Source: a virus | Strand: one strand, 5' to 3' | IMG/VR virus record: IMGVR_UViG_3300031524_001640 | Span: 1-64,000 of that record | Length of the DNA stretch: 64,000 bases | Shown here: positions 1 to 64,000 of the stretch, piece after piece | Position numbering within the stretch: position 1 is the stretch's first letter | Layout: every line of letters starts with the position of its first letter | Position numbers and translations under genes: made by a program | Notes under the pieces: model-generated | What the model saw: only the letters and a program-made list of their open reading frames with translations | What the model was told of the DNA's origin: nothing | Database searches by the model: none

Positions 1-1
1 A

Positions 2-292
2 TGCGGCGACGTCATGAAGCTGCAAATCCGGGTAAACCCGCAGACCAGGATCATCGAGGACGCGAAGTTCAAGACGTTCGGCTGCGGCTCGGCGATCGCA
101 TCGTCATCGCTGGCGACCGAGTGGGTAAAAGGCAAGACGGTGGACGAGGCTCTGCAGATCAAGAACACCGACATAGTGAAAGAGCTGTCACTGCCTCCGG
201 TCAAGATTCATTGCTCGGTTCTTGCCCAAGACGCGATAGCGGCTGCAATACGTGACTGGAAGAAGAAACAAAACACTAACATAGATGGATAG
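2..292 (+). CDS. iscU: IscU Fe-S cluster scaffold protein, 5' end outside window
   Basis: C-terminal 96 residues of IscU, the scaffold on which 2Fe-2S clusters are built before transfer with HscA/HscB. The reading frame is open to the left edge. Visible: the CGD motif (first ligand Cys and the Asp) at the very start, the second ligand Cys in FGCGSAIASS, the HscA-recognition motif LPPVK, and the third ligand Cys in KIHCS. All three ligands are therefore present. The gene is GC-rich except for its last codons, unlike the AT-rich DNA that follows, which suggests acquisition from a host. An assembly or prophage junction is the alternative. Confidence 0.9.
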   Translation, partial: CGDVMKLQIRVNPQTRIIEDAKFKTFGCGSAIASSSLATEWVKGKTVDEALQIKNTDIVKELSLPPVKIHCSVLAQDAIAAAIRDWKKKQNTNIDG

Positions 293-300
293 AATTATCG

Positions 301-309
301 TATACTAAT
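301..309 (+). promoter_or_regulatory. Putative -10 promoter element TATACTAAT
   Basis: TATACTAAT lies 63 bases before the secreted-protein gene. The same word or close variants recur at 3298, 7750, 23414 and 30292 in front of genes, which suggests a phage promoter class dominated by its -10 box. I see no convincing -35 box. Confidence 0.4.
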
Positions 310-371
310 TAAACATGTAGGACTGAAACAAGTGAAAGCCATTGAGCTTTTATTAGTAGCAATGGAGAACA

Positions 372-1031
372 ATGTTCATGAAAAGTAGATACTTAGGTAT
401 CTTGATGTGTGCACTTATTGGGATAGCCCCAGTATACGCACAGAAGTCTGGTGAAAAGCAAGAAAAGCCAGCTCAACAGCACGAACAAGTTAAATCACAA
501 CAGAGTGCGAAACCACAACATAATATGGACCAACAGCGTCCTCAATCACATCCACGCAGCCAGCCTTCTCAGATGTCGAAGCCGAGCGCTCAACGAGTAG
601 AACAAAGAGATCAACAGCCTAAACAACAACATGCTCCGAAGCAAGCTCAACAGCCTAAACAAGAACAGAGACCAAAAGAACAAAGAAGTGATTGGCAAGC
701 TCACAAGTCAGGTAATTGGGCTGGTGAACATAAGACTTGGGCAGCTCGTGGCGGGTATAACGGGTATCATATTCCAGATGATAGGTTTAGAACGTCATTC
801 GGAAGAGAACACTCATTCAGAATTGGCAGCTACCCATATAGATTGGTTAATGGGTTCCCAAGCTTCCAATATAACGGTTTTTGGTTTGTACTAGCTGACC
901 CTTATCCCGGGGACTGGGGCGATAACTGGTATGATACAGATGATTGCTATATTGTTTATGAAGGTGGTGGGTATTATCTATATGATAGTAGACATGCTGG
1001 TGTAGCAATAGCAATAAACGTATCAATGTAA
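372..1031 (+). CDS. Secreted Gln/Pro/Lys-rich protein of acidobacterial type
   Basis: 219 residues. There is an N-terminal signal peptide (hydrophobic stretch ending VYAQ, about residues 8-24), then a low-complexity Gln/Lys/Pro segment to about residue 105, then a Trp/Tyr/Asp/Gly-rich C-terminal domain (GGYNGYHIPDDRF, DPYPGDWGDNWYDTDD, GYYLYDSR). I recall this C-terminal pattern from exported proteins of Acidobacteria; its function is unknown. An SD-like GGAG precedes the ATG, and a second ATG lies two codons in. It is probably a host-derived gene acting in the envelope, and it is the main clue to the host. Confidence 0.7.
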   Translation: MFMKSRYLGILMCALIGIAPVYAQKSGEKQEKPAQQHEQVKSQQSAKPQHNMDQQRPQSHPRSQPSQMSKPSAQRVEQRDQQPKQQHAPKQAQQPKQEQRPKEQRSDWQAHKSGNWAGEHKTWAARGGYNGYHIPDDRFRTSFGREHSFRIGSYPYRLVNGFPSFQYNGFWFVLADPYPGDWGDNWYDTDDCYIVYEGGGYYLYDSRHAGVAIAINVSM

Positions 1032-1042
1032 AGGAGTAACAG

Positions 1043-1198
1043 ATGTTAGGAATAATCCTAGTAATACTATTGATCTTCTTCTTCGTCGGTGCGTTGCCTT
1101 CTTGGCCACACAGTCAGAATTGGGGATACTTTCCAAGTGGAGGAATAGGATTAGTTCTTTTAATCCTCATTATACTTCTAGTATTGGGTAGGCTCTAA
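1043..1198 (+). CDS. DUF3309-like small membrane protein
   Basis: 51 residues beginning MLGIILVILL. A hydrophobic N-terminal helix, then LPSWPHSQNWGYFPSGG, then a second hydrophobic stretch ending LGRL. This layout matches DUF3309 proteins of soil bacteria; function unknown. SD AGGAG lies 7 bases before the ATG. It directly follows the secreted-protein gene, so the two are probably one transcript. Confidence 0.75.
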   Translation: MLGIILVILLIFFFVGALPSWPHSQNWGYFPSGGIGLVLLILIILLVLGRL

Positions 1199-1207
1199 CA
1201 TTCAACA

Positions 1208-1233
1208 TTGTAGGGTGGGGAACCACCCTACAA
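1208..1233 (+). terminator. 11-bp perfect hairpin with GGAA loop
   Basis: Arms TTGTAGGGTGG and CCACCCTACAA around a GGAA tetraloop. There is no U-tract, so it could act as a processing or stability hairpin rather than an intrinsic terminator. Confidence 0.45.
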
Positions 1234-1250
1234 TAACGTGAAGGATTCAT

Positions 1251-1394
1251 ATGCTTTGGACGATATTAATAATTTTACTATTTTTATGGTTACTTGGTTT
1301 CGGTCTCCATATAGCAGGCGGTTTAATCCACCTTTTACTAGTACTAGCCTTTATAGTATTAATGATAGGGCTATTCTCTGGCAGAAATATCTAG
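1251..1394 (+). CDS. lmo0937/DUF5670-like membrane peptide
   Basis: 47 residues beginning MLWTILIILLFLWLLG, with a second hydrophobic segment containing GGLIHLLLVLAFIV. This matches the two-helix lmo0937 family seen in many bacteria; function unknown. AAGGA precedes the ATG by 5 bases. It forms a small envelope-gene group with the two preceding genes. Confidence 0.65.
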   Translation: MLWTILIILLFLWLLGFGLHIAGGLIHLLLVLAFIVLMIGLFSGRNI

Positions 1395-1422
1395 ACAATC
1401 TGCAATTCTAAACAAAGGTAAA

Positions 1423-1656
1423 ATGGGACAGGAAGAACAGATTACAGTAACATTTAATCGTATTCAGTTTGATATGATAGAAGAAGTAATGACTGAATAC
1501 GACCAAACAGCAGCTCAAAGATTCTCATACGAGAACTGGAGAGTAATACAAGAAATTCGTATTATCTTAGCTGCTGGTCGCAATGCATTAGCCACTGGGG
1601 AACCGGGCGCACCACCTCCTCCTTTTATATCACCACAAGATCAGGACATGTACTAA
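1423..1656 (+). CDS. Hypothetical protein, 77 aa
   Basis: Not recognised. Mixed alpha-helical sequence ending in a Pro-rich tail (EPGAPPPPF). An AAAGG ribosome site precedes the ATG, and codon use matches the neighbours. Confidence 0.5.
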   Translation: MGQEEQITVTFNRIQFDMIEEVMTEYDQTAAQRFSYENWRVIQEIRIILAAGRNALATGEPGAPPPPFISPQDQDMY

Positions 1657-1717
1657 AGTACCATGCCCTTTTAACTAAACTCAAACTTACAAAGAGAAAC
1701 CCAAGTGAGGTTCAGAT

Positions 1718-2476
1718 ATGCCAAAGCTACATGAGTTACTAGCGGTTGAGAAGAATTTGGAAAATCAAGCCGCAAAAACACGGACTGAATTAGAGGCCAC
1801 CTTCGAGAAGAAAAGATCTCATTTCAGTGAGATTCGTAAGACCTACTCTGCTTATACAGAAGGTGCACCAGTCAAGATCGAGGAAGTGTCAGAGATTCAG
1901 ACAACAGTGAAAGATGAACTGTTGTGGTGGTCGGCATTCCAGATCAAGAGTATTGACCTGTCACATCAGGTTGATGTAGCAAATACTCAAGCAAGAGCAG
2001 ATGTGGTAGACGATGACGGAAACACAATCCTGAAGGATGTCCCCGCCACAAGTCTATTGCAGTTGGAAAAGAGGTTGAAGGAAGTTCAGGTTCTTCTGAC
2101 AGCTATTCCAACACTTGATCCAACAAAAGGGTTCAAGCAAGACGATAACCGCTCAGTAGGAATCTATCAAGCGAGAGACGTGGAATCAGAGCGCAAAACA
2201 CTTGTAAAGAAACCACTAGTTCTGTACCCGGCTACAGACAAACATCCAGCACAGTGTCAAATTCTGGAAGAAACCATTGCAACAGGTCTATTGAGAACTC
2301 AGGAATGGTCCTCAATGTTGACTCCAGTTATGAAAGCTTCACTTCTGGAGAGGGTTGAAAACCTGTCAAGATTCGTCAAGAAGGCAAGAGCCCGCGCCAA
2401 TGAGCAGGACATTGACGTATCAAGCTCAAAGATTGGCAAGAAGCTGATGGATTATATCCTTGTTCCATTAGCATAA
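1718..2476 (+). CDS. Conserved phage protein resembling DUF7873
   Basis: 252 residues. The N-terminal MPKLHELLAVEKNLENQA, the ATFEKKRSHF helix and the PTLDPTKGF motif at about residue 134 recall a family common in actinobacterial and phage genomes (DUF7873 as I remember it). No catalytic motif is visible. AGGTT precedes the ATG. The family name is uncertain; that this is a real gene is not. Confidence 0.65.
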   Translation: MPKLHELLAVEKNLENQAAKTRTELEATFEKKRSHFSEIRKTYSAYTEGAPVKIEEVSEIQTTVKDELLWWSAFQIKSIDLSHQVDVANTQARADVVDDDGNTILKDVPATSLLQLEKRLKEVQVLLTAIPTLDPTKGFKQDDNRSVGIYQARDVESERKTLVKKPLVLYPATDKHPAQCQILEETIATGLLRTQEWSSMLTPVMKASLLERVENLSRFVKKARARANEQDIDVSSSKIGKKLMDYILVPLA

Positions 2477-2482
2477 TAAGTT

Positions 2483-2625
2483 TTCTCCTATAGGACGGAA
2501 TCCCCGAGGTCGCTACGAACTAGTCGCACGGACGTAGTAAACGGAGGTTGGGTCATAACCAACAAGAGTCGTGGGTTTAATGCGATGTTACCACCTAGAA
2601 GATTCGTCTTCTTGCCGTAGGAGAA
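2483..2625 (+). ncRNA. Candidate structured RNA, 143 nt
   Basis: Closed by an 8-bp stem (TTCTCCTA at 2483-2490 with TAGGAGAA at 2618-2625). Inside are a CTACG/CGTAG stem, GTTGG/CCAAC around a 7-base loop, and GAAGA-TTCG-TCTTC. It lies just upstream of a 34-aa Lys-rich ORF, so a 5' leader is possible. No known class recognised. Confidence 0.4.
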
Positions 2626-2646
2626 ATGTTTTATAGAGGTGGTACA

Positions 2647-2751
2647 ATGAAGTTCAGTAACAAGCAGAAACACATTGCATCAGCAAAGAAAAAGATGGAC
2701 AAACGCAATAAGCCCGGTCTTAAGTACAAAGACAAAGTGGCTAATAACTAA
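2647..2751 (+). CDS. Lys-rich micropeptide, 34 aa
   Basis: Begins MKFSNKQKHIASAKKKMDKR, with GAGGTGG upstream. Highly basic, so possibly nucleic-acid binding. Not recognised. Confidence 0.4.
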   Translation: MKFSNKQKHIASAKKKMDKRNKPGLKYKDKVANN

Positions 2752-2806
2752 CAAGCTTGGGAAGAGTCCGCAAGGATTCTTTCAACCTCAGGGTCAGGTT
2801 AAATAA

Positions 2807-2978
2807 ACGATTAAGTTTAACGTTAATCTATTACCCAAGAGGTTCACTTGGTAGAAACAACATCTGGTAGACGATTTCTTTCAAAATCGGGTATGAGAGT
2901 TCGATGCTCTCCTCGGGCCCCAAAACATATGCCTGAGTAGCTCAATGGTAAAGCACCGAGATTAACGTAAACAATCGT
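2807..2978 (+). ncRNA. Candidate circularly permuted tRNA
   Basis: The 3' part of a tRNA lies before its 5' part. T-arm GAGAG-TTCGATG-CTCTC is at 2895-2911, acceptor strand CTCGGGC at 2912-2918 and CCA at 2920-2922. After 8 bases comes acceptor strand GCCTGAG (2931-2937), then TA and a D-arm-like GCTC..AAGC. The acceptor strands pair over 7 bp with one wobble. The ends are joined by a long helix: ACGATT/AATCGT, TTTA/TAAA and CGTTAAT/ATTAACG. The anticodon arm is not resolved. Alternative: two adjacent broken tRNAs. Confidence 0.5.
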
Positions 2979-3109
2979 AGTTCCAGACACGTGTTTATAC
3001 AACTACCGTAATTTGTTAAAACCATTTAGGTTTGACATCAAATTAACCGGGGTAGCCCGACGCGGATAGCCGGGCTACTCCACTAAAATCCCAAGATGAG
3101 GAAAAGAAA

Positions 3110-3268
3110 ATGCCAGAAGAACTTAAGAAGACAGGAACCTCACCAGAAACGTACGAACGTTTGAAAGCGCTTGGCTGGTACTACGATGGTAGAAGTGTTT
3201 CATGGAAGTTCTGGTGGTCTCGCGAACAGAAGGCGTTGAGTCGCGAAAGAGAAAGAGAAAGAGATTAA
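3110..3268 (+). CDS. Hypothetical protein, 52 aa
   Basis: Trp/Tyr-rich middle (LGWYYDGRSVSWKFWW) and an Arg/Glu repeat tail. GAGGAAAAG before the ATG serves as the SD. Not recognised. Confidence 0.5.
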   Translation: MPEELKKTGTSPETYERLKALGWYYDGRSVSWKFWWSREQKALSRERERERD

Positions 3269-3297
3269 AGATTCTAGTGTTTTCCAACATTTGGTGG

Positions 3298-3307
3298 TAT
3301 ACTAAAT
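3298..3307 (+). promoter_or_regulatory. Extended -10 promoter TGG-TATACTAAAT
   Basis: TGG directly precedes TATACT, giving an extended -10 box, just ahead of the tRNA-Ala fragment. Confidence 0.4.
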
Positions 3308-3322
3308 AGGAAAGCACGACGT

Positions 3323-3367
3323 GGGCTCTTAGCTCATTCGGGAGAGCAATGCTCTTGCAAAGCAGCA
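3323..3367 (+). pseudogene. tRNA-Ala 5' fragment (TGC anticodon)
   Basis: Acceptor-like GGGCTCT, TA, D-arm GCTC-ATTCGGGA-GAGC, and an anticodon arm TGCT-CTTGCAA-AGCA with anticodon TGC. The variable loop, T-arm and 3' acceptor are missing. The sequence runs directly into the stop codon of the antisense HNH gene, so the tRNA appears broken by that insertion. Confidence 0.6.
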
Positions 3368-3898
3368 TCATTTTCTCTTTGAGCTATACGATCCATCGTG
3401 ATTAATGTAATGTTCTTTAGCGTGACAATTTGGGCACAGAATCTCTAAGTTTGATAGATGAGAATTGGAACGGTTACGATCCTTGTGGTGTACAACAAGG
3501 ATCCCTATTAATTCATCATATCCACATCTATTACACTTATTTGGGAATGCGTTTAGAGCTTTTGCTCTATAATGGTGTTCTCCGGTACCTGTGCCAAAAT
3601 GAGATGGTTGTATAGCTTTTATGTTACCACCGTCTAATCGCTGTCCAAGTTCTTTACACTTACGGTTACAAAAGCGCAATCCGCTTCTAGAATTGGCTTT
3701 TCTAACGTATCTGGAAGGCTTAGTAAATGTACTATTACAATAAGCACAAGTAAGCTCTATAATAGGAGCTTTACTAGGAAGAGAGCTCTTATAGTTTCCA
3801 GAGCATTTCCTGGAACAGTATTTACCATTACCTCTGGTAATATCACGTTGTGGAGCATCAAATAGTTTGTTACAATATAAACAGTTACGAATTGGCAT
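3368..3898 (-). CDS. HNH homing endonuclease with zinc-binding repeats
   Basis: 176 residues on the opposite strand to almost everything else. Two N-terminal CxxC...CxxxC modules (CLYCNKLF...YCSRKC; CAYCNSTF...FCNRKC) precede an HNH domain: CNRCGYDEL, VVHHKDRNRSNSHLSNLEILCPNCH at about residues 118-158. It is probably a free-standing mobile endonuclease cutting at or near the tRNA-Ala locus: it ends inside a tRNA-Ala fragment, and an intact tRNA-Ala lies on its other side. A TATACTATATAG promoter lies upstream on its strand. Confidence 0.85.
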   Translation of the reverse strand: MPIRNCLYCNKLFDAPQRDITRGNGKYCSRKCSGNYKSSLPSKAPIIELTCAYCNSTFTKPSRYVRKANSRSGLRFCNRKCKELGQRLDGGNIKAIQPSHFGTGTGEHHYRAKALNAFPNKCNRCGYDELIGILVVHHKDRNRSNSHLSNLEILCPNCHAKEHYINHDGSYSSKRK

Positions 3899-3904
3899 AT
3901 AAAT

Positions 3905-3983
3905 GGGTTGTGGGACTGCACGGGGTGGTCACTTCTTTTGCAAAGAAGATTTCAGATGAGTTCGATTCTCATACGATCCACCA
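3905..3983 (+). tRNA. tRNA-Ala (TGC)
   Basis: Acceptor GGGTTGT/ACGATCC (two wobbles), D-stem GACT/GGTC, anticodon arm CTTCT-TTTGCAA-AGAAG, T-arm ATGAG-TTCGATT-CTCAT, A then CCA. The 7-base variable region is slightly long. Confidence 0.75.
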
Positions 3984-3997
3984 ACAAATCCTTTCGT

Positions 3998-4012
3998 ATC
4001 TATATAGTATAA
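3998..4012 (-). promoter_or_regulatory. Promoter-like TATACTATATAG on minus strand
   Basis: Reads TTATACTATATAGAT on the minus strand, about 100 bases upstream of the HNH start. The same 11-12 base word precedes the other three leftward endonuclease genes. Confidence 0.5.
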
Positions 4013-4078
4013 CATTTACAAAGGTGCAATTCTCGCTGGGTCCACCAATATTAAGTAGTACAAATAAGGGAGAGTACG

Positions 4079-4222
4079 ATGATTCACAAGGGTAAAGATC
4101 CGGGTCAGGGTAAGATCGGTAGCACTGGCAAACCAAGTAAAAAGGGCGGCTTCGAGTCATTGAACAAGACAGCCACCACAACCGTTGGTGGTAACCGTGG
4201 TAAGGGTGGTAAAAAGAAGTAG
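4079..4222 (+). CDS. Gly/Lys-rich small basic protein, 47 aa
   Basis: Begins MIHKGKDPGQGKIGSTGKPS and ends in a GKGGKKK tail. GGGAGAG precedes the ATG. Likely nucleic-acid binding from composition only. Confidence 0.5.
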   Translation: MIHKGKDPGQGKIGSTGKPSKKGGFESLNKTATTTVGGNRGKGGKKK

Positions 4223-4233
4223 TTTTAACAACT

Positions 4234-4347
4234 TTGTTATGGGTCGACCGACGAGGATTATCTGGATGGACGAAAGTCTAACTGTCGCCTGCAGCGGGTT
4301 TCGATACCCAAATAAGGCATAACCTTATCAATCCATATCCATAACAA
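4234..4347 (+). ncRNA. Hairpin RNA element, copy 1 of tandem array
   Basis: Outer 9-bp stem TTGTTATGG/CCATAACAA. Conserved 5' strand GGGTCG-N10-ATTATCT and 3' strand TTATCAATCCATATCC. P2 is GAGG/CCTT. Inside are a GNRA hairpin GGAC-GAAA-GTCT and a GCCT/AGGC stem carrying GGGT-TTCGAT-ACCC. Confidence 0.65.
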
Positions 4348-4357
4348 TATAAATTCC

Positions 4358-4469
4358 GCTTAGGGTCGAACGACAAGGGTTATCTAAAAGCGCAAGCTAG
4401 CTGTTGCCTACAGTGGTTCCCGGATCCATCTCGGGAAAAGGCATTCCCTTATCAATCTACATCTTAAGC
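4358..4469 (+). ncRNA. Hairpin RNA element, copy 2
   Basis: Outer stem GCTTAGG/CTTAAGC (one G-U). The 5' strand is GGGTCG-N10-GTTATCT and the 3' strand TTATCAATCTACATC. P2 is AAGGG/CCCTT, the GNRA hairpin is AGC-GCAA-GCT, and TGCCT/AGGCA carries TTCCCG/CGGGAA. Stem sequences differ from copy 1 but pair, so this is covariation. Confidence 0.65.
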
Positions 4470-4478
4470 AACAAAGAA

Positions 4479-4561
4479 TCTCGGGTCGAAGTATAAAGGT
4501 TATCTACAATTAAAATGACAGCCTGCGTGCAGGCAATACCTTTGTCAATCCATATCCGAGA
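4479..4561 (+). ncRNA. Hairpin RNA element, copy 3
   Basis: Outer stem TCTCGG/CCGAGA, P2 AAAGGT/ACCTTT, inner hairpin GCCTG/CAGGC. It keeps GGGTCG-N10-GTTATCT and GTCAATCCATATCC. It is shorter than copies 1 and 2 because the distal hairpin is reduced. Confidence 0.65.
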
Positions 4562-4599
4562 GATGAATAAATAGTTCCAAACATTAAAAGGAGCTACAT

Positions 4600-4821
4600 A
4601 TGCGCTGTCGAGTGAATGGAGAAACTGTACATCTCCCAAGGACTGAAGAGCAGAAAGAAGCTACGAGACTTCGTAAGGCAGCTGAACGTGAAGCTCATCG
4701 TGAAAGGGTAATGAAAGCATACCCACCCTCTGTCAGATATGCCAAGGCTAAGTTCAAGCCCGGCAAGAAGACAAGAGGTAAGAGTGGTGGAGCAAAACTT
4801 CCACTACTTGGATTGCAATAA
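4600..4821 (+). CDS. Basic hypothetical protein, 73 aa
   Basis: Arg/Lys/Glu-rich helix (EEQKEATRLRKAAEREAHRE) followed by a Lys/Gly-rich tail. AAAGGAG ribosome site at good spacing. It starts 38 bases after RNA copy 3, so the RNA array may be its leader. Not recognised. Confidence 0.6.
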   Translation: MRCRVNGETVHLPRTEEQKEATRLRKAAEREAHRERVMKAYPPSVRYAKAKFKPGKKTRGKSGGAKLPLLGLQ

Positions 4822-4872
4822 CAACAAACTACGTTCGTTGAACCTCTAGAAGGTAAATATGGGGGTTTTACA

Positions 4873-5043
4873 ATGGTAGGTTTAGTTCTAATGATTTTAG
4901 CTGTGGTTTGTTTATTGATCGCAGCTTGTGGTGTTAATTTCCCCAATCCTAGATTTAATATGCTAGCTTGGGGGTTATTCTTCTGGGCTCTAACCGTGTT
5001 ATTAGGTTTTGTAAACACAGCAGGAGTAACAATAAAGCATTAA
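4873..5043 (+). CDS. Two-helix membrane protein, 56 aa
   Basis: Hydrophobic stretches at about residues 2-19 and 31-48, separated by FPNPRFN. No good SD; GGGGG is 10 bases upstream. Not recognised. Confidence 0.5.
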   Translation: MVGLVLMILAVVCLLIAACGVNFPNPRFNMLAWGLFFWALTVLLGFVNTAGVTIKH

Positions 5044-5050
5044 GACCTTT

Positions 5051-5319
5051 GGTGGGTCGCCGGAACTTGGTTATCTCTATAACCGTGCAAGTACCCGTTA
5101 CCTCGGGGACAATTAAACCTTCTCTGATAGAGAAGAGCTATTTGAAAGAATAGCAAACACAGAGGTTAAATAGTTATAAGCCTGTGTCTGGTTAAGACAC
5201 TACTAGTATTGAGAAGTCAGTGCGGTTACCTTTGACCACATAAAGGTGTAGGATATTTGACGCTGGTGATGTTTGCTGGACTAAGATATCCGAAATATCC
5301 AATTCCAATTATATCCACC
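5051..5319 (+). ncRNA. Large relative of the hairpin RNA element
   Basis: Keeps GGGTCG-N10-GTTATCT at 5054-5076 and CCAATTATATCC near the 3' end. The outer stem is GGTGG/CCACC and P2 includes TTGG/CCAA. Between them about 220 bases hold at least six hairpins, for example TTCTCT/AGAGAA, GCTATT/AATAGC, ACACAG/CTGTGT and ACCTTT/AAAGGT. No tRNA T-arm is visible. Confidence 0.45.
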
Positions 5320-5328
5320 TAAGATTTT

Positions 5329-5403
5329 GGTCCAGTAGCATAACGGCAGTGCACTTCACTGTCTCTGAAGTTTGTGTCGGTTCAAATCCGATCTGGATCG
5401 CCA
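5329..5403 (+). tRNA. tRNA-Asp (GTC)
   Basis: Acceptor GGTCCAG/CTGGATC, anticodon arm CTTCA-CTGTCTC-TGAAG, T-arm TCGG-TTCAAAT-CCGA, G then CCA encoded. Confidence 0.92.
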
Positions 5404-5411
5404 ATAGTGAG

Positions 5412-5485
5412 GGTGTAGGCTCTAGGTAACACTAGACACTTTAGGAGCTACTACAAGATGGGATTGTAGCCTAAAGCCCTGCACC
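5412..5485 (+). ncRNA. Three-way-junction RNA downstream of tRNA-Asp
   Basis: The P1 strands 5412-5419 and 5478-5485 pair over 8 bp (GGTGTAGG with CCTGCACC; one G-U). P2 is TCTAG-GTAACA-CTAGA. P3 is TTTAGG/CCTAAA extended by CTACAA/TTGTAG. It sits 36 bases before the outer-membrane protein gene, so it is a leader or riboswitch-like candidate. Confidence 0.4.
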
Positions 5486-5520
5486 TGATTCCCATAAGAT
5501 TTCCAAGGAGAGAAATATAA

Positions 5521-6006
5521 ATGCGTAATTTCATGTTAGCTGTTGCTATGGTACTATTAAGTACTTTCGCACTCGCCCAAGACAAGGTCGAGGTCTACGG
5601 TGGTATTCAATATCGCCATACAGATGTAAGTCAGTTTTCCAACGTGCTTGGGTATCAAGCAGATGGAACTTACTTCTTCACTCCTAGGTTTGGTGCAACA
5701 GTAGACCTAAGTGGCAATTTCTCAGACGGTAAGCGAGCTTATGTATACTCTGTTGGTCCTACTGTAAAGTTATTCTCAGTAGGAAACATAGACGTATCCA
5801 GCCACGTATTACTAGGCTGGGAACGTGCAGAGATTAATAAGTTTTCGGATTCTGGATTTGCTATAGCCACTGGCGGAGCAGTTGATTACAACCTATTTAA
5901 ACATGTTGCTATTAGAGCCATTGACCTAGACCACATATATTCAATTCATGATGGTAAAGGGGTCTCTGGGTTTCGTTATAGCGGTGGAATAGTATTTAAG
6001 TTCTAA
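5521..6006 (+). CDS. Outer-membrane beta-barrel protein
   Basis: 161 residues. Signal peptide MRNFMLAVAMVLLSTFALA with likely cleavage before QDKVEVYGG. Alternating beta-strands follow and the protein ends in aromatic FKF, typical of small OmpA/OmpW-like barrels. It would sit in the host outer membrane, so it is a candidate lysogenic-conversion or superinfection-exclusion gene. Strong AAGGAG ribosome site. The host is therefore diderm. Confidence 0.75.
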   Translation: MRNFMLAVAMVLLSTFALAQDKVEVYGGIQYRHTDVSQFSNVLGYQADGTYFFTPRFGATVDLSGNFSDGKRAYVYSVGPTVKLFSVGNIDVSSHVLLGWERAEINKFSDSGFAIATGGAVDYNLFKHVAIRAIDLDHIYSIHDGKGVSGFRYSGGIVFKF

Positions 6007-6024
6007 CGGTTAAACCTGTATGAT

Positions 6025-6308
6025 TTATTTGTAAGCATGACCATTAACGAGGGTTCAACTCCCTCGCGGTCCACCAATTATAAGGGCACGGAGGTTGAAT
6101 CCCGAGTGTCCACCATAGGGGCCGCTCCCGGGTTCGCTTGGTATGAATTGCAAATAATGACAGGTCGTGCTATAGGCTCACGTTAAACGACTATACAACA
6201 ATAACAGGCAAAACTGTTAACGTAAACGCTGTTGGTATCGACACTCTGCCAGCCTGGATGATTTCCAGCCTAGCCAGTGTTTCTGCCCCAGCGTATTGTT
6301 AATCTTCT
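6025..6308 (+). ncRNA. ssrA: Candidate permuted two-piece tmRNA
   Basis: The 3' piece comes first: T-arm GAGGG-TTCAACT-CCCTC (6049-6065), GCGGTCC, A, CCA (6074-6076). After a 42-base spacer the 5' piece begins GGGCCGC (6119-6125), pairing with GCGGTCC over 7 bp, then a tmRNA-like D-loop GGGTTCGCTTGG. P2 pairs TTGCAAATAA (6148-6157) with TTATTTGTAA (6025-6034). A pseudoknot has stems CGTG/CACG and TATAG/CTATA, followed by an A-rich single strand. The tag frame is unclear: GGC at 6207 or GCA at 6208. The 3' limit is approximate. Confidence 0.5.
6084..6115 (+). ncRNA. tRNA minihelix-like hairpin with ACCA end
   Basis: GGGCAC pairs with GTGTCC (one G-U) and is followed by ACCA, with a T-loop-like GGTTGAATCC at the tip. 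It lies in the spacer between the two tmRNA pieces. Confidence 0.35.
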
Positions 6309-6413
6309 TAGTTGATTAACCGGGTTAGGGTCTACCTGGGAACAGAAAGACCCATTACAACCAGTGAACCCCAGAGTTCCAAGCATTTAATGGATAGACG
6401 GGGACATTGAGTT

Positions 6414-6950
6414 ATGTTACTTTTTACAATAGTATTTACAGAGTTAGCAACAACAGGAAATTGGTGGTTCAGTTTTTTACTAGCTGGGTTTTCTGCTACA
6501 CTTGGCTTGGTGTATACGTTATATGTACAAGCTAAAAAAGACAGAAAAGAAGCTGAGGACGCGTTGTTGGTATGGAAACAAGATATCGATAAACAACTAA
6601 CAGTTCTAAATACTCAAGTCACACCGTTATGGGCGACAGTCCAAGCTAAATTAACAGCTGATTTGCATCATCCTCACCCTCGATATCTTCAAATGGACAA
6701 GTTATTAGAGAAATTAGATACTCTAACTATCAGTGACGACGAACGTATAGTTCTTAAGGAACTATTAGTTAAGCGTTCAGTTGATACGCACGAGGATATA
6801 ACAGAAGGTCAACGTGAAAGTGCTCTTCTCCTATTGGGAGTTATGAAGAAGGTTCTAACTGAAGCTGACACCCCGGGGAGATTAACTCACATTGGTTTGG
6901 TAGGTACTAAAGAAGAATCCGCAGAGAAGGGTCAAGGAGAGAAGATATAA
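6414..6950 (+). CDS. Membrane-anchored coiled-coil protein
   Basis: 178 residues. The N-terminal transmembrane segment lies at about residues 1-37 (two short hydrophobic stretches). A charged helical cytoplasmic domain follows (KKDRKEAEDALLVWKQDIDKQL). Not recognised. It abuts the next membrane gene with no gap. Confidence 0.6.
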   Translation: MLLFTIVFTELATTGNWWFSFLLAGFSATLGLVYTLYVQAKKDRKEAEDALLVWKQDIDKQLTVLNTQVTPLWATVQAKLTADLHHPHPRYLQMDKLLEKLDTLTISDDERIVLKELLVKRSVDTHEDITEGQRESALLLLGVMKKVLTEADTPGRLTHIGLVGTKEESAEKGQGEKI

Positions 6951-7145
6951 ATGACCGCTCATGAATTTTGGGTCTTTGTACTACCTACAACTGCATGGTT
7001 TGTAGCTTTGATAGTAACTTTGTATTTCCATAACTCCTACTCAAGGGCAGCTTTGAAGAGTATAATTGAACAACAAGAACTTAATAGACAGTTATTAATA
7101 AATATATTTCAGAACGTTTTGAAATGTGGATCTAAAGATAACTAG
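6951..7145 (+). CDS. Small membrane protein, 64 aa
   Basis: One transmembrane helix (FVLPTTAWFVALIVTLYF), then a polar helix. GGAGAG lies just upstream of the ATG, inside the previous gene's end. Likely co-translated with it. Confidence 0.6.
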   Translation: MTAHEFWVFVLPTTAWFVALIVTLYFHNSYSRAALKSIIEQQELNRQLLINIFQNVLKCGSKDN

Positions 7146-7273
7146 GAATACAGTGGTGTACTCCCTGTCATATGCCAAATCCAATATTATTCGCTGAATT
7201 CACTGATATACAGCCTACTAACTACCAACAATATCGTCCTTTCAAACCATATACCTTAGGAGAAGAGATTCAA

Positions 7274-7720
7274 ATGAAATCCGTAAAAATGAAGGTCTCC
7301 GACCTTGTTACGAAACTGAAATCAAACAGGATCAAACACGAGAAGGAATATCGTGAAGCAGTAGCCGATTTCCGGACTCTGTGTAAGAAGAAACTTACTT
7401 GGGCAGTCTCAAAAGTCAAAGAGCCTGATGCTAAGATTGACATTTCAAAACAAATAAGTTCACTAAGCATATCTGAATCAGCCCCATGTTGTTATCTTAG
7501 GTCCTACGACAGAGCGATTACAATGCTAGAAATGTCTTCTGACACGATCATTGAAGTAACGGAAGAAGATTTCCGTAATTATGTAATGGACGAATGGAAC
7601 TGGAAAGATTCATTCACAATCTCAAACCGTGGTTACAAAATGTCAGTGAATGAGTTTTGTATGCCTGCTTCTATGGCTACAGTAAACTATGTTGATGATG
7701 ACCCCGAAAGTATTGGATAA
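7274..7720 (+). CDS. Hypothetical protein, 148 aa
   Basis: The start at 7274 is chosen because TTAGGAGAAGAG precedes it; an in-frame ATG at 7172 would add 34 residues but has a weak SD. Lys-rich helical N-terminus. Not recognised. Confidence 0.55.
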   Translation: MKSVKMKVSDLVTKLKSNRIKHEKEYREAVADFRTLCKKKLTWAVSKVKEPDAKIDISKQISSLSISESAPCCYLRSYDRAITMLEMSSDTIIEVTEEDFRNYVMDEWNWKDSFTISNRGYKMSVNEFCMPASMATVNYVDDDPESIG

Positions 7721-7749
7721 ATAGTTCTGGACTTTGTACTAAGAAGTGC

Positions 7750-7758
7750 TATACTAAT
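7750..7758 (+). promoter_or_regulatory. Extended -10 promoter TGC-TATACTAAT
   Basis: TGC precedes TATACT, 15 bases before the 41-aa ORF. Confidence 0.45.
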
Positions 7759-7773
7759 CAGAGTTAAGCAAAA

Positions 7774-7899
7774 ATGAAACCAAGATATCAATTCGTATTA
7801 TCCAGTGAAACACCCTTTACGGGGCGCACAGGACTCGTGTATTCGGGTAGTTCATTCACCCATATTAACACTACGAACCCTCTTGGTAAAATCTTGTAG
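7774..7899 (+). CDS. Hypothetical micropeptide, 41 aa
   Basis: Begins MKPRYQFVLSSETPFTGRTG. The SD is weak, but it lies between a promoter-like box and a terminator, which supports a short transcription unit. Confidence 0.4.
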   Translation: MKPRYQFVLSSETPFTGRTGLVYSGSSFTHINTTNPLGKIL

Positions 7900-7927
7900 C
7901 TTAAGCATACAAGTTTCTGTATCACAG

Positions 7928-7955
7928 AGGGAGAATGTTAATCATTCTCCCTTTT
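7928..7955 (+). terminator. Intrinsic terminator
   Basis: AGGGAGAATG-TTAAT-CATTCTCCCT followed directly by TTTT. Confidence 0.75.
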
Positions 7956-7970
7956 AGTTTAGGTAGGCAA

Positions 7971-8141
7971 ATGGGATTTGGAATTTACCACAAGATAAGA
8001 GGGAAGGGACATTGGGAATACTCGGATGAACAAGTATACTCAATGTTAGCTTTAGCCAAAGAACAGGGCTATGAGTCCGAAGATATAGACGAACTAGATT
8101 TAGGCGAGCTTGATCATCTAGTGAATTATGATAAATCTTAA
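7971..8141 (+). CDS. Hypothetical acidic protein, 56 aa
   Basis: AGGTAGG precedes ATG 7971. An upstream ATG in the same frame lies inside the terminator hairpin and is rejected. Acidic C-terminal half (SEDIDELDLGELDHL). Not recognised. Confidence 0.55.
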   Translation: MGFGIYHKIRGKGHWEYSDEQVYSMLALAKEQGYESEDIDELDLGELDHLVNYDKS

Positions 8142-8203
8142 CGCTTACCAATAGGTTGCCTAGGCAGTCTATTATAGATATTTGACAACTGAATAGCTTT
8201 ATT

Positions 8204-8260
8204 GATGGTGGGATACAGCTTGAGCTGTGTTCGCGCTCGTGGTCCCACCATCTTATTTTT
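8204..8260 (+). terminator. Two-tier intrinsic terminator
   Basis: GATGGTGGGA pairs with TCCCACCATC (10 bp). A second hairpin ACAGCT-TG-AGCTGT lies inside. TTATTTTT follows. Confidence 0.75.
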
Positions 8261-8307
8261 GGGAATTACACACTTGACTCCCGTAACTACGGGAAAAGGA
8301 AAATCAA

Positions 8308-8577
8308 ATGGAAAGAGTACGAGCAAAGTTCACCGTAAGCAACATTCTCAAGGATCAATATGGGAATGTGGTAGTCAAGCTTTATGCCGTTTACAAGGGC
8401 GACGAATCTAACCCGGAAAACGAGAGCTTTTCCAATTCTACACCATCAGGAAGCGTCGAGCTGACGCTTACCAACCCAGCGGCTATCGAGTTTTTCGAGA
8501 AGTTGGGGCCAGATACTGCCTCCTGTACCGGAAAGTACGTATATCTGGATTTCACAGAAGCAACAGCGAATACATAA
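8308..8577 (+). CDS. Conserved phage hypothetical protein, 89 aa
   Basis: Resembles a small family common in phages (SNSTPSGSVELTLTNPAAIEFF motif, C-terminal YVYLDFT), probably beta-rich; function unknown. AAAGGAAAA is upstream. It ends one base before tRNA-Gly. Confidence 0.6.
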   Translation: MERVRAKFTVSNILKDQYGNVVVKLYAVYKGDESNPENESFSNSTPSGSVELTLTNPAAIEFFEKLGPDTASCTGKYVYLDFTEATANT

Positions 8578-8662
8578 GCGGGAGATGACCTACTCGGTTG
8601 GTCAGTAGCCTTCCAAGCTACCGTTGAAAGACATGCGGGTTCAAATCCCGTCTCTCGCTCCA
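8578..8662 (+). tRNA. tRNA-Gly (TCC)
   Basis: Starts right after a stop codon. Acceptor GCGGGAG/CTCTCGC, anticodon arm GTAGC-CTTCCAA-GCTAC, T-arm GCGGG-TTCAAAT-CCCGT, T then CCA. The variable region is unusually long for Gly (GTT-GAAA-GAC). Confidence 0.88.
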
Positions 8663-8671
8663 GATATCAAC

Positions 8672-8747
8672 GCTGGTGTAGCTCAATTGGAAGAGCAATA
8701 CTTTCGTAAAGTAGAGGTTATCGATTCGACTTCGGTCACCAGCTCCA
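8672..8747 (+). tRNA. tRNA-Thr (CGT)
   Basis: Acceptor GCTGGTG/CACCAGC, D-stem GCTC/GAGC, loop TTCGTAA, T-loop TTCGACT, T then CCA. Confidence 0.9.
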
Positions 8748-8764
8748 AGAAAAGGACAATTCGT

Positions 8765-10489
8765 ATGGAAATCGCAGAGAAATTAATTAATGCAACAGAC
8801 TTCTACACAATTCTTGATATTTCTGGTGAAGAAGTGGTCTGTTTCCGATCTGTTAAAGACCAATATATAAAGACTTTAGTGTTTAGCGATCTAACAAAAG
8901 TATGGGATTACGAAGCCGCAATTATATATCGTCATAGATACCCTATCTATGTATTGTGTCAGTTTTATCACGGCTATGTATCAAACGAGGGGACATCGCT
9001 GAAAACTGACAAAAAGGGTAAAGACCTTTATAAATATATTCAGTCGATGGGGGAATTGTTAGAGAAATTATTCTTAGCAAGAATCGATAACGGAGTTCTT
9101 ACCCTTAACGATATGATAAGATATTTCCCAGAAGAGAAAGAAGTTGTTATCCAAGGGGAAGAAGCCATTGGTGGTATCGTCAGGAAGTCAAGAATAGATT
9201 ATACATGGATGGGTCCTGTATTCAGGATCTCCCTAAGGGTTATACATGGGTTATGCGGCAAAATCGTGGAGAATGATTATTCATTCGGAATAAACGGATT
9301 CCCGGGTAGCGTACCAATTAGTTCGTTACCAATTCGGTTGGTCACTGACTCTGAGAAGAAGTCCATGTCCGAACGTGGAGAGAAGATTCTATCAATGTCT
9401 AAACCGGGTAGGTACCTTCATTACGAAGGCAACATGATATCACCAAGTTGGCTCGGGAACAAGATAACGAGAGCTTCTGGTCGTGTGGTAATCGATCCAG
9501 TTTCCTTCTCCAGATTAAAACCTGACGTTTGGGGCCAATGTGGACGTATGTTGGGTATCAATTTGGAAGACGACGATGAAGTAGAAGTTACCCAAAAAGA
9601 TGAAACCAAGTTAAAAGAAGAAGACTATTGGCGCTGTTATCCATATCTTCTGGGGTTTAGCTTACAAGTTAAGGAATGGGGACGTCTAAGACTTTCTGGC
9701 TTGAGCGAGATCAATTTCCGTGAGGATGCTTTTGATCGACTGGTGTTGGATCAAGACAGTAAGGATTTGATTTACTCTCTGGTTAAATACCATGGTGGCG
9801 GATTCACCGATATCATTGAAGGTAAAGGTGGAGGCTGCATCTTCCTGCTTCATGGAGAACCGGGGTTAGGTAAAACTGCTTCTGCTGAAGCAGTTGCAGA
9901 AATTCTTCACAAGCCACTGTATTCAGTCTCAGTAGGAGAATTGGGAACAGATACAGAACACTTGGAATCTCATTTACGCAATATCTTGGAGGTAGCAACG
10001 ATTTGGGATGCTGTTATCCTTCTGGATGAGGCAGATATCTTCTTGGAAGCTCGTGATGAGCACGACATCGAAAGAAATGCTATGGTTGGTGTTTTCCTTC
10101 GTTTGCTAGAATATCACAACGGAGTACTTTTCCTTACCACCAATCGTGTCAAGAATATTGATAAGGCATTTTATAGCCGCATCTCTGTAGCACTTCATTT
10201 CTGTAACAACGGACAGGAAAAGAGAGAGAAAATCTGGTACAACCTACTAGAAGCGGCCAAAATGAATGCACAGTGGTCGAAAGAGATGAGTGTTTATAAT
10301 CTAAACGGACGACAAATCAAAAATGCCATCCGTTTGTCACAAACACTAGCTCGGGCAGATAATGGTCGTGAGATTAGAATAGGAGATATCAAGAGATCAG
10401 TAGAAGTGGCTATAAAGTTCTCTGAGGACATGAAACTGTCTATTGATAGCTATGATGCTGAACCACGAGAGAAGGAATTAGAAGCTTAA
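8765..10489 (+). CDS. AAA+ ATPase
   Basis: 574 residues from ATG 8765; the frame is open further upstream, but there it reads through two tRNAs. The C-terminal AAA domain has Walker A GEPGLGKTAS (about residues 364-373), Walker B VILLDEAD (about 417-424), sensor-1 LFLTTNR and an arginine-finger region AFYSRIS. The N-terminal 330 residues are uncharacterised. It resembles the CbbX/spastin-like clade used for remodelling protein complexes. AAA ATPases are sometimes partners of DUF1257/DUF2997 proteins, which this phage encodes at 58-59 kb; a link is inferred. Confidence 0.85.
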   Translation: MEIAEKLINATDFYTILDISGEEVVCFRSVKDQYIKTLVFSDLTKVWDYEAAIIYRHRYPIYVLCQFYHGYVSNEGTSLKTDKKGKDLYKYIQSMGELLEKLFLARIDNGVLTLNDMIRYFPEEKEVVIQGEEAIGGIVRKSRIDYTWMGPVFRISLRVIHGLCGKIVENDYSFGINGFPGSVPISSLPIRLVTDSEKKSMSERGEKILSMSKPGRYLHYEGNMISPSWLGNKITRASGRVVIDPVSFSRLKPDVWGQCGRMLGINLEDDDEVEVTQKDETKLKEEDYWRCYPYLLGFSLQVKEWGRLRLSGLSEINFREDAFDRLVLDQDSKDLIYSLVKYHGGGFTDIIEGKGGGCIFLLHGEPGLGKTASAEAVAEILHKPLYSVSVGELGTDTEHLESHLRNILEVATIWDAVILLDEADIFLEARDEHDIERNAMVGVFLRLLEYHNGVLFLTTNRVKNIDKAFYSRISVALHFCNNGQEKREKIWYNLLEAAKMNAQWSKEMSVYNLNGRQIKNAIRLSQTLARADNGREIRIGDIKRSVEVAIKFSEDMKLSIDSYDAEPREKELEA

Positions 10490-10707
10490 ACCACATTTGG
10501 TTTAGCAGCTCTTTTCTCCCTTTGGTGTAGTTTAGCTTTCTCTGATAGTTCATTTTGATTTGACTTGTAATAGTTTTCACTATAGTCCCGTGTACAATGC
10601 TTACAAGTATTATGGCGAATTCCTTTGGATTTGTTCTTCCACGGGAATTCGTCACGATCTTTAGGGATTTTACATTTACGGCAGATTTTAATCAAATTAT
10701 CGTTCAT
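10486..10707 (-). CDS. Truncated endonuclease VII-like zinc-finger protein
   Basis: 73 residues. CRKCKIPKDRDEF...HNTCKHCTR matches the N-terminal zinc knuckle of endonuclease VII-type mobile endonucleases (compare 27318-27908), but the catalytic DHCH part is absent. Either a remnant or a DNA-binding fragment. Its 3' end overlaps the AAA gene stop. The TATACTATATAA promoter precedes it. Confidence 0.6.
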   Translation of the reverse strand: MNDNLIKICRKCKIPKDRDEFPWKNKSKGIRHNTCKHCTRDYSENYYKSNQNELSEKAKLHQREKRAAKPNVV

Positions 10708-10719
10708 TGATCACCTCAC

Positions 10720-10735
10720 TATTATATAGTATAGA
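10720..10735 (-). promoter_or_regulatory. Promoter-like TATACTATATAA on minus strand
   Basis: Reads GTCTATACTATATAAT on the minus strand, 13 bases upstream of the start of the zinc-finger gene. Confidence 0.5.
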
Positions 10736-10752
10736 CAAAAGGTTTCTAGTTT

Positions 10753-11088
10753 ATGGCAAAACTTCTTCCATCACAAGTAATTCTGAAAAGCAGAGCTCAC
10801 ATAAAAAATGACCAGTTGAAAATTGGTAAACGTGTTTACAAGACGTGTTATCCTACAAAAAATGGTGTTATAACAGAAATAAAGAAAAACGGGGTGTATG
10901 GTTCCCCTAATATAGTTGTAACTTACACCTCTGGTCGTAAATCCGAACCCATGTCTTATGACTACTGGTCAGATTTTGATGAATATTTGGAATTATGCGT
11001 AAAAGTGGCAGTTCAGGGGCAACAGCTAAAACACGAATTTGATGAATCTGAAGAAAAGCTTAGAAGCAAGGGTAAGTTGCCTAAGTAA
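10753..11088 (+). CDS. Hypothetical protein, 111 aa
   Basis: Lys-rich with beta-strand-like middle (GVITEIKKNGVYGSPNIVVTY) and an acidic/basic tail. Not recognised. Confidence 0.55.
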   Translation: MAKLLPSQVILKSRAHIKNDQLKIGKRVYKTCYPTKNGVITEIKKNGVYGSPNIVVTYTSGRKSEPMSYDYWSDFDEYLELCVKVAVQGQQLKHEFDESEEKLRSKGKLPK

Positions 11089-11224
11089 GCTAACTAGAGA
11101 GGTTGTCCTAAAGTCAACACGCGAGACAAAAAAGCTCTTCTTTAATCTTCAGATTTAGTGGTATAGCACTTATTTTTCCAGATTCACTAATTTCGATTCT
11201 TACATTTTCAGAGGCGGTGGCACA

Positions 11225-11599
11225 ATGATGAAAAAGATAGTAAAGAAAAGTGTAGCGAAAGGATCAATCCTTGACAGGATCATCGATCCAACGGGTAGGA
11301 GAATGTTGGATAGTATCCAATCTCATTTAAGTGAAATAGCAAATCTGGATTACGAAAATAAACGGGCACTTGCCAGCTTCGCGCAAGCCGAGAAGAGTCT
11401 GGAGCAGCGACAGTCTGAAGTTAATAAGATACAAGGACAAGTCGAAGCTGCTATGAAAAAAGTTGATTCAGACAAGAAGCGAATAATAGCCTGTCTTCAG
11501 AAGATTAATATAGATAAAGTAAAGATTAATAAAAAGCCAGTTCATGCTAATAAAGAACGAACTGTTGTTGACGAATTGGAATCAAGGAATGAAGTATAA
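11225..11599 (+). CDS. Coiled-coil protein, 124 aa
   Basis: Heptad-like Gln/Glu/Lys helix across about residues 30-105. GGCGGTGG upstream. An in-frame ATG at codon 2. It ends one base before tRNA-Thr. Confidence 0.6.
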   Translation: MMKKIVKKSVAKGSILDRIIDPTGRRMLDSIQSHLSEIANLDYENKRALASFAQAEKSLEQRQSEVNKIQGQVEAAMKKVDSDKKRIIACLQKINIDKVKINKKPVHANKERTVVDELESRNEV

Positions 11600-11675
11600 G
11601 CTACTGTAGCTCAGTCGGTAGAGTGCTACTTTGGTATAGTAGAGGTCCCGGGTTCGATCCCCGGCGGTAGCTCCA
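11600..11675 (+). tRNA. tRNA-Thr (GGT)
   Basis: Acceptor GCTACTG/CGGTAGC, anticodon arm CTACT-TTGGTAT-AGTAG, T-arm with TTCGATC, T then CCA. Confidence 0.92.
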
Positions 11676-11686
11676 AGGAGATAATT

Positions 11687-11860
11687 ATGGATGAACAGAC
11701 ACTATGGACAGGACATATCAAGATCGTAAAGAACACCCAAGGTAAGACACAAATCTTCTACTTACAGGACGACACAGTTGCTGAACTAGAATTTGATCCT
11801 TCTGGTTTCTTCGAGAATAAAGCCTTAAACTCACTGATTAAGGACTTGCAAAAGAGGTAA
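11687..11860 (+). CDS. Hypothetical protein, 57 aa
   Basis: Begins MDEQTLWTGHIKIVKNTQGK. AAGGAG ribosome site 6 bases after the tRNA CCA. Probably a small beta-rich fold. Not recognised. Confidence 0.6.
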   Translation: MDEQTLWTGHIKIVKNTQGKTQIFYLQDDTVAELEFDPSGFFENKALNSLIKDLQKR

Positions 11861-11873
11861 CCAGAGGCATGCT

Positions 11874-12080
11874 ATGGACCGTATGTGTATCTGGCATATA
11901 CCGAAGAATCTTGAAGTTGGTCTTAGAGTAAACGTACGAGCAGGATCTGGCTATGAATTTACTGGGGTAATAACAGACATTTATCTAAAGGGCCTCATAT
12001 ATTTAAATGATGAATGCTGTGAAATCATAAGAAATGGCCAGAGGTATATTATTCCATCTAAGTATATAGAAAGATTGTGA
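11874..12080 (+). CDS. MDR-family small protein, copy 1
   Basis: 68 residues beginning MDRMCIWHIPK. VGLRVNVRAGSGYEFTGVIT looks like an SH3/KOW-type small beta-barrel. First of four tandem relatives sharing the MDR-(I/M)-x-I start and an ending near (Y/F)xERL. Confidence 0.6.
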   Translation: MDRMCIWHIPKNLEVGLRVNVRAGSGYEFTGVITDIYLKGLIYLNDECCEIIRNGQRYIIPSKYIERL

Positions 12081-12081
12081 T

Positions 12082-12300
12082 ATGGATAGAATTTGTTTAT
12101 ATAATGGTCCAAGACCTACCAAACTGGAAGCTGGAGAAGCAGTAACTTTTATAAGTGGACCTAATAAAGGCAGTATTTTTATAGTACAATTTCCCCTCAA
12201 TGATAGTATTAGTAATATTCTTTTCTTGATTGAAGAATTACGGACAGGAAGGTGTCTCTTGGTGGCGGCTGAACAGTTAGAGAGGGCGTGCCATGGATAG
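12082..12300 (+). CDS. MDR-family small protein, copy 2
   Basis: 72 residues, MDRICLYNGPRP; AGEAVTFISGPNKGSIF has the Gly pattern of a KOW-like turn. It starts 1 base after copy 1 ends and overlaps copy 3, so translational coupling is likely. Confidence 0.6.
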   Translation: MDRICLYNGPRPTKLEAGEAVTFISGPNKGSIFIVQFPLNDSISNILFLIEELRTGRCLLVAAEQLERACHG

Positions 12301-12535
12301 GATATGTATATTAATCAAGCCTGAACCCTTTCGTTATGGTGCCTTCGCGTTAACGAAAACAGGATATACACAAATACCATCACACTCACTAGTAAAGATT
12401 ATATGTTCTCGTACCTACTCTCCTACATACAATGGTCCAATCAACTTAAATTGTAACTATTATGTTGAGTACTATGATGCATTCTTTAATTCAAAGGTAT
12501 ATTGTGTCCCAGAAGAATTTCTGGAGAGAATATAG
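12293..12535 (+). CDS. MDR-family small protein, copy 3
   Basis: 80 residues, MDRICILIKPEP, ending CVPEEFLERI like copies 1 and 2. Overlaps copy 2 by 8 bases. Confidence 0.6.
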   Translation: MDRICILIKPEPFRYGAFALTKTGYTQIPSHSLVKIICSRTYSPTYNGPINLNCNYYVEYYDAFFNSKVYCVPEEFLERI

Positions 12536-12542
12536 GATAGAT

Positions 12543-12773
12543 ATGTGGAGACTAGGCGAACCATTTCCTACCACAGTTTTAGAAGGTAAGTTAATAAAAG
12601 AAGCAGAATCTTTCTTAAAGCGAGGCGGTATAAGGGATTTAGTTATAAGACATGAAGGGACTGATAATGAACAAAGGCTGTCCCACGTATTAGCTTTGTT
12701 TGCTTATCAATACGCAGTAGAACTTGACAAAGATTGTATAGAATATTTGAGTTCCATTGCCAAAAAGGTATAA
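12543..12773 (+). CDS. Hypothetical protein, 76 aa
   Basis: Begins MWRLGEPFPTTVLEGKLIKE. The in-frame upstream extension lies inside copy 3 and is rejected. Helical; not recognised. It interrupts the MDR array. Confidence 0.5.
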   Translation: MWRLGEPFPTTVLEGKLIKEAESFLKRGGIRDLVIRHEGTDNEQRLSHVLALFAYQYAVELDKDCIEYLSSIAKKV

Positions 12774-12774
12774 C

Positions 12775-12978
12775 ATGGATCGTATAATAATTTGGACTAA
12801 TCCAATACTCCCCAAGCTAAATATTAGTGATGACGTAATACTCATAGGTGACAATGATAATCTGAGGGGTCGGGTAGGTAAGGTTATGTACTATTCCAGT
12901 AATCCGGGTTACTGTTATGTTAAACTAACAAATAAGTCAATAGTACATAGAAATATGGAACAACTTTCAAAATATTAA
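12775..12978 (+). CDS. MDR-family small protein, copy 4
   Basis: 67 residues, MDRIIIWTNPILP; ISDDVILIGDNDNLRGRVGKV again looks KOW/SH3-like. ATG chosen by alignment of the MDR start; an earlier in-frame ATG lies in the previous gene. Confidence 0.6.
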   Translation: MDRIIIWTNPILPKLNISDDVILIGDNDNLRGRVGKVMYYSSNPGYCYVKLTNKSIVHRNMEQLSKY

Positions 12979-12981
12979 CAT

Positions 12982-13040
12982 GGTGCGTGAAGCCAAACGG
13001 TGAGGCGCTGGTCTGTGGCACCTCTGACGACGGAGTTTTT
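12982..13040 (+). pseudogene. tRNA-His 5' part of a split gene
   Basis: G-1 plus acceptor GTGCGTG (12983-12989), D-arm AGCC..GGC and loop CTGTGGC (anticodon GTG), ending in the 5' T-stem GGAG. The matching 3' end, CATGCAC-C-CCA, lies at 13830-13840 and pairs over 7 bp. An intact tRNA-His and an endonuclease gene lie between. Confidence 0.65.
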
Positions 13041-13045
13041 AGTAT

Positions 13046-13120
13046 GGTAGGTATAGTGTAATGAAAGCACGAGGGTCTGTGGCTCCCTTAGCGAGAGTTT
13101 GAACCTCTCTATCTACCCCA
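13046..13120 (+). tRNA. tRNA-His (GTG)
   Basis: G-1 then GTAGGTA/TATCTAC, C73, CCA (histidine identity G-1:C73). Anticodon loop CTGTGGC, T-arm GAGAG-TTTGAAC-CTCTC. Its 3' end overlaps the end of the antisense endonuclease gene by 8 bases. Confidence 0.85.
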
Positions 13121-13778
13121 AATTTCCTCTATCAATAACAGAGTCTATTAATTCACGTGTTATCCCCAAATACTTAGTTTTAAATACTGCGCTCATGCGT
13201 GAACATGACGAAGAATTAATAACTGCTAGCTCAATACCCATAGCTTCACATAATCTAACTTTTTGTCTATCATTGTCAACAATTTTAGAGAATTTATCTG
13301 TCCCATAGATTGGTTCGTAGTGCAGAATACCATTGAGTTCTATCGCCAATCTGAGCCTCGGGAAATAGAAATCTAACTCTGAACCGATGACTGATTTGCT
13401 ATTGCATATAAGCTCCAAATTGGGGTACGATAATTTTATTTGTTCTTCTAGAAATCTCTCAAGTTTCGATCTTCTAGTCCCAAATGTTTTATGTGTGTTA
13501 TTATATTTTGCAGAACACGATCTCGAACAGAAGACATTCTTAGTAGTTGGTATTCTAACTACTTCAGACTTACACCATAAACATTTGACAGTAGTCTTAG
13601 TGTTTCTGTATAAACCATAACACTTCGGCGAACAAAATGATATTGGTTCTTTCCTACGAATAGCTGTCTGTAAATCATGTTTTACTCTGTAGAAAAGACT
13701 GTTACATTGTTCACATTTACATTCTACTGGTGAGCGACTATTTAGTTTGGTAAATTGTTCCATACTTAGGGTTATCAT
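13113..13778 (-). CDS. EDxHD-type homing endonuclease with zinc ribbons
   Basis: 221 residues. Two or three CxxC zinc knuckles occupy residues 19-95. The C-terminal Vsr-like domain has RSKLERFLEEQI, then GSELDFYFPRLRLAIELNGILHYEP and DNDRQKVRLCEAMGIELAVI, matching the E-D-x-H-D homing endonuclease family. It lies inside the split tRNA-His and probably targets that locus. Its strand is opposite to the surrounding genes, and the shared TATACTATATAG box lies upstream. Confidence 0.8.
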   Translation of the reverse strand: MITLSMEQFTKLNSRSPVECKCEQCNSLFYRVKHDLQTAIRRKEPISFCSPKCYGLYRNTKTTVKCLWCKSEVVRIPTTKNVFCSRSCSAKYNNTHKTFGTRRSKLERFLEEQIKLSYPNLELICNSKSVIGSELDFYFPRLRLAIELNGILHYEPIYGTDKFSKIVDNDRQKVRLCEAMGIELAVINSSSCSRMSAVFKTKYLGITRELIDSVIDRGNLG

Positions 13779-13783
13779 ATAAC

Positions 13784-13798
13784 TATATAGTATAGAAT
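13784..13798 (-). promoter_or_regulatory. Promoter-like TATACTATATAG on minus strand
   Basis: Reads TTCTATACTATATAG on the minus strand, just upstream of the endonuclease gene. Confidence 0.5.
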
Positions 13799-13811
13799 AA
13801 CTTAGTCGAAA

Positions 13812-13840
13812 GTGTCAATCGACTCCCATCATGCACCCCA
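13812..13840 (+). pseudogene. tRNA-His 3' part of a split gene
   Basis: TCAATC T-loop remnant, CTCC T-stem strand, acceptor CATGCAC, C73 and CCA. It pairs with 12983-12989. Confidence 0.6.
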
Positions 13841-13872
13841 ACCCACCGGTCACCAAAAGGAAAGTCTTATTA

Positions 13873-13947
13873 GCTACCATGGCTCAGTGGAACAGCAACT
13901 GATCTGTAATCAGTCAATCGGGAGTTCAAATCTCTCTGGTAGCTCCA
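13873..13947 (+). tRNA. tRNA-Thr (TGT), C33
   Basis: Acceptor GCTACCA/TGGTAGC, anticodon arm ACTGA-TCTGTAA-TCAGT, T then CCA. Position 33 is C instead of U. Confidence 0.82.
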
Positions 13948-13954
13948 ACTTATA

Positions 13955-13989
13955 AGCTAGCGTCCGTTCAATCACGACTCTCAGCTCCA
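13955..13989 (+). pseudogene. tRNA 3'-half remnant
   Basis: T-loop-like TTCAATC, then CTCTCAGC-T-CCA. No 5' partner directly upstream. GTTGAGG at 14264-14270 could pair with TCTCAGC only through two wobbles. Confidence 0.4.
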
Positions 13990-13996
13990 TACATAT

Positions 13997-14260
13997 ATGT
14001 GGACACTTGAATCAATAAGAAAAGAATTAGGAACAACGATAGTTAACTGTCGTAAAGAAATAAGAGAATTATATAATCCTAGTGCATGGAGTGTAGTAGG
14101 CCCGGATATCCTTGAAGTAGAGGCGTACAACTACAAAATAGCCCAGCTAAATGCTAAGCTAGAATATGCCGAACGATTATATCTTCCATTCCTTGTAGAA
14201 GATGCAAGACTAAAAGAAGAAAAGAACAAAGCTGAATGTGACAAGATAATGGTTTTATAG
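13997..14260 (+). CDS. Hypothetical protein, 87 aa
   Basis: Helical, charged (RKELGTTIVNCRKEIREL; ARLKEEKNKAE). Weak SD. It sits between two tRNA remnants. Not recognised. Confidence 0.5.
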   Translation: MWTLESIRKELGTTIVNCRKEIRELYNPSAWSVVGPDILEVEAYNYKIAQLNAKLEYAERLYLPFLVEDARLKEEKNKAECDKIMVL

Positions 14261-14263
14261 TTG

Positions 14264-14335
14264 AGGGAGTTCAGCTACAATTTTAATCTACAAATAAAAC
14301 TCAAGAGTTCGAGACTCTTCGATAGCTCCAAACAT
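14264..14335 (+). pseudogene. tRNA-like remnant
   Basis: Good T-arm AAGAG-TTCGAGA-CTCTT followed by CGATAGC-T-CCA. The upstream sequence has no matching acceptor strand or D-arm. Confidence 0.4.
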
Positions 14336-14340
14336 ATATT

Positions 14341-14853
14341 ATGAAATCTAAATATCAACAAATTATGGAAGACTATAGTAAACAGACTATAGTAATGGAC
14401 ACTGCACTTAGGGAAGCCTTAGCGTTATTCTTGTTCAAGTGGTCTTTAACCAACGAGCATATCTGGGACACCAACGCCTCTATAAAAGACTTAGCAGAGA
14501 CGACGAGGGCTATACTAGATCCAACACAGAGTAAAGTTTTATTATTTAAACAATCTAACTTTATCCGTCAGCTAAAGAAAGACGACCCAGTGTTATTAGG
14601 ACAACTAAGCCCTTTCATATGTGATTACGATCCATATTGTGAATGTGGGCATATATCCTTTAATCATGATTACATAGGTAAAAAATGGAAGTGCACTGGT
14701 TGTGAACACGCGGTAAAGCCAAGGGTAAGTGTGAAGAGCTCAAAATCAAGTCTGGGTTCTAGGGAGAAACCTCATGAACAAACAAAGTATGCACAGCTTA
14801 GTAGTACATCTATGGGGGAAAGCTCGTGGGTGTACATCAGAGAGGCCTGCTAA
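14341..14853 (+). CDS. Zn-finger hypothetical protein, paralogue of 15408-15791
   Basis: 170 residues. DLAETTRAILDPTQ, then LLGQLSPFICDYDPYCECGH and NHDYIGKKWKCTGCEH. The last two give a CxC...CxxC metal site. The same order occurs in the gene at 15408. Function unknown. Confidence 0.6.
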   Translation: MKSKYQQIMEDYSKQTIVMDTALREALALFLFKWSLTNEHIWDTNASIKDLAETTRAILDPTQSKVLLFKQSNFIRQLKKDDPVLLGQLSPFICDYDPYCECGHISFNHDYIGKKWKCTGCEHAVKPRVSVKSSKSSLGSREKPHEQTKYAQLSSTSMGESSWVYIREAC

Positions 14854-15103
14854 CTACGACAAAAATGAATGGATTACTTTGGATAATCTTGCCATTCAAG
14901 TAGATGAGTTAGACGTGTTACTCCCACCAACAAAAGTGTGTGTCTACTGTCATGGTAAGACCACTACCTGCGAGGATTGTTGTGGAGCAGGAAAAGTTTG
15001 TTCGGTATGTGATAAACCAAGAAGAGCCCCAGACCGCTTCATAACTGAGGTATCACAACCAGAAACATTTGGTTGTGATTGTAAGATAGGGTCTAGTAAA
15101 TGA
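14774..15103 (+). CDS. Cys-rich zinc-binding protein, 109 aa
   Basis: C-terminal half has CVYCHG...CEDCCGAGKVCSVCDKP, a DnaJ-like CxxCxG arrangement. It overlaps the preceding gene by 80 bases; AGGGAG lies before its ATG. Confidence 0.55.
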   Translation: MNKQSMHSLVVHLWGKARGCTSERPANYDKNEWITLDNLAIQVDELDVLLPPTKVCVYCHGKTTTCEDCCGAGKVCSVCDKPRRAPDRFITEVSQPETFGCDCKIGSSK

Positions 15104-15411
15104 AAAAACTATTAATTATACTTCTACTATGTTCTTCTGCGTTCGCCAAAAATAAGTGCAGAGTGGTTTGGATGGAAGGTGTCACAGGGTTCGTTGGGCA
15201 CGGACATTGGGCTGAATGTAGCCTTGTTTGGGATGCAGCTTTAGAAAGTTCCAATCAGGATGCTGCTATTTGGATCGAATATTACAAACGATTCTCTAAG
15301 AACAAGACGCTCCTTATCCAGCCCACATTAGTATTACATGAACCTTGTTTACCAACACTATCACCTAGAGAACTACCAACTCTACCAAAGATAACATCTA
15401 TAACACCATGA
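15100..15411 (+). CDS. Secreted protein, 103 aa
   Basis: Signal peptide MKKLLIILLLCSSAFA, possibly a lipoprotein (Cys at residue 11 or in NKCR after cleavage). Overlaps its neighbours by ATGA junctions. Function unknown. Confidence 0.6.
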   Translation: MKKLLIILLLCSSAFAKNKCRVVWMEGVTGFVGHGHWAECSLVWDAALESSNQDAAIWIEYYKRFSKNKTLLIQPTLVLHEPCLPTLSPRELPTLPKITSITP

Positions 15412-15791
15412 AAAGATTAGAGATATTAGCGAATTTTTATAGTCAGAAGCGTATACAATTACCACAAGAGGACAGGGATACTTTAGCCTTACACTTGTTA
15501 AAGAAAGTTAGTAAGGATAAAAAGTTCTGTGGTTCTAGAACATTAGGATTAGATTTGTTAGATTTGATGCATACAATACTTAATCCTAATGCAAAAAGAT
15601 GTCGAACAGAGAAGCGATCTTCTCTATATAGGTTCTTGAAACAAGATCAAGTGCTTCTTCATCAAATAACACCATTCATGTCAATAGGAATAGACACATG
15701 TATTTGTGGACATTTCTATTGGTCTCATAATTATGATAATTCTGCATGTAATGAATGTAATTGTAAGAAATTAGAATTAAAGGAAGGGTAG
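15408..15791 (+). CDS. Zn-finger hypothetical protein, paralogue of 14341-14853
   Basis: 127 residues. LLDLMHTILNPNA, HQITPFMSIGIDTCICGHFYWSHNY and CNECNCKK. Its last codons are the acceptor strand of tRNA-Ser, and its TAG stop is the tRNA's TA plus first D-arm base. Confidence 0.6.
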   Translation: MKRLEILANFYSQKRIQLPQEDRDTLALHLLKKVSKDKKFCGSRTLGLDLLDLMHTILNPNAKRCRTEKRSSLYRFLKQDQVLLHQITPFMSIGIDTCICGHFYWSHNYDNSACNECNCKKLELKEG

Positions 15792-15869
15792 GCATCGATA
15801 AGCCAACTGAGCTAGAAACTCAGGGTGCCCGTAAGGGACTTGAGAGTCTGACTCCCTCTCCTTCCTCCA
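15782..15869 (+). tRNA. tRNA-Ser (AGA)
   Basis: Acceptor GGAAGGG/TCCTTCC, D-arm GGC..GCC, anticodon arm CTGAG-CTAGAAA-CTCAG, long variable arm GCCC-GTAA-GGG, T then CCA. The T-loop TCTGACT is atypical. Overlaps the 3' end of the preceding gene. Confidence 0.82.
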
Positions 15870-15894
15870 ATTATAAGTAATTAGAGTTGTTGTA

Positions 15895-15984
15895 GTAACC
15901 GGTGATGGGGCGTAGCATCAACTCGTTCTAGCTAGTCCGACGCATAACTGAGGGGTCCAATTTTCAGTTAGAAACAGAGGTTAC
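15895..15984 (+). ncRNA. Candidate structured RNA with alternative pairings
   Basis: GTAACC pairs with GGTTAC (15979-15984). Internal hairpins are GATG..CATC and AACTGA..TCAGTT. TAACCGG can instead pair with CCGGTTA just downstream, so two exclusive states are possible. Confidence 0.35.
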
Positions 15985-15992
15985 CGGTTATT

Positions 15993-16085
15993 GGAAGCGT
16001 GGCAGAGCGAACTAATGCAGAAGTCCTGAAAACTTCCGATGCCCAATGATGGGGTCCGTCCGTTTGAATCGGACCGCTTCCTCCA
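15993..16085 (+). tRNA. tRNA-Ser (TGA), C33
   Basis: Acceptor GGAAGCG/CGCTTCC, anticodon arm GAAGT-CCTGAAA-ACTTC, long variable arm, T-arm GTCCG-TTTGAAT-CGGAC, T then CCA. Position 33 is C. Confidence 0.88.
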
Positions 16086-16097
16086 TAAACTATAGTA

Positions 16098-16139
16098 CCC
16101 TAACCGGACTTAGGAGTTCGACTCTCCTCTCTACCGCCA
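16098..16139 (+). pseudogene. tRNA 3'-half remnant
   Basis: T-arm AGGAG-TTCGACT-CTCCT, then CTCTACC-G-CCA. No GGTAGAG partner nearby. Confidence 0.45.
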
Positions 16140-16155
16140 TTACTTCAAAGGATTT

Positions 16156-16365
16156 ATGAGTAGAACAATACGACTACCTAAGGTACCACCACGACCATGG
16201 AAGCAAGAAGGAATGGAAATCATTTCAGCCGATGGAGAACCAGTTGGACTTGCCTGTGATCGTAGTCATGTAATGAAGTTTATTCTTGACGCGGTAAATG
16301 CTTATCCTGTAGAACCACCAACAGAAATAATAATATCTGACTCTCCTTCTTCCTTCAAGGATTAG
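16156..16365 (+). CDS. Hypothetical protein, 69 aa
   Basis: Begins MSRTIRLPKVPPRPWKQEG; contains GEPVGLACDRSHVMKFILDAVNAY. AAAGGA upstream. Not recognised. Confidence 0.6.
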   Translation: MSRTIRLPKVPPRPWKQEGMEIISADGEPVGLACDRSHVMKFILDAVNAYPVEPPTEIIISDSPSSFKD

Positions 16366-16367
16366 AT

Positions 16368-16886
16368 ATGACAGAAGAGAAAAGAATAGTAGTAGTGGTT
16401 GCTGAGACAGTACAAGTAGAAATATTTTCTCACCTTACTACACGTAGAATTCGTAGAACCATACCTCAAGATTGGGGTAGAGCGGCTGCTCAAGTAGCTC
16501 ATGTCGTATCTAAGATGAGAGTTTCCCTAGATAGAGTTCAAGAACATAATGCTAGAACTAAGGGAAAGAAGAAGGGTATCGCTCCAGGACTTATTAGTTT
16601 AATGAAATTCTCTAGGGCCGATGATATAATACCTATTACAACAGTGATACTAGGTGCCAGAAATAGTGATGAACTATGGCATGTAGTAACATTATTAAAC
16701 AAAGCTTTTATACCTATCCATGCCTTCCATGATCAGAATCCGAAGATATATGGAATAGATGGACTAGTACTAACAGCTATTTGTACAGAACCAATAGAAA
16801 GTTCTAGGCTAGTAGGTATAACAGACTACTTACCTTTGTGGTTATGTAACTCAGCAGTACCTATCTCCCAACGCCAGAGCTTGTAA
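16368..16886 (+). CDS. Peptidyl-tRNA hydrolase 2-like protein
   Basis: 172 residues. GRAAAQVAHVVSKM, then an ITTVILGARNSDELWHVVTLL strand-helix and HDQNPKIYGIDGLVLTAI resemble the Pth2 fold, which frees tRNA from stalled peptidyl-tRNA. The match is by pattern only; the Lys and Asp residues of Pth2 are not firmly placed. The role would fit the tRNA-rich, rescue-oriented context. Confidence 0.5.
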   Translation: MTEEKRIVVVVAETVQVEIFSHLTTRRIRRTIPQDWGRAAAQVAHVVSKMRVSLDRVQEHNARTKGKKKGIAPGLISLMKFSRADDIIPITTVILGARNSDELWHVVTLLNKAFIPIHAFHDQNPKIYGIDGLVLTAICTEPIESSRLVGITDYLPLWLCNSAVPISQRQSL

Positions 16887-16892
16887 GAGCTT

Positions 16893-16960
16893 GTAGTAGT
16901 TGTAGTTATAAATTCTAGACCTCAGGCCCATCCAGAATCTGTACTATAACTACTACAACA
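16893..16960 (+). other. Intergenic long hairpin
   Basis: GTAGTTATA pairs with TATAACTAC and ATTCT with AGAAT around a 17-base loop. No U-tract, so a processing hairpin is as likely as a terminator. Confidence 0.4.
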
Positions 16961-16985
16961 TAAGACTTAATACATAAAGGTAATT

Positions 16986-17060
16986 ATGACTATTGTTTTA
17001 GTATTAGTTATGTTCATTATTTTCGTAGTGTTAGAACGATTCCTTAACAGAAAATCGTAG
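16986..17060 (+). CDS. Single-helix membrane micropeptide, 24 aa
   Basis: A hydrophobic helix (MTIVLVLVMFIIFVVLE) with a basic tail RFLNRKS. AAAGG lies upstream. Confidence 0.4.
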   Translation: MTIVLVLVMFIIFVVLERFLNRKS

Positions 17061-17069
17061 TTTAAATAT

Positions 17070-17147
17070 GGCTAGATAGCTCAGTCTCGGTAGAGCAGCG
17101 GACCGAAAATCCGTGTGTCGGGGGTTCAACTCCCTCTCTAGCCACCA
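17070..17147 (+). tRNA. tRNA-Phe (GAA), C33
   Basis: Acceptor GGCTAGA/TCTAGCC, anticodon loop CCGAAAA, T-loop TTCAACT, A then CCA. Position 33 is C; the usual loop is CTGAAAA. Confidence 0.9.
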
Positions 17148-17162
17148 TACAAAGGATATGAT

Positions 17163-17339
17163 ATGCCAGAGTTAACCCAAGAAGAAGCAGAAGCTCAAGC
17201 GGAAATGTTTGTCAATGGATTTGAGCTGTTAGATAAACATTTACGAGAAAAAGGAGATGTTGTTGGAGCCGCTATGCTAAAAAGCATAGCTCAGGATCTA
17301 ATAGGTCTCTTAGAATACGTGATAGCAGTACAGGACTAA
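17163..17339 (+). CDS. Hypothetical protein, 58 aa
   Basis: Begins MPELTQEEAEAQAEMFVNGF; all-helical and acidic. AAAGGA upstream. Confidence 0.6.
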   Translation: MPELTQEEAEAQAEMFVNGFELLDKHLREKGDVVGAAMLKSIAQDLIGLLEYVIAVQD

Positions 17340-17346
17340 ACAATAA

Positions 17347-17420
17347 GGGATTATAGCACATCGGCCATGCAGCGGATTCTTAATTCGTCGAGGGAGGTCC
17401 GACTCCTCCTAGTCCCACCA
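17347..17420 (+). tRNA. tRNA-Lys (CTT)
   Basis: Acceptor GGGATTA/TAGTCCC, anticodon loop TTCTTAA, T-arm GGAGG-TCCGACT-CCTCC, A then CCA. Position 55 of the T-loop is C instead of U. Confidence 0.85.
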
Positions 17421-17442
17421 TTAACCCCAAAGGAGAAGTAGT

Positions 17443-17907
17443 ATGACTGAACCAACAGTAAAGGTATTTTCTCTTCGCAACGAGAATCGCTTCCCCGTTG
17501 CTTGCGTTGCTTATACCCAGACCGAAGACGAAGCTATCTTCGCCGTTTCCACACACAACCCAAAGGATTGTTTCAACAAGAAGTTGGGGCGTCATATCGC
17601 TGTATCAAGACTGACCAATGGTAGCTGGCTCTCTGATACTGTAAAGGTTGAAGGGGATATCAAAGTAAATATCCTTTCTGCAATCTTGTGTTACGATAAG
17701 TTCCCACAGCGTACGCAGGAAGCTGCTCTTCTTTGGCTGAAGACACCACGTACTCAACCACAGGCAGAAGCTGTAGTGGTAGATGAAGTGGCAGAAGCTC
17801 ATGCCCAAGAATCAGAGCAGCTTGGTCACATGTACGAGGAGATGGTGGCCAACACGCGCAAGGAGTGCACCTCACCATCAAGGAACGAAAAGGAAGCTAC
17901 ACAATAA
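17443..17907 (+). CDS. Hypothetical protein, 154 aa
   Basis: Better codon quality and GC than its neighbours. The start MTEPTVKVFSLRNENRF has an AAGGAG site. Ala/Glu-rich C-terminal helix. Not recognised. Confidence 0.65.
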   Translation: MTEPTVKVFSLRNENRFPVACVAYTQTEDEAIFAVSTHNPKDCFNKKLGRHIAVSRLTNGSWLSDTVKVEGDIKVNILSAILCYDKFPQRTQEAALLWLKTPRTQPQAEAVVVDEVAEAHAQESEQLGHMYEEMVANTRKECTSPSRNEKEATQ

Positions 17908-17913
17908 GTATTA

Positions 17914-18057
17914 GATGAGGGTCGATAGAAATTGGTTATCTCAAACAGAATGTTATTGGTTCGAGTCCAATCTTCCATTCAATCGAGTGGATGTAGTTCA
18001 AATGGTAGAACATCCGTCAGCCGAAAGGCTTACCCAATTCCACCCCATATCCTCATC
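17914..18057 (+). ncRNA. Hairpin RNA element with permuted tRNA domain (copy A)
   Basis: P1 GATGAGG/CCTCATC. The GGGTCG-N10-GTTATCT box spans 17918-17940 and its end overlaps the first bases of the tRNA domain region. P2 is AATTGG/CCAATT and the 3' box is CCACCCCATATCC. Inside: T-arm ATTGG-TTCGAGT-CCAAT (17955-17971), acceptor hairpin CTTCCATTC-AATC-GAGTGGATG, TA, D-arm GTTC-AAATGGTA-GAAC, then hairpin AGCC-GAAA-GGCT. The acceptor is closed by a 4-base loop with no CCA. Confidence 0.7.
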
Positions 18058-18070
18058 ATTAAATTCAAAT

Positions 18071-18215
18071 CATACGGGTCGACAGAGCAAGGTTATCTTC
18101 ACTCATAACGAACGGGTCTGGGTTCAAATCCCAGGGCTGGCACCATTTAATAATTTATGCCAGCTTGGTGTAATGGTAGCATCGAAAAACATCTTGTTCA
18201 AACTATATCCGTATG
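18071..18215 (+). ncRNA. Hairpin RNA element with permuted tRNA-Met-like domain (copy B)
   Basis: P1 CATACGG/CCGTATG, box GGGTCG-N10-GTTATCT, P2 CAAG/CTTG, 3' box TTCAAACTATATCC. Inside: ACTCATAA (possible CAT anticodon loop), T-arm CTGGG-TTCAAAT-CCCAG, acceptor GGCTGGC-A-CCA (18135-18145), a 13-base spacer, then acceptor GCCAGCT (18159-18165; 7 bp) and a D-arm-like TGTAATGGTAGCA. Confidence 0.7.
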
Positions 18216-18237
18216 ACTTAACACAGGGAAGGAAAAT

Positions 18238-18489
18238 ATGGCAGCAGGGGTAGTTAAACATTCAACGGTTACGAAACGTAAGTTGAAACAAATGAATGGT
18301 AGAGCGCATAGTTCCCCGGGAGGAGCAAGAGGTAGAATGAGAATAGTTAGCTACTGTCCTCATTGTCCAAGTGAGTCCCCCGCATCATGTAACCCAGCTC
18401 GTCCTGAAACGAATCCACAAGTCGTATGTCAAACCAAAACGAAGGTTGGTTCTTGTAAAAACGGACACAAATGGAAAATCCACATTTAA
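18238..18489 (+). CDS. Cys-containing basic protein, 83 aa
   Basis: CPHCPSESPASCNP...VCQTKTKVGSCKNGHKW suggests a metal site. AGGGAAGG upstream. Not recognised. Confidence 0.55.
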   Translation: MAAGVVKHSTVTKRKLKQMNGRAHSSPGGARGRMRIVSYCPHCPSESPASCNPARPETNPQVVCQTKTKVGSCKNGHKWKIHI

Positions 18490-18734
18490 CCGATAGATTG
18501 AATATATTTTTGCAGAATAATAGACCTGTGAAAGAAGAAGCTCCTATTATACTGAAGTTGAATACTAAGCAAGCTGAGACTTTGTTTGATATCTTAATGA
18601 GTGTCGGCGGCCCTCGCACCACTCGAAGGTGCTATGCCGATGAGGTACTAAGAAGCCTTGACGCAAGTGGAATAAAAGATAACGTCGGACGCAGAAGATC
18701 TGATATGGATTTTGGCGCTATTTATTTCAGGTAA
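18471..18734 (+). CDS. VGG-family protein, copy 1
   Basis: 87 residues. IILKLNTKQAETLFDILMSVGGPRTTRR is shared with the next two genes. Overlaps the preceding gene by 19 bases. Function unknown. Confidence 0.55.
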   Translation: MENPHLTDRLNIFLQNNRPVKEEAPIILKLNTKQAETLFDILMSVGGPRTTRRCYADEVLRSLDASGIKDNVGRRRSDMDFGAIYFR

Positions 18735-18738
18735 CATT

Positions 18739-18936
18739 ATGAAACATATAAGAATAAATGTATTCAATTCCATTCGTATAAGCATACCTAATGAAACAAC
18801 CTACTACACTATAACCCTCAACTTCGAAGAAGCGCAAGTATTACGTGATATACTGGGGTCTGTTGGTGGGTCTGCTATTACAAGTCGTAGGAAGTATGTT
18901 GATAACATACGAATTTCAAAGTGGTATCTACAATAG
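18739..18936 (+). CDS. VGG-family protein, copy 2
   Basis: 65 residues. MKHIRINVFNSIRI; ITLNFEEAQVLRDILGSVGG matches copies 1 and 3. Start chosen by alignment with copy 3 (MKSTRINIF). Confidence 0.6.
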   Translation: MKHIRINVFNSIRISIPNETTYYTITLNFEEAQVLRDILGSVGGSAITSRRKYVDNIRISKWYLQ

Positions 18937-18984
18937 TGGATGAGAGGATATGAAGGATTCCATATACTTCACTGAGGCTTAATC

Positions 18985-19266
18985 ATGAAGAGTACAAGGA
19001 TAAATATCTTCCGTTCTAAGGCTGATTCTAATGTAGAACTCTATTCTATTGTACTTAGTTATGATGAGATACGTACATTACGTGATGTAATAAGCCATGT
19101 TGGTGGGGATGATGAATCTCGTAAAATACATATCGATACCCTAATAGATAAATTGAATAGACGTGGGATCTTCTTTAAATTTACTACAGATTTAGAGGGT
19201 GTCATACGCCTTAAATCTAAGTTTAGTGTAGAACAGATACGAGATGTTAATTTAGGGGCAAAATAA
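18985..19266 (+). CDS. VGG-family protein, copy 3
   Basis: 93 residues; IVLSYDEIRTLRDVISHVGG. Its last eight codons and stop lie inside tRNA-Gly. Confidence 0.6.
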   Translation: MKSTRINIFRSKADSNVELYSIVLSYDEIRTLRDVISHVGGDDESRKIHIDTLIDKLNRRGIFFKFTTDLEGVIRLKSKFSVEQIRDVNLGAK

Positions 19267-19314
19267 TGCGTTGCCAACGCGTAATCATCGGTTCGAACCC
19301 GATACATCTCTCCA
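19241..19314 (+). tRNA. tRNA-Gly (GCC)
   Basis: Acceptor GAGATGT/ACATCTC, D-stem ATTT/AAAT, anticodon arm ATGCG-TTGCCAA-CGCGT, T-arm ATCGG-TTCGAAC-CCGAT, T then CCA. The 5' 26 bases are also coding sequence. Confidence 0.9.
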
Positions 19315-19333
19315 AGGAAAGTAGAGGTACAAG

Positions 19334-19936
19334 ATGCCTGAGCTTTGGCTCTACTGTGATGGTGGTTCAAGAGCTAACCCGGGAGCAGCAGGGATAGGCG
19401 TATCAGGTATACTTGTAGAGGGTAATAAGAAGACTTGTATCCTTGAGAAGAGCGACTATCTTAAAGATAAAAGTAATAACTATGCCGAGTACACAGCACT
19501 TATTAGAGCTCTGGATTATGCTATAGAAATGAACTATAATATTGTTGTAGTTCACTCTGATTCCAAGCTAATAATCGAGCAACTGAGCGGTAACTGGAAT
19601 GTTAAAAGTGTAGACTTATTAGAGCTATACAAAGCAGCCCGTATTAGAATGGCCAAGCTGAAGAAGCTTGGAGTTAATCTTACATTGAAGTGGGTACCTA
19701 GAGAACAGAATAAACATGCCGATTCATTAGCTAATCTAGCAATGGATAGAGGTATGAAGCCAGAGGTAATAGCACTTGACAGGCGTTCTGAAGTTGATCA
19801 GAGGCTACTAGAAGCTTTGCTAGCCCATGAGGAAGCTATAAAAGATCTTAAGGAAGTACCAAGAGTTTCTAAGATTACTAGGGTAGAAGAAACATTTGAA
19901 ACATTAGTAAACGCTTGGGCTGTGTTAAAGAATTAA
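19334..19936 (+). CDS. rnhA: Ribonuclease HI
   Basis: 200 residues. RNase H fold with the acidic catalytic set: Asp in YCDGGSRANPG (residue 9), Glu in NNYAEYTAL, Asp in VHSDSKL, and an Asp in the EQNKHADSLANLAM region. It cleaves RNA in RNA:DNA hybrids, for example Okazaki primers. A C-terminal extension of about 60 residues is unassigned. AAGATG spacing; AGGAAAG SD. tRNA-Gln begins directly after the stop. Confidence 0.9.
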   Translation: MPELWLYCDGGSRANPGAAGIGVSGILVEGNKKTCILEKSDYLKDKSNNYAEYTALIRALDYAIEMNYNIVVVHSDSKLIIEQLSGNWNVKSVDLLELYKAARIRMAKLKKLGVNLTLKWVPREQNKHADSLANLAMDRGMKPEVIALDRRSEVDQRLLEALLAHEEAIKDLKEVPRVSKITRVEETFETLVNAWAVLKN

Positions 19937-20010
19937 TTCGACCTCGTTTAATGGTAGGACACAACTCTCTGGAAGTTGTTATGGTAGTTCGAATCCACCG
20001 GTCGGAGCCA
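19937..20010 (+). tRNA. tRNA-Gln (CTG)
   Basis: Acceptor TTCGACC/GGTCGGA, anticodon arm CAACT-CTCTGGA-AGTTG, T-loop TTCGAAT, G then CCA. Starts at the base after the rnhA stop. Confidence 0.85.
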
Positions 20011-20016
20011 AGAGTT

Positions 20017-20217
20017 ATGTTCGATAGAAAAACTATACATTCAAGAATATGTTGGAAGTGTAATGGGACTAAACAAATAGTAAGACAATCTTTGGGTACG
20101 TTTAACAATGAACCTAAGATTTATTATTATGTTAACGCTTGCTCAATTTGTTGTGAGGAATTAAATAAGTTAACTACTGTGTATGTAGGGTATTTACCAA
20201 TTAGATATAACACTTAA
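20017..20217 (+). CDS. Zinc-binding hypothetical protein, 66 aa
   Basis: CWKCNGT...CSICCEEL zinc-knuckle pattern. Starts 6 bases after tRNA-Gln; the longer in-frame ORF runs through the tRNA and is rejected. Confidence 0.55.
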   Translation: MFDRKTIHSRICWKCNGTKQIVRQSLGTFNNEPKIYYYVNACSICCEELNKLTTVYVGYLPIRYNT

Positions 20218-20241
20218 GTCCCCAGCATTATTTAATCTCGT

Positions 20242-20316
20242 AGTTCCGTAGCTCAAGGGTGGAGCATTCTGCTGATAACGGAAAGGTTGTTGGTTCAATT
20301 CCAACCGGGACTACCA
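20242..20316 (+). tRNA. tRNA-Ile (GAT)
   Basis: Acceptor AGTTCCG/CGGGACT, anticodon arm TTCTG-CTGATAA-CGGAA, T-arm GTTGG-TTCAATT-CCAAC, A then CCA. Confidence 0.9.
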
Positions 20317-20328
20317 ATTCTTATAAAA

Positions 20329-20405
20329 GGTGCTATCTACTAACTGGATAGGTAGGTATCCTCTCAAGATACAGAATGTGAGTTAGAATCTCACTAGCAC
20401 CACCA
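20329..20405 (+). tRNA. tRNA-Glu (CTC)
   Basis: Acceptor GGTGCTA/TAGCACC, anticodon arm GTATC-CTCTCAA-GATAC, T-arm GTGAG-TTAGAAT-CTCAC (position 56 is A), A then CCA. Confidence 0.88.
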
Positions 20406-20420
20406 GATACAAAGGAAATC

Positions 20421-21011
20421 ATGGCAATAGCAAGAATGACTGAAGAAGAACGTATCAAGATAGGTACAGAGATACAAAAGAGAGTGAAAGCTCTGGCAAT
20501 ATTGGACTTAAATCTTACGATAGGTAACACCATTAATCATAAGGTGAAGTCTGTAAAAGTTATATTTTTCATGAAAAGTAAATCACGTAGTAGTTGGTAC
20601 TGGTCTGATACAAGTGGGACGTCTAATTTAACAACAGACGAACATGTCTATCCTAAGACTCATCCACATCAAAGATTAATTGTGAGACGTACTAGGGAAC
20701 AGTTTCCCAAGTGTCAATATATTCCTGATCATTACTTCGAGTTCACTGCTACCACAGCAACTGATAAGGAAGTTAACTGGGCGAACAGTGTCCTTGAAGA
20801 AATGGGAATCACAGAGGAAACTGGTGATTACTATGTGACTGTAGAAACAATGACTACTATCTCACGTTTGGTAATAATAAAAAGTGCGTATAACGCAGGA
20901 CATGCCCAAATGATGGCGTTAAATGAAGTGTCTAAAAGCCCAGTCTTTAATTGGTGTCCTAAAGATATAGATGTTAGCAGCGTCAATGTGAAAGAAGTTA
21001 AGAAACATTAA
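20421..21011 (+). CDS. Hypothetical protein, 196 aa
   Basis: Mixed alpha/beta; no motif recognised. AAAGGAAATC upstream of ATG. Lies between two tRNA-Glu genes. Confidence 0.6.
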   Translation: MAIARMTEEERIKIGTEIQKRVKALAILDLNLTIGNTINHKVKSVKVIFFMKSKSRSSWYWSDTSGTSNLTTDEHVYPKTHPHQRLIVRRTREQFPKCQYIPDHYFEFTATTATDKEVNWANSVLEEMGITEETGDYYVTVETMTTISRLVIIKSAYNAGHAQMMALNEVSKSPVFNWCPKDIDVSSVNVKEVKKH

Positions 21012-21014
21012 TAT

Positions 21015-21089
21015 AGCACTATCGACTAAGGGTTAGGTCGCCACTCCTTCACAGTGAGAATATGAGTTCGAAGCTCATTAGTGCTACCA
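21015..21089 (+). tRNA. tRNA-Glu (TTC), C33
   Basis: Acceptor AGCACTA/TAGTGCT, D-stem GACT/GGTC, anticodon loop CCTTCAC, T-arm ATGAG-TTCGAAG-CTCAT, A then CCA. Position 33 is C; the usual loop is CTTTCAC. Confidence 0.88.
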
Positions 21090-21102
21090 ATTAGGAAGGT
21101 GT

Positions 21103-21276
21103 ATGAAGAAGAAGGCTAGGGAAAAGAAGAAGAAGGTGGTTCACTTTGAACCTACTGCTAAGCCAGAACCAATAGTAGAAGGTAGTTTAGAAGACTTACA
21201 GAGGAAAAGGTTCTCTGCACTTGGGAATAATAGACCTCTCACTGTAGTAGTAGTGAAGAAAGGCGAGAAGCCTTAA
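21103..21276 (+). CDS. Lys-rich small protein, 57 aa
   Basis: Begins MKKKAREKKKKVVHFEPTAK. AGGAAGG upstream. Not recognised. Confidence 0.55.
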   Translation: MKKKAREKKKKVVHFEPTAKPEPIVEGSLEDLQRKRFSALGNNRPLTVVVVKKGEKP

Positions 21277-21280
21277 TAAT

Positions 21281-21366
21281 TGGGAAGTGGCGAAATGGAT
21301 TAGACGCGCTGGTCTTTGGAACCAGTGTCGAAAGACGTGTGGGTTCGAGTCCCTCCTTCCCAGCCA
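21281..21366 (+). tRNA. tRNA-Gln (TTG)
   Basis: Acceptor TGGGAAG/CTTCCCA, anticodon arm CTGGT-CTTTGGA-ACCAG, T-loop TTCGAGT, G then CCA. The variable arm is long (GTC-GAAA-GAC), unusual for Gln. Confidence 0.88.
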
Positions 21367-21371
21367 AGCTG

Positions 21372-21404
21372 TTTATTGGGGTTCGAATCCCTAAGTCGGA
21401 GCCA
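21372..21404 (+). pseudogene. tRNA 3'-half remnant
   Basis: TGGGG-TTCGAAT-CCCTA T-arm, then AGTCGGA-G-CCA. The acceptor end resembles that of tRNA-Gln(CTG), so it may be a partial duplicate. Confidence 0.45.
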
Positions 21405-21415
21405 AGGATTATATA

Positions 21416-21796
21416 ATGGGTACATTGATAACTGGATGTAGATTAGGATGGATACCCCATGCTAACGCACAGAGTCTAATGGGTAAACATGTTTGTCGTT
21501 CCACTCATAAGAAGAACATTGGGATAATAATTGGGATAACCCCAGCTGATTCTGAGGACACAAACCTCTACATGAGTATATACGTCTCTGAAGTAAGGGT
21601 GCTATGGCTTACTGGAAAGGCAAAAGGTACCTCTGATATAGTAAAAACTTATATGCTACGTGATATTGATAAGTATAGAGGAAAAGTTAATGAAGAAGCT
21701 AAAGAGCTTAATGACCTATACTTAGAAGCGGAAGAGAAGTTTAAGACTTACCCAGAAATACAATACTTAAGAGAGAAAAGTGGAGACATGGCATAA
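21416..21796 (+). CDS. Hypothetical protein, 126 aa
   Basis: Beta-rich N-terminal half and charged C-terminal helix. Ends GDMA-stop inside the acceptor and D-arm of tRNA-Ser(GCT). Confidence 0.6.
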   Translation: MGTLITGCRLGWIPHANAQSLMGKHVCRSTHKKNIGIIIGITPADSEDTNLYMSIYVSEVRVLWLTGKAKGTSDIVKTYMLRDIDKYRGKVNEEAKELNDLYLEAEEKFKTYPEIQYLREKSGDMA

Positions 21797-21869
21797 TGGC
21801 ATTGCAGTGGGTTGCTAACCCATCCTGACCTGTAAAGGCAGTCTCGGTTCGAGCCCGGGTGTCTCCGCC
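21782..21869 (+). tRNA. tRNA-Ser (GCT)
   Basis: Acceptor GGAGACA/TGTCTCC, anticodon arm TGGG-TTGCTAA-CCCA, long variable arm, T-arm with TTCGAGC, G then CCA. Overlaps the upstream coding sequence by 15 bases. Confidence 0.88.
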
Positions 21870-21882
21870 ACAAAGAGTTTAT

Positions 21883-22182
21883 ATGCAAGAACATTGGATG
21901 GCAGCTATTTGTAAATGTGGTCAAATAATAAGAATATGTATGCATGAGCCTTTATTTAGTAATCTAGACACTACTGCTGGTAGAAAAGGACTATGTGTTT
22001 GGAGACCCGAAATGAAAAGCTTTAATAAACACGCTAAACTATTTGACTGTGAACTAACAGAAATAGATAAGACAATGCATAAACTATACCCAGAGAGTTA
22101 TTATCGGTTTTTTAACTTCGTTTGCTCTAGCTGTAAAAGTAGAGTTTCGGTATCAAAGTTTAACTCATTGCCTGATGTATAG
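21883..22182 (+). CDS. CxC zinc-finger family protein, copy 1
   Basis: 99 residues. AAICKCGQIIRI near the start and VCSSCKSRVSVSKF near the end, shared with the next two genes: N-terminal CxCG, C-terminal CxxC. GAGTTTAT upstream. Confidence 0.6.
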   Translation: MQEHWMAAICKCGQIIRICMHEPLFSNLDTTAGRKGLCVWRPEMKSFNKHAKLFDCELTEIDKTMHKLYPESYYRFFNFVCSSCKSRVSVSKFNSLPDV

Positions 22183-22188
22183 ATATAA

Positions 22189-22265
22189 GTTCCCGTAGCT
22201 CAATTGAACAGAGCAAAGGGTTTCTAACCCTTAGGTTGAGAGTTTGAGCCTCTCCGGGAACTCCA
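22189..22265 (+). tRNA. tRNA-Arg (TCT)
   Basis: Acceptor GTTCCCG/CGGGAAC, D-stem GCTC/GAGC, anticodon arm AAGGG-TTTCTAA-CCCTT, T-arm GAGAG-TTTGAGC-CTCTC, T then CCA. Confidence 0.92.
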
Positions 22266-22281
22266 TTCTAAGGAGAATCAT

Positions 22282-22626
22282 ACGAAAGAATTATGGTACG
22301 CCCGTAAATGTAGTTGTGGGGAGGTTCTTAGAATAAAGACTCCCCATCCATTATCACTCCATCGTTTAAATCTAATTGGTATTAAAATTTGGATACCTAG
22401 CCATAAAGAACTTATAAATGGGGATATTAGTTTTTATGGATGCGAATTAACTAAGGTAGATAAAAAAACACTTAAAGATTGTAATACGATCCATTACATG
22501 CATAAATCTTGTGTAGGTATCTTAAATTTAAATTGTATGTCTTGTTCTAAGAGGGCACATATATCTAAATTTGAATTAATGGTGGATAGTGAAAACTCTC
22601 ATGGAAAAGATATGGTACGCTCGTAA
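22282..22626 (+). CDS. CxC zinc-finger family protein, copy 2, ACG start
   Basis: 114 residues aligning with copy 3 from residue 1: (x)KELWYARKCSCGEVLRI versus MEKIWYARKCSCGEILRI. The codon at the aligned start is ACG, with AAGGAG 6 bases upstream and no in-frame ATG until deep inside. Either ACG initiation or a start-codon loss by a single T-to-C change. The rest of the frame is intact. Confidence 0.55.
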   Translation, partial: TKELWYARKCSCGEVLRIKTPHPLSLHRLNLIGIKIWIPSHKELINGDISFYGCELTKVDKKTLKDCNTIHYMHKSCVGILNLNCMSCSKRAHISKFELMVDSENSHGKDMVRS

Positions 22627-22918
22627 ATGTAGTTGTGGAGAGATTTTAAGGATAAGCTCCTATCGTCCAATAATTATAGATGTAGAATATCACTGGTGGA
22701 GACCACGAGCTAGAGACTTGATCTCTGGTGACACTGCATTTCATTGTTGTGGTGTAACAAAGGTAGATAAGACAGTGGTTGGCAAGTGCAGACAACATCC
22801 ATTATCTTTAGGGCTAATTGATGTTCCTATTAAATATGTGAGGTGTAGTTCTTGTAATAGGAAAGCATCAATATCTAAGTTCGAGCAAATGAAAGAGACT
22901 AATAATGGCACACTTTGA
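22601..22918 (+). CDS. CxC zinc-finger family protein, copy 3
   Basis: 105 residues from ATG 22601 (a GTG 12 bases upstream is possible). Starts MEKIWYARKCSCGEILRIS and has CSSCNRKASISKFEQ near the end. Overlaps copy 2 by 26 bases. Confidence 0.6.
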   Translation: MEKIWYARKCSCGEILRISSYRPIIIDVEYHWWRPRARDLISGDTAFHCCGVTKVDKTVVGKCRQHPLSLGLIDVPIKYVRCSSCNRKASISKFEQMKETNNGTL

Positions 22919-23309
22919 TGAGCATTGTAGAGATTGTGAGCGTATACTAGGTGATAGGTGCGAAGAAGCAAACCTTTGGATGGACTCCGCTTTTGATAGA
23001 TATGGGCCAAGACATAGGTTCGATCGCCACCATGATGAAGGCATAAACAAAGCAGAAGAATTGTTTGGTGAGATGGGGCGTAGAGCTGCTATCATCCACG
23101 TTCTAAAGGATTGTGGGCATATACCCACTAGAAGTCAATGGAACAACGATGAGGTAGACTCATTAGGAATGAACCCTAACTCAAACTTCGTTGGTTATTG
23201 GGACCCTGATGAGTTTAAAAAGCGAGCCGTGGCCCTACTATATTTAGACGAAGCAAGACAGAAAATAGTGCAGGAAAACCAGATAGAAAAGTATAGAGTT
23301 AAGGAATAG
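22905..23309 (+). CDS. Hypothetical protein, 134 aa
   Basis: His/Cys/Asp-rich N-terminus (DEHCRDCERILGDRCEE). Overlaps copy 3 by 14 bases. Not recognised. Confidence 0.6.
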   Translation: MAHFDEHCRDCERILGDRCEEANLWMDSAFDRYGPRHRFDRHHDEGINKAEELFGEMGRRAAIIHVLKDCGHIPTRSQWNNDEVDSLGMNPNSNFVGYWDPDEFKKRAVALLYLDEARQKIVQENQIEKYRVKE

Positions 23310-23313
23310 AAAT

Positions 23314-23399
23314 GCACGTATCGTATAGCGACAATTACTACGGGCTGTAAACCCGTCGGTCTTAGACCTTCGGAGGTTTGAGTCCTCCTGCGTGCACCA
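23314..23399 (+). tRNA. tRNA-Tyr (GTA)
   Basis: Acceptor GCACGTA/TGCGTGC, anticodon arm ACGGG-CTGTAAA-CCCGT, long variable arm, T-arm GGAGG-TTTGAGT-CCTCC, A then CCA. Confidence 0.9.
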
Positions 23400-23413
23400 T
23401 ATCAAGAAATAAG

Positions 23414-23422
23414 TATACTAAT
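23414..23422 (+). promoter_or_regulatory. Putative -10 element TATACTAAT
   Basis: Lies 8 bases before the lysozyme ATG, so a transcript starting here would be nearly leaderless. Confidence 0.35.
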
Positions 23423-23429
23423 CAAAGAT

Positions 23430-23945
23430 ATGAACACCTTTGATTCAGCATTCGATTTCATGATGTTATCCGAGGACTATGCCAGAACTGGTGTAGTTAC
23501 CACAGAACCCGATGGAGCTCAGGCTAGATTTGGTATCAACAGTAGTGCACATCCTAAGGCAGTTAGTGATGGTTTCTATACCATGGACACTGCTGAAGCA
23601 TTAGAATATGCTAAGAAGATATATTCCAATGATTATTGGTTAGCTACAGCTATTAATAGATTACCAACGCAAGACATAGCAAACAAGATATTTGATATAG
23701 CTGTTAATGCTTCTCCCAAGGAGGCAATACTAATATTACAGAAAGCTTTGATTTCACTAGGTGCCAAGATAAAAGCAGATGGTAGTTTAAATCCTTCTAC
23801 AATAGGATATACTGAATTAGAAAGAAATTATTTACTACCAATTATTAGGCTACAGCAAAAGGTTTACTATGAACATCTGGTAAGCACTGATCCCGCTAAG
23901 TATTCTAAGTACCTAGCTGGTTGGTTAGCCCGTAGTGAGAAATAA
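23430..23945 (+). CDS. GH108-like peptidoglycan hydrolase (endolysin)
   Basis: 171 residues. FDSAFDFMMLSEDY carries the expected catalytic Glu (LSEDY, cf. NEGGY), then RFGINSSAHP, TMDTAEALEYAKKIYSNDYW, LPTQDIANKIFDIAVNASPKEAILILQKAL and IGYTELE follow the order of the N-acetylmuramidase/GH108 family. No signal peptide, so a holin or other export is needed. Loss of the usual Gly-Gly after the Glu makes activity less certain. Confidence 0.75.
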   Translation: MNTFDSAFDFMMLSEDYARTGVVTTEPDGAQARFGINSSAHPKAVSDGFYTMDTAEALEYAKKIYSNDYWLATAINRLPTQDIANKIFDIAVNASPKEAILILQKALISLGAKIKADGSLNPSTIGYTELERNYLLPIIRLQQKVYYEHLVSTDPAKYSKYLAGWLARSEK

Positions 23946-24022
23946 GCACCCGTAGCTCAGTGGACAAGAGCAATTCGCTACGAACGAAAAGGCCGGGAGT
24001 TCGACTCTCTCCGGGTGCACCA
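23946..24022 (+). tRNA. tRNA-Arg (ACG)
   Basis: Starts at the base after the lysozyme stop. Acceptor GCACCCG/CGGGTGC, D-stem GCTC/GAGC, loop CTACGAA, T-loop TTCGACT, A then CCA. Confidence 0.9.
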
Positions 24023-24048
24023 TTCTAAGAGACCACAATAATTGATAA

Positions 24049-24125
24049 GGCCCTATACCAGCACTGTTTCCTAAACAGTTTACTGTAGATGGATTAGGTA
24101 GGTTCGAATCCTACTAGGGCTCCCA
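24049..24125 (+). tRNA. tRNA-Arg (CCT), atypical
   Basis: Acceptor GGCCCTA/TAGGGCT, anticodon arm ACTGT-TTCCTAA-ACAGT, T-arm GTAGG-TTCGAAT-CCTAC, C then CCA. Only 7 bases separate the acceptor from the anticodon stem, so there is no D-arm. An 18-base variable region contains TAGATGGATTAGG, which looks like a displaced D-loop. Confidence 0.65.
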
Positions 24126-24155
24126 ACATAAAAATCTAGAATTTGAGAGACTCGT

Positions 24156-24722
24156 ATGAACACTTTCTTCACTGCCGATACCCATTTCGGTCACGAAAAT
24201 ATCATAAGACTTTGTAAGCGCCCATTTGCTGATGTATCAGAGATGAACAGCAAGCTCATAGAAAATTGGAATAGTAAGATCAAACCAAACGATTTGGTAT
24301 ATCATCTTGGTGATTTTGCTATGAAGATGAAACCAGTAGACTTAGAACCCATAATTCGTAAACTACATGGTCGTATCATTTTGGTAGATGGTAACCATGA
24401 CAACCTACTTATGCGGATAAGAGCTAAAACTAGTCCTTTCATTGGCTGTTACTCTATGTTAGAAGTCACAGTAGGGGCTCAGAGTATAGTGCTGTGTCAC
24501 TATGCTATGCGTACTTGGCGACATGATCTGAGGGGAACTTGGCATCTATATGGGCACTCTCATGGAGGGTTACCACCATACGGGAAGTCCTGTGATATAG
24601 GTGTTGATTGTTGGAACTTTTCTCCAGTAAGTTTCGAAGAGTTGAAAGTTTATATGGACACTAGAACTATTGGGGAACATCCTAAGTTTGATGGGTACAC
24701 CCCAGAGGTGATAGATGGATAA
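24156..24722 (+). CDS. Calcineurin-like metallophosphoesterase
   Basis: 188 residues. Metal motifs in order: ADTHFGH (D-x-H), HLGDFAMK (GD), DGNHDN (GNHD), LCHYAM and YGHSHG (GHxH). A common phage phosphoesterase with unknown substrate (nucleotide or nucleic acid). The GGAC..ATG spacing is weak but the start fits the family. Confidence 0.9.
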   Translation: MNTFFTADTHFGHENIIRLCKRPFADVSEMNSKLIENWNSKIKPNDLVYHLGDFAMKMKPVDLEPIIRKLHGRIILVDGNHDNLLMRIRAKTSPFIGCYSMLEVTVGAQSIVLCHYAMRTWRHDLRGTWHLYGHSHGGLPPYGKSCDIGVDCWNFSPVSFEELKVYMDTRTIGEHPKFDGYTPEVIDG

Positions 24723-24960
24723 GAAGGATAAAACCAAAATCATAAGTAAGTATTCCAAGAAGATTCGTGGTATCACCAAGAAACGAGATGAGATATACTC
24801 TAAATGTTGTAAAGAGTTAAACATTAAAGAGGGAGTGAAGAATGAAAGAGGTTCCCTCCAAGATGATAAACTCTTTGACTACATGTATAATTTCTCTGGT
24901 TCAGTGGAAGGTATCTTAGAGAGTATAAAAAATGCTGACGATTCTAAGCAGAAAATGTAG
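24715..24960 (+). CDS. Hypothetical protein, 81 aa
   Basis: Lys-rich helical protein. Overlaps the phosphoesterase by 8 bases. Not recognised. Confidence 0.55.
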   Translation: MDKKDKTKIISKYSKKIRGITKKRDEIYSKCCKELNIKEGVKNERGSLQDDKLFDYMYNFSGSVEGILESIKNADDSKQKM

Positions 24961-25228
24961 TACTTGTGGTGGTTATCTATTCATCGAACTGGATGGAGAC
25001 AAGTTTACGGTTTTAAATAATACTTGTTTCTTTAAGGAAAGAGTTAAACATCGTGGGCGTGCACCTACCTTTAATTCCGTACTTTGCGGAATCTTTTCCA
25101 AAGATCGCTATATCATCTGTAAACTCCCAAAGATTGTTACATACCACAGTCATGGGGAACCACATAGCTACACTCGTCCTTGTCATGGATATAATAAATT
25201 AGGTTTGTTTAAAGAGGTAAAAATATGA
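24932..25228 (+). CDS. Hypothetical Cys-rich protein, 98 aa
   Basis: CSTCGGYLFIELDGDKF zinc-knuckle start. Overlaps both neighbours. Not recognised. Confidence 0.55.
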   Translation: MLTILSRKCSTCGGYLFIELDGDKFTVLNNTCFFKERVKHRGRAPTFNSVLCGIFSKDRYIICKLPKIVTYHSHGEPHSYTRPCHGYNKLGLFKEVKI

Positions 25229-25614
25229 ATTTATTCCTAGATGACATTCGTGATCCCTATGATAAAACATGGATCGTGGTAAGAGATTATAAAGCATTTG
25301 TTAAGTTTATAGATGAAAATGGGATGCCAGATATTGTTAGCCTTGATCATGATTTATCTATGGAACATTACTTTGAGTACATTGAGGGCGAGGGCGACCC
25401 AAATAGACCTGTTCCATATACCACTTACAATGAGAAGACTGGTCTTGATTGTGCTAGGTACCTATTAAGAGTTATAGACAAGCAAGGTGTACCACCACCA
25501 CTGATAATAATACACTCGCTAAACCCAGTTGGTGCTATGAACATAGCCAATGAATTAAGAGGGCACTGTCGTTTCATTATTGACCCATATCGCCCGTGTA
25601 GCTCAAATGAATAG
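25225..25614 (+). CDS. Cyclic-phosphate processing receiver-domain protein (cREC)
   Basis: 129 residues. LFLDDIRDPYDKTWIVVRDYKAF, IVSLDHDLSMEHY, TGLDCARYLL and IIIHSLNPVGAMNIANEL follow the cREC family, predicted to process 2',3'-cyclic phosphates at RNA ends. This is relevant to a genome with split and permuted tRNAs; that link is inference. Its last codons lie inside tRNA-Arg(CCG). Confidence 0.75.
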   Translation: MNLFLDDIRDPYDKTWIVVRDYKAFVKFIDENGMPDIVSLDHDLSMEHYFEYIEGEGDPNRPVPYTTYNEKTGLDCARYLLRVIDKQGVPPPLIIIHSLNPVGAMNIANELRGHCRFIIDPYRPCSSNE

Positions 25615-25668
25615 AGCACTGTCCTCCGAAGACAGAGGGTGCTAGTTTGAATCTAGTCATGGGCACCA
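25592..25668 (+). tRNA. tRNA-Arg (CCG)
   Basis: Acceptor GCCCGTG/CATGGGC, D-stem GCTC/GAGC, anticodon arm CTGTC-CTCCGAA-GACAG, T-loop TTTGAAT, A then CCA. Overlaps the cREC gene by 23 bases. Confidence 0.92.
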
Positions 25669-25683
25669 TACTTAAAGGATAAT

Positions 25684-26505
25684 ATGCGTAAAGACTTTGG
25701 CAAAATAGTCTATGAACGTGGTCGTGTCAACAAATACCCCACTGCGAAGACTGCAAAGAAGCTCGATACCAAAGACGTTTCAAAATATGAAGAAGGTACG
25801 AGTGATAACATCACGCACCTGTCTTTGAGAGGCCGTGTCTACGGATGGGATTGTAACGACAAGATAGAATATACAACCCCTTTGACAAGATTTTTACACA
25901 AGAGTGTTGGAAAACCATGGGATAAAATATACAGTGAGATTCGGGAAGTAGTAGACGCCCGTACCAATGTGAATAATTTTATCTTACACTGGATTAAATG
26001 GAACGTTACCACCAATTGCTTCATGGGAAAAGATGGTAAAACCGTTATGGCAATACCTTCCCATTTACATAAAATGGAGGTCTCTGGTTTCTATGTTCAT
26101 CCAATAACTAATCTCCTTTGCTATAAGAAGTATAGTTATATCGATAACCACAATATAACAAAGCAGATGGCGAAGAACATTCGGACCTTGTGGGTAGACT
26201 CTGCTTGTGAGTATAGATTAATTCGTGGGTACAACTACGTTAATAAGGTCAATGAAGAAAGATGGCGTAAGAATAGCTGGGTAACCCTTACCAAGCCAGA
26301 GATGCGATGGGATCCAAATATCGGAGAATCACGTATCTATGAAGTTGGGGAGAAAATTCTTGTCGGTTCCCGTCTGGCTAACTCCAGAGAACTATTAAGG
26401 ATAGAAGAACTACTTGAGAAAGAACGCGGATATATCCTTAAGTATGGTAAGAGGTCCGCTTCAATAAGTGAAACATCAAACAATGATAGATGGCTTGGGT
26501 GGTAG
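25684..26505 (+). CDS. Hypothetical protein, 273 aa
   Basis: Trp/Tyr/Lys-rich; segments PLTRFLHKSVGKPWDKIYSE and FYVHPITNLLCYKKY resemble a small phage protein family of unknown role. AAGGATAAT upstream. No catalytic motif. Confidence 0.65.
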   Translation: MRKDFGKIVYERGRVNKYPTAKTAKKLDTKDVSKYEEGTSDNITHLSLRGRVYGWDCNDKIEYTTPLTRFLHKSVGKPWDKIYSEIREVVDARTNVNNFILHWIKWNVTTNCFMGKDGKTVMAIPSHLHKMEVSGFYVHPITNLLCYKKYSYIDNHNITKQMAKNIRTLWVDSACEYRLIRGYNYVNKVNEERWRKNSWVTLTKPEMRWDPNIGESRIYEVGEKILVGSRLANSRELLRIEELLEKERGYILKYGKRSASISETSNNDRWLGW

Positions 26506-26531
26506 ACTACCTAGACTATTCTTTTAAACTG

Positions 26532-26607
26532 GGGAACGTGGCAGAAGGGTGATGCACACGCCTTTTAAGCGTCGACCATAAGAGTTCGAATCTCTTCGTT
26601 CCCACCA
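26532..26607 (+). tRNA. tRNA-Lys (TTT)
   Basis: Acceptor GGGAACG/CGTTCCC, anticodon arm ACGC-CTTTTAA-GCGT, T-arm AAGAG-TTCGAAT-CTCTT, A then CCA. Confidence 0.92.
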
Positions 26608-26627
26608 GCTTCCACCAAGGAGAATTT

Positions 26628-26930
26628 ATGACACAGGTATTTATGATAATGGCTATCTACATTGTAGGTGGAGTGGCCTGCTTCTTTGAGGGTAGAAGGA
26701 GGGGGTTGCTGATGGGGTTTAAAATAGGTATAAGGGATGGTGTTCAGGCTGGTGGACAGGCAATGCTAGATTTACTAAACAAAAAAGACTTGCTGAAGGA
26801 ACACACAGAGAATCAGGAAATAGTTATGTCGGGGATCATTGCCATGGATAAGAACAATGGGGTGAAGATCCATTTAGTGGATGAACTAATAGAAAACATA
26901 AAGAATATGTCTAAGGATAAGGACAGCTAG
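26628..26930 (+). CDS. Membrane-anchored small protein, 100 aa
   Basis: N-terminal transmembrane helix (VFMIMAIYIVGGVACFFEG), then a soluble part. AAGGAG upstream. Not recognised. Confidence 0.6.
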   Translation: MTQVFMIMAIYIVGGVACFFEGRRRGLLMGFKIGIRDGVQAGGQAMLDLLNKKDLLKEHTENQEIVMSGIIAMDKNNGVKIHLVDELIENIKNMSKDKDS

Positions 26931-26933
26931 TGT

Positions 26934-27173
26934 ATGATTGGAAAAGAAGAAGAGCTATATGTTCAGTGTGAACTCCAAGAATTGGATGCTAAGTATTATC
27001 AACCAACTGGAGTAAAAGTGGTTGTATGGTTGCCAAAGACAAAAGGTTATCAAGTAGATAGTATAATCTCACTTATGGATGACTCTCGTCTATGGAAAGT
27101 TTCCCGTATGTTTACAACCTTACGACATAAAGACTTATTACATACGGACTGGAAGGTTGGGGGGTTAAGCTAG
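26934..27173 (+). CDS. Hypothetical protein, 79 aa
   Basis: Begins MIGKEEELYVQCELQELDAK; contains TGVKVVVWLPKTKGY. Not recognised. Confidence 0.6.
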   Translation: MIGKEEELYVQCELQELDAKYYQPTGVKVVVWLPKTKGYQVDSIISLMDDSRLWKVSRMFTTLRHKDLLHTDWKVGGLS

Positions 27174-27192
27174 CTCCCAACAGGAGTTAGTT

Positions 27193-27321
27193 ATGTCTAA
27201 GGAGAAACACCTCTTATTCTCTCTGACAAGGAAAGACTTTGAGTTTCAGACCTTCTGTACAGGCGGTAAGGGTGGACAACACAGAAAGGTAACGGAGGTC
27301 ACATACTATATAGGTACATGA
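27193..27321 (+). pseudogene. RF-like GGQ gene, truncated first copy
   Basis: 42 codons. Reads KHLLFSLTRKDFEFQTFCTGGKGGQHR and then leaves homology with unrelated residues and a TGA. It has the GGQ motif of class I release factors and ArfB/PrfH-type rescue factors. Copy 2 at 27901 repeats this N-terminus. The repeat CACAGAAA occurs at this break point and again where the gene resumes at 28014. Confidence 0.7.
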
Positions 27322-27908
27322 TGAATGTAATATGTACCTACTGTACGAAAGTACACCCCAAGAAGCCCAGTCAAATAAAACCAAACCGTAAATCATTCTG
27401 TTCTACTAATTGCTTTAATCTATACCAGAAATCTATACTGGAAACTCCAACCGGAAGAATATGTACTAAATGCAAGCTTGATAAAACATCAGGTGAATTT
27501 TACGACCGGAGGGATAGATTAGGAAAAAGGCATATCTGTAAAACCTGCTGGAGCAAGTCTACAGGACTGATAACAACTAGAAACAGACACAAGAACAAAG
27601 ATAAGATATATGAGCAGTCTTATAATAGTTGCTTGAAAACTAAGTACGGAGTCACAAGGCAGGAATATAATAACCTTCATGAAGCACAGGAAGGCAAGTG
27701 TGCTATCTGTAAAGAGAAAGAAACAAAGACAAGACAAGGTAAATTGATTAGATTGTCTCTGGATCACTGCCACTCCTCTGGGAAGCATAGAGGATTACTA
27801 TGTAGCAAATGCAACACAGCCATAGGTTTATTGAATGAAGATGAGCATCTCCTAGAAGAAGCCATTGCTTACCTAGCTAAACACAAGAAGGGGAATCAAG
27901 ATGTCTAA
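27318..27908 (+). CDS. Endonuclease VII-like mobile endonuclease
   Basis: 196 residues. Zinc knuckles CTYCTKVHP, CTKCKLDKTSGEF and CKTC, then CAICKEKE and the catalytic block SLDHCHSSGKHRGLLCSKCN typical of phage T4 endonuclease VII-like (HNH-superfamily) mobile enzymes. It sits between two copies of the RF-like N-terminus; its last 8 bases overlap the start of the second copy. It probably mobilised the whole cassette. Confidence 0.85.
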   Translation: MMNVICTYCTKVHPKKPSQIKPNRKSFCSTNCFNLYQKSILETPTGRICTKCKLDKTSGEFYDRRDRLGKRHICKTCWSKSTGLITTRNRHKNKDKIYEQSYNSCLKTKYGVTRQEYNNLHEAQEGKCAICKEKETKTRQGKLIRLSLDHCHSSGKHRGLLCSKCNTAIGLLNEDEHLLEEAIAYLAKHKKGNQDV

Positions 27909-28283
27909 AAAAGAAAAGCACCTATTATTTACTCTCACTCGCAAGGATTTTACCTTTGAGACTTTCTGCACGGGCGGTAACGGCGGTCAGCATTAGGTCG
28001 GGAGACCTATATTCACAGAAACGCCAAACAGAATGGTGTAAGGTGTATCCACATTGATTCTGGAGCAACAGCTGAGCATAGAGATGGTAGAGACCAAGCC
28101 AAGAACAAAGAACAGGCGTTCGTTAAGTGTGTTAATACCTCTGCGTTCAAAGCTTGGCATAAAATAGAAGTAGCACGTAGACTAGGTCAAAGTAATGTTA
28201 TCATAGAAATGACTGATGAAGAAATCTGGAAGAAGGTAGACCAGATGATGTCCCAAGAGAATATAAAAATAGAATACTTCTAG
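27901..28283 (+). CDS. RF-like GGQ protein with predicted translational bypass
   Basis: Codons 1-31 (27901-27993) end GGNGGQH at CAT, followed by TAG. The frame resumes at AGA 28017 with RNAKQNGVRCIHIDSG and continues to residues AWHKIEVARRLGQ and a TAG at 28281. The gap is not a multiple of three. The stop begins a perfect hairpin TAGGTC-GGGA-GACCTA, and CAC (His) at 28014 is a synonymous landing codon. If bypassing occurs, a complete protein of about 119 aa is made that would hydrolyse peptidyl-tRNA on ribosomes. Otherwise it is a pseudogene. Confidence 0.75.
27994..28016 (+). promoter_or_regulatory. Bypass signal: stop hairpin and His landing codon
   Basis: 6-bp stem 27994-27999/28004-28009 with a GGGA tetraloop begins at the stop codon. 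TATT and then CAC follow. The layout parallels the 50-nt coding gap of T4 gene 60. Confidence 0.65.
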
Positions 28284-28292
28284 GAGTTATTT

Positions 28293-28484
28293 ATGACACT
28301 TGATGAACACGAGAAAGTTCTAGAGACTCTTGACTTAGCTATTAAAGTAATACATACTAGAACTCATAAAGTAAGTTGTAGTTTCTCTGGATGTACTTGT
28401 ATGGCAGCAAATGATTTTGCTAAACTGTACACCGATTTTTGTAGAAGCAAAGAAGAATTGCTCCAAATTATAAGGATAGCGTAG
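28293..28484 (+). CDS. Hypothetical protein, 63 aa
   Basis: Helical, with CSFSGCTCMAAN. AGGAG upstream. Not recognised. Confidence 0.6.
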   Translation: MTLDEHEKVLETLDLAIKVIHTRTHKVSCSFSGCTCMAANDFAKLYTDFCRSKEELLQIIRIA

Positions 28485-28487
28485 TAA

Positions 28488-28525
28488 GCCCAGATGGTGG
28501 AACTGAAAGACGCGCACGCTTAGGA
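28488..28525 (+). pseudogene. tRNA-Leu (TAG) 5' fragment
   Basis: Acceptor GCCCAGA, D-arm-like segment, 5' anticodon stem GCACG and loop CTTAGGA. The 3' half is absent. AGGAGG overlapping the anticodon loop (28522-28527) serves as the Shine-Dalgarno of the next gene. Confidence 0.55.
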
Positions 28526-28533
28526 GGACTACA

Positions 28534-28758
28534 ATGTCTATTAGACACATCAAGTATACCAATAATAATGAATTAACAAAGTTATTGAAGAATGAAGTTC
28601 ATCTGGTAGTATTAGGTAAGGGTGAATGGGCCCATAAGATATGGGCTACCGATTCGGACCAAGAAGCCAATGACTTGGGGAGAAATATACAGAATGGTTT
28701 AATGAACCTTGGTAATCCGAACAACGAACAAGTTTTTCTATACTCTAAACCTAACTAA
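28534..28758 (+). CDS. Hypothetical protein, 74 aa
   Basis: Begins MSIRHIKYTNNNELTKLLKN. Its SD is embedded in a tRNA-Leu fragment. Not recognised. Confidence 0.6.
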   Translation: MSIRHIKYTNNNELTKLLKNEVHLVVLGKGEWAHKIWATDSDQEANDLGRNIQNGLMNLGNPNNEQVFLYSKPN

Positions 28759-28785
28759 AAATTGCCATGCTATAGAAACCAATAA

Positions 28786-28862
28786 CCGGGGGTGACGTAA
28801 TTGGCAAACGTGCGAGTCTTAGGAACTCGATTCTGTCGGTTCAAGTCCGACCTCCCGGACCA
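28786..28862 (+). tRNA. tRNA-Leu (TAG)
   Basis: Acceptor CCGGGGG/CTCCCGG, anticodon arm CGAGT-CTTAGGA-ACTCG, T-arm GTCGG-TTCAAGT-CCGAC, A then CCA. The variable arm is short for Leu. Confidence 0.85.
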
Positions 28863-28863
28863 A

Positions 28864-28913
28864 ATCAGTTGAGGCGAAAGCCGTTGCAGGTTCGATCCCC
28901 GTCGTCGGTACCA
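28864..28913 (+). pseudogene. tRNA 3'-half remnant
   Basis: Variable-arm-like GGC-GAAA-GCC, T-loop TTCGATC, CGTCGGT-A-CCA. No matching 5' strand found; possibly the tail of the fragment at 28488. Confidence 0.4.
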
Positions 28914-28919
28914 AATATT

Positions 28920-29122
28920 GTTCACGATAGCTTAGAATGGAAAGAGCGGAGCAAACTTAGGAAGCTCGTCATAGGTAGTGAGTTGCGGAGGCCCCGAAAG
29001 GTACATCGTAACCGAGATAGGATTAACTCCTATCACTGAAATGTGTAGGAAAGCGCGTTATAGCTACTTAGACACACAATCTAATGTGTGGGTCGCGAGT
29101 TCGAATCTCGCCGTGAGCACCA
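28920..29122 (+). tRNA. tRNA-like gene with large internal insertion
   Basis: 5' acceptor GTTCACG (28920-28926) pairs with CGTGAGC (29112-29118), followed by A-CCA. The 5' part has D-stem GCTT/GAGC; the 3' part has T-arm GCGAG-TTCGAAT-CTCGC. About 130 extra bases form hairpins (GATAGGA/TCCTATC, AGTGA/TCACT). TTAGA-CACACAA-TCTAA just before the T-arm may be the anticodon arm. An intron or a novel RNA; identity unassigned. Confidence 0.45.
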
Positions 29123-29142
29123 CAAATTAAACAAAGGATAAA

Positions 29143-29463
29143 ATGCAGACTATTAACTTAGTGTTAAACAATGGAAAGTTTCATTGTATTGTTACAGCGA
29201 CTATAACAAAGGTATCAGGAGATGCCATTGAACTACGTATTCATACTTCAGATGGGTCAGTAATAGCTATAAACGCATCTGATTATCAAGCAGCACAATC
29301 TTTCGTTGATCAAGCTGCTGAAGATCTACCGGGGTTAGTAGAAACGATTAGGAATTCCTTCCAATTAGCACCACCACCTAACGATGGTGTAGCTGAAGAA
29401 GGTAGAGCAAAGGCACAAGGTTTACCTCAGGATGCCTTCCGTACAGGTACTATAGCATTATAA
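29143..29463 (+). CDS. Hypothetical protein, 106 aa
   Basis: Beta-rich first half (VTATITKVSGDAIELRIHTSDG), then a helix and a flexible tail. AAAGGATAAA upstream. Confidence 0.6.
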   Translation: MQTINLVLNNGKFHCIVTATITKVSGDAIELRIHTSDGSVIAINASDYQAAQSFVDQAAEDLPGLVETIRNSFQLAPPPNDGVAEEGRAKAQGLPQDAFRTGTIAL

Positions 29464-29469
29464 CAATGT

Positions 29470-29552
29470 GCTGGCGTGGTGGAATGCATACACATCCGGC
29501 TTAAGATCGGATGCCTTCGGGATTGGGGGTTCGAGTCCCTCCGCCAGTACCA
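29470..29552 (+). tRNA. tRNA-Leu (TAA)
   Basis: Acceptor GCTGGCG/CGCCAGT, anticodon arm TCCGG-CTTAAGA-TCGGA, T-loop TTCGAGT, A then CCA. Confidence 0.88.
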
Positions 29553-29577
29553 ACTTATTAATAGAGAGGAGTCTATC

Positions 29578-29964
29578 ATGACAGAGAACTCCAAAGCAAC
29601 AGAGGGCCCTACTGGGGGTACTAACACAGATGTAAGTGTTAAACCCTTCTCATTAAAAGAAATAGCTGATAAAGAGCGCGCATTGATAGGCTCCATCTAT
29701 GAAAAGCTTGGTAACATTTCCACAAAGATAGCTGTTATAACGGAGTATGAGAGTAACGCGGATACCTGCATAAAGAAGATCGCACAACTGAACGAAGTGT
29801 TAAATACCAAGAGGAAAGAGCTCGATGATTTAATAAACGAAGCTGAAAAGTTGCGAGCTGAATTAATTGTATTCCATTCAATTAACCCTCTTAGACCTAC
29901 GGAAACCTCAGTGATAGCTATAGAACAGAAGATTAGTAACAGGCTAGATAGAGAGGTGTTCTAA
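29578..29964 (+). CDS. Coiled-coil protein, RLDREV family copy 1
   Basis: 128 residues from ATG 29578 (SD GAGAGGAG). Central coiled coil; ends KISNRLDREVF like the next gene. The longer in-frame ORF runs through tRNA-Leu and is rejected. Confidence 0.65.
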   Translation: MTENSKATEGPTGGTNTDVSVKPFSLKEIADKERALIGSIYEKLGNISTKIAVITEYESNADTCIKKIAQLNEVLNTKRKELDDLINEAEKLRAELIVFHSINPLRPTETSVIAIEQKISNRLDREVF

Positions 29965-30284
29965 TGTCTCACAAGAAAGAGGACGTAAAATTAGACGGTG
30001 TAAGCCTACTGAAAGTGGAACAAGGTCTATCAGGTACACTATCATCAGAAGCGTCTAACATCATTAGAATACAAGACGTAATAAGCAGAGAACAACAGAT
30101 CTTGGCGAAGTATAATAAAGAACTAGAAGAGTACACTAAAAAATATGAAACTTCTAGACAAGCATTGATAATACACTTTAGGAAATACTATCCTGAACAT
30201 AATTCTGTAGGGGATCTTATAGCTAAGAGTGCGGAAGAGACTTCTGTTAAAACAAATGAAAGATTAGACAGAGAAGTTTACTAG
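29964..30284 (+). CDS. Coiled-coil protein, RLDREV family copy 2
   Basis: 106 residues ending TNERLDREVY. TAATG overlap with copy 1 gives translational coupling. Probably forms hetero- or homo-oligomers with copy 1. Confidence 0.65.
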   Translation: MSHKKEDVKLDGVSLLKVEQGLSGTLSSEASNIIRIQDVISREQQILAKYNKELEEYTKKYETSRQALIIHFRKYYPEHNSVGDLIAKSAEETSVKTNERLDREVY

Positions 30285-30291
30285 GCTATGG

Positions 30292-30300
30292 TATAATAAA
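30292..30300 (+). promoter_or_regulatory. Extended -10 promoter TGG-TATAATAAA
   Basis: ATGG-TATAAT lies 38 bases before the next ATG; the best match to the bacterial -10 consensus in the window. Confidence 0.5.
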
Positions 30301-30329
30301 CACAGTAGTTATAACTTGTTGGAGACGAC

Positions 30330-30677
30330 ATGAATAAGATTCTTCACACTAGAAGGAGCATTGACACTCAGGTAGGGTTCGAGGGTTCTACTGTGCGCCT
30401 TGGTCAAAAATGGTTGGAGCTAGCTGGGTTAGAAGAAATAGTTGATATCTGTATATGTTCCCCTAGTGGGAAACAACATGAAGTAATAGGTACCGCTAGG
30501 ATACTTGATCGTTGGGTAGGAATATTTAGGGATATACCGGCTAGATATGTGGAGATGGAACAGATAGTAGAGGACAGGAGTTATTCCTCATTACTTTCTT
30601 CTCTTAAGAGTGCGTATAGAAACGAACTAACTGAGGACAGTGAGGTTACTGTCCTCGTGTATTATAGAATTTCATAA
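30330..30677 (+). CDS. Possible ASCH-like RNA-binding protein
   Basis: 115 residues. RLGQKWLELAG, IGTARILDRWVGIFRDIPARYVEMEQ and EDSEVTVLVYY recall ASCH/PUA-like folds that bind RNA. Pattern match only. Confidence 0.45.
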   Translation: MNKILHTRRSIDTQVGFEGSTVRLGQKWLELAGLEEIVDICICSPSGKQHEVIGTARILDRWVGIFRDIPARYVEMEQIVEDRSYSSLLSSLKSAYRNELTEDSEVTVLVYYRIS

Positions 30678-30754
30678 GCGGGGGATCCAATCGGCTTCAG
30701 GGCTTAGTCTGCAAAACTAATAAATGGTGAGTTCAATTCTCACCCCTCGCTCCA
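30678..30754 (+). tRNA. tRNA-Cys (GCA)
   Basis: Starts at the base after a stop codon. Acceptor GCGGGGG/CCCTCGC, anticodon arm TTAGT-CTGCAAA-ACTAA, T-arm GTGAG-TTCAATT-CTCAC, T then CCA. Confidence 0.9.
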
Positions 30755-30777
30755 AGATTAAAGGATTAGAGTATCCA

Positions 30778-31116
30778 ATGAAAAGACACATTAGAGACGG
30801 AACTCCACAATATAGTAAATCTAGCCTTTGTATGAGTTGTGAGCATTGTTCAAAGATAATTGGTGAATCTGAGAGCGAAAGGCACTTCTTCTGTAGAGAG
30901 TTCACTGGCATTTATGGTGGTCCACTGGAGATCACTTGTAATGTTAAAGAGTGTTCTGAATACGTAGAGAAGGGTAAACCAGATCTATATCAAATGCAGA
31001 AGATGGCTCTAATCCTAGTTAACAAAGGTGATAAGGTTGGATTTGTAACCGCTAAGAAGTTCAAACAAACGCATGAGATGGAAGACTATGATAGTATCAT
31101 ACCTCCTCATATTTAA
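30778..31116 (+). CDS. Cys-rich hypothetical protein, 112 aa
   Basis: From ATG 30778; the longer in-frame ORF lies in tRNA-Cys. CMSCEHC...FFCREF...CNVKEC suggests metal binding. Confidence 0.6.
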   Translation: MKRHIRDGTPQYSKSSLCMSCEHCSKIIGESESERHFFCREFTGIYGGPLEITCNVKECSEYVEKGKPDLYQMQKMALILVNKGDKVGFVTAKKFKQTHEMEDYDSIIPPHI

Positions 31117-31132
31117 AGCTATTCAGTTTAAT

Positions 31133-31209
31133 CGGAAAGTCGCCTAATGGTATGGCACTCGGTTTGGGTCCGAGAACAATTGGGAGTTCGAGCCTCTCCT
31201 TTCCGACCA
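31133..31209 (+). tRNA. tRNA-Pro (TGG)
   Basis: Acceptor CGGAAAG/CTTTCCG, anticodon arm CTCGG-TTTGGGT-CCGAG, T-loop TTCGAGC, A then CCA. Last tRNA of the tRNA-rich region. Confidence 0.92.
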
Positions 31210-31214
31210 TTTAT

Positions 31215-31247
31215 AAGGGAACCTTAACTGGTTCCCTTTCCCTTTGG
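31215..31247 (+). terminator. Intrinsic terminator after the tRNA region
   Basis: AAGGGAACC-TTAACT-GGTTCCCTT, then TCCCTTT. Confidence 0.6.
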
Positions 31248-31257
31248 AGGCAGCATT

Positions 31258-32148
31258 ATGACTTGGTTCAACAAGAAAAGTGAAGACGAGATAAAGAGAG
31301 TAGCTAATGCTGGAGCCAAAGCAAAGGTTAAGCCTAAGAAAGACGCTTGTCCTCATGGAGAAGGTAGTGGATGTGTAAGATGTTTTATGGAAGAGGTAGA
31401 AAAACCATCTGCTACTATTACAATAGATATGAATGAAACAGACTTGTATAATGCTGTTCTACTTCTACCAGACAAGATTGTTCACTTCTTAAAAGTTAAT
31501 TCAAACAAAGCTTATTTGGCTGGTGGGTACTTAAGATCAGTAATTGGTAATGAACCTATATCTGATTATGATATCTTTTTTTCCTATGACAAAGCTAATT
31601 TACAAAGTCATCTACATACATGGTCACCTTCTGCGGATCTAGCTGGGATTGAGGAAACAGAAAACTCTTTCCTTATACCAAAGAGATTAGATTGTCCCCC
31701 GATCCAATTCATTTGGCGATGGAAGTTCACAGATGCAAAGGACTTAATAGACAAGTTTGATTTCACAATCGCCAAAGCGGTTATATGGTATAATGGTAGT
31801 GATTGGTGTGGTTTAGTATGTGATACATACTATCAAGACCTAGCTGCCAAGAGGATAGTCTACTCTAGTGGAGTACCCGGTAACGAAGGTGCTGGGCATA
31901 TAGCAAGGCTACTTAAATTCATAGCAAGAGGTTATAGCATAGGTCCTAATGACTTGGCTAATATACTTACGTGGAGTATCAGTTCTATCAAGTGTTTAGG
32001 TGAAGTAGATAGGTCTGCATTGAAGGCAGAATTATTCTTAGAAATAGAAAGAATGCAACAAGGAAACAAGCCTACCCTTGAGAAACTTTCTAAGCCTGTG
32101 CCTCCTCCTACCCCACCTAGGGAGAGGTCTTCTTACAGTTATTCATAA
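31258..32148 (+). CDS. Nucleotidyltransferase of polymerase-beta superfamily
   Basis: 296 residues. KAYLAGGYLRSVIGNEPISDYDIFF (residues about 82-106) holds the GG and DxD motifs of the CCA-adding/poly(A) polymerase head domain. A CPHGEGSGCVRC knuckle lies upstream. The helical C-terminus may bind RNA. CCA maintenance of phage tRNAs is an attractive but unproven role. It opens the replication module just after the tRNA region. Confidence 0.7.
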   Translation: MTWFNKKSEDEIKRVANAGAKAKVKPKKDACPHGEGSGCVRCFMEEVEKPSATITIDMNETDLYNAVLLLPDKIVHFLKVNSNKAYLAGGYLRSVIGNEPISDYDIFFSYDKANLQSHLHTWSPSADLAGIEETENSFLIPKRLDCPPIQFIWRWKFTDAKDLIDKFDFTIAKAVIWYNGSDWCGLVCDTYYQDLAAKRIVYSSGVPGNEGAGHIARLLKFIARGYSIGPNDLANILTWSISSIKCLGEVDRSALKAELFLEIERMQQGNKPTLEKLSKPVPPPTPPRERSSYSYS

Positions 32149-32207
32149 TTTCTTCTGCTTCTATTACCCCGTTGCGATATATCCGGACTGTTAGTAGAGC
32201 GTAGAAT

Positions 32208-32325
32208 TTGTATCTAATATGTCAATTAGATACAATTAAAGGACAGATTGTTCGAGTTGACATAGGCAATCTGTCATTAAATTGTGCATGCCGCGAGAAG
32301 GCATACTGTATACAGTGCTGCACAA
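32208..32325 (+). promoter_or_regulatory. Three consecutive hairpins upstream of ssb
   Basis: Stems TTGTATCTAAT/ATTAGATACAA (11 bp), GACAGATTG/CAATCTGTC (9 bp) and TTGTGCA/TGCACAA enclosing ACTGTATACAGT. A candidate autoregulatory leader or single-strand replication element. Confidence 0.5.
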
Positions 32326-32377
32326 TAAACATCAACAAGAAGTACAACCAATAAACATTTTATTATGAGGTAGTTAC

Positions 32378-32779
32378 GTGGCAAATTTATGTACGTTCAT
32401 CGGGAATATAGGCAAGGATCCCGAGCTCAAGACAAGTCAATCAGGAACGCCTTTCTGTACTTTCTCTATAGCTGTGAATAAAGGCAGCGGAGAGAAGAAA
32501 GAAACGACTTGGATTAACATGGTAGCTTTTAACAAGACTGCAGAATATATAGGCAACAACTTGAAGAAAGGCTCAATGGTATATGTCGAGGGTGAACTCA
32601 AGATTGAAGAATATACAAAGGACAACGTTAAGCATGTTGCCCCTAAGATTATTGTTAATCGTGTAGAGAACTTGTCTCGTTCTGGAGAAGGCGCTAGTAA
32701 GGTAAGTGAACAAACAGCAACTGCAGTAGCATCAACCGGGGCTGCTGGTGGTATTTCACCCGACGATATACCCTTTTAG
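32378..32779 (+). CDS. ssb: Single-stranded DNA-binding protein
   Basis: 133 residues from GTG (SD GAGGTAG). OB fold: NLCTFIGNIGKDPEL, FSIAVNKG, TTWINMVAFNKTAEYIGNNLKKGSMVYVEGEL; acidic tip DDIPF for partner docking. Coats ssDNA and recruits replication and repair proteins. First gene of the long replication operon. Confidence 0.95.
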   Translation: MANLCTFIGNIGKDPELKTSQSGTPFCTFSIAVNKGSGEKKETTWINMVAFNKTAEYIGNNLKKGSMVYVEGELKIEEYTKDNVKHVAPKIIVNRVENLSRSGEGASKVSEQTATAVASTGAAGGISPDDIPF

Positions 32780-32822
32780 AGAGGATTGGGCAGAGGAGTT
32801 GGCCTTCTCTGCCCGTTTATAG

Positions 32823-32987
32823 ATGGATAACGAACAGTTCGATAGTTTTATAGAAGAGAGCATAGGATACCTGAACCTTAAATGGCAAGAGCTTGGGAGA
32901 ACTGAGCTACAAGAAGAAGAATTGGTAGATTTATCTGATAGATTAGATGATTTCTTTGGTGATATCGTAGAAGACGAAGAAGGTTAA
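32823..32987 (+). CDS. Acidic hypothetical protein, 54 aa
   Basis: MDNEQFDSFIEESIGYLNLK; Glu/Asp-rich helix. Weak SD. Adjacent to the next ATG. Confidence 0.5.
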   Translation: MDNEQFDSFIEESIGYLNLKWQELGRTELQEEELVDLSDRLDDFFGDIVEDEEG

Positions 32988-32988
32988 A

Positions 32989-33309
32989 ATGTCTTACAAT
33001 AAAACTCTGAACGCTGTAATAGCTTTCATTGAGGACAGACCAGAGGTAGCAAGAGAGATATTACGCTCGCCAGAGATGGAACAAGTTAGTATCTCGGACG
33101 TTAGCGCTAGACTTTATCATGCTTTGGAAGATTGTAAGGATAAAGCTATTGTAGAAGTTCTAAGGAAGGTACTTAGAAAGACAATGGCTCTTACATCTAA
33201 GGACCTTGTTTATATGCAAGCGGTAGTAGACGTGGAACAAATAATTGAAGAGTGTCTATACGAGCATGCCAGCACAAATAATCAAATGACTAGATCCGAT
33301 ATCGAATAA
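32989..33309 (+). CDS. Hypothetical helical protein, 106 aa
   Basis: VIAFIEDRPEVAREILRSPEME and further helices. GAAGAAGG upstream. Not recognised. Confidence 0.6.
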   Translation: MSYNKTLNAVIAFIEDRPEVAREILRSPEMEQVSISDVSARLYHALEDCKDKAIVEVLRKVLRKTMALTSKDLVYMQAVVDVEQIIEECLYEHASTNNQMTRSDIE

Positions 33310-33319
33310 AGGACATAAT

Positions 33320-33613
33320 ATGAAGGGACCTACCTATAAACGTTTTTTATATACGAACACCCAAGCAACGTCATTGGAAGCTTCCTTGAATAACATTGCT
33401 TCAGAAGGGTTCTCATTAAAGTTTATTGAGAGCACACCTCAAGGTATGTTATTTATCTTTGAGTCTTTACCAGTTGAAAAGAGTATACAAGAACAGGTAA
33501 AAGAAGAACTCAAGAGAAGAGAGCTATTAAATGGAGAAAATCCCAATTCCATTAGCGGAAGTCTTGAAGAAGTCAATCAGCCTAGAGCAGGCGATCCAAA
33601 TAATACGATCTAA
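33320..33613 (+). CDS. Hypothetical protein, 97 aa
   Basis: Alpha/beta, YTNTQATSLEASLNNIASEGFSLKFI. AAAGGACA upstream. The C-terminus overlaps the next ORF by 83 bases. Confidence 0.6.
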   Translation: MKGPTYKRFLYTNTQATSLEASLNNIASEGFSLKFIESTPQGMLFIFESLPVEKSIQEQVKEELKRRELLNGENPNSISGSLEEVNQPRAGDPNNTI

Positions 33614-33890
33614 TAAATGTGTTTGCTTAGGAAGGAAAGAAGAGTTCCTAACTATATGTAACCCTTGTTTTAAATCTCTCCCATTAGAGTACTCTCTTGA
33701 GTTATGGAGACCGTATGATTATGATTTTATATGGTACTACAACAGAGTTAGGAGGTATTTAGGTGGGCTCTTAGAAAGAACGAATGCCACTACCTTTAAT
33801 AGAAAACCAGACAAACTTAGGCGTAACAAGCCGGCCTTTAAACGAAGAACAAAAGTATCAGTTAATAGAAAGAATAATACTAGCAACTAG
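33531..33890 (+). CDS. Basic Cys-containing protein, 119 aa
   Basis: CVCLGRKEEFLTICNPCF then an aromatic region and an Arg/Lys tail. AGAGAGC is a weak SD. Overlaps both neighbours; its C-terminal 36 residues are dual-coding. Confidence 0.5.
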   Translation: MEKIPIPLAEVLKKSISLEQAIQIIRSNKCVCLGRKEEFLTICNPCFKSLPLEYSLELWRPYDYDFIWYYNRVRRYLGGLLERTNATTFNRKPDKLRRNKPAFKRRTKVSVNRKNNTSN

Positions 33891-34143
33891 ATACACCAGT
33901 GGTATGAACCCAAAAGCAAGAGAAGTAGCGTTGGCTTTAATCAGAGCTGTTATATCTGGTAGGAAGATTAGAGTAAGACCAAGAGCCTCTGTAATCTCTG
34001 TGATAAAGAAAGAAAGTCCTGAATTATACAAAACCCTAATGAAAGATTATGTCATTCTATGTCGTTATAATTGGTATACACATACTGAAGAAATTGATAA
34101 GAAGTTTGAAGGCGAACTTGGATTTAGTTGGTTTGCACGATAG
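33784..34143 (+). CDS. Hypothetical protein, 119 aa
   Basis: LIERIILATRYTSGMNPKAREVALALIRAVISGRKI looks like a helical DNA-binding or structural domain. It shares 107 bases with the preceding ORF in another frame. A later start is possible. Confidence 0.5.
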   Translation: MPLPLIENQTNLGVTSRPLNEEQKYQLIERIILATRYTSGMNPKAREVALALIRAVISGRKIRVRPRASVISVIKKESPELYKTLMKDYVILCRYNWYTHTEEIDKKFEGELGFSWFAR

Positions 34144-34151
34144 GAGTTAAA

Positions 34152-34901
34152 TTGTTTGTAACATTGCTATCAGATCTACACCTTGAGTTTTGGGGCGGAA
34201 GTGAACGTAAACATTTGGAAGAATTTAAGATTAGTAAAGATATGCCATTGATAATACCGGGGGATCTTACTACTTTTCGTACACCTAGTTATTCTAGATG
34301 GGAACCAGAAACAATATTGGATTATCTTTGTGATCAAGCACCAATGGTAATATATCTACCCGGTAATCATGAGTATTATAAAGCTGTGTCAACTGCTTAT
34401 GTAGATGATAGGATAAGTGAGATAGAGTCAGAGCTCACAAACCTCAAAGTGTTACGAACTAATGAGGTGTTTCTATATGAAGATAAGCGTTTCATAGGAG
34501 ACACGATGTGGTTTCCAAATATCCCAGAGGTTGAGATTAATAAAGGTTGCATTAATGACACCTTCCTAATCAAAGATTTACTACCGTGGGCATATAATAA
34601 GAACACAGATTTTAGGAATTGGGTTAGTAAGGAATGTAGGAAAGGTGATATTGTTATAACTCATCACCTTCCTACCAATGAATGTCAACCGGTTCAATTT
34701 AGAAACCACGAAACTAGCCCCTACTTTGTAAGTGATATGAAAGATATTATTACTGCTAATGAACCAAGTGTATGGATATTTGGACACACACATTCACGTA
34801 GAGACTTTACAGAGCATAATACTAGACTATTGTGCAATGCTATTGGGTACCCACTTGAGCTATATAACGAAGAATACCCAAAGTCAGAGTTCGAGATATA
34901 G
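34152..34901 (+). CDS. Metallophosphoesterase
   Basis: 249 residues from TTG 34152 (TAGGAG, 6-base spacing). Motifs LLSDLHLEF (DxH), IPGDLT (GD), LPGNHEYY (GNHE), ITHHLPT (H) and IFGHTHSR (GHTH). A calcineurin-type phosphatase or exonuclease-like enzyme; in this replication operon perhaps SbcD-like, which is inference. Confidence 0.9.
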   Translation: MFVTLLSDLHLEFWGGSERKHLEEFKISKDMPLIIPGDLTTFRTPSYSRWEPETILDYLCDQAPMVIYLPGNHEYYKAVSTAYVDDRISEIESELTNLKVLRTNEVFLYEDKRFIGDTMWFPNIPEVEINKGCINDTFLIKDLLPWAYNKNTDFRNWVSKECRKGDIVITHHLPTNECQPVQFRNHETSPYFVSDMKDIITANEPSVWIFGHTHSRRDFTEHNTRLLCNAIGYPLELYNEEYPKSEFEI

Positions 34902-34918
34902 GAAAGGAACCAATAGAA

Positions 34919-35173
34919 GTGTCAATGTTTTTATACCACATTAGATTCAGAGACGAAGGAGAGATAGTAGATTTCTCCTTCGATATTTGTGCTAGTGGAG
35001 AGTTGGAGGCTGTTGATAGAGCCAGACGGGCTATGTTAGAAACCATAGATAATGAAGGCTTTATAGACGTGCCAGTGACAGGCGGGGCAGTTAATGGTAA
35101 AATAGCTATAGACCCAATGTCTATAACATCAAAGCATATAATAAGCGCTAATAGGATAGAGGAAGCTAGATAA
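34919..35173 (+). CDS. Hypothetical protein, 84 aa
   Basis: GTG at 34919 or ATG at 34925. FLYHIRFRDEGEIVDFSFDICASGELEAVDRARRAM, alpha/beta. Not recognised. Confidence 0.6.
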   Translation: MSMFLYHIRFRDEGEIVDFSFDICASGELEAVDRARRAMLETIDNEGFIDVPVTGGAVNGKIAIDPMSITSKHIISANRIEEAR

Positions 35174-35175
35174 TT

Positions 35176-37410
35176 TTGGCAACTACAAATAACATAGAAA
35201 CGATTCGTGGGAACATACTCCGTGTTGTGTACCGACAACCAGAGGGATTGTGGAAGATAGGTGTCGTTAGAGAGCTAGATTACACTACATGTAAGTCAAA
35301 GCATAAAGAGATTACAGTAACTGGGTACATGCCAGAAGCAGATATCGATGAGTGCATAGAATTTACTGGTAATTGGGAAGACCATAAAATATATGGAAGA
35401 CAGTTTAAAGCAACTAGTTCCATTAGACTTATTCCTACATCTACCGCTGGTTTAGAAAAGTTCCTATACAAAGAGATAAAGGGAGTAGGACCAGTCATAG
35501 CAAGAAGAATGGCTGTACACTTCGGTAGTGAGCTGAAGTTCATACTGGACAATAACCCAAATAGGTTAACTGAAGTAGTCGGGATAACACAAGCCAAGGC
35601 AAAGAAAATAGCAGATAACTGGGCGATGACTGTACCACAACAGCCATTGAAGATTTTCCTAGCTCATCATGGGATTAGTCCTGATTGGTCTAGGAAAATT
35701 ACTAATGAGTTTGGAGCTAACGCACAGGTCACACTCATCGAAAACCCTTATAGACTAACACAAGTAGAGGGTATTGGGTTTAAAACTGCTGATAAAATGG
35801 CGCTGCTAATAAGTTCTAGCTGGGCTACATCCCCAGAAAGAGTTAGGGCAGCTTTCACCTTTGTACTACAAGAAGCCACGGTAAATGGGCATTGCTTCTT
35901 AGATAGAGGTAAGCTTATAGAAGAAGTAATAGTATTCACTGGTGCTAGCAGTGAAATTACTAATGTAGAACTAGATAATGTTATATCTTCAGGGACTTTA
36001 ATCCAAGAAACAATTAAAGATCGAGCTGGCAATGAATTAAAGATTCTTTACTTACCTATGATACATAAAGCTGAGGTAGACCTCACCAAAAGATTGGTGG
36101 AAATGGCCACTCATAGGTTTACACCTAATCCTAACCTAGAAGATAGGTTACAAGCTGTTCAGAAGGAACATAACATGGTTCTTAGTTCTGAACAGAAAGA
36201 AGCTGTATTAAAAGCCTTTTCCTACCATGGATCTATTATTACTGGTGGTCCGGGTACCGGGAAAACGACAACCACCTTGACTATTGTACGTGTGGCAGAG
36301 AGACTAGGATTGAATGTAGTTTTAGCTTGTCCCACAGGTAGAGCAGCCAAGAGGCTAGCAGAAGTAAGTGAAAGAGAAGCATCTACTATTCATAGATTAT
36401 TAGGATTCAATAAGATAACAGGACAGTTTACACACAATGCTTGGGATCCTATTGATGCTGATCTATTGATCTTAGACGAGTTCTCAATGGTAGATCTTGA
36501 CCTAGCTAATAAACTATTTGATGCTGTTCCACCTCATTGTTCAGTGATTATTATTGGGGATGTAGATCAGTTACCTGCTGTAGGGCCCGGGATGGTGCTA
36601 CGTGATATCATAGACTGTGGAAAGCTCCCAATGACAGTACTAGATACTGTATTCAGACAAGCGGAAGGCTCTCTTATCATAAAGAATGCCCATCATATAC
36701 GTAGGGGTGAGGCTCCAGTATTCTTTCCAAAGGATGTAGTATCTAACATGTATCTAATGAGTGTACCACGTACTTATAGTGAAGATGCTGGAAAGAAAAT
36801 GGAAGATGTCCATTGGTTAAAGGAGACTTTGATTTCACTGGTAACTAAGTACATACCACAGAAACTATTCCTTAATTCCATAAGAGATGTACAAGTTCTA
36901 GTACCAATGAAGAAAAACTCTGCTGGTGTAATAGAACTAAATGAAGTGTTAAGAACAGCACTGAACCCAGAGGGTTGTCTAGTTGGTAAAGCTGGCTTCC
37001 GTATTGGTGACAGAGTTATGCAGATGAAGAACAACTACAAGTTAGAGGTTTTCAATGGGGACATAGGCTTTGTGATGGGCTATGACCATACTGAAGATAC
37101 TATGCAAGTAGAAATAGATAACGTTACTGTAAACTATGATGATGAAGATGAAAAGGAATTACAGTTAGCCTATGCTACTACTATACATAAGTCACAAGGT
37201 AGCGAATACCCAGTGACTATAGTTGTTATGTTATGGCAACATCGCCCTATGTTAGAGAGAAACCTATTATACACAGCTACTACCAGAGCTAAGAGAATGG
37301 CTTTATTTCTGGGGACACAAGAAGCGATTAACTTCGCAGTGAACAATGGTGAAGTCCGTAAAAGAAACACATTTCTTATGCAGAGATTAAGAAAAGCCTT
37401 AACCCCATAA
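35176..37410 (+). CDS. recD2: RecD2-like DNA helicase
   Basis: 744 residues from TTG. The N-terminal OB region and helix-hairpin-helix repeats (KGVGPVIARRMAVHFG; VVGITQAKAKKIADNW; VEGIGFKTADKMA) precede the SF1B helicase core: Walker A GGPGTGKTTTT (about residues 356-366), Walker B LLILDEFSMVD, motif III GDVDQLPAVGPG, and C-terminal ATTIHKSQGSEYP and YTATTRAK. A 5'-3' helicase for recombination or replication restart, alone without RecBC. Confidence 0.92.
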   Translation: MATTNNIETIRGNILRVVYRQPEGLWKIGVVRELDYTTCKSKHKEITVTGYMPEADIDECIEFTGNWEDHKIYGRQFKATSSIRLIPTSTAGLEKFLYKEIKGVGPVIARRMAVHFGSELKFILDNNPNRLTEVVGITQAKAKKIADNWAMTVPQQPLKIFLAHHGISPDWSRKITNEFGANAQVTLIENPYRLTQVEGIGFKTADKMALLISSSWATSPERVRAAFTFVLQEATVNGHCFLDRGKLIEEVIVFTGASSEITNVELDNVISSGTLIQETIKDRAGNELKILYLPMIHKAEVDLTKRLVEMATHRFTPNPNLEDRLQAVQKEHNMVLSSEQKEAVLKAFSYHGSIITGGPGTGKTTTTLTIVRVAERLGLNVVLACPTGRAAKRLAEVSEREASTIHRLLGFNKITGQFTHNAWDPIDADLLILDEFSMVDLDLANKLFDAVPPHCSVIIIGDVDQLPAVGPGMVLRDIIDCGKLPMTVLDTVFRQAEGSLIIKNAHHIRRGEAPVFFPKDVVSNMYLMSVPRTYSEDAGKKMEDVHWLKETLISLVTKYIPQKLFLNSIRDVQVLVPMKKNSAGVIELNEVLRTALNPEGCLVGKAGFRIGDRVMQMKNNYKLEVFNGDIGFVMGYDHTEDTMQVEIDNVTVNYDDEDEKELQLAYATTIHKSQGSEYPVTIVVMLWQHRPMLERNLLYTATTRAKRMALFLGTQEAINFAVNNGEVRKRNTFLMQRLRKALTP

Positions 37411-37420
37411 CTAGGAGGGT

Positions 37421-37789
37421 ATGATGCCACCATTATTGGTAGGTGTAACACATGCAATAGTAACAACTTGCACAGAGGAAGTCTATAAAAATACTGGTGT
37501 ACTAGCTTACGTTGATCTTTGTATTGTGGAAGATGGGAATGCTATAAGAGGTATCCCATACAAGAAAATAGCGTCTAAAGTATTTGCTTTTCAGAGCCCA
37601 AATACGGTACAATATAGGAATGGCAGTAAAGAAGTTGTTACTGCCTTCTCTGGGTCCATTGATACAGAGATTTGTACCAAAGCTCTACGCGCTATGGAAC
37701 ATGTAAAGAAGCTAGGAAAGTTCAAGTTTAATACTAGGTACCGTGTGTCTAGTGTTGGGGCTGTGGAAGAACCAGCCGTAAAAGGATAA
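37421..37789 (+). CDS. Hypothetical protein, 122 aa
   Basis: LVGVTHAIVTTCTEEVYKNTGVLAYVDLCIVEDGNAI; beta-rich. TAGGAGG upstream. Not recognised. Confidence 0.6.
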   Translation: MMPPLLVGVTHAIVTTCTEEVYKNTGVLAYVDLCIVEDGNAIRGIPYKKIASKVFAFQSPNTVQYRNGSKEVVTAFSGSIDTEICTKALRAMEHVKKLGKFKFNTRYRVSSVGAVEEPAVKG

Positions 37790-37794
37790 ATAAA

Positions 37795-37965
37795 ATTCCT
37801 ATATACGAATATATATGCCCTAAATGTAAAGAAACCTTTGAAGTAATCGTGGCCCACTACGATACAGATAAAAAAGAACCTTGTTCAAAGTGTGGGGAAC
37901 TTGCTACTTTCACGATCAGAGATCGAAAAGGTACCAAGTTTTTATTTAATTACCCGGAGCCATAG
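37795..37965 (+). CDS. FmdB-like zinc ribbon protein with ATT start
   Basis: 56 residues. Aligns to the FmdB/regulatory zinc ribbon family: (M)PIYEYICPKCKETFEV...EPCSKCGELATFTI, two CxxC pairs. The family starts MPIYEY, and the codon at M here is ATT, with AAAAGGA upstream. Rare ATT initiation is known in bacteria. Overlooked by ATG-based calling. Confidence 0.7.
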   Translation: MPIYEYICPKCKETFEVIVAHYDTDKKEPCSKCGELATFTIRDRKGTKFLFNYPEP

Positions 37966-37972
37966 AAAACAG

Positions 37973-38728
37973 ATGCCAGAAATTAGATTCCCAGTAGACA
38001 AAGTTACTGAGGAGAATCGCGAAGAAGTACTAAGAAAGTTAGAAGAATATTTCGAACCTTCAGAAGTTTCATTTAGACCACAGAGTGTTAACTATAGAGC
38101 TAAGACAGCAGTAGCAGCAGCATACGCAGATACCCGTGTGTACTACGATCGACTTAATAAAGTAGTTGGTCGTTGGAACTGGGGCGTAAAGATCGAAAAC
38201 ATGTACCCAACTGACTATCAGAAGTTAGTTAAGGGTAAGAAGGGTTATGGTAGCTCACCAGCTACAGAAGATAAGGTATACCCCGGTAACAAGATAGGTT
38301 GTGTGGTAACCGTATGGATCGATGGATTAGGCGTAGCTAGCGATACAGGAGAGAAGGAAGGTAGCGATGAGAATGCCTTTACTTCTGCCTTTGCACAGGC
38401 TGTTAAAAGATGTATATCTACCTTCGGTCCGGGAAAGTACTTCTATCAGATGGAAGCAATGGAATTTCCATACGATTCTGATGCAAGGAAGTGGGTAGTA
38501 GAACCTAAGCTACCAGATCACTTTATACCCACACAGAAGTGTGAAGATTGCAGTGAACCTATAACTACTACAATTCTAACCGTGAATAACAGGGAAGTTA
38601 CTCTTACTATACCAGAAGTTCTTTCGAATAGTAAGCAAAAGTACAACGCGAATCTTTGTGTTTCTTGTCAGAAGAAACGTCATATATCAAGTGTTTCTCA
38701 AGAGAGTCACGATAGACTAAGTAATTAA
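37973..38728 (+). CDS. Rad52/Rad22-like single-strand annealing protein
   Basis: 251 residues from ATG 37973. EEYFEPSEVSFRPQSVNYRAKTAVAAAYADTRVYYDRLNKVVGRWNW then DTGEKEGSDENAFTSAFAQAVKRCISTFGPGKYFYQ is the Rad52-family DNA-binding core used by phage annealases (Sak type). C-terminal CEDC...CVSC zinc knuckle. Anneals ssDNA with the phage SSB during recombination. Confidence 0.9.
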   Translation: MPEIRFPVDKVTEENREEVLRKLEEYFEPSEVSFRPQSVNYRAKTAVAAAYADTRVYYDRLNKVVGRWNWGVKIENMYPTDYQKLVKGKKGYGSSPATEDKVYPGNKIGCVVTVWIDGLGVASDTGEKEGSDENAFTSAFAQAVKRCISTFGPGKYFYQMEAMEFPYDSDARKWVVEPKLPDHFIPTQKCEDCSEPITTTILTVNNREVTLTIPEVLSNSKQKYNANLCVSCQKKRHISSVSQESHDRLSN

Positions 38729-38743
38729 AGTGGGAGAAGCCTT

Positions 38744-39904
38744 ATGAGGCTCAAAGTAAACATTGGAAGCCTGGTTGACGCTGTCAACCAGGTTTTTGCT
38801 ACTGCGGATAAACGTGCTACCTCCACTGCTTGTGTGTATATACAAGCGGTGAAGAAATCAGCAGATCAGCAGTTTTTATATATCTATTCTACAAATCTAC
38901 TTTCAGAAACCCTAACTAAAATACCAGCTATCATTGAGGAAGAGGGTAAAGTTCTTCTTAACCCAGATCAATTAATAGGTGGCTTGCAAGGCAGACCAAG
39001 AGACGACGAGATTGCTCTTACGTTAGAATCAGAAGGCAAGAAAATAAAGGTAGCCTTTGGTAAGGCTAAATTCCATGTTACTGCAGATATAAACGTTATT
39101 GCTGTTGAAAATCAGCTAAAGAAGTTACCATTTACGGAACCTTCTATCTTCAAGGTTAATGGTAAAGACATGGCAGAGTTCATTCGTCGTGCTCAGTTCT
39201 GTATACCAACAGATAACACTGGACAAAGTAACATATTTAGTTGTTTGAATGTAGTAAGTACATCTACTGGGTATGAAGGTCAAGCTACAGATAACTGTAT
39301 AGCTGTAAGTGTAATCGTTAAAGCATCTAAAGCACAACCGGGGGAATTAGAAGGAATTAAGTTACCTCAAGCTTCCCTAGCCCCTTTAGGTAAACTATTA
39401 GGTAAGAGATCCACAGAAGTAATAAACATAATTAGGTATGGGAACAATAAAATAGTGTTTAAATGTGGTGACACTATGTATGGCACTATCTTATTGTCTG
39501 GTAAATATCCTAATCTAACTAGTGTGTTTGAGAAGAAGGGGAATATCACTTTCACTATCGATAGGATGGCTTTTAAAGCTGCCTTAGATAGGGCAAATAC
39601 CTTTCGGAACTCCAAGGGATACGTAGACATAGAGTTAAAGAAAGCGGAATTATATATAACTACCAAGAATGACTCTGGGGTAGGTGACTCTTATGATGTT
39701 CTACCAGTAATGTTACCAGCGGATGTTAACACAGAGGAACCAATAAAGATAGCTATTGGTATAGACTACTTGTCTAATATAGTTAGTGTATCTAAGTCTC
39801 TAACTCTGAAAGTTGGGATTACTGGTCCGTTACAGCCATTAGTTATTACTGATGGTGAGGATGAAATAACAACTAAATATGTTGTTATGGGGATAAAACC
39901 ATAG
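38744..39904 (+). CDS. dnaN: Sliding clamp (DnaN-like beta subunit)
   Basis: 386 residues, the length of bacterial beta clamps. Three-domain layout visible: N-terminal VDAVNQVFATADKR, IYSTNLLSETLTKIPAIIEEEGKVLLNPDQL; middle KVNGKDMAEFIRRAQFCIPTDNTG; C-terminal GITGPLQPLVITDGEDEITTKYVVMGIKP, matching the clamp's P-G-P and V(M)P(M/I) end. Tethers DNA polymerase. AGGCTTATG start with GGGAGAAG SD. Confidence 0.88.
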   Translation: MRLKVNIGSLVDAVNQVFATADKRATSTACVYIQAVKKSADQQFLYIYSTNLLSETLTKIPAIIEEEGKVLLNPDQLIGGLQGRPRDDEIALTLESEGKKIKVAFGKAKFHVTADINVIAVENQLKKLPFTEPSIFKVNGKDMAEFIRRAQFCIPTDNTGQSNIFSCLNVVSTSTGYEGQATDNCIAVSVIVKASKAQPGELEGIKLPQASLAPLGKLLGKRSTEVINIIRYGNNKIVFKCGDTMYGTILLSGKYPNLTSVFEKKGNITFTIDRMAFKAALDRANTFRNSKGYVDIELKKAELYITTKNDSGVGDSYDVLPVMLPADVNTEEPIKIAIGIDYLSNIVSVSKSLTLKVGITGPLQPLVITDGEDEITTKYVVMGIKP

Positions 39905-40071
39905 TGATCGACTTCATTGTGTCAATACTAGCCACAAAGAAGTTCTGGATGCTTGTACTTTGTAGCTTTACAATGGTGCTGATGACGTCATGGAGGTTCC
40001 AATTAAGAGACGAAATATTCTGGGACGCTTCAGCTACAATTGGTAGGAGAAAACGAACGTGGGGCAATTAA
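39904..40071 (+). CDS. Small membrane protein, 55 aa
   Basis: GTG start overlapping the clamp stop (TAGTG). Hydrophobic MIDFIVSILATKKFWMLVLC, then basic tail. Overlaps the UDG gene start. Confidence 0.45.
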   Translation: MIDFIVSILATKKFWMLVLCSFTMVLMTSWRFQLRDEIFWDASATIGRRKRTWGN

Positions 40072-40754
40072 CATTCCTTGTAACAGATACAAAATCGAAT
40101 ATAAAAGAGGACCCTAGGGTAGTAATCAAAGAACTATCCAAAACCTGTAATGAATGTAGGTTATCTTATTTACACCCAGACAATAGGGGATTAATTCTAC
40201 GTGGTAACCCAGATGGAAATGTAGCGGTCATAGGCGAAGCGCCGGGCGATACAGAAACAGAACGTGGGCAGCCGTTAGTAGGTGTATCAGGTAGAGAGTG
40301 GGATAAGTGGGCAAGATTCATAAATCTAGACCAGAACAGATGTTTATTAACAAATGTAGTTCAATGTCAACCGGGAAAACAAAGGGTAGATGGCAGACTT
40401 TCACAGAAACCTCCAGATAAAGATGAAATAAAAGCCTGCTTTGGTAGTAGAACCCTTCGTGTGCTTACTGCTATGCCAAACTTAGAAGTGGTTATAACTT
40501 TAGGCTGGGTAGCGGCTAAAACCATACTTGGAGGGGAACCGAAAGGAAACACTCATGAAGGACGGTGGTTTACTACTTCTATTTTACCAAACATCGCTGT
40601 ATTCTGCATGGTACACCCAGCTTATCTACTTAGAGAGCCTTCTCCAGAGAAGACTGGTAGAGTGGAACAAAACTTACTCCTATTTAAGAGAGAATACTTA
40701 GATTCAAATAAGATACTAGATTTAATGAAAGAGATTAGTGAAACAAATGGATAA
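40059..40754 (+). CDS. Family 4-type uracil-DNA glycosylase
   Basis: 231 residues from GTG. TCNECRLSYLHPDNRG and CQPGKQR supply Cys ligands for a 4Fe-4S cluster; IGEAPGDTETERGQPLVGVSGRE is the catalytic loop; MVHPAYLLRE is motif B; ITLGWVAAKTILG in between. Removes uracil from DNA. Iron-sulfur dependence is notable next to a phage iscU. Confidence 0.88.
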   Translation: MGQLTFLVTDTKSNIKEDPRVVIKELSKTCNECRLSYLHPDNRGLILRGNPDGNVAVIGEAPGDTETERGQPLVGVSGREWDKWARFINLDQNRCLLTNVVQCQPGKQRVDGRLSQKPPDKDEIKACFGSRTLRVLTAMPNLEVVITLGWVAAKTILGGEPKGNTHEGRWFTTSILPNIAVFCMVHPAYLLREPSPEKTGRVEQNLLLFKREYLDSNKILDLMKEISETNG

Positions 40755-41388
40755 GCTTGATATGTCTGGTCTAAATGTAATTGTGCAAAGAAATAACTAC
40801 TCCACAAATTGGAGAGATAGATTTAAAGTAGCTAGCATATCTATTAATGAAGTTGAGCCTCACATAAAAATAAAAGATAGATACGAATCTATATTTTATC
40901 AAATAGGTTTTCATTCGAAAGAGTCAGTACCAGAGACATCTGTATACTTTGAAGGTAATGATTGGGCTCTCCGTGACCTTGTAAATGATATGTATAACGC
41001 AATGCAGTTAGAAATAAAGTGTGAGACCCCAACTAATTGGCCTTTGTATAGAAAACGACAATACCTACCATCTGTTGAGCTTAAGGAATGTGGTATACAA
41101 TGTTATAGGTGTGGTCTAGGTAGACGTAGCTACTTTATATGTAAAAGAATATTAGTTTCTCCTGATATCCCGGTTCTAGATAAGCCTATCATGAGTAGAA
41201 TTGACTTCCATAACAATGCTCGTGGTGGAGGGTACCCAATATCTATATACGGATCAAAAGTAGATGTGTTTTCTCTATGTTCTTCATTATACCTAGCTAT
41301 TGGTGAATTTAGGACAGTAGAAGACTTTTCTCCAGAATCCTTTCTACGTACTGGACCTATAATAACAGAAATTGATATTTCTTTCTAA
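40738..41388 (+). CDS. Hypothetical protein, 216 aa
   Basis: Alpha/beta with CYRCGLGRR near residue 120. Overlaps the UDG end by 17 bases. Not recognised. Confidence 0.65.
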   Translation: MKQMDKLDMSGLNVIVQRNNYSTNWRDRFKVASISINEVEPHIKIKDRYESIFYQIGFHSKESVPETSVYFEGNDWALRDLVNDMYNAMQLEIKCETPTNWPLYRKRQYLPSVELKECGIQCYRCGLGRRSYFICKRILVSPDIPVLDKPIMSRIDFHNNARGGGYPISIYGSKVDVFSLCSSLYLAIGEFRTVEDFSPESFLRTGPIITEIDISF

Positions 41389-41399
41389 GAGGTTATAAA

Positions 41400-42296
41400 A
41401 TGAGCGATACAACTCCAGAACATTCTTTCCTTATAAATCCACAGCTAGCTAAGACACTGAATCCAAAGAGATTTAAAATTACCAAGCCATGGTGGTTGGA
41501 ACCAAAACTAGATGGTTTACGTGGTGTTATCGTAGATAATAAAGGTAAGGCAGTTGGATTTAGCCGTAATGGTAAGCCATTCTGGAACATTGATCATATA
41601 CTAGAACAACTTACTCGCAAACAGTTTGCTAATCATTTCCTCGATGGTGAATTCTTCAGTGAGAATTGGAATAAATCCATGTCTATTCTGAAGAGACAGA
41701 GAGAACCACATCCTGACGCTGCTAACATTAGGTTTAATATCTTTGATATGGTACCCCTAGTACATGGCCAGTTGTGTGGGACAGATGCCCCACTACGAGA
41801 TAGATATGCTAAGCTAGAAAATGCTTTGAGTTCTGCTAACCCTAATGGTGTGATACTTGTTGAACACCAAATAGTTACATCTTATGCTCAGATACAAGAA
41901 GAGTACGTTCACTTGTTAGAGAAGGGCTATGAAGGTGGAATGGTTAAGGATCCTGACGGACCTTATGAACTAGGCAGACGCTCCCCATATTGGTTAAAGA
42001 TTAAGCCATGGACAGACGCTGATTTATTTGTTACTGAAGCCTATGAGGGTAATGGTAAGCATGTAGGAAGGTTAGGCAAGGTTCTACTTGAAGGGGATGT
42101 AGAGTGGAATGACAAATCTTACCACGTTATCTCCGAATGTGGCACTGGTTTTGATGACACCCAGAGGGAAACCTTCTGGAAAATGTATAAAGAAGGCAAG
42201 CTAATCGATCAAATATTTGAAGTAAAGTTTCAGGAAATAACAGAAGATAAATCCATGAGATTTCCTGTATTTAATCGTTTGAGGTTAGACAAATAA
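41400..42296 (+). CDS. ATP-dependent DNA ligase
   Basis: 298 residues. Motif I EPKLDGLRG with nucleotidyl Lys (about residue 35), FSRNGKPFWN (RxG), FLDGEFF (motif III), NIFDM, EGGMVKDPDGPY (motif IV) and WLKIKPW (motif V), then an OB domain. Small T7-type ligase sealing nicks in replication and repair. Confidence 0.92.
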   Translation: MSDTTPEHSFLINPQLAKTLNPKRFKITKPWWLEPKLDGLRGVIVDNKGKAVGFSRNGKPFWNIDHILEQLTRKQFANHFLDGEFFSENWNKSMSILKRQREPHPDAANIRFNIFDMVPLVHGQLCGTDAPLRDRYAKLENALSSANPNGVILVEHQIVTSYAQIQEEYVHLLEKGYEGGMVKDPDGPYELGRRSPYWLKIKPWTDADLFVTEAYEGNGKHVGRLGKVLLEGDVEWNDKSYHVISECGTGFDDTQRETFWKMYKEGKLIDQIFEVKFQEITEDKSMRFPVFNRLRLDK

Positions 42297-42306
42297 TACT
42301 GGAAAT

Positions 42307-42561
42307 ATGGAAACTACTGAGAAAGAACTATCTGATTTACTTAAGAAATATCGTAATGCCGATCATCTAAACAATGCGGAGTGGTCATGTTTACGAGAGC
42401 TAGTAAAAGCTGCTAGGACGGCAGAGACCAAGGCTGCTGAGCTACGTATAGAAAGATTGGAAGAGCTTCTACGTGAGGCATTAATTGAAATTAAACACGA
42501 TAATTATGAAGACGCTGGGTGCCTACGCTGCCAAATAAACGACGCCCTGAAGAAGGATTAG
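42307..42561 (+). CDS. Coiled-coil protein, 84 aa
   Basis: Long helix LVKAARTAETKAAELRIERLEELLREALIEIK. Not recognised. Confidence 0.6.
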   Translation: METTEKELSDLLKKYRNADHLNNAEWSCLRELVKAARTAETKAAELRIERLEELLREALIEIKHDNYEDAGCLRCQINDALKKD

Positions 42562-42571
42562 GTAATAGGAA

Positions 42572-42739
42572 ATGAAAATCTACTATGTAAATGTATCACT
42601 AAGAGTAGCTGACTCAGAAGATGTAGATGCTGAGAGCAATGCAGTAGAGATAGATGATGAGACAATAAGGGTAGATGATGACCCAGATCAAGCGTATACA
42701 GATTACCAAGGTGCCCTCTATCCATTACGTAGGGAGTAG
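42572..42739 (+). CDS. Very acidic hypothetical protein, 55 aa
   Basis: MKIYYVNVSLRVADSEDVDA, then an Asp-rich middle; possible DNA mimic by charge only. TAATAGGAAATG start. Confidence 0.5.
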   Translation: MKIYYVNVSLRVADSEDVDAESNAVEIDDETIRVDDDPDQAYTDYQGALYPLRRE

Positions 42740-42762
42740 ATAAGCAATAAATAGGAGATGCT

Positions 42763-42945
42763 ATGTGTGAGCCTTATGTCGGACAGAAAATTATCATAAA
42801 TCTTAAAGCTCCTTATTTCAATGGTGAACCAGCAGTCATAGCATACATAGGGGATAAAGGAGTTTCTGTATACTTATCATCAGATGCTTACTCAGACTTT
42901 GATGAATGTATACCATTGAATTATGGAGAATGGGACGAGGATTAA
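42763..42945 (+). CDS. Hypothetical protein, 60 aa
   Basis: VGQKIIINLKAPYFNGEPAVIAYIGDKGVSVYL has KOW/SH3-like spacing, similar in style to the MDR family. AGGAGATG start. Confidence 0.6.
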   Translation: MCEPYVGQKIIINLKAPYFNGEPAVIAYIGDKGVSVYLSSDAYSDFDECIPLNYGEWDED

Positions 42946-42946
42946 A

Positions 42947-43681
42947 ATGGAGAATGAGAAGGAAAAAGAGGTAGTACCAGTAGTCCAGCCGGAGCCTGAG
43001 AAAGTGGAAGTAACTAAATATCACATACGTGAGGTTATACCCAAGCTTAAGCAAGAGAATGCTAGACTGATCCGTAAGAGGTACTTAGAAACTAATATGC
43101 GTGAGTACCTATTACAGATAGAGCCAATAGAACTACAGCAGAAATACTTAGAACTCCATGACGCCTACCCAGCATTCAGAAAATTATGTGCTGGTGCTAA
43201 GCATCATCACTGGTGGGTAGGTGGACTAGACCAACACTGTTGTGAGATGTTAGGTATGGGGTTAGACATCATGGAACTATATCCAGGGGACTTTACCTTC
43301 TCTAAAACAGACTTAATTATAACTATCTTCCTTCATGATTTTGCTAAGGTGTGGCTATACCGTGAGATTACAGATGAAGATAGACAGAGAAATAGTAAAA
43401 AGTTTCTACCTGCACAAGTGTTTACTTATAGGGAAAATGTCTATGACATTCTTACTCCAGAAGCAAAGACAGCAGTAGAGTTAATGAAGAGGGGCATACC
43501 AACAACAGAGGAACAGTGGTCAGCTGTCTGCTTTGCTGAAGGTGGCTTCTCATCTGAACACTTTGGTTTTGGTAGAGCGGTTACTACAAGTGAAAGTGTT
43601 TATAAACGTAATCCATTGGCTACATTTACAGCTATGTTAGATTCTTATAGTTCACAAATACTAGGCAGATCGCTCATTTAA
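42947..43681 (+). CDS. HD-domain hydrolase
   Basis: 244 residues. AKHHHWWVGGLDQHCCEM (first His), LIITIFLHDFAKVW (HD), and a distal Asp-containing DSYSS. Fits the HD phosphohydrolase fold acting on nucleotides or phosphodiesters; substrate unknown. Charged N-terminal 60 residues. In the nucleotide module. Confidence 0.75.
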   Translation: MENEKEKEVVPVVQPEPEKVEVTKYHIREVIPKLKQENARLIRKRYLETNMREYLLQIEPIELQQKYLELHDAYPAFRKLCAGAKHHHWWVGGLDQHCCEMLGMGLDIMELYPGDFTFSKTDLIITIFLHDFAKVWLYREITDEDRQRNSKKFLPAQVFTYRENVYDILTPEAKTAVELMKRGIPTTEEQWSAVCFAEGGFSSEHFGFGRAVTTSESVYKRNPLATFTAMLDSYSSQILGRSLI

Positions 43682-43716
43682 GATTAGGAATAGTTGTAGG
43701 GAGAAGTTTAGTTTAA

Positions 43717-43935
43717 ATGAATATACGTATAACTGCAGCAGACGTAATGCTATTGGTAGCTGGGTTACCTGTACATATTGGTATAAAAGGTAACAACACC
43801 GAAGAGATAATTATCATTCCTGAGGGTACATCACTCAACGACTTGATAAAAATAGCTAATAATAGAGACACTCTTTCCAGTGAAACTGATGCTGATGTTA
43901 AATATTTTGATGATTTTAATATAGAGGAACCGTAG
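43717..43935 (+). CDS. Hypothetical protein, 72 aa
   Basis: MNIRITAADVMLLVAGLPVHIGIKGNN; small beta-rich protein. Stop overlaps the clamp-loader GTG. Confidence 0.55.
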   Translation: MNIRITAADVMLLVAGLPVHIGIKGNNTEEIIIIPEGTSLNDLIKIANNRDTLSSETDADVKYFDDFNIEEP

Positions 43936-44987
43936 TGGACCAAAATCTTAGTATAACGTGTCGACCTAAACGTTTAGACATGATGGTTGGCACGCGTGGT
44001 ATAACAGATCAAATTCGTAATCAAATAGCCAATGGTAGAATCCCCAAAGTCTGGCTTTTCATTGGAGAGCCGGGCTCTGGGAAAACCACTATAGCTAGGA
44101 TCATAGCTGTATCTTTACAATGTAAACATGTAAAAGAGTTTGGTGAGCCTTGTATAGAATGTATAAAAAAATATGATGAGAACTCATTTAGTATCACCGA
44201 ACAAAATGTACCAGATAACAATGGTATAGATGATGCTAGGGCATTGGTTAGCTTAGCTGGGAGATACCCCTTAGAAGGTGATCACAGGATAATTATACTA
44301 GATGAAGTTCATAAAACGACTGAACCAGCTCAAACTGTGTTGTTGAAGTCATTTGAAGAGGAATCCAGTAATACTATATGGATACTTTGTACCACGAATC
44401 CTGCCAAGTTATTACCAGCGATAAAGCGGAGATGTCTAACTTTTGTTCTGCCGGGGGTCAATGAAGACGGACTAGCAGAATTGGTAACCTGTGTTAATCT
44501 ACATTTGGCAGCAGCTAATCAACCTATGTTACCAGACAAAGTCTCTGATAAGCTAATAATAGCTCTCAAAGCTAATGGTATAACTAGCCCGGGGTTAGCT
44601 GTGATGGCTATGGAGAAGTGTTTAGCTGGTGCTAGTCCAGAAGAAGCTGCTCAACCTGTTGATCTTATTGGTGTTAATGTCTCTGAACTATGGCAAGCAG
44701 TTGTAACTGGTGATTGGATAAAGACTCGTGGTATCCTAAACAAAGCTAATACAGGGGATGGTAAAGCTATTCGTTCTGTATTAGCTAATAGATTTAAATG
44801 GTTACTACTCCAATCAGATGGTAAACGCGCTATGAGATGCGCTAATGCTATCCATGAACTATCTTTATATCAATCATGGGAAGACGGCTTAACGTTGTCT
44901 TCCACAGCAGCTAGTATCTACAAAATATGTTCTATGATAGTTGCTGCTAAAAAGGAAGACTCCGAGAATGCCGGAACCAAAGTGTAA
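43935..44987 (+). CDS. Clamp loader ATPase (DnaX/RFC-like)
   Basis: 350 residues from GTG overlapping the previous TAG. Walker A IGEPGSGKTTIAR (about residues 42-54), zinc module CKHVKEFGEPCIEC, Walker B RIIILDEVHK, sensor-1 WILCTTNPAKL and the SRC-like KRRCLTF. C-terminal collar helices. Loads the DnaN-like clamp at 38744. Confidence 0.9.
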   Translation: MDQNLSITCRPKRLDMMVGTRGITDQIRNQIANGRIPKVWLFIGEPGSGKTTIARIIAVSLQCKHVKEFGEPCIECIKKYDENSFSITEQNVPDNNGIDDARALVSLAGRYPLEGDHRIIILDEVHKTTEPAQTVLLKSFEEESSNTIWILCTTNPAKLLPAIKRRCLTFVLPGVNEDGLAELVTCVNLHLAAANQPMLPDKVSDKLIIALKANGITSPGLAVMAMEKCLAGASPEEAAQPVDLIGVNVSELWQAVVTGDWIKTRGILNKANTGDGKAIRSVLANRFKWLLLQSDGKRAMRCANAIHELSLYQSWEDGLTLSSTAASIYKICSMIVAAKKEDSENAGTKV

Positions 44988-45204
44988 GTATATCTTTCCT
45001 TCTGCGGAAGATAATTTAGATCGTAAATTTATTTATGTACCTTTGATAGAGGCTATAAAAGCCTCTGAGAATGGGGTATCAGTCCTCTGGAGGACTTGTA
45101 ATTGTAGACCTATCCCTTGTGGCTGTCCTAAGGAAACCGCTATATTAGAATGGGAAGTCAAAAGAGTAATTAACCAGCCTGAGACTGGTAAAAGTATACT
45201 ATAA
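44968..45204 (+). CDS. Hypothetical protein, 78 aa
   Basis: From ATG 44968; the TTG at 44941 is less likely. CNCRPIPCGCPKETAILEW suggests metal binding. Overlaps the clamp loader by 20 bases. Confidence 0.55.
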   Translation: MPEPKCKYIFPSAEDNLDRKFIYVPLIEAIKASENGVSVLWRTCNCRPIPCGCPKETAILEWEVKRVINQPETGKSIL

Positions 45205-45237
45205 AGGTATACATCTCGTAATATCAGGAAGGTTTTA

Positions 45238-47760
45238 ATGGGAAGAGTTTTAAAACCTAACACCGAAAAGGTGTTAAGTGAACGCTACTATCTCCGTGAT
45301 CCACAAGGCAATAAAATCGAGACGGAATGGGAGCATTGTTGTCGTCGTGTAGCAAAAGATATTTCCAGCGCTTATCCATCAGGGGAACCACAGGGTCTAG
45401 AAGAATCTTTCTTCAGACTAATGTATAATCAGGAGTTTTCTCCTAATTCCCCAACATGGTTTAATGCTGGGAATCCTTATGTAAGTAAGAAGTCTTTATC
45501 TGCTTGTTATATCCTCCATGTACCAGATGATATACCAGGTATCTTCAAAGCAATTCAAGACGGTGCCATTATTGGGAAGACTGGTGGTGGTATTGGCATG
45601 GACGGGTCTCAAATCCGACCATATGGTGCGTTAACTAATTCAGGTGGAATCGCTTCAGGTGTTATAAGCTTCATGGGTCCATTTCAGGCTATGAGCGAAG
45701 CGATTGTTCAGGGAGGCAGAAGGCGCATCGCTATGATGTGGATGTTAGCTGTCTGGCACCCTGAAATCTTGGCTTTTATAGATTGCAAAGTCAAGACTGG
45801 GCCTTGGTTGTTGAACACCCTGCTAAACCAGTACGGTCTGAGCCTAGAGCAAGCTCGCCAGGTAGCGCAGGATGTCGGTTGGCTTGACGTCACCGACCAT
45901 GGAAACAGTGTTCAGCAAGATACTTGGCATTCCCCATTCTCTGGTTTCAATATCTCTGTTAAAGTAACTAATGAGTTCATGAAAGTACTTGAAGAAGATG
46001 GACTCTTTATGTTGCGCCGAGCTATTGTAGATGACCCGGAGAATGGTCCACGGGCAAAACAAGTACGCTATGAGCCCTGGAGAGGTCCAGTTCTGGATCC
46101 TCGCAATGACGCTAACATCGTTGTCGAGAAGGATGGTATCAAATATGTTAGAGCTAAGCTGTTATGGCAGAGGATATTAGAATCAGCATGGTCCTCTGCC
46201 GAACCCGGAATTATGTTTGATGATATTGTCAACGATGATAACCCAGTCAAGTCTTTAGGACCTATACATAATTCCAATCCGTGTGGGGAATACTATCAAG
46301 TAGATCACAATTCTTGCAATCTTGGTTCTATTAATGTAAGTAAATTCTTTACAGCTAAAGCATCTGATAAATCAGATGCTTGGTATAACTATGTAGACTG
46401 GAAGAGATTAGCAATTACAGCCCGTAAGGCCGCTAGATTCCTAGATGCGGTTATAGAGAAAAACGAATATCCTATCCAAGAGATAACTGACACTACCAAA
46501 GCTTCTAGACCTATTGGTTTAGGTGTAATGGGAGTAGCAGATTTACTATTAGATTTACATATCGCTTATGGTAGTGATGAATCATATGAAGTGGGTGAAA
46601 GGATAGGACAGTGGATACAATACTACGCTTGGATTGAATCTACTATGCTTTCCAAGGAGTTTGGACCCTTTCCAGAGCTAGAGAATAATGTAGAATTCTT
46701 TGATAATAAGATGGGACAATTATCTAAGGATATAAATTGTCATCCTGCTCATCGTTATATTACTCAAAACCAAACCTTATACTCGTTGTACAAAAAGCAT
46801 GGAGTTAGAAACTGTCACGTTACTGTTATAGCCCCAACAGGGACTATTTCTCTTATAGATGAATGTTCTTCTGGTATAGAGCCTATATTTGCTTTTAAAT
46901 ATACTAGACAGGATACAATTGGTGTAAGAGAGTACTATGATTCAAGGGCAGAAGCTTGGTTAGCTGAACACAAAGAAGATAAACTTCCTAGTTATTTTGT
47001 AGATGCTAGTCAAGTAACCCCTGAACAACACGTTAGAATGCAAGCTGCATTTCAGAAGTATTGTGATAACGCTATATCCAAAACAGTTAATATGCCAACT
47101 ACGTCCACAGTAGAGGACGTTGCTTATGTATATAACCTAGCATTCAAGCTTAAGCTAAAAGGAATAACTGTATACAGAGACGGATGTCGTGAAGGTGTAC
47201 TAATAAGAGAAGAGAAGAAGCCCACATCTCTTAAAACAGTACTAAAACCGATACAAGAGAAAGAAGTTATTGAGCGTCCAGATTTCCTAGATGGGGGAAC
47301 TTATGTTATCCCAGATGGTAGAGATGGTAAGCTATACGTAACCGTTAATCATCAGATTGAGGGTAGAGTAATAGAAGTATTTCTACGTGAGAACGCTGGT
47401 AATGAATGGATAGAATTAGCAGGTAGATTAATAAGTTTATTGCTTAGATCCAATGTGTCTTCCAAAGAGATACGCCAACAACTAAGAAGAGTTGGTGGGC
47501 AGTCTGCTTTATGGTATAACGGTAAGTGTTTTACTTCTGCCGTTCAGCTAATAGATGAAGTCATCTTTGAGAAGGCAGCACCATACTTCGCCTCAAAGAT
47601 TTCCAATATACCATTTGTTATTGAGACAAAGCTAGCAGCTATCAAAGATGAAAATATAACAAAACATACACCTAAATGCCCTGATTGTGGGGCACAGCTA
47701 AGATTTATATCAGGCTGCACAGAATGTAGTGTGTTGTGTGGTTACTCTAAATGTAAGTAA
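45238..47760 (+). CDS. nrdJ: Class II (B12-dependent) ribonucleotide reductase
   Basis: 840 residues. NSPTWFNAGNP, SLSACYILHVPDD (first redox Cys), GKTGGGIGMDGSQIRP, SNPCGEYYQVDHNSCNLGSINVSKF (Cys, Asn, Cys, Glu), CHVTVIAPTGTISLIDECSSGIEP and C-terminal CPDCGAQLRF..CTECSVLCGYSKCK. Makes dNTP precursors using adenosylcobalamin radicals. Compared with the usual FIxxK-xxG-xLxxFNISV spacing there is an extra segment of about 45 residues (about 188-235) that is locally GC-richer. Confidence 0.93.
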   Translation: MGRVLKPNTEKVLSERYYLRDPQGNKIETEWEHCCRRVAKDISSAYPSGEPQGLEESFFRLMYNQEFSPNSPTWFNAGNPYVSKKSLSACYILHVPDDIPGIFKAIQDGAIIGKTGGGIGMDGSQIRPYGALTNSGGIASGVISFMGPFQAMSEAIVQGGRRRIAMMWMLAVWHPEILAFIDCKVKTGPWLLNTLLNQYGLSLEQARQVAQDVGWLDVTDHGNSVQQDTWHSPFSGFNISVKVTNEFMKVLEEDGLFMLRRAIVDDPENGPRAKQVRYEPWRGPVLDPRNDANIVVEKDGIKYVRAKLLWQRILESAWSSAEPGIMFDDIVNDDNPVKSLGPIHNSNPCGEYYQVDHNSCNLGSINVSKFFTAKASDKSDAWYNYVDWKRLAITARKAARFLDAVIEKNEYPIQEITDTTKASRPIGLGVMGVADLLLDLHIAYGSDESYEVGERIGQWIQYYAWIESTMLSKEFGPFPELENNVEFFDNKMGQLSKDINCHPAHRYITQNQTLYSLYKKHGVRNCHVTVIAPTGTISLIDECSSGIEPIFAFKYTRQDTIGVREYYDSRAEAWLAEHKEDKLPSYFVDASQVTPEQHVRMQAAFQKYCDNAISKTVNMPTTSTVEDVAYVYNLAFKLKLKGITVYRDGCREGVLIREEKKPTSLKTVLKPIQEKEVIERPDFLDGGTYVIPDGRDGKLYVTVNHQIEGRVIEVFLRENAGNEWIELAGRLISLLLRSNVSSKEIRQQLRRVGGQSALWYNGKCFTSAVQLIDEVIFEKAAPYFASKISNIPFVIETKLAAIKDENITKHTPKCPDCGAQLRFISGCTECSVLCGYSKCK

Positions 47761-47851
47761 TCATTTTTTAGGAGTGATTGTTCTATGCTCAAATACATTA
47801 AGACTGTAGAAAAGTAGTAATCCTCAATTTAAACGCATACAGAGGTGACAC

Positions 47852-48118
47852 GTGGCAAATGGGAAAGTACACGTCAATGTAAACGCTGTTTATAACAATG
47901 GTGGTTTTCTATTTCAAGATATGAAGGTACCAGCTCGTATCCAATTGATTAAGATAGAAAAAGCGCCAAGGTTTATGGAAGTAGCCCTTAGGTTAGTTAT
48001 ATCAGATTCACTATCTGAAGACCTGTATGAAGCTCTAAACACATCCACTACTGTAAGTTTGGATATTGAAGGTGTGAAGCCGCCATTGGAGCGGGATAAT
48101 GAAACAAAACGTATGTAA
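47852..48118 (+). CDS. Hypothetical protein, 88 aa
   Basis: GTG start (SD GAGGTGA). MANGKVHVNVNAVYNNGGFLFQ; beta-rich. Terminator follows. Confidence 0.6.
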   Translation: MANGKVHVNVNAVYNNGGFLFQDMKVPARIQLIKIEKAPRFMEVALRLVISDSLSEDLYEALNTSTTVSLDIEGVKPPLERDNETKRM

Positions 48119-48127
48119 ACTATTACG

Positions 48128-48167
48128 GGAGGCGCTAGAATTAAATACCTAGCGCTTCCATTTGTTT
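48128..48167 (+). terminator. Intrinsic terminator
   Basis: GGAGGCGCTAG and CTAGCGCTTCC pair over 11 bp (one G-U), then ATTTGTTT. Confidence 0.7.
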
Positions 48168-48201
48168 AGATAAACTATAGCCAACTGGTGCAAAGAAACT
48201 A

Positions 48202-48642
48202 ATGAGACGTGAAGCAAAAATATTAAAAGAAGCTTTGCCACTATACAACGCCAAGCACATTATCATAAGTGAAGTCAAAGATCTCGTCCTTACCTATCAA
48301 ATACAACTACCTTTTAAAACAAAAGACAACGAACAAATCATAGTTTATGCATATCAAAAACCTAAAGGGAAAAAACTGTATCTAACAGATGCTGGAAGAG
48401 TTGTAAGGTCTTTGGAAAAATTAGGAGTGGGTATTGTAATGCCAGTCCTACAAAATATTCTTCGTGAATATGGTTTGAGATTAGATGAGCATGCTAGTAT
48501 AATAGAAGATAGTGATCGTCCACTGGGAGAGAGGCTGTCTAGTGTAATAGAAGCCTACATAGCAGTAGATGGGATATCCAGAGGATGGATAGCAACTGAA
48601 GCTTGGAAAGAGGAATTAAAGGATGTCAGAAAAACCATATAA
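48202..48642 (+). CDS. DUF1828-like protein
   Basis: 146 residues. IQLPFKTKDNEQIIVYAYQKPKGKKLYLTDAGRVVRSLEKLGVG and LQNILREYGLRL follow the DUF1828 pattern (phage-associated, role unknown). Overlaps the next gene by 20 bases. Confidence 0.6.
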   Translation: MRREAKILKEALPLYNAKHIIISEVKDLVLTYQIQLPFKTKDNEQIIVYAYQKPKGKKLYLTDAGRVVRSLEKLGVGIVMPVLQNILREYGLRLDEHASIIEDSDRPLGERLSSVIEAYIAVDGISRGWIATEAWKEELKDVRKTI

Positions 48643-49111
48643 TCCACAAGGCGATGTTAATAAGATGATGGAACTCTTTGGCCAAGAGGTTAAGAGTAGC
48701 CCAGAATTGCCTGATAAAGATACATTGCGTCTCAGAGCAAGATTAGTATATGAAGAGGCAATGGAATTTGTAAAAGCTTGTGGATGTAATTTATTCATTA
48801 ATGATAGAGCTGGGCAAGTCCTAAGAATTGGTTCACAGGATGTTTATATTGATACAGACAATTTCGAACCCGACTTTGTTGAGTACGTTGACGCTTGTGC
48901 AGACCAATTAGTTGTTACTTATGGAGCCTTCAGTGCAGCTGGGGTAGAAGGACAAGAAGTATTCGAAGAAGTGAACCGCTCTAATATGAGTAAAGTCTGG
49001 TCAGATGGAACTATCCACAAGAGGGAAGACGGTAAGGTTATTAAACCGCCAGACACATACTCACCAGCAAATATACAAAAGGTTCTTGATAACCAAACCA
49101 AACATAAATAA
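48623..49111 (+). CDS. MazG-like NTP pyrophosphohydrolase
   Basis: 162 residues. LRARLVYEEAMEFVKA (ExxE), EYVDACADQLVVTYGAFSAAGV (ExxD), EVFEEVNRSNMSKVW and DGKVIKPPDTYSPANI are the all-alpha NTP-PPase signature common in phages. Hydrolyses (d)NTPs, affecting nucleotide pools or stringent signals. Stop overlaps the next ATG. Confidence 0.85.
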   Translation: MSEKPYNPQGDVNKMMELFGQEVKSSPELPDKDTLRLRARLVYEEAMEFVKACGCNLFINDRAGQVLRIGSQDVYIDTDNFEPDFVEYVDACADQLVVTYGAFSAAGVEGQEVFEEVNRSNMSKVWSDGTIHKREDGKVIKPPDTYSPANIQKVLDNQTKHK

Positions 49112-49686
49112 TGCTAATCATAGGTCTAGGACACAAAGCTAGACAAGGTAAAGACACGTTTGCCAAGTCTATATTAGAAGAGTATTCATACGCAAGAACT
49201 TATTCATTTGCGAAGGAATTGAAGATCTTTTGTAGGGATAACCACGAGAGTCTAGTAATAAAATATCCATTTATTGAATTGGATACTAAACCAGATCCAA
49301 TCTATAATTATCCGAAGATGCTTCAGTACATAGGTACTGAAGTAGAAAGAGCAAGAGACCCAGATTGCTGGATAAGTAAGGTAAACGCTAGAATACTACA
49401 AGAAGAACCCGGAATCGCCGTGATAACGGATGTAAGATTTATTAATGAAGCGAACTGGATTAAATCATTAGGTGGATTGGTAATTGATATCATTAGACTT
49501 AATCCAGATGGGACACAATTCATTGACCCATCAAGAGATCCTAATCACGCATCTGAAACACAATTAGACGGGTACCCATTTGATTTAGTTATTGGTGTGG
49601 TATCAGGTAATCTAGAGTTATTGAGAGATATGGCAACACAGGTTGTGTATAGCTCCCTATTTTATAGACCTTTCAATGAAAAGTGA
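49111..49686 (+). CDS. Deoxynucleoside monophosphate kinase
   Basis: 191 residues. P-loop GLGHKARQGKDTFAKS, AKELKIFCRDN, LQYIGTEVERARDPDCWISKV and VITDVRFINEANWIKSLGG match phage dNMP kinases of T4 gp1 type. Supplies dNDPs for replication. Confidence 0.88.
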   Translation: MLIIGLGHKARQGKDTFAKSILEEYSYARTYSFAKELKIFCRDNHESLVIKYPFIELDTKPDPIYNYPKMLQYIGTEVERARDPDCWISKVNARILQEEPGIAVITDVRFINEANWIKSLGGLVIDIIRLNPDGTQFIDPSRDPNHASETQLDGYPFDLVIGVVSGNLELLRDMATQVVYSSLFYRPFNEK

Positions 49687-49699
49687 ATGAGGTTAAGTA

Positions 49700-51019
49700 A
49701 TGAGTAGAGCTCCAATACGGGGCAAATCTATAGAGATAGTAAGCCATCAAATAGAAGAGAAAATACCAATCAACTATTATGTTGTTGGCTATAAAGAATG
49801 GTTAGAGGACGGCTTCGAGACAGAAGCCGTCCCTCGTTCTCAATGGATAATTATTGATGAAGGTAGAGAATGTAAACAACTGTCTTGGATAGTTGATACC
49901 CTAATTGAAATGGGTACGATTGGGTTAGACACAGAAACTACTGGTGAAGATAAGAAATCTGGTTTAGATCCTTGGCGGGAAGGTTCTAAATTATTACTGT
50001 TGCAATTAGGTAATGAAAGTAAAGTATTTCTAATACAACCCGGACTAGTGCCTTACCTCGCCGATGTCCTAGAAAATAAAACACTTCTACATCTAGGTCA
50101 AAACCTAGTATATGACTTCAAATACTTATTTGTTAAGTATAAAATACATATAAATAATATGTATGATACTATGCTAGCCGAACAACTACTAACTTCTGGT
50201 TTGAATGGAATAAAGGTAGGATTAGCAGATCTAGCACGTAGATATAAGCCTTATAGGATGATATCAAAGGAAGTTAGAGCTGACTTTATCCACTTCAAAG
50301 AACGTGGAGAAAAGATATCCAAAGATATGGCTTACTACGCTGCCAGAGATATTATTCTACTATTTCCAGTAATGAATGAACAAAAAGAACAACTGAAACA
50401 TTGGAAACTAGAAGTAGTAGCACAAGATGAGTTTAACGTACTACCTGTGACTGCTTCCATGGAACTCAATGGAGTTAATTTAGATAGGGACACTCTTAAA
50501 CTAGCTCTCTCCTATTGGGAGAGTAGGCAGAAAGAATTAGAAATAGAAATACTCAATTCTTATGACAAGGAACTAAAAAGCAAAGGTAAAGTAGAATTAT
50601 CCCTAATACCAGAAGTTAAGAATGTATTTGATCTTAATTCCCCTGCTCAGAAATTGGCAGCGTTGAGAAATCTAGACTTTGATATAGAAAATGTCCAGAG
50701 AGAAACATTGGAATCTATTGATCACCCTATTGCTAAAGCATTAGCAGAGTATTCTAACGTAATGAAAGTTACTTCGACTTACGGTGAAAACCTACTAAAG
50801 AGGGTCAATACAAAGACTGGACGGTTACACCCAGAATTTAATCAACTAGGTTCTGGAGACGGTAGTTTATCTAAGAAGGGAACAATCGCTACAGGTAGAT
50901 ACTCTAGTGACTTCCAGCAAATGCCTCGCCCAACGGAAAGGTTTTGTGAGGTGAAGGGAGAAGAGCTAAGTGAGATACAACAACTCTTCTCTGAAAAGAT
51001 AAAACAGTTTACTTCCTAA
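49700..51019 (+). CDS. polA: DNA polymerase A, N-terminal piece (exonuclease and thumb)
   Basis: 439 residues. 3'-5' exonuclease motifs: GLDTETTGEDKK (Exo I), LGQNLVYDFKYL (Exo II) and MAYYAARDIILLF (Exo III). Thumb and start of fingers: ATGRYSSDFQQMPRP corresponds to the TGRLSSxxPNLQNIP motif. It stops before motif A. The last residues diverge where the antisense HNH gene begins; the rest lies at 53034. A perfect 10-bp hairpin (GGACGGCTTC/GAAGCCGTCC) lies near codon 40. Confidence 0.9.
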   Translation: MSRAPIRGKSIEIVSHQIEEKIPINYYVVGYKEWLEDGFETEAVPRSQWIIIDEGRECKQLSWIVDTLIEMGTIGLDTETTGEDKKSGLDPWREGSKLLLLQLGNESKVFLIQPGLVPYLADVLENKTLLHLGQNLVYDFKYLFVKYKIHINNMYDTMLAEQLLTSGLNGIKVGLADLARRYKPYRMISKEVRADFIHFKERGEKISKDMAYYAARDIILLFPVMNEQKEQLKHWKLEVVAQDEFNVLPVTASMELNGVNLDRDTLKLALSYWESRQKELEIEILNSYDKELKSKGKVELSLIPEVKNVFDLNSPAQKLAALRNLDFDIENVQRETLESIDHPIAKALAEYSNVMKVTSTYGENLLKRVNTKTGRLHPEFNQLGSGDGSLSKKGTIATGRYSSDFQQMPRPTERFCEVKGEELSEIQQLFSEKIKQFTS

Positions 51020-51644
51020 AACGGTCTGAAACCATATTACACATCTCAATGAATTCATCAAAAGATTGAGTATGTTTAGCGAAGTTTGCCTGTTTACAAC
51101 AAGGTACGCAATTATCCTTTGTATATCCCTTAGAACTATCTAGTCTATCTATGCCATTGTATAAATATAATCCTAAATTGGACTTCTCAGATCTGGATTC
51201 GGAACTTGGTAACCTCCCTGTATAAAAGCAAGGAGAACTCGTTAATCCCAGGAATTCTTCATCAGTTAATGTCCATTTTATACTACGATCTTTAGCACCA
51301 CCCTTATATCTACGTAACAAAGTCCTAAAAGCAGGATTACCTATTCCGTTACGGCGTTTTGAATACTCTTTTCCTAAACCACCCATACCGAAATGGCCCC
51401 TACAACAACCACAACTTATAACACGTCCAGAAACCATATCAGAGCCGGCTATAGTTACTATTTTGTTACAAACTATTCCGGTTTTTATACTAGGCGCTGT
51501 ACATCTACATTTCCAGAGGTATTTGCGGATCCCCTTCAAGTTCTTCTTAGAGTTGCTAGGTTGAAGTTTGAATCCGTCTTCCTCTATTATTTCTAGGTAA
51601 CCAAATACCTGATTTTTAACTAACTTTAACTTAGTACCTCGCAT
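51009..51644 (-). CDS. HNH/AP2-type mobile endonuclease
   Basis: 211 residues. Two Cys/His clusters (CRCTAPSIKTGIVCNK; ISCGCCRGHFG), then GGAKDRSIKWTLTDEEFLGL, PCFYTGRLPS and NGIDRLDSSKGYTKDNCVPCC with the HNH-like NGIDR/N/C core. Inserted antisense in the split polymerase gene. The TATACTATATAAT box lies upstream on its strand. Confidence 0.8.
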   Translation of the reverse strand: MRGTKLKLVKNQVFGYLEIIEEDGFKLQPSNSKKNLKGIRKYLWKCRCTAPSIKTGIVCNKIVTIAGSDMVSGRVISCGCCRGHFGMGGLGKEYSKRRNGIGNPAFRTLLRRYKGGAKDRSIKWTLTDEEFLGLTSSPCFYTGRLPSSESRSEKSNLGLYLYNGIDRLDSSKGYTKDNCVPCCKQANFAKHTQSFDEFIEMCNMVSDRFRK

Positions 51645-51659
51645 ATTGATCTCCTTGCT

Positions 51660-51674
51660 ATTATATAGTATAGT
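51660..51674 (-). promoter_or_regulatory. Promoter-like TATACTATATAAT on minus strand
   Basis: Fourth copy of the box shared by the leftward endonuclease genes. Confidence 0.5.
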
Positions 51675-51701
51675 AGATCCAGCGAAAACAAGCGAAATTG
51701 A

Positions 51702-51803
51702 AACTCAGATAGTCCGGAAGAGCGCTACGCAGTAGTGAAAGATCCAAAAGAGTTAGCATTTGTTAAAAAGCAATTCAAAGATGTTTGGATGAAGTATCAA
51801 TAG
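51702..51803 (+). pseudogene. Orphan 3' end of polymerase piece 1 (displaced by HNH)
   Basis: 33 open codons without a start: DSPEERYAVVKDPKELAFV, then a Trp-containing end and a stop. Probably the original C-terminus of the polA N-terminal piece, cut off by the HNH insertion. Confidence 0.5.
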
Positions 51804-51815
51804 GAGAATATAGCT

Positions 51816-52265
51816 ATGGGAAACCAATTCCGCAAAGCATTTCGAACCACAAAGATTAGAATTAATGAACTATCACCAGAGGCACAACAGGAAATCGAAC
51901 AGCTATTCCTAAATCTAGAAGCAGCAAAGACTGATGCTGTAACAGCAGAACGTGAAGCTGGTAAAGCAGTTAGTCAGGCTCAGATTCGTAGGGGCAACGC
52001 ACAAATCGCTGAATTGCAACTACTTATGGCTGCAGCTACTCATTTCACACAAATTGCTGGTGATCGTGTTTGGATCCCATACAAAGATAACAATGGTGTT
52101 ATTACTTTCGAAGGATTTACTGAGAGGTTACTACGTAATAACATGAGGGCACAGCAAGAACTCCTTGGTCGTCAACTCGCTGAGAACAATGACGATAACA
52201 CTAACTCTAGTGATTTGTACGAGGATGACACAGAAGATCCAAATGGAGCAAAGGGTGAAGAATAG
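51816..52265 (+). CDS. Coiled-coil hypothetical protein, 149 aa
   Basis: Ala/Glu/Gln-rich helix (EAAKTDAVTAEREAGKAVSQAQ) and acidic tail. TAGGAG upstream. Lies between the two polymerase pieces. Confidence 0.65.
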   Translation: MGNQFRKAFRTTKIRINELSPEAQQEIEQLFLNLEAAKTDAVTAEREAGKAVSQAQIRRGNAQIAELQLLMAAATHFTQIAGDRVWIPYKDNNGVITFEGFTERLLRNNMRAQQELLGRQLAENNDDNTNSSDLYEDDTEDPNGAKGEE

Positions 52266-52267
52266 TA

Positions 52268-52432
52268 ATGGGTAGTATAGTAGCCGAACGTCAACCACTC
52301 GGCATCAAAGACGGTAAAGAATATTACTATGATTTAAGGCCAGTGGTCAAGGATGACACTGGCCTAGAGGTTGTTAACACCCAATACAAGAAAATTGTTT
52401 GGAGAGTTCACCAATTCTCCTATACTATGTAA
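52268..52432 (+). CDS. Hypothetical protein, 54 aa
   Basis: RQPLGIKDGKEYYYDLRPV; this resembles the N-terminal YKPIGKIGLKEYYARIEEN of the second polymerase piece, so the two may share a small module. Starts 3 bases after the previous stop. Confidence 0.5.
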   Translation: MGSIVAERQPLGIKDGKEYYYDLRPVVKDDTGLEVVNTQYKKIVWRVHQFSYTM

Positions 52433-52450
52433 GGTATACGAGAATTACCA

Positions 52451-53044
52451 ATGCAAAAATTATCAGAAGCCAAGTTATTATCCAGACTAGAAAAATATCC
52501 TGATTTACTACAGGAATATAGGTCTGGGAAGTTAACACACCATCAAACTCTTAGACGTTGTAACTGTAGGGATCACCACCACAACAACGCAATAGAATTG
52601 AGGGCTAAGAAACAAGAACATTACAGAAAGTCTAGGAAAGCTGAACAACCCAGATATTTACTAAACAATGCTAAACGTCGTTCAGGACTGGAGAACGTTC
52701 CAATAGATATAACATTGGACTTTGTTAACGAGTATCTAAATCAGACATGCCCCGTATTTGGAACAAGCTTTATGATTGGTACAGAAAAACCTGTACCGGA
52801 ATCGGCAACGATAGATAAATTCATTCCGATTGAGGGGTACACACAAAATAACTCTTGGGTTATATCTCATAAAGCTAATACAATAAAAAGTAACGGGTCC
52901 CCAGACGATGTACTTCGTGTAGCCATATGGATGAAATTATGTTCTCGTTTTGGGCATACTAAATCTGTTGTAGAATACAGAAAAATGATAGAGGACACAT
53001 TAGATAAAGTAAAACTAGTAATAGAAGGAGCAATTGGAATATAA
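52451..53044 (+). CDS. HNH-like mobile endonuclease
   Basis: 197 residues. CNCRDHHHNN, CPVFGTSFMIG and ATIDKFIPIEGYTQNNSWVISHKANTIKS, the pattern of phage HNH enzymes (Asp-Lys-x-x-Pro...Gly-Tyr...Asn-x-x-x-x-Ser). Directly upstream of, and overlapping, the second polymerase piece. Confidence 0.7.
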   Translation: MQKLSEAKLLSRLEKYPDLLQEYRSGKLTHHQTLRRCNCRDHHHNNAIELRAKKQEHYRKSRKAEQPRYLLNNAKRRSGLENVPIDITLDFVNEYLNQTCPVFGTSFMIGTEKPVPESATIDKFIPIEGYTQNNSWVISHKANTIKSNGSPDDVLRVAIWMKLCSRFGHTKSVVEYRKMIEDTLDKVKLVIEGAIGI

Positions 53045-54023
53045 TTATAAGCCAATAGGTAAAATCGGCCTTAAAGAATACTATGCGCGCATAGAAGAAA
53101 ATGGTAAAGTTTCACCAGATATCTATACCAGAGTTCCTGATATTAGAGAGGCTATTAGAGCACAAGAAGGACATAGGATTCTATCTGCTGATTATGCACA
53201 GATAGAAGTGAAGCTTATGGCTCACCTAAGCCGTGATCCAGTTCTAATAGCCGCTATTAACTCAGGTAAAGACATACATTGTTATAATTCAGTAGAAGTA
53301 TTTGGTGCCTCACTAAATTTTGATTATGACACTATTAATATAGCTCGTAAGGATCCGTTACATCCTAGGCACCAAGAATTATCTACTATCCGTAACAACA
53401 TTAAGACTGTAACCTTTGGCACTACTTATGGTGCCGGTGCTGCTAGAATTGCAGCAATGACTGGGATGACACCAGAGGCAGCGCAAGACTTCATAAATGC
53501 TTTCTTTGCTAAATTCCATGTCTTGAAGAGATGGTTAGAAGAAACAGGTAACAATGCTGTACGTTATGGGTATTCTACATCTCCTCGTGGTAGGATTAGA
53601 CATTATACTTTACCTTCCGCTGAAGATAGAGACGCAGATGGTTTACTAGCACAAATACGTAGATGGGCTGGTAATCAACCTATTCAAGCTGGAAACGTTG
53701 ACATGCTAAAACCAGCAATGGCTGGCGTTTACAACGAATTGATAGAGAAAAACTACGGTCCTGAAGATGCTAGAATCCTATTTGTCGTCCATGACGAAAT
53801 AGTTATGTCTGCCAGAGAAGACTTATCAGAAAGATACGATGAGACTGGTAGTATATTAACACATAAAGAGATAGAAGCTAGAATAAAGGATGGTAGAGGC
53901 TTTGTAAAAGGCCCCATCGAAGAGATACTATGCAGACACATGCAAAAGTCCTACGATGATATCATTCCAGACATTGTGAATAAAGTAGATGTGGCAATTG
54001 AATACATTTGGGCAAAAGCCTAG
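53034..54023 (+). CDS. polA: DNA polymerase A, C-terminal piece (palm and fingers)
   Basis: 329 residues from TTG (SD AAGGAG). Motif A LSADYAQIEVKLMAHLS, motif B RNNIKTVTFGTTYGAGA, motif C VVHDEIVM; three stop codons just upstream exclude a longer frame. It begins with about 30 unfamiliar residues. With the 49700 piece it would rebuild a full family A polymerase, either as two subunits or after unseen RNA or protein splicing. Confidence 0.9.
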   Translation: MEYNYKPIGKIGLKEYYARIEENGKVSPDIYTRVPDIREAIRAQEGHRILSADYAQIEVKLMAHLSRDPVLIAAINSGKDIHCYNSVEVFGASLNFDYDTINIARKDPLHPRHQELSTIRNNIKTVTFGTTYGAGAARIAAMTGMTPEAAQDFINAFFAKFHVLKRWLEETGNNAVRYGYSTSPRGRIRHYTLPSAEDRDADGLLAQIRRWAGNQPIQAGNVDMLKPAMAGVYNELIEKNYGPEDARILFVVHDEIVMSAREDLSERYDETGSILTHKEIEARIKDGRGFVKGPIEEILCRHMQKSYDDIIPDIVNKVDVAIEYIWAKA

Positions 54024-54282
54024 AACTATAACCAAGAAAGAACTAGCAAAGCTAGTATCATCAACGATGGGTTTGCCCATCAGGAAATCTAAGGCTATTG
54101 TATCCATAGTATTTTCTGTCTTACAGGCAGCAATATCCCGAGGTGAAGAGATAATAATCCCTAACCTCGGGACTCTTTCCATCCGTAAAGCTCCTACATC
54201 AAGGAGATTGTGGAGATTAGGAAAGATTGTAACACAATTCAAAGGGAAGAAACGTATAGTGTTCAAGCCCGATAAGATGTAA
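53989..54282 (+). CDS. HU/IHF-like DNA-binding protein
   Basis: 97 residues from GTG inside the polymerase end. TITKKELAKLVSSTMGLPIRKSKAIVSIVFSVLQAAISRGEEIIIPNLGTLSIRKAP matches HU; RRLWRLG replaces the usual R-x-G-R-N-P arm sequence. Bends or packages DNA. Confidence 0.75.
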   Translation: MWQLNTFGQKPRTITKKELAKLVSSTMGLPIRKSKAIVSIVFSVLQAAISRGEEIIIPNLGTLSIRKAPTSRRLWRLGKIVTQFKGKKRIVFKPDKM

Positions 54283-54291
54283 AGGAAGTTA

Positions 54292-54423
54292 ATGCGAATG
54301 TTTTTCGTGACCATTATAGTAGTAATGGTTGCAGTAATAATGGATGTGGCTTTATTATATTACCAAGCCACTAAGGGAAAGCTACCATTTAAGATACAGC
54401 TTTTCCCTAATTTAGGGGGATAG
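54292..54423 (+). CDS. Membrane peptide, 43 aa
   Basis: One transmembrane helix (MFFVTIIVVMVAVIMDVALL) and a basic tail. AAAGGAAG upstream. Confidence 0.5.
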   Translation: MRMFFVTIIVVMVAVIMDVALLYYQATKGKLPFKIQLFPNLGG

Positions 54424-54428
54424 TCAAG

Positions 54429-57284
54429 TTGAGGAGAACGAAGATCCAAGTTCCAGTCGTAGGATTGGTAGAGACCGTAAGTGTAGTAAATGATCCAACA
54501 CCGGAGCCACCAAAGAAGAAAGTAAAATCATCTAAACCAGCTCCAAAATTAGTTGTAGAACACCCATCAGTAACGTTCCATAAGGGTGGAAGACATTTAG
54601 TTATACAGCCGAATGATCTCGAAGCTGTTGATATATGGAGAGAGTTAGAAGAGCGTAAACACGTTATGGAAATGCGTAATCCTGCTTTCTATGGTGTTTC
54701 TGGGTGCTGTGACAACAGCCAACTAAATATGGAGTTGTGGTTATATCTAAAGAATGATTTTAAGGACCACCCCTACGCAAAGATATTCGAAAGCTATGGG
54801 ATAAAAGTGTATATTTCTCCCACACTAACTAACTGGGCTAAGAAAGAAGCTAGACGTCAAGAGATAGAAAGTACACCTTTCCCACCGCCACCGGTAACTG
54901 GTGACACACCTCTGTTTGATAGATGTTGTGAGGGTACAGTTCTACGTTGTAATAAAGAATATAAAGTACCCGGTAGCACGAACGTTAAGTTCAAACCCGG
55001 TGAAAGATACATGGTTCTATCCACGGGTAGTGAAGGAAGAGACTTAGTTGTAATAGGTACCTCTTCGTTATCTTCCAAAGCCACATTAAGTATGGTTGGG
55101 GCTGGGGCTCGCCATGAATGGACGGCTTTCGACCCCGCTTTAGAGGGGTGGTTTGATGACTCTGAGAGTATGGATGTAGGTCAAGATAGACTACAGAAAT
55201 ACCCAGATAAAGTAAAAGCTATGCGGGACAAGTTAGCTAAGTTGAAACTACCATTATACGAACACGTCGAAGAAGATGTGTCTATGGCAGCTCTTGGTCG
55301 TGGTGTTATCAATGCTTATCTTATGCGTATGGCTAAGACATCTTTTGCTATTGCTTATGCTGAATTAGTTGGTAGCAAGAAAGTAGCTATTGTAGCCCCG
55401 GGCAATGCCAGAATCTTCTGGGAGAAGGAATTCGAACGATTAGGTTTTAAAGAAGGTAAAGATTTCATATCCATTCGTAATTGGGCAGATACAAAGAGTA
55501 AAGCTAAGTACCATTTATATTCTTATACGTGGTTAAGACAGGAAGACGACCCTTGTTGGAAAGCACGTCAAGATTGGGCTGGTAAGCTAAAGCCATCCAC
55601 TCGTGATGTGAAGGATAAAATTACTAAGCTATGGACTGCTATAAAACTAGAGAATCTATGTCCACACTGTAAGCAACCATTACAAAGGTTTGTTAAATCA
55701 GAATCTTCTGAAAAGATGGAATGGACTAAGTCTAGAGGCTATAGATGTCTTAACAAGAAATGTTCCTATGTTACAGACAATAGGGAAAATATTGGTAGTG
55801 CATGGCAATCTGATAAGTTGATCAAACATACTGGTGGGTATGTAGATTATGAATTAGCTGCTCATGCAAACTGTTATGACTGGAGGATAAAAGGACGTTA
55901 TTGTCCTAAGTGTCATGTAGCTGATGGTAATTGGACACCCGGTAGATACAAGAGACTAATGAAGAAGTATACATTAGTTATACCAGATGAAATACATAAC
56001 TGTAAGGACGATCTTACACAAAGTTCTAAAGCTACATTTAATCTAAGATCTCGTAGGAAAATAGGATTAACTGGAACTTTAATCTCTAATTCACCAATGG
56101 ACGCTTATTGGCCATTGCATTATACACAGAACGGACCAAGCTCACAATTCCCTTACTTTAGGGGAGAAGGTGAAAAAGAGTTCGACTATAAGTATTGTGA
56201 TTCTGTTACATTAGAACGTTCAGCAGGTGTGGAAACCGATAAGAATGGTAAACAAGTTCAACTAACGAAGCTTGTTAGAAAACGTGTTCCATTCCTGAAG
56301 AATCCACCAGAATTCTGGACCTTCATGGCTAGTAAAATCATTCGTCGTAACTACGAAGATCCTCTATTTAAGAAAACTCTCGTAGCTAATGGTAGAATGA
56401 TGCCAAAAGCAGATGTACAGAAGGTAGTCTGTCCAATGGATCCATATCAGGCGGCACTAATGCTGTCTTCTATCAAAGATTTTAAGAAAACCTTTGAGAA
56501 GATGGCTAGTGAGGCGGATAAGAAGAATCAACAGATCAATTCTACCTTAGTCATAAGTCAAATGACTACTATGAAAATTGCTTCTACTTGCCCAGAGATG
56601 TTGAACGAGAAGCTTGGTAGGGAGATATATAAAGGAGTCGCTGGCGGTGGAAAGATGTCGCAGATTCGTCAAATAGTAAGTGATAAAATTGAGGAAGAAG
56701 GTAAGGTCCTTATCCTTAGTGATTTCCGTGCTATGCATGAATCAGTGTACAAAAATCTATCCTCTGGTAAAACCCCTCTGTTGAAACCAGAGCAAATAAT
56801 CAAATTCCAAACATCTTGGGATGATGAAGCAAGAAAAGAGAACTTTGATAAATTCCAAAGTGATAAAAACGTAAAGGTCTTTATCGCTGGTACAAGAGCA
56901 ATCCGTGAGGGTGTAGACTTGTCCGCCGCAGACACAGTTATTTGCTGTGATTTGCTATGGAGTCCAGCGTTCCAAACCCAAGCTTGGAGCCGTGTAATGG
57001 CTCCACAGACTAGGGAGAGAACTTGTGAAATTTATATCATGTTGTCAAAGAACTCTTTAGACGAACATATCTTCAATGTGTTTTATAGTAAGATGGTTGC
57101 TGCTGAACAAGCGTTAGATCGTAAAGTTGGTAGTCGACGCGCAAGAGAAGTAGATATCCACTGGTTCGTAGAGAGAATTCTAGAAGAGGAACTATCTATT
57201 CAAACCTATATGCGTGAAGCTGGTGGTGACACAATGTTCGTACCAGAACTAAACTTATCTGACTTTGAAGATAGGATGGATTAA
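54429..57284 (+). CDS. SNF2-like superfamily 2 helicase/ATPase
   Basis: 951 residues from TTG. N-terminal 290 residues are accessory. Motif I region NAYLMRMAKTSFAIA (about 294-308) lacks the Gly residues of GxGKT. Motif Ia VAIVAPGNARIFWEKE; motif II IPDEIHNCKD (DExH); KIGLTGTLISNSPMDAYWPL (III); two zinc knuckles inserted (CPHCKQ, CLNKKC, CPKCHVAD); the C-terminal lobe GTRAIREGVDLSAADTVICCDLLWSPAFQTQAWSRVMAP (V and VI). A chromatin-remodeller-like translocase in phage replication or repair. Confidence 0.85.
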   Translation: MRRTKIQVPVVGLVETVSVVNDPTPEPPKKKVKSSKPAPKLVVEHPSVTFHKGGRHLVIQPNDLEAVDIWRELEERKHVMEMRNPAFYGVSGCCDNSQLNMELWLYLKNDFKDHPYAKIFESYGIKVYISPTLTNWAKKEARRQEIESTPFPPPPVTGDTPLFDRCCEGTVLRCNKEYKVPGSTNVKFKPGERYMVLSTGSEGRDLVVIGTSSLSSKATLSMVGAGARHEWTAFDPALEGWFDDSESMDVGQDRLQKYPDKVKAMRDKLAKLKLPLYEHVEEDVSMAALGRGVINAYLMRMAKTSFAIAYAELVGSKKVAIVAPGNARIFWEKEFERLGFKEGKDFISIRNWADTKSKAKYHLYSYTWLRQEDDPCWKARQDWAGKLKPSTRDVKDKITKLWTAIKLENLCPHCKQPLQRFVKSESSEKMEWTKSRGYRCLNKKCSYVTDNRENIGSAWQSDKLIKHTGGYVDYELAAHANCYDWRIKGRYCPKCHVADGNWTPGRYKRLMKKYTLVIPDEIHNCKDDLTQSSKATFNLRSRRKIGLTGTLISNSPMDAYWPLHYTQNGPSSQFPYFRGEGEKEFDYKYCDSVTLERSAGVETDKNGKQVQLTKLVRKRVPFLKNPPEFWTFMASKIIRRNYEDPLFKKTLVANGRMMPKADVQKVVCPMDPYQAALMLSSIKDFKKTFEKMASEADKKNQQINSTLVISQMTTMKIASTCPEMLNEKLGREIYKGVAGGGKMSQIRQIVSDKIEEEGKVLILSDFRAMHESVYKNLSSGKTPLLKPEQIIKFQTSWDDEARKENFDKFQSDKNVKVFIAGTRAIREGVDLSAADTVICCDLLWSPAFQTQAWSRVMAPQTRERTCEIYIMLSKNSLDEHIFNVFYSKMVAAEQALDRKVGSRRAREVDIHWFVERILEEELSIQTYMREAGGDTMFVPELNLSDFEDRMD

Positions 57285-57964
57285 TGATACAACTAACTAA
57301 TAACCAAACTACTCCAAAACTAATTCTTACGAAAAGAAATAGTTTTAAGGGAGAGGTAAAGAACTTAGAATTCCCATTAGTATACGGGCATACTTGTCCT
57401 GTATGTAAAAATGTGATGCAAGCTCTATTCAAAACCCCTACCCCGATAAATCTTTGGCCTTACGAAGAGACAGACGTCTTATCTCAGGGAGCAAAGAATG
57501 CAGGAGAGTTGTTAAAAACCTTGCCTAATAACAAATCTGATTATGGGGAAAGCTGCTATGAAGTCAGCTTTCACCCAGCAGGTGGTGGGTCACAGAAAAT
57601 TCGTCTGAAGAACCATATTATGCGAGTTAGAGCATTAGCAGAAAGACAACTCACTGGAGAGGGATTGTTCGAAGTTGGAGAGAGGTGTTGTCCAAAGACT
57701 GGTATCTTCAGTGTTAAACAATCTCTCTTAATAAAGGATTTCTGCTTGTTTTCTATGGTGCAATCTGCTAAACTGAATTTATACAATCTACCAAACATCG
57801 ATCAGATTATAAAGGGAGACGATGATACGATAGGTCGACTAGTCCCAGCGATAGGTGAAGCTCCACCAGTTATTATCCTTGACCGTGGTAGGCTAGTAGC
57901 TGGGTTTAACTTCTATGTTGAACCCAGATTAGAGCAATATAAGAAAAAAGCTACTGGTAAGTAG
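57284..57964 (+). CDS. Hypothetical protein, 226 aa
   Basis: TAATG overlap with the helicase gene. CPVCKNVMQALF zinc knuckle near residue 44; KIRLKNHIMRVRALAERQL later. Probably works with the helicase, by position. Not recognised. Confidence 0.65.
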   Translation: MIQLTNNQTTPKLILTKRNSFKGEVKNLEFPLVYGHTCPVCKNVMQALFKTPTPINLWPYEETDVLSQGAKNAGELLKTLPNNKSDYGESCYEVSFHPAGGGSQKIRLKNHIMRVRALAERQLTGEGLFEVGERCCPKTGIFSVKQSLLIKDFCLFSMVQSAKLNLYNLPNIDQIIKGDDDTIGRLVPAIGEAPPVIILDRGRLVAGFNFYVEPRLEQYKKKATGK

Positions 57965-58132
57965 CAGAACTCCTCAAATATATGAGGACATCTTACAATT
58001 ACAACTGCTGTTCAGGAAATGGAGCTGTGGTTTAGTTCATCAAAATGTAGTACTATCTTAGGTCTCATAAGGACTTCGCAAGAATTGATACCAAGGGTGT
58101 ATGAATATATCAAGAAATATAGGAGAAATATC

Positions 58133-58543
58133 TTGAGTTGCTTCCGCACGCAAAACACAGAAATGAATGACAAGGTGACTCTTTGTGACGCCTTGAAGTC
58201 TTTGGGATACAAGCCAGAGGTTAATGACAAGAAGGAAAGCGTTCGTGGTCACGGTTCTGAGACCTACAAGGCTGAGATCATCCTGAAGAAGGAAGATATC
58301 GGCGATGGTGGGGATATCGGATTCTCGATGGGCAAGGACGGCAAGTACAATGTAGTTGGTGATGAGTACGTTCTACGTAAGTCAGATCACAAGCTATCTG
58401 CTATCACCAAGCAGGTAGTTCCAGCCTATGCTGTAGCTAAGGCAAAGAAAATTGCCAAGAACGCTGGCATGGAATTCATTGGTTATCGCCAGGTAACTAA
58501 GAACGGAAAGCCCGTTCAGCAACTACAATTCCGCCACGTATAA
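58133..58543 (+). CDS. DUF1257/Ycf35-like protein, copy 1
   Basis: 136 residues from TTG (SD AGGAGA). The start aligns with the family's MSHFxxIxTxI (here xSCFRTQNTEM); LCDALKSLGY, AEIILKKEDIGDGGDIGFSMGKDGKYNVV and a C-terminal basic part. Function unknown; often adjacent to DUF2997 and AAA ATPases. The 168 bases before it hold CCTCA/TGAGG and no gene. Confidence 0.75.
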   Translation: MSCFRTQNTEMNDKVTLCDALKSLGYKPEVNDKKESVRGHGSETYKAEIILKKEDIGDGGDIGFSMGKDGKYNVVGDEYVLRKSDHKLSAITKQVVPAYAVAKAKKIAKNAGMEFIGYRQVTKNGKPVQQLQFRHV

Positions 58544-58549
58544 TCAGTT

Positions 58550-58585
58550 GTGGGGCTATATGCAATGTATAGCCCCACTATTTTA
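58550..58585 (+). terminator. Intrinsic terminator
   Basis: GTGGGGCTATA-TGCAATG-TATAGCCCCAC followed by TATTTTAT. Confidence 0.8.
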
Positions 58586-58607
58586 TAATAGATAGTAGAA
58601 GGATAAA

Positions 58608-59039
58608 ATGTCTGCTTACAGAACACTAGATACAAATATGTCAAATCAAGAATGCCTTGTTGATTCCTTAAAGGAAATGAAATTCAGGGGAATTAAAGAA
58701 GGTGAACAAGCTAATCCAGAATCACACGCAGAGGCTCAGAATTTAGAGGGCTACCACGGTGAGAAGAGGAAAGATACGGCAGAGATAATAATTAGACGTA
58801 AGGAAGTTGGTAATGCGTCTAATGATATTGGTTTTAAGAGGGGTCCTGATGGCAACTTCAAAGCTATCATCTCTCAGTTTGATTCAAGTTTTCACAACGA
58901 AGCTTGGATGAAACAGTTGAAACAGAAGTACGCTGAGAAACATGCTAGAAAGATAGCTAATGGTTCTAATCTTAGCTTTCAGGGGAGAACTGTAACCCCA
59001 CAAGGTGCTATAAAACTAACATTCAAGGTGGGTATCTAA
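58608..59039 (+). CDS. DUF1257/Ycf35-like protein, copy 2
   Basis: 143 residues. MSAYRTLDTNMSNQECLVDSLKEMKF, AEIIIRRKEVGNASNDIGFKRGPDGNFKAI and AEKHARKIANGSNLSFQG parallel copy 1. A tandem divergent duplicate. Confidence 0.75.
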   Translation: MSAYRTLDTNMSNQECLVDSLKEMKFRGIKEGEQANPESHAEAQNLEGYHGEKRKDTAEIIIRRKEVGNASNDIGFKRGPDGNFKAIISQFDSSFHNEAWMKQLKQKYAEKHARKIANGSNLSFQGRTVTPQGAIKLTFKVGI

Positions 59040-59070
59040 TCTAGGATACCCTATAATAAGGAGAAAAGAC

Positions 59071-59265
59071 ATGGCGGATAAAATTGTGACAGTTGAAATA
59101 GATGGTGATGGTAACTTCAGTCTGGATTTAGAGGGCTTTAAGGGTAAGGGCTGTAAGGACGTCGCGAAGGCTTTCGAAGCTATGGGTAAGGTGAAATCTG
59201 AGACTATCAAATCAGATTATCACAAGGAACAACCCAACGTAAACAAGTTGAATGTAGGAAAGTAG
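59071..59265 (+). CDS. DUF2997-like protein
   Basis: 64 residues. VTVEIDGDGNFSLDLEGFKGKGCKDVAKAFEAMGKV: the usual small partner of DUF1257. AAGGAG upstream. Confidence 0.75.
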   Translation: MADKIVTVEIDGDGNFSLDLEGFKGKGCKDVAKAFEAMGKVKSETIKSDYHKEQPNVNKLNVGK

Positions 59266-59268
59266 ACA

Positions 59269-59589
59269 ATGGATAAAGTCGTATTAGTTCGCGAAGAATT
59301 AGTTCCTCCAACAGTCCTGACGGACCCAATAGAATGTCCAAAATGTAAGGGGCACACTCTTACTTTGCGAGGCGAAATACGCAGAGATATCCAACAGGAA
59401 GTTGTTGATGGCAAAAGTATTAGTAAAACAATCTCAGAGGAAGTAGAAATAACCTTGGGGGCTATAGAATGTCACAATTGCAATATCAACTTCCTGATAA
59501 CTTCGATGGATCAGTGGGAACTACATCTCAAAATAGCCGAGCTAGCAGAAGAGCTATCGAAACATACAGGGAAGGGCAAACCATGTTAG
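59269..59589 (+). CDS. Zinc-ribbon protein, 106 aa
   Basis: CPKCKGHTLTLRGE and CHNCNINFLITSMDQW form two CxxC knuckles. Its stop overlaps the radical SAM start. Confidence 0.65.
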   Translation: MDKVVLVREELVPPTVLTDPIECPKCKGHTLTLRGEIRRDIQQEVVDGKSISKTISEEVEITLGAIECHNCNINFLITSMDQWELHLKIAELAEELSKHTGKGKPC

Positions 59590-60290
59590 TCTACAGTAAA
59601 ATTGATTCGTCAACTGCCAACGGCCCAGGGAATCGGGCCGTTCTTTGGTTCGCTGGTTGTTCACTTGGGTGTCCGGGATGTTGGAATCCTGACACTCATG
59701 CTTTCGATAACAAGAAAGAAACTTATCTATCAGAGATTATTGACTGGGTAAAGGGTCTTAAAGACGTAGAAGGTATTACCTTCTCTGGCGGCGAACCTTT
59801 CCAGCAAGCACAGTTCTTGTACTTGTTATGTGATGCTATTAGAAGAGAGCGACCAGATCTAACTATAGGTTCATTCAGTGGTTACACCATAAAAGAATTA
59901 GAGACTGGTAAATTCAAGTGGAAGTCAGCAGAAACTGGGGATTGGAAGGCTGGTAGCCCAGAATTATGGTGTGCTATCAAGAGCTTATTGGATTGGGGTG
60001 TATTTGGCAGGTACAACCAGTTAGTTAGAGCTACCTCTGACCCACTTCGTGGTTCGTTGAACCAAGAAGTAGTGTTCTTCACTGATAAGTATTCAGAGAA
60101 GGACCTTCAGCCTCAAATCATGGAAGTTATCATTGATGAGGATGCATTAACACAGATAACTGGCTTCCCACCGGAGAAGTTCTTGGAAGAGTTCGCCCCA
60201 AGTAAGCCAACTACAATGGATCAATTATTAGCACAGCACACCAATGCTAAGAATTCAGACGATCCGGGCGATAACTTGGTACCTGTATAA
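59583..60290 (+). CDS. Radical SAM 4Fe-4S protein (NrdG-like)
   Basis: 235 residues from ATG 59583 (SD AGGGAAGG). LWFAGCSLGCPGCWNPDTH gives the CxxxxCxxC-type cluster site of activase-like radical SAM enzymes, GITFSGGEPFQQAQFL the SAM-binding GGE motif. NrdG homologues activate glycyl-radical enzymes; no class III RNR is in the window, so another target is likely. Linked to DUF1257/DUF2997 by position. Confidence 0.85.
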   Translation: MLVYSKIDSSTANGPGNRAVLWFAGCSLGCPGCWNPDTHAFDNKKETYLSEIIDWVKGLKDVEGITFSGGEPFQQAQFLYLLCDAIRRERPDLTIGSFSGYTIKELETGKFKWKSAETGDWKAGSPELWCAIKSLLDWGVFGRYNQLVRATSDPLRGSLNQEVVFFTDKYSEKDLQPQIMEVIIDEDALTQITGFPPEKFLEEFAPSKPTTMDQLLAQHTNAKNSDDPGDNLVPV

Positions 60291-60754
60291 TGAGTAACCC
60301 AACAATCTGTGATAGTTGTAAGAATGGTGATCATTCAGCACACGATGAAAGTGTATGGGCATTAGGCTGTCAAAATAATTATTGTGAATGTCAAGCTCCT
60401 CACCCTAGTAGAGTTGGGCAAACATTATCAACTCCAAACGGAGCGGCTCTAATCGCGGCGGAGCGGCAACGGCAGATCACAGTGGAGGGTTGGACGCCAG
60501 AACATGACGATGAACACAGTGATTGCGAATTGACCGCTGTTGCCAAGTGTTATTTGTGCGCGAACGGTTGTCTGCACCCAGAGCGCGCTCCATTAAACGA
60601 GATTTTCTGGCCCCCAAAATGGAGTGATGAGTGGTGGAAGCCGTCGCCTGACCCTATCCGCAATCTCGTGAAAGCGGGTGCACTCATCGCAGCAGAGATT
60701 GATAGACTACAGCGCTTGCCCGCTGCCCACGAAGGGGAGAAGAAGACTAAATGA
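60290..60754 (+). CDS. Phage protein with Cys-rich N-terminus
   Basis: 154 residues. CDSCKNGDHSAHD then NGAALIAAERQRQITVEGWTPEHDDEHSDCEL, WPPKWSDEWWKPSPDPIRNLVKAGALIAAEIDRL, a pattern widespread in phages of GC-rich hosts. Base composition turns GC-rich near 60440, inside this gene, so it may be a fusion of native and acquired parts. Confidence 0.75.
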   Translation: MSNPTICDSCKNGDHSAHDESVWALGCQNNYCECQAPHPSRVGQTLSTPNGAALIAAERQRQITVEGWTPEHDDEHSDCELTAVAKCYLCANGCLHPERAPLNEIFWPPKWSDEWWKPSPDPIRNLVKAGALIAAEIDRLQRLPAAHEGEKKTK

Positions 60755-61158
60755 ATCTACCAGAAGAGGTATTTCAAGCAGCTAAACAAGCGAGTATCAA
60801 AGCACTGAACGAAGCGGGATACTCATACAGTCCTGAGTGGTCAGGCTGGCGTATCGTTATTAAAACCGCAGCCGACCACCTACCCGGCAAGCTACTGGAG
60901 CCACCAACACCGGAGGAAATAGGCGACGCTGTCGAAACGATAGAAGCCACAACAGGTAAGCAGTATGGAGGCTTGGCCACCACGATTCTTCGTGATTTTG
61001 TTGCCTGCCGCAATGATTCCCTTGTGCCAGTCAATAAGAGGCAGGAGATATTGCTTAATAAGTTGCAGTATTTTTTCCAAGGTAGTAGGAGCTTGAAAAA
61101 GGAAGCCGCTGACGCAATCCTCGCCGCCCTTGACGCGGCAGAAGGGAAGAAGGGATGA
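60751..61158 (+). CDS. Hypothetical protein, 135 aa
   Basis: GC-rich codons. MNLPEEVFQAAKQASIKALNEAGY; helical. ATGA overlaps on both sides. Confidence 0.6.
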   Translation: MNLPEEVFQAAKQASIKALNEAGYSYSPEWSGWRIVIKTAADHLPGKLLEPPTPEEIGDAVETIEATTGKQYGGLATTILRDFVACRNDSLVPVNKRQEILLNKLQYFFQGSRSLKKEAADAILAALDAAEGKKG

Positions 61159-61325
61159 GTTACGATCCAATTTGGTGTTCATGCCCACCAAAGAAGCGAA
61201 TCCTGAAGTATGGGGGAGATTGCAAGCTGATGTGCGCCCGTTGTGGATTCTGGATTAACGAGAACGAGAAACCTCCAGAGCCTAAGCCGAGTTTGATCCA
61301 ACGGATAAGGGAAGGGAAATTATGA
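61155..61325 (+). CDS. Zinc-ribbon protein, 56 aa
   Basis: IWCSCPPKKRILKYGGDCKLMCARCGFWINE. ATGA overlap with the next gene. Confidence 0.6.
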   Translation: MSYDPIWCSCPPKKRILKYGGDCKLMCARCGFWINENEKPPEPKPSLIQRIREGKL

Positions 61326-61630
61326 ACGTCGAACATTACACGAGCTTTTCTCATTGTCCGATGTGCGGGCAAGCCGCGATCAACGGGAATTTTCTATGTG
61401 GGTGCGTACCTGAACCATCGGTTACCACCAGCAAGCTTGGCGGCAGTATCCCGAAGATACCGGACGCGCCCGACGTATCGTGTGAAGCGTGCGACCGTGG
61501 GGAGAAAACGATCACGCCTCCATTCAGTTCGATTCTTGGGCCGGGGCTTCCGGTGCATCATCCTAGCGGGATGTTGTGCTCAAAGTTTCTGCCGAAGCTA
61601 CCGGACGCGGCAGGAAAGAGGAATTCATGA
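61322..61630 (+). CDS. Cys-rich hypothetical protein, 102 aa
   Basis: CPMCGQAAINGNFLCGC and CEACDRGEK. Contains PKIPDAPDV, a phrase repeated in the next gene (KIPDAPYED), so linker sequence was reused. Confidence 0.6.
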   Translation: MNVEHYTSFSHCPMCGQAAINGNFLCGCVPEPSVTTSKLGGSIPKIPDAPDVSCEACDRGEKTITPPFSSILGPGLPVHHPSGMLCSKFLPKLPDAAGKRNS

Positions 61631-62652
61631 GACAGGAATTTGAGCTATCACAGCAGCAATTGGATCGCATCCTTGGCGCGAGTAAACCTGTTCCGTACAT
61701 CGCTGTCCAGTGCGGGGAGCCATCTAGTCCGCAGGAGAACGCTAACAGAGCGTGGCAGTCCGTTGCACTGGAACTCGGGTTTGTATGGGATTCCGCCGAA
61801 CCTGTACGCAGCAAGGGTGATCGGTTTATAACAGCGGAGGCCATACATCAAACACTACCGCCCTGCAAAGGAAAGAATTGTGGCTGCACGGATGGGCGCA
61901 GTCACTCACCGGAATGCCTTGCGGAATATGAGATTGCGACGAAGATACCGGACGCGCCTTACGAAGACATCTTCGGAGGAAATAATCCGGAGCACGACAA
62001 GCGGTTCGCAGAAGAGAACATGCCTGACCCAGCGCGTGGAATAAAGAAGTCGGAGGCCAGCCCAAAGCACGCTTACGCGCACCTCGATGCATCTAACATC
62101 CTGAAACGTATTGTCGAACATGATCCGGCAGAGGCCAACCAGCCCGCGCCGGAGCCGATCGTGCAGCCTGACCCGAAGGTAACGCCGCCAATGACTTGCG
62201 ATTGCTGCCACGGAAAGTTGCCGTGTGCTGCACATGGCAGTCCCGCACCGGAGACGACTGACCCCGAAGTAGCACCGCGCAAGAAATGTAACTACGTTGG
62301 TGCTCCGGCCATCTTTGCACTCGAAACGGCGTGCCGCCAGCTCACCGAGGCATTCGGCGGTTGGGGGTGCTACCTTGTCGGATCATCCCTTGATCGTCCT
62401 GACTGGCGTGATGTAGATGTGCGGTTCATCATGTCGGACGAACAGTTTGCCACAGAGTTTCCCGGCGCTGGTAGATGCTGGGAACAGGATGCGAAGTGGC
62501 TGCTGCTGACTGTTGCTATTTCGGAACGGCTGTCAAAGATTACAGGACTTCCGATTGACTTCCAGATTCAACCGAGGACATATGCCAACGAACGACATAG
62601 AGGATCACGGATTGCGCTGGGTATGCATATTGGAAAAGAGGAAACAAGATGA
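61627..62652 (+). CDS. Phage protein with C-terminal nucleotidyltransferase-like domain
   Basis: 341 residues from ATG 61627. The N-terminal QCGEPSSPQENANRAWQSVALELGF and ECLAEYEIAT parts are common phage modules joined by Pro-rich linkers. The C-terminal FGGWGCYLVGSSLDRPDWRDVDVRFIM has the GS...DxD layout of polymerase-beta-fold transferases, then GLPIDFQIQPRTYANERHRG. Mosaic and GC-rich. Confidence 0.7.
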   Translation: MRQEFELSQQQLDRILGASKPVPYIAVQCGEPSSPQENANRAWQSVALELGFVWDSAEPVRSKGDRFITAEAIHQTLPPCKGKNCGCTDGRSHSPECLAEYEIATKIPDAPYEDIFGGNNPEHDKRFAEENMPDPARGIKKSEASPKHAYAHLDASNILKRIVEHDPAEANQPAPEPIVQPDPKVTPPMTCDCCHGKLPCAAHGSPAPETTDPEVAPRKKCNYVGAPAIFALETACRQLTEAFGGWGCYLVGSSLDRPDWRDVDVRFIMSDEQFATEFPGAGRCWEQDAKWLLLTVAISERLSKITGLPIDFQIQPRTYANERHRGSRIALGMHIGKEETR

Positions 62653-63062
62653 CTGCCCCGAAGGTAACGCCAGCGGAGCCGATCAAACGATACCGTGTTC
62701 TGGTATTCAAAGGCGGCGATGAAATACAAGCTTACGAGCATCCCGAAGGTTCTTTCGTACTCTATCATGACCACGCCGCCTACGCTGCCCATATCGCCGC
62801 CCCGCTGGAGGCCGAGAACACCACGCTCAAGGCCCGCGTGGCGGCATGGGAACAGTGGCGAGATTTAGAGAAGGTTCGCAATGCAACGGCACTCGCAGGA
62901 GTGAGGGAGGAGAATACCGCGCTCAAGGCCCGCGTCGTAGAGTTGGAGGCGGCATTAGATAAGCTGGCGCGTCTTGGCAACGAACCGGACTTCGGAAATA
63001 GCAGGGGAAACGAGATTGCGCGGGCGGCGCTTGCCGGGAAAGCCAATGGAGGGACGAAGTGA
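62649..63062 (+). CDS. Coiled-coil phage protein, 137 aa
   Basis: An N-terminal strand region (YRVLVFKGGDEIQAYEHPEG), then heptads containing a repeated motif (ENTTLKARV...ENTALKARV). GC-rich; last gene of the island. Confidence 0.65.
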   Translation: MTAPKVTPAEPIKRYRVLVFKGGDEIQAYEHPEGSFVLYHDHAAYAAHIAAPLEAENTTLKARVAAWEQWRDLEKVRNATALAGVREENTALKARVVELEAALDKLARLGNEPDFGNSRGNEIARAALAGKANGGTK

Positions 63063-63088
63063 AGCACGAGGACGTGAAGGGATAAACT

Positions 63089-63322
63089 ATGGCATCAGTA
63101 GTTAAAAACAAAAATTATGGCTTATGCGACTTTTGTAAGAGTCTTATTTCTAAAGAGAAAGGTATGTGGGGAATTTGGGTTCATGAGAATGGTCTGAAAT
63201 ATTGCTCAACTCCAATCGCTAAGCCACGAGTAGCTAAACCTACAAAGCCTGACGGACGAAAAGACTCAGATGATGATAATAACTATGACAAATTCGACCC
63301 AATTGACCCAAACTTCTTGTAA
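63089..63322 (+). CDS. Zinc-binding hypothetical protein, 77 aa
   Basis: GLCDFCKSLISKEKG and an acidic Asp/Asn tail. AT-rich composition resumes here. Confidence 0.6.
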   Translation: MASVVKNKNYGLCDFCKSLISKEKGMWGIWVHENGLKYCSTPIAKPRVAKPTKPDGRKDSDDDNNYDKFDPIDPNFL

Positions 63323-63333
63323 AGGGAAATATA

Positions 63334-63627
63334 ATGAGTGATTATGAGTGTCATGGGCAATGTTGTATGAAATTGGATGTACCAGTACACCCGGTACAAA
63401 CGCGAAGAGTGGTACATCAGTCTGCTCGCTGCCCACAAACGGTAACTATACGAGCTTATGAAGTATATTGCGCAGTGTATGGAGAACAAGCAGCCCTCGT
63501 TACAGGAGAATGCCGTGGTGGCTTTAGTGCTGGTGAACTGATAGCTTTCCTATATGCTCATTCATTCCCACAAAAAGAATGGCGAGCACGCGTAGAAGAA
63601 GCATTACACGGTATGACACAGCTATAA
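63334..63627 (+). CDS. Hypothetical protein, 97 aa
   Basis: CHGQCCMKLDVPVHP, then an alpha/beta region. AAAGGGAAA upstream. Not recognised. Confidence 0.6.
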   Translation: MSDYECHGQCCMKLDVPVHPVQTRRVVHQSARCPQTVTIRAYEVYCAVYGEQAALVTGECRGGFSAGELIAFLYAHSFPQKEWRARVEEALHGMTQL

Positions 63628-63654
63628 ATATTAATTGTTAAATGTAGGTACAAT

Positions 63655-63870
63655 ATGAATATATACACAGAACAGTTAGTAATTATAATTATTTTAATAT
63701 GTAGTATGATTGCTGGTATCGCTGGAGCGGACTTCACAAGACTAGGTGGTCATCTTTGGGAGTTCTTCCTCAGTGTAGGATGTTTCTACTTGGCTTTATT
63801 TTTGCTTTGGATAATGCATTATTTAGAATTAGAGAAAGATAAGGAAACAGAAGATGAAGAAATATGTTAA
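63655..63870 (+). CDS. Two-helix membrane protein, 71 aa
   Basis: Hydrophobic segments LVIIIILICSMIAGIAGA and FFLSVGCFYLALFLLWIM, acidic tail. Holin-like topology, though unproven. Confidence 0.55.
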   Translation: MNIYTEQLVIIIILICSMIAGIAGADFTRLGGHLWEFFLSVGCFYLALFLLWIMHYLELEKDKETEDEEIC

Positions 63871-64000
63871 AGATGGACTTCCACATGACTTACCAACACC
63901 AAAAGGTACAGTTATAACTACTGGTAAAGGGTGGTATTACATAGAAAAGAATAGCATTGATTTATATGTCCAACCAGAACATGGTAATCTTTACCATACC
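63854..64000 (+). CDS. Hypothetical protein, 3' end outside window
   Basis: At least 49 residues: MKKYVKDGLPHDLPTPKGTV. Overlaps the preceding gene by 17 bases. Confidence 0.5.
   Translation, partial: MKKYVKDGLPHDLPTPKGTVITTGKGWYYIEKNSIDLYVQPEHGNLYHT

Follow-up and report, generated by a model that had tools for sequence, protein, structure and literature searches.

Y RNAs are small RNAs bound by Ro60, a ring-shaped protein; from humans to bacteria, one cytosine bulges from their basal stem, and this is the Ro60 site (PMC4030889). In Deinococcus a Y RNA ties Rsr to PNPase for the decay of structured RNA, and the Salmonella Y RNA YrlA mimics tRNA (PMC7790460, PMC8394870, PMC8058203); YrlA can be superposed on a tRNA with a circular permutation (PMC11472068). 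Phages have a part in this partnership as well: mycobacteriophage Y RNAs are reported (Chen et al. 2014, as cited in PMC12282133), a Y RNA is suspected in Listeria phage CKA15 (PMC12282133), and Vibrio phage vB_VhaM_pir03 has a Ro60-like protein (PMC7765460).

We analysed a stretch of 64 000 nucleotides of viral DNA (positions 1–64 000 of IMG/VR record IMGVR_UViG_3300031524_001640; hereafter the window). A first-pass annotation had pointed out three tandem copies of an RNA element that matched no class. The three elements are where it placed them, apart from the end of the third, which we corrected to about 4563. They belong to the Y RNA (Ro60/Rsr-binding) class: with a probability of about 95% they are phage-encoded Y RNAs, part of a set of at least 11 around the phage's own Ro60 (Rsr) gene. 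The number of copies is not three but six in the window (Table 1) and at least 11 in the phage. The structure of the elements, their covariation, their membership of the family and the Ro60 gene encoded by the same phage are direct results of computation.

Table 1. Y RNA copies in the window. R1 is our covariance model; its E-values are rough.
Feature	Position	Strand	Evidence
Y RNA copy 1	4234..4347	+	R1 model 30.2 bits, E 7.4e-7 (filters off, 4000-5500); fold (z -2.9 against own shuffles); covariation
Y RNA copy 2	4357..4471	+	R1 27.6 bits, E 3.2e-6 (filters off, 4000-5500); fold (z -2.8 against own shuffles)
Y RNA copy 3	4477..4563	+	R1 31.0 bits, E 4.9e-7 (filters off, 4000-5500); fold z -3.4 (against own shuffles)
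Probable Y RNA copy 4	5048..5321	+	Core motif 5055-5076; R1 10.9 bits (partial match), E 0.036 (filters off, 4000-5500)
Y RNA copy 5, YrlA-like	17913..18058	+	R1 31.8 bits, E 3.4e-5; YrlA model 26.6 bits on 17948-18014 (gathering score 69)
Y RNA copy 6	18070..18217	+	R1 27.2 bits, E 4.2e-4; fold z -4.4

At the bottom of each element is a predicted Ro60-binding module: a basal stem from which one cytosine bulges, then an internal loop, then a second helix that ends in GGUUAUC. On this module stands an effector domain that varies from copy to copy. In copy 1, for example, the basal stem TTGTTATGGGT/ATCCATAACAA with its bulged C is topped by a compact effector made of a GNRA hairpin and a GCCT/AGGC stem. 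GNRA hairpins are present in copies 1 and 2, as had been noted; the GCCT/AGGC stem, which had been ascribed to all three copies, is found in the minimum-energy folds of copies 1 and 3 and is missing from that of copy 2. Copy 3 is the shortest, with an apical hairpin GCCTG/CAGGC. Copy 4 is probably a Y RNA too; it has an outer stem of four pairs and a P2 of four pairs, its arms are separated by a long insert, and its R1 match is weaker than those of the other copies. A tRNA-Asp gene (5329-5403) directly follows it. The motif GGTCG-N(4-16)-GGTTATCT occurs five times in the window, against 0.00 expected from 100 dinucleotide shuffles, and a pattern search of the remainder of the 142.8-kb record returned no further core copies.

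The outer and P2 stems change in sequence between copies while pairing is kept. Over 26 elements from the phage of the window and other records, the outer-stem arms pair at 4.69 out of five variable positions within a copy and at 2.32 between copies, and 0 out of 100 000 permutations were as good; for P2, whose helix the MAFFT alignment leaves out of register and which was therefore tested by permutation, the figures are 5.85 within and 3.38 between copies (again 0 out of 100 000). In alignment A2, 95.3% of the cells are paired (56.6% when shuffled), and the covariation score is 1.07, compared with 0.28 when shuffled and at most 0.24 when slid. The first-pass claim of a functional, covarying RNA family is strongly supported.

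The conserved boxes, which had been read as single-stranded, are largely a conserved helix that is predicted to bind Ro60. In the minimum-energy folds of copies 1–3 (three out of three) the outer stem continues through GGGU, one C is bulged and the next GA is paired, so that GGGTCG is mostly helix, its partner being ATCC on the 3' strand. For the G that follows the bulge, the U or C next to ATCC on its 5' side is a possible partner (12 G-U and five G-C among 17 sequences); the minimum-energy folds, unlike the covariance model, pair it with a U-C that lies a few bases more inward, and its exact partner appears to differ between fold and model. In human Y1, GGUCCGA is followed by GUUAUC, the same order as in the phage elements. 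The vertebrate Y RNAs (human Y1/Y3/Y4/Y5) share the basal stem with one bulged cytosine, but are Polymerase III genes with largely pyrimidine-rich loops; their likeness to the phage elements lies in this stem and, for Y1, in the order of the motifs.

The first-pass annotation had called the elements free of tRNA, which is true of copies 1–3; copies 5 and 6, however, have a circularly permuted tRNA-like effector domain (T-arm, acceptor-like stem, D-arm) that copies 1–3 lack. In copy 6 the tRNA halves can be read directly in the sequence, with an acceptor-like stem and an encoded CCA. It could be argued that these are permuted tRNA genes, whose circularly permuted pre-tRNAs are spliced to functional tRNAs, and that copies 1–3 are their decayed relatives, since in copies 5 and 6 the 3' tRNA half comes before the 5' half and the phage is rich in tRNAs. 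We consider this extremely improbable: a tRNA-like top is absent from most copies here and from many in relatives, although these retain the Ro60 helix, and the Y RNA YrlA is itself superposable on tRNA in permuted form (PMC11472068). The ideas of permuted-tRNA splicing and of a permuted intron, to which copies 5 and 6 had given rise, were dropped on account of the YrlA matches and Ro60. Another circularly permuted tRNA-like stretch lies at 2868-2987 of the window (YrlA model, 26.6 bits, below the gathering score), with a stem TCTGG/CCAGA and no Ro60 core motif; this may be a Y RNA, in variant or decayed form, or a feature of another kind.

Look-ups in databases might call the elements new, as Rfam is blind to copies 1–3. 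At the gathering threshold a search of the whole window with Rfam returned tRNAs only, and blastn against known phages returned tRNA-Asp only; the Rfam search that had been proposed for copies 1–3 gave no match at E up to 10. Copy 5 scores below the gathering score of YrlA (RF02553) and copies 1–3 do not match this family, which is why the copies are not filed as YrlA members. Compared with YrlA in the Salmonella rsr-yrlBA-rtcBA operon, the phage elements are alike in being encoded beside Ro60/Rsr and in having a basal stem with a variable top; the YrlA model matches the top of copy 5, whose layout is shared by copy 6. They differ from the RF02553 consensus in the basal stem, which has the GGGUCG/UUAUC form, and from the Salmonella operon in the compact non-tRNA tops of copies 1–3, in their number (at least 11 copies) and in that RtcB was not found in the phage.

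We scanned viral contigs for the pattern; the matches were mostly due to chance and were filtered for the downstream stem. Among the scan matches listed, arrays of the same core occur in L011 (six copies), in L020 (five) and also in L061, L096 and L098, and in these relatives some copies have compact tops and others tRNA-like tops with the 3' half before the 5' half. A permissive Rfam search found YrlA matches at several places in the relatives (E down to 2.8e-6, below the curated threshold), which pointed to Y RNAs, the partners of Ro60 (TROVE domain). Among the scan matches listed, every one of the five records with a clear array encodes TROVE, as does a sixth record that has motif copies; none of the 27 others does. 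The core motif was found 28 times on the same strand as Ro60 at 80 bacterial Ro60 loci and 67 times at 80 viral ones (95 in total), and never on the opposite strand; controls with the motif written backwards gave 5 and 0 in all.

An independent covariance model (R1) was trained on 17 compact elements from bacteria and from viruses other than the phage of the window; each lies at a Ro60 locus or in a record with a Ro60 gene. With default filters it finds copies 1, 3, 5 and 6 in the 142.8-kb record, missing copy 2, and all its matches up to E = 10 are on recognised elements; with filters off over 4000-5500 it finds copies 1, 2 and 3, and copy 4 weakly. R1 gave 64 matches at 77 bacterial Ro60 loci, 63 of them on the same strand as Ro60, and 88 matches at 80 viral loci, all of them on that strand; some training elements and the phage of the window are part of the viral set. 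Out of the 30 strongest bacterial matches 27 are upstream of Ro60, the median distance being 176 bases. The absence of an Rfam match for copies 1–3, and effector domains in these copies that resemble nothing known to us, would fit a new, unrelated family of structured RNAs (riboswitch-like, or a phage sRNA array) lying near Ro60 by chance. That is very unlikely, given that the association with Ro60 is specific for strand and position in both bacteria and phages, and given the bulged-C helix and the YrlA-like tops of sibling copies.

The Ro60 gene is known only from a longer assembly, since no TROVE domain was found in the window's own 142.8-kb record (Pfam and our own profile, at full sensitivity). 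This record (142 806 bp) is shorter than IMGVR_UViG_3300029908_000004 (215 291 bp), which is apparently the same phage, with 0 mismatches over 9267 compared bases, and which encodes TROVE (E 1.6e-39). The phage Ro60 is complete (566 a.a.), with a computed stop about 1.7 kb to the left of window position 1, and aligns over its full length with human Ro60 (E 6.9e-109), Deinococcus radiodurans Rsr (1.1e-95) and also Xenopus Ro60. Five further Y RNA copies lie within about 900 bp 5' of its start codon, with about 250 bp between the codon and the end of the nearest copy. At its left end (14-292) the window cuts into an iscU-like gene (NifU_N, E 3.8e-36), a phage-borne iron-sulphur scaffold gene that starts just left of it.

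By alignment, the phage Ro60 keeps residues that contact Y RNA. In the alignment with human Ro60, human H187, K170 and R174 correspond to phage H208, K186 and R190, and the equivalents of these residues, and likewise the DxSxS metal-site residues, do not vary among 13 phage Ro60 proteins. K170 and R174 are residues that we take to be Y RNA contacts, and H187 is a published one (PMC4030889). The phage Ro60 query matches 341 out of 50 697 phage records.

The same core is found upstream of Ro60 in named Ro60-encoding phages, the phage here having more copies. The model finds core elements upstream of Ro60 in Mycobacterium phage I3 and in Streptomyces phages Stigma and Yaboi (two to four copies each, compared with 11 here), and the records of these phages have no Y RNA annotation near Ro60. 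In phage I3 two of the model matches (3557-3635 and 3833-3908 of contig L166), both close to Ro60 on its upstream side, overlap the annotated hypothetical genes 241 and 242; these genes may be false ORF predictions made on top of Y RNAs. R1 gave no match on Listeria phage P100, which neither supports nor rules out a Y RNA in CKA15. Because mycobacteriophage Y RNAs have been reported and there are many phages with an annotated Ro-like protein, the elements are a known kind of RNA and not a new class. What stands out is their copy number and variety, the absent Rfam match and the absent annotation near Ro60 in named phages. An apparent orphan RNA thus becomes a member of the very old and widespread Ro60–Y RNA partnership, and phages can carry large and varied sets of Y RNAs (11 here; viral contig L272 has at least 12 core copies in the 2.5 kb before Ro60). 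With unannotated Y RNAs found beside Ro60 in named phages, the role of phage Ro60 systems can be tested in laboratory phages, for example in Mycobacterium phage I3.

We infer that the phage Y RNAs are transcribed and bind Ro60; they would sit on the outside of the phage Ro60 ring, where their differing tops might serve it as gates or as tethers to other factors. If Deinococcus and Salmonella are a guide, the tethered partner could be a host exoribonuclease such as PNPase, and the phage would in this way steer RNA quality control or decay during infection, perhaps of tRNAs. Neither an RNase_PH (PNPase-type) domain nor RtcB was found in the phage, so a RYPER-like machine would need host parts. 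The Y RNAs may instead be put to another use with no PNPase tether, as decoys or protectants, mimicking tRNA so as to soak up anticodon nucleases, or as RNA sponges, which is compatible with their identification as Y RNAs by origin and structure. This use is possible, if on balance unlikely: the tops are variable, the phage has no PNPase-type domain that we could find, and a competitive-inhibitor idea has been proposed for YrlA (PMC7790460), but copies 1–3 have no tRNA-like domain and all copies keep the predicted Ro60-binding module. For the tRNA-like tops a decoy role is a live alternative (PMC7790460). More speculatively, and we hold it to be doubtful, large phages might run a diversified Ro60 system in which one ring is served by a dozen interchangeable Y RNAs, whose tRNA-like and compact tops direct it to different partners or substrates at different stages of infection. 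If true, this would contrast with one Y RNA having one role.

Other features lie before copies 1–3. A tRNA-Ala-like 5' stretch (about 3321-3365 of the window) is followed by an ORF with an HNH endonuclease domain on the minus strand (3368-3898) and then by a tRNA-Ala (TGC) gene (3905-3983); 3321-3983 looks like a homing-endonuclease insertion beside or into a tRNA gene. Directly before copies 1–3 there is a lysine- and glycine-rich ORF (4080-4219; about 46 a.a.), with a GGGAG stretch upstream that resembles a ribosome-binding site.
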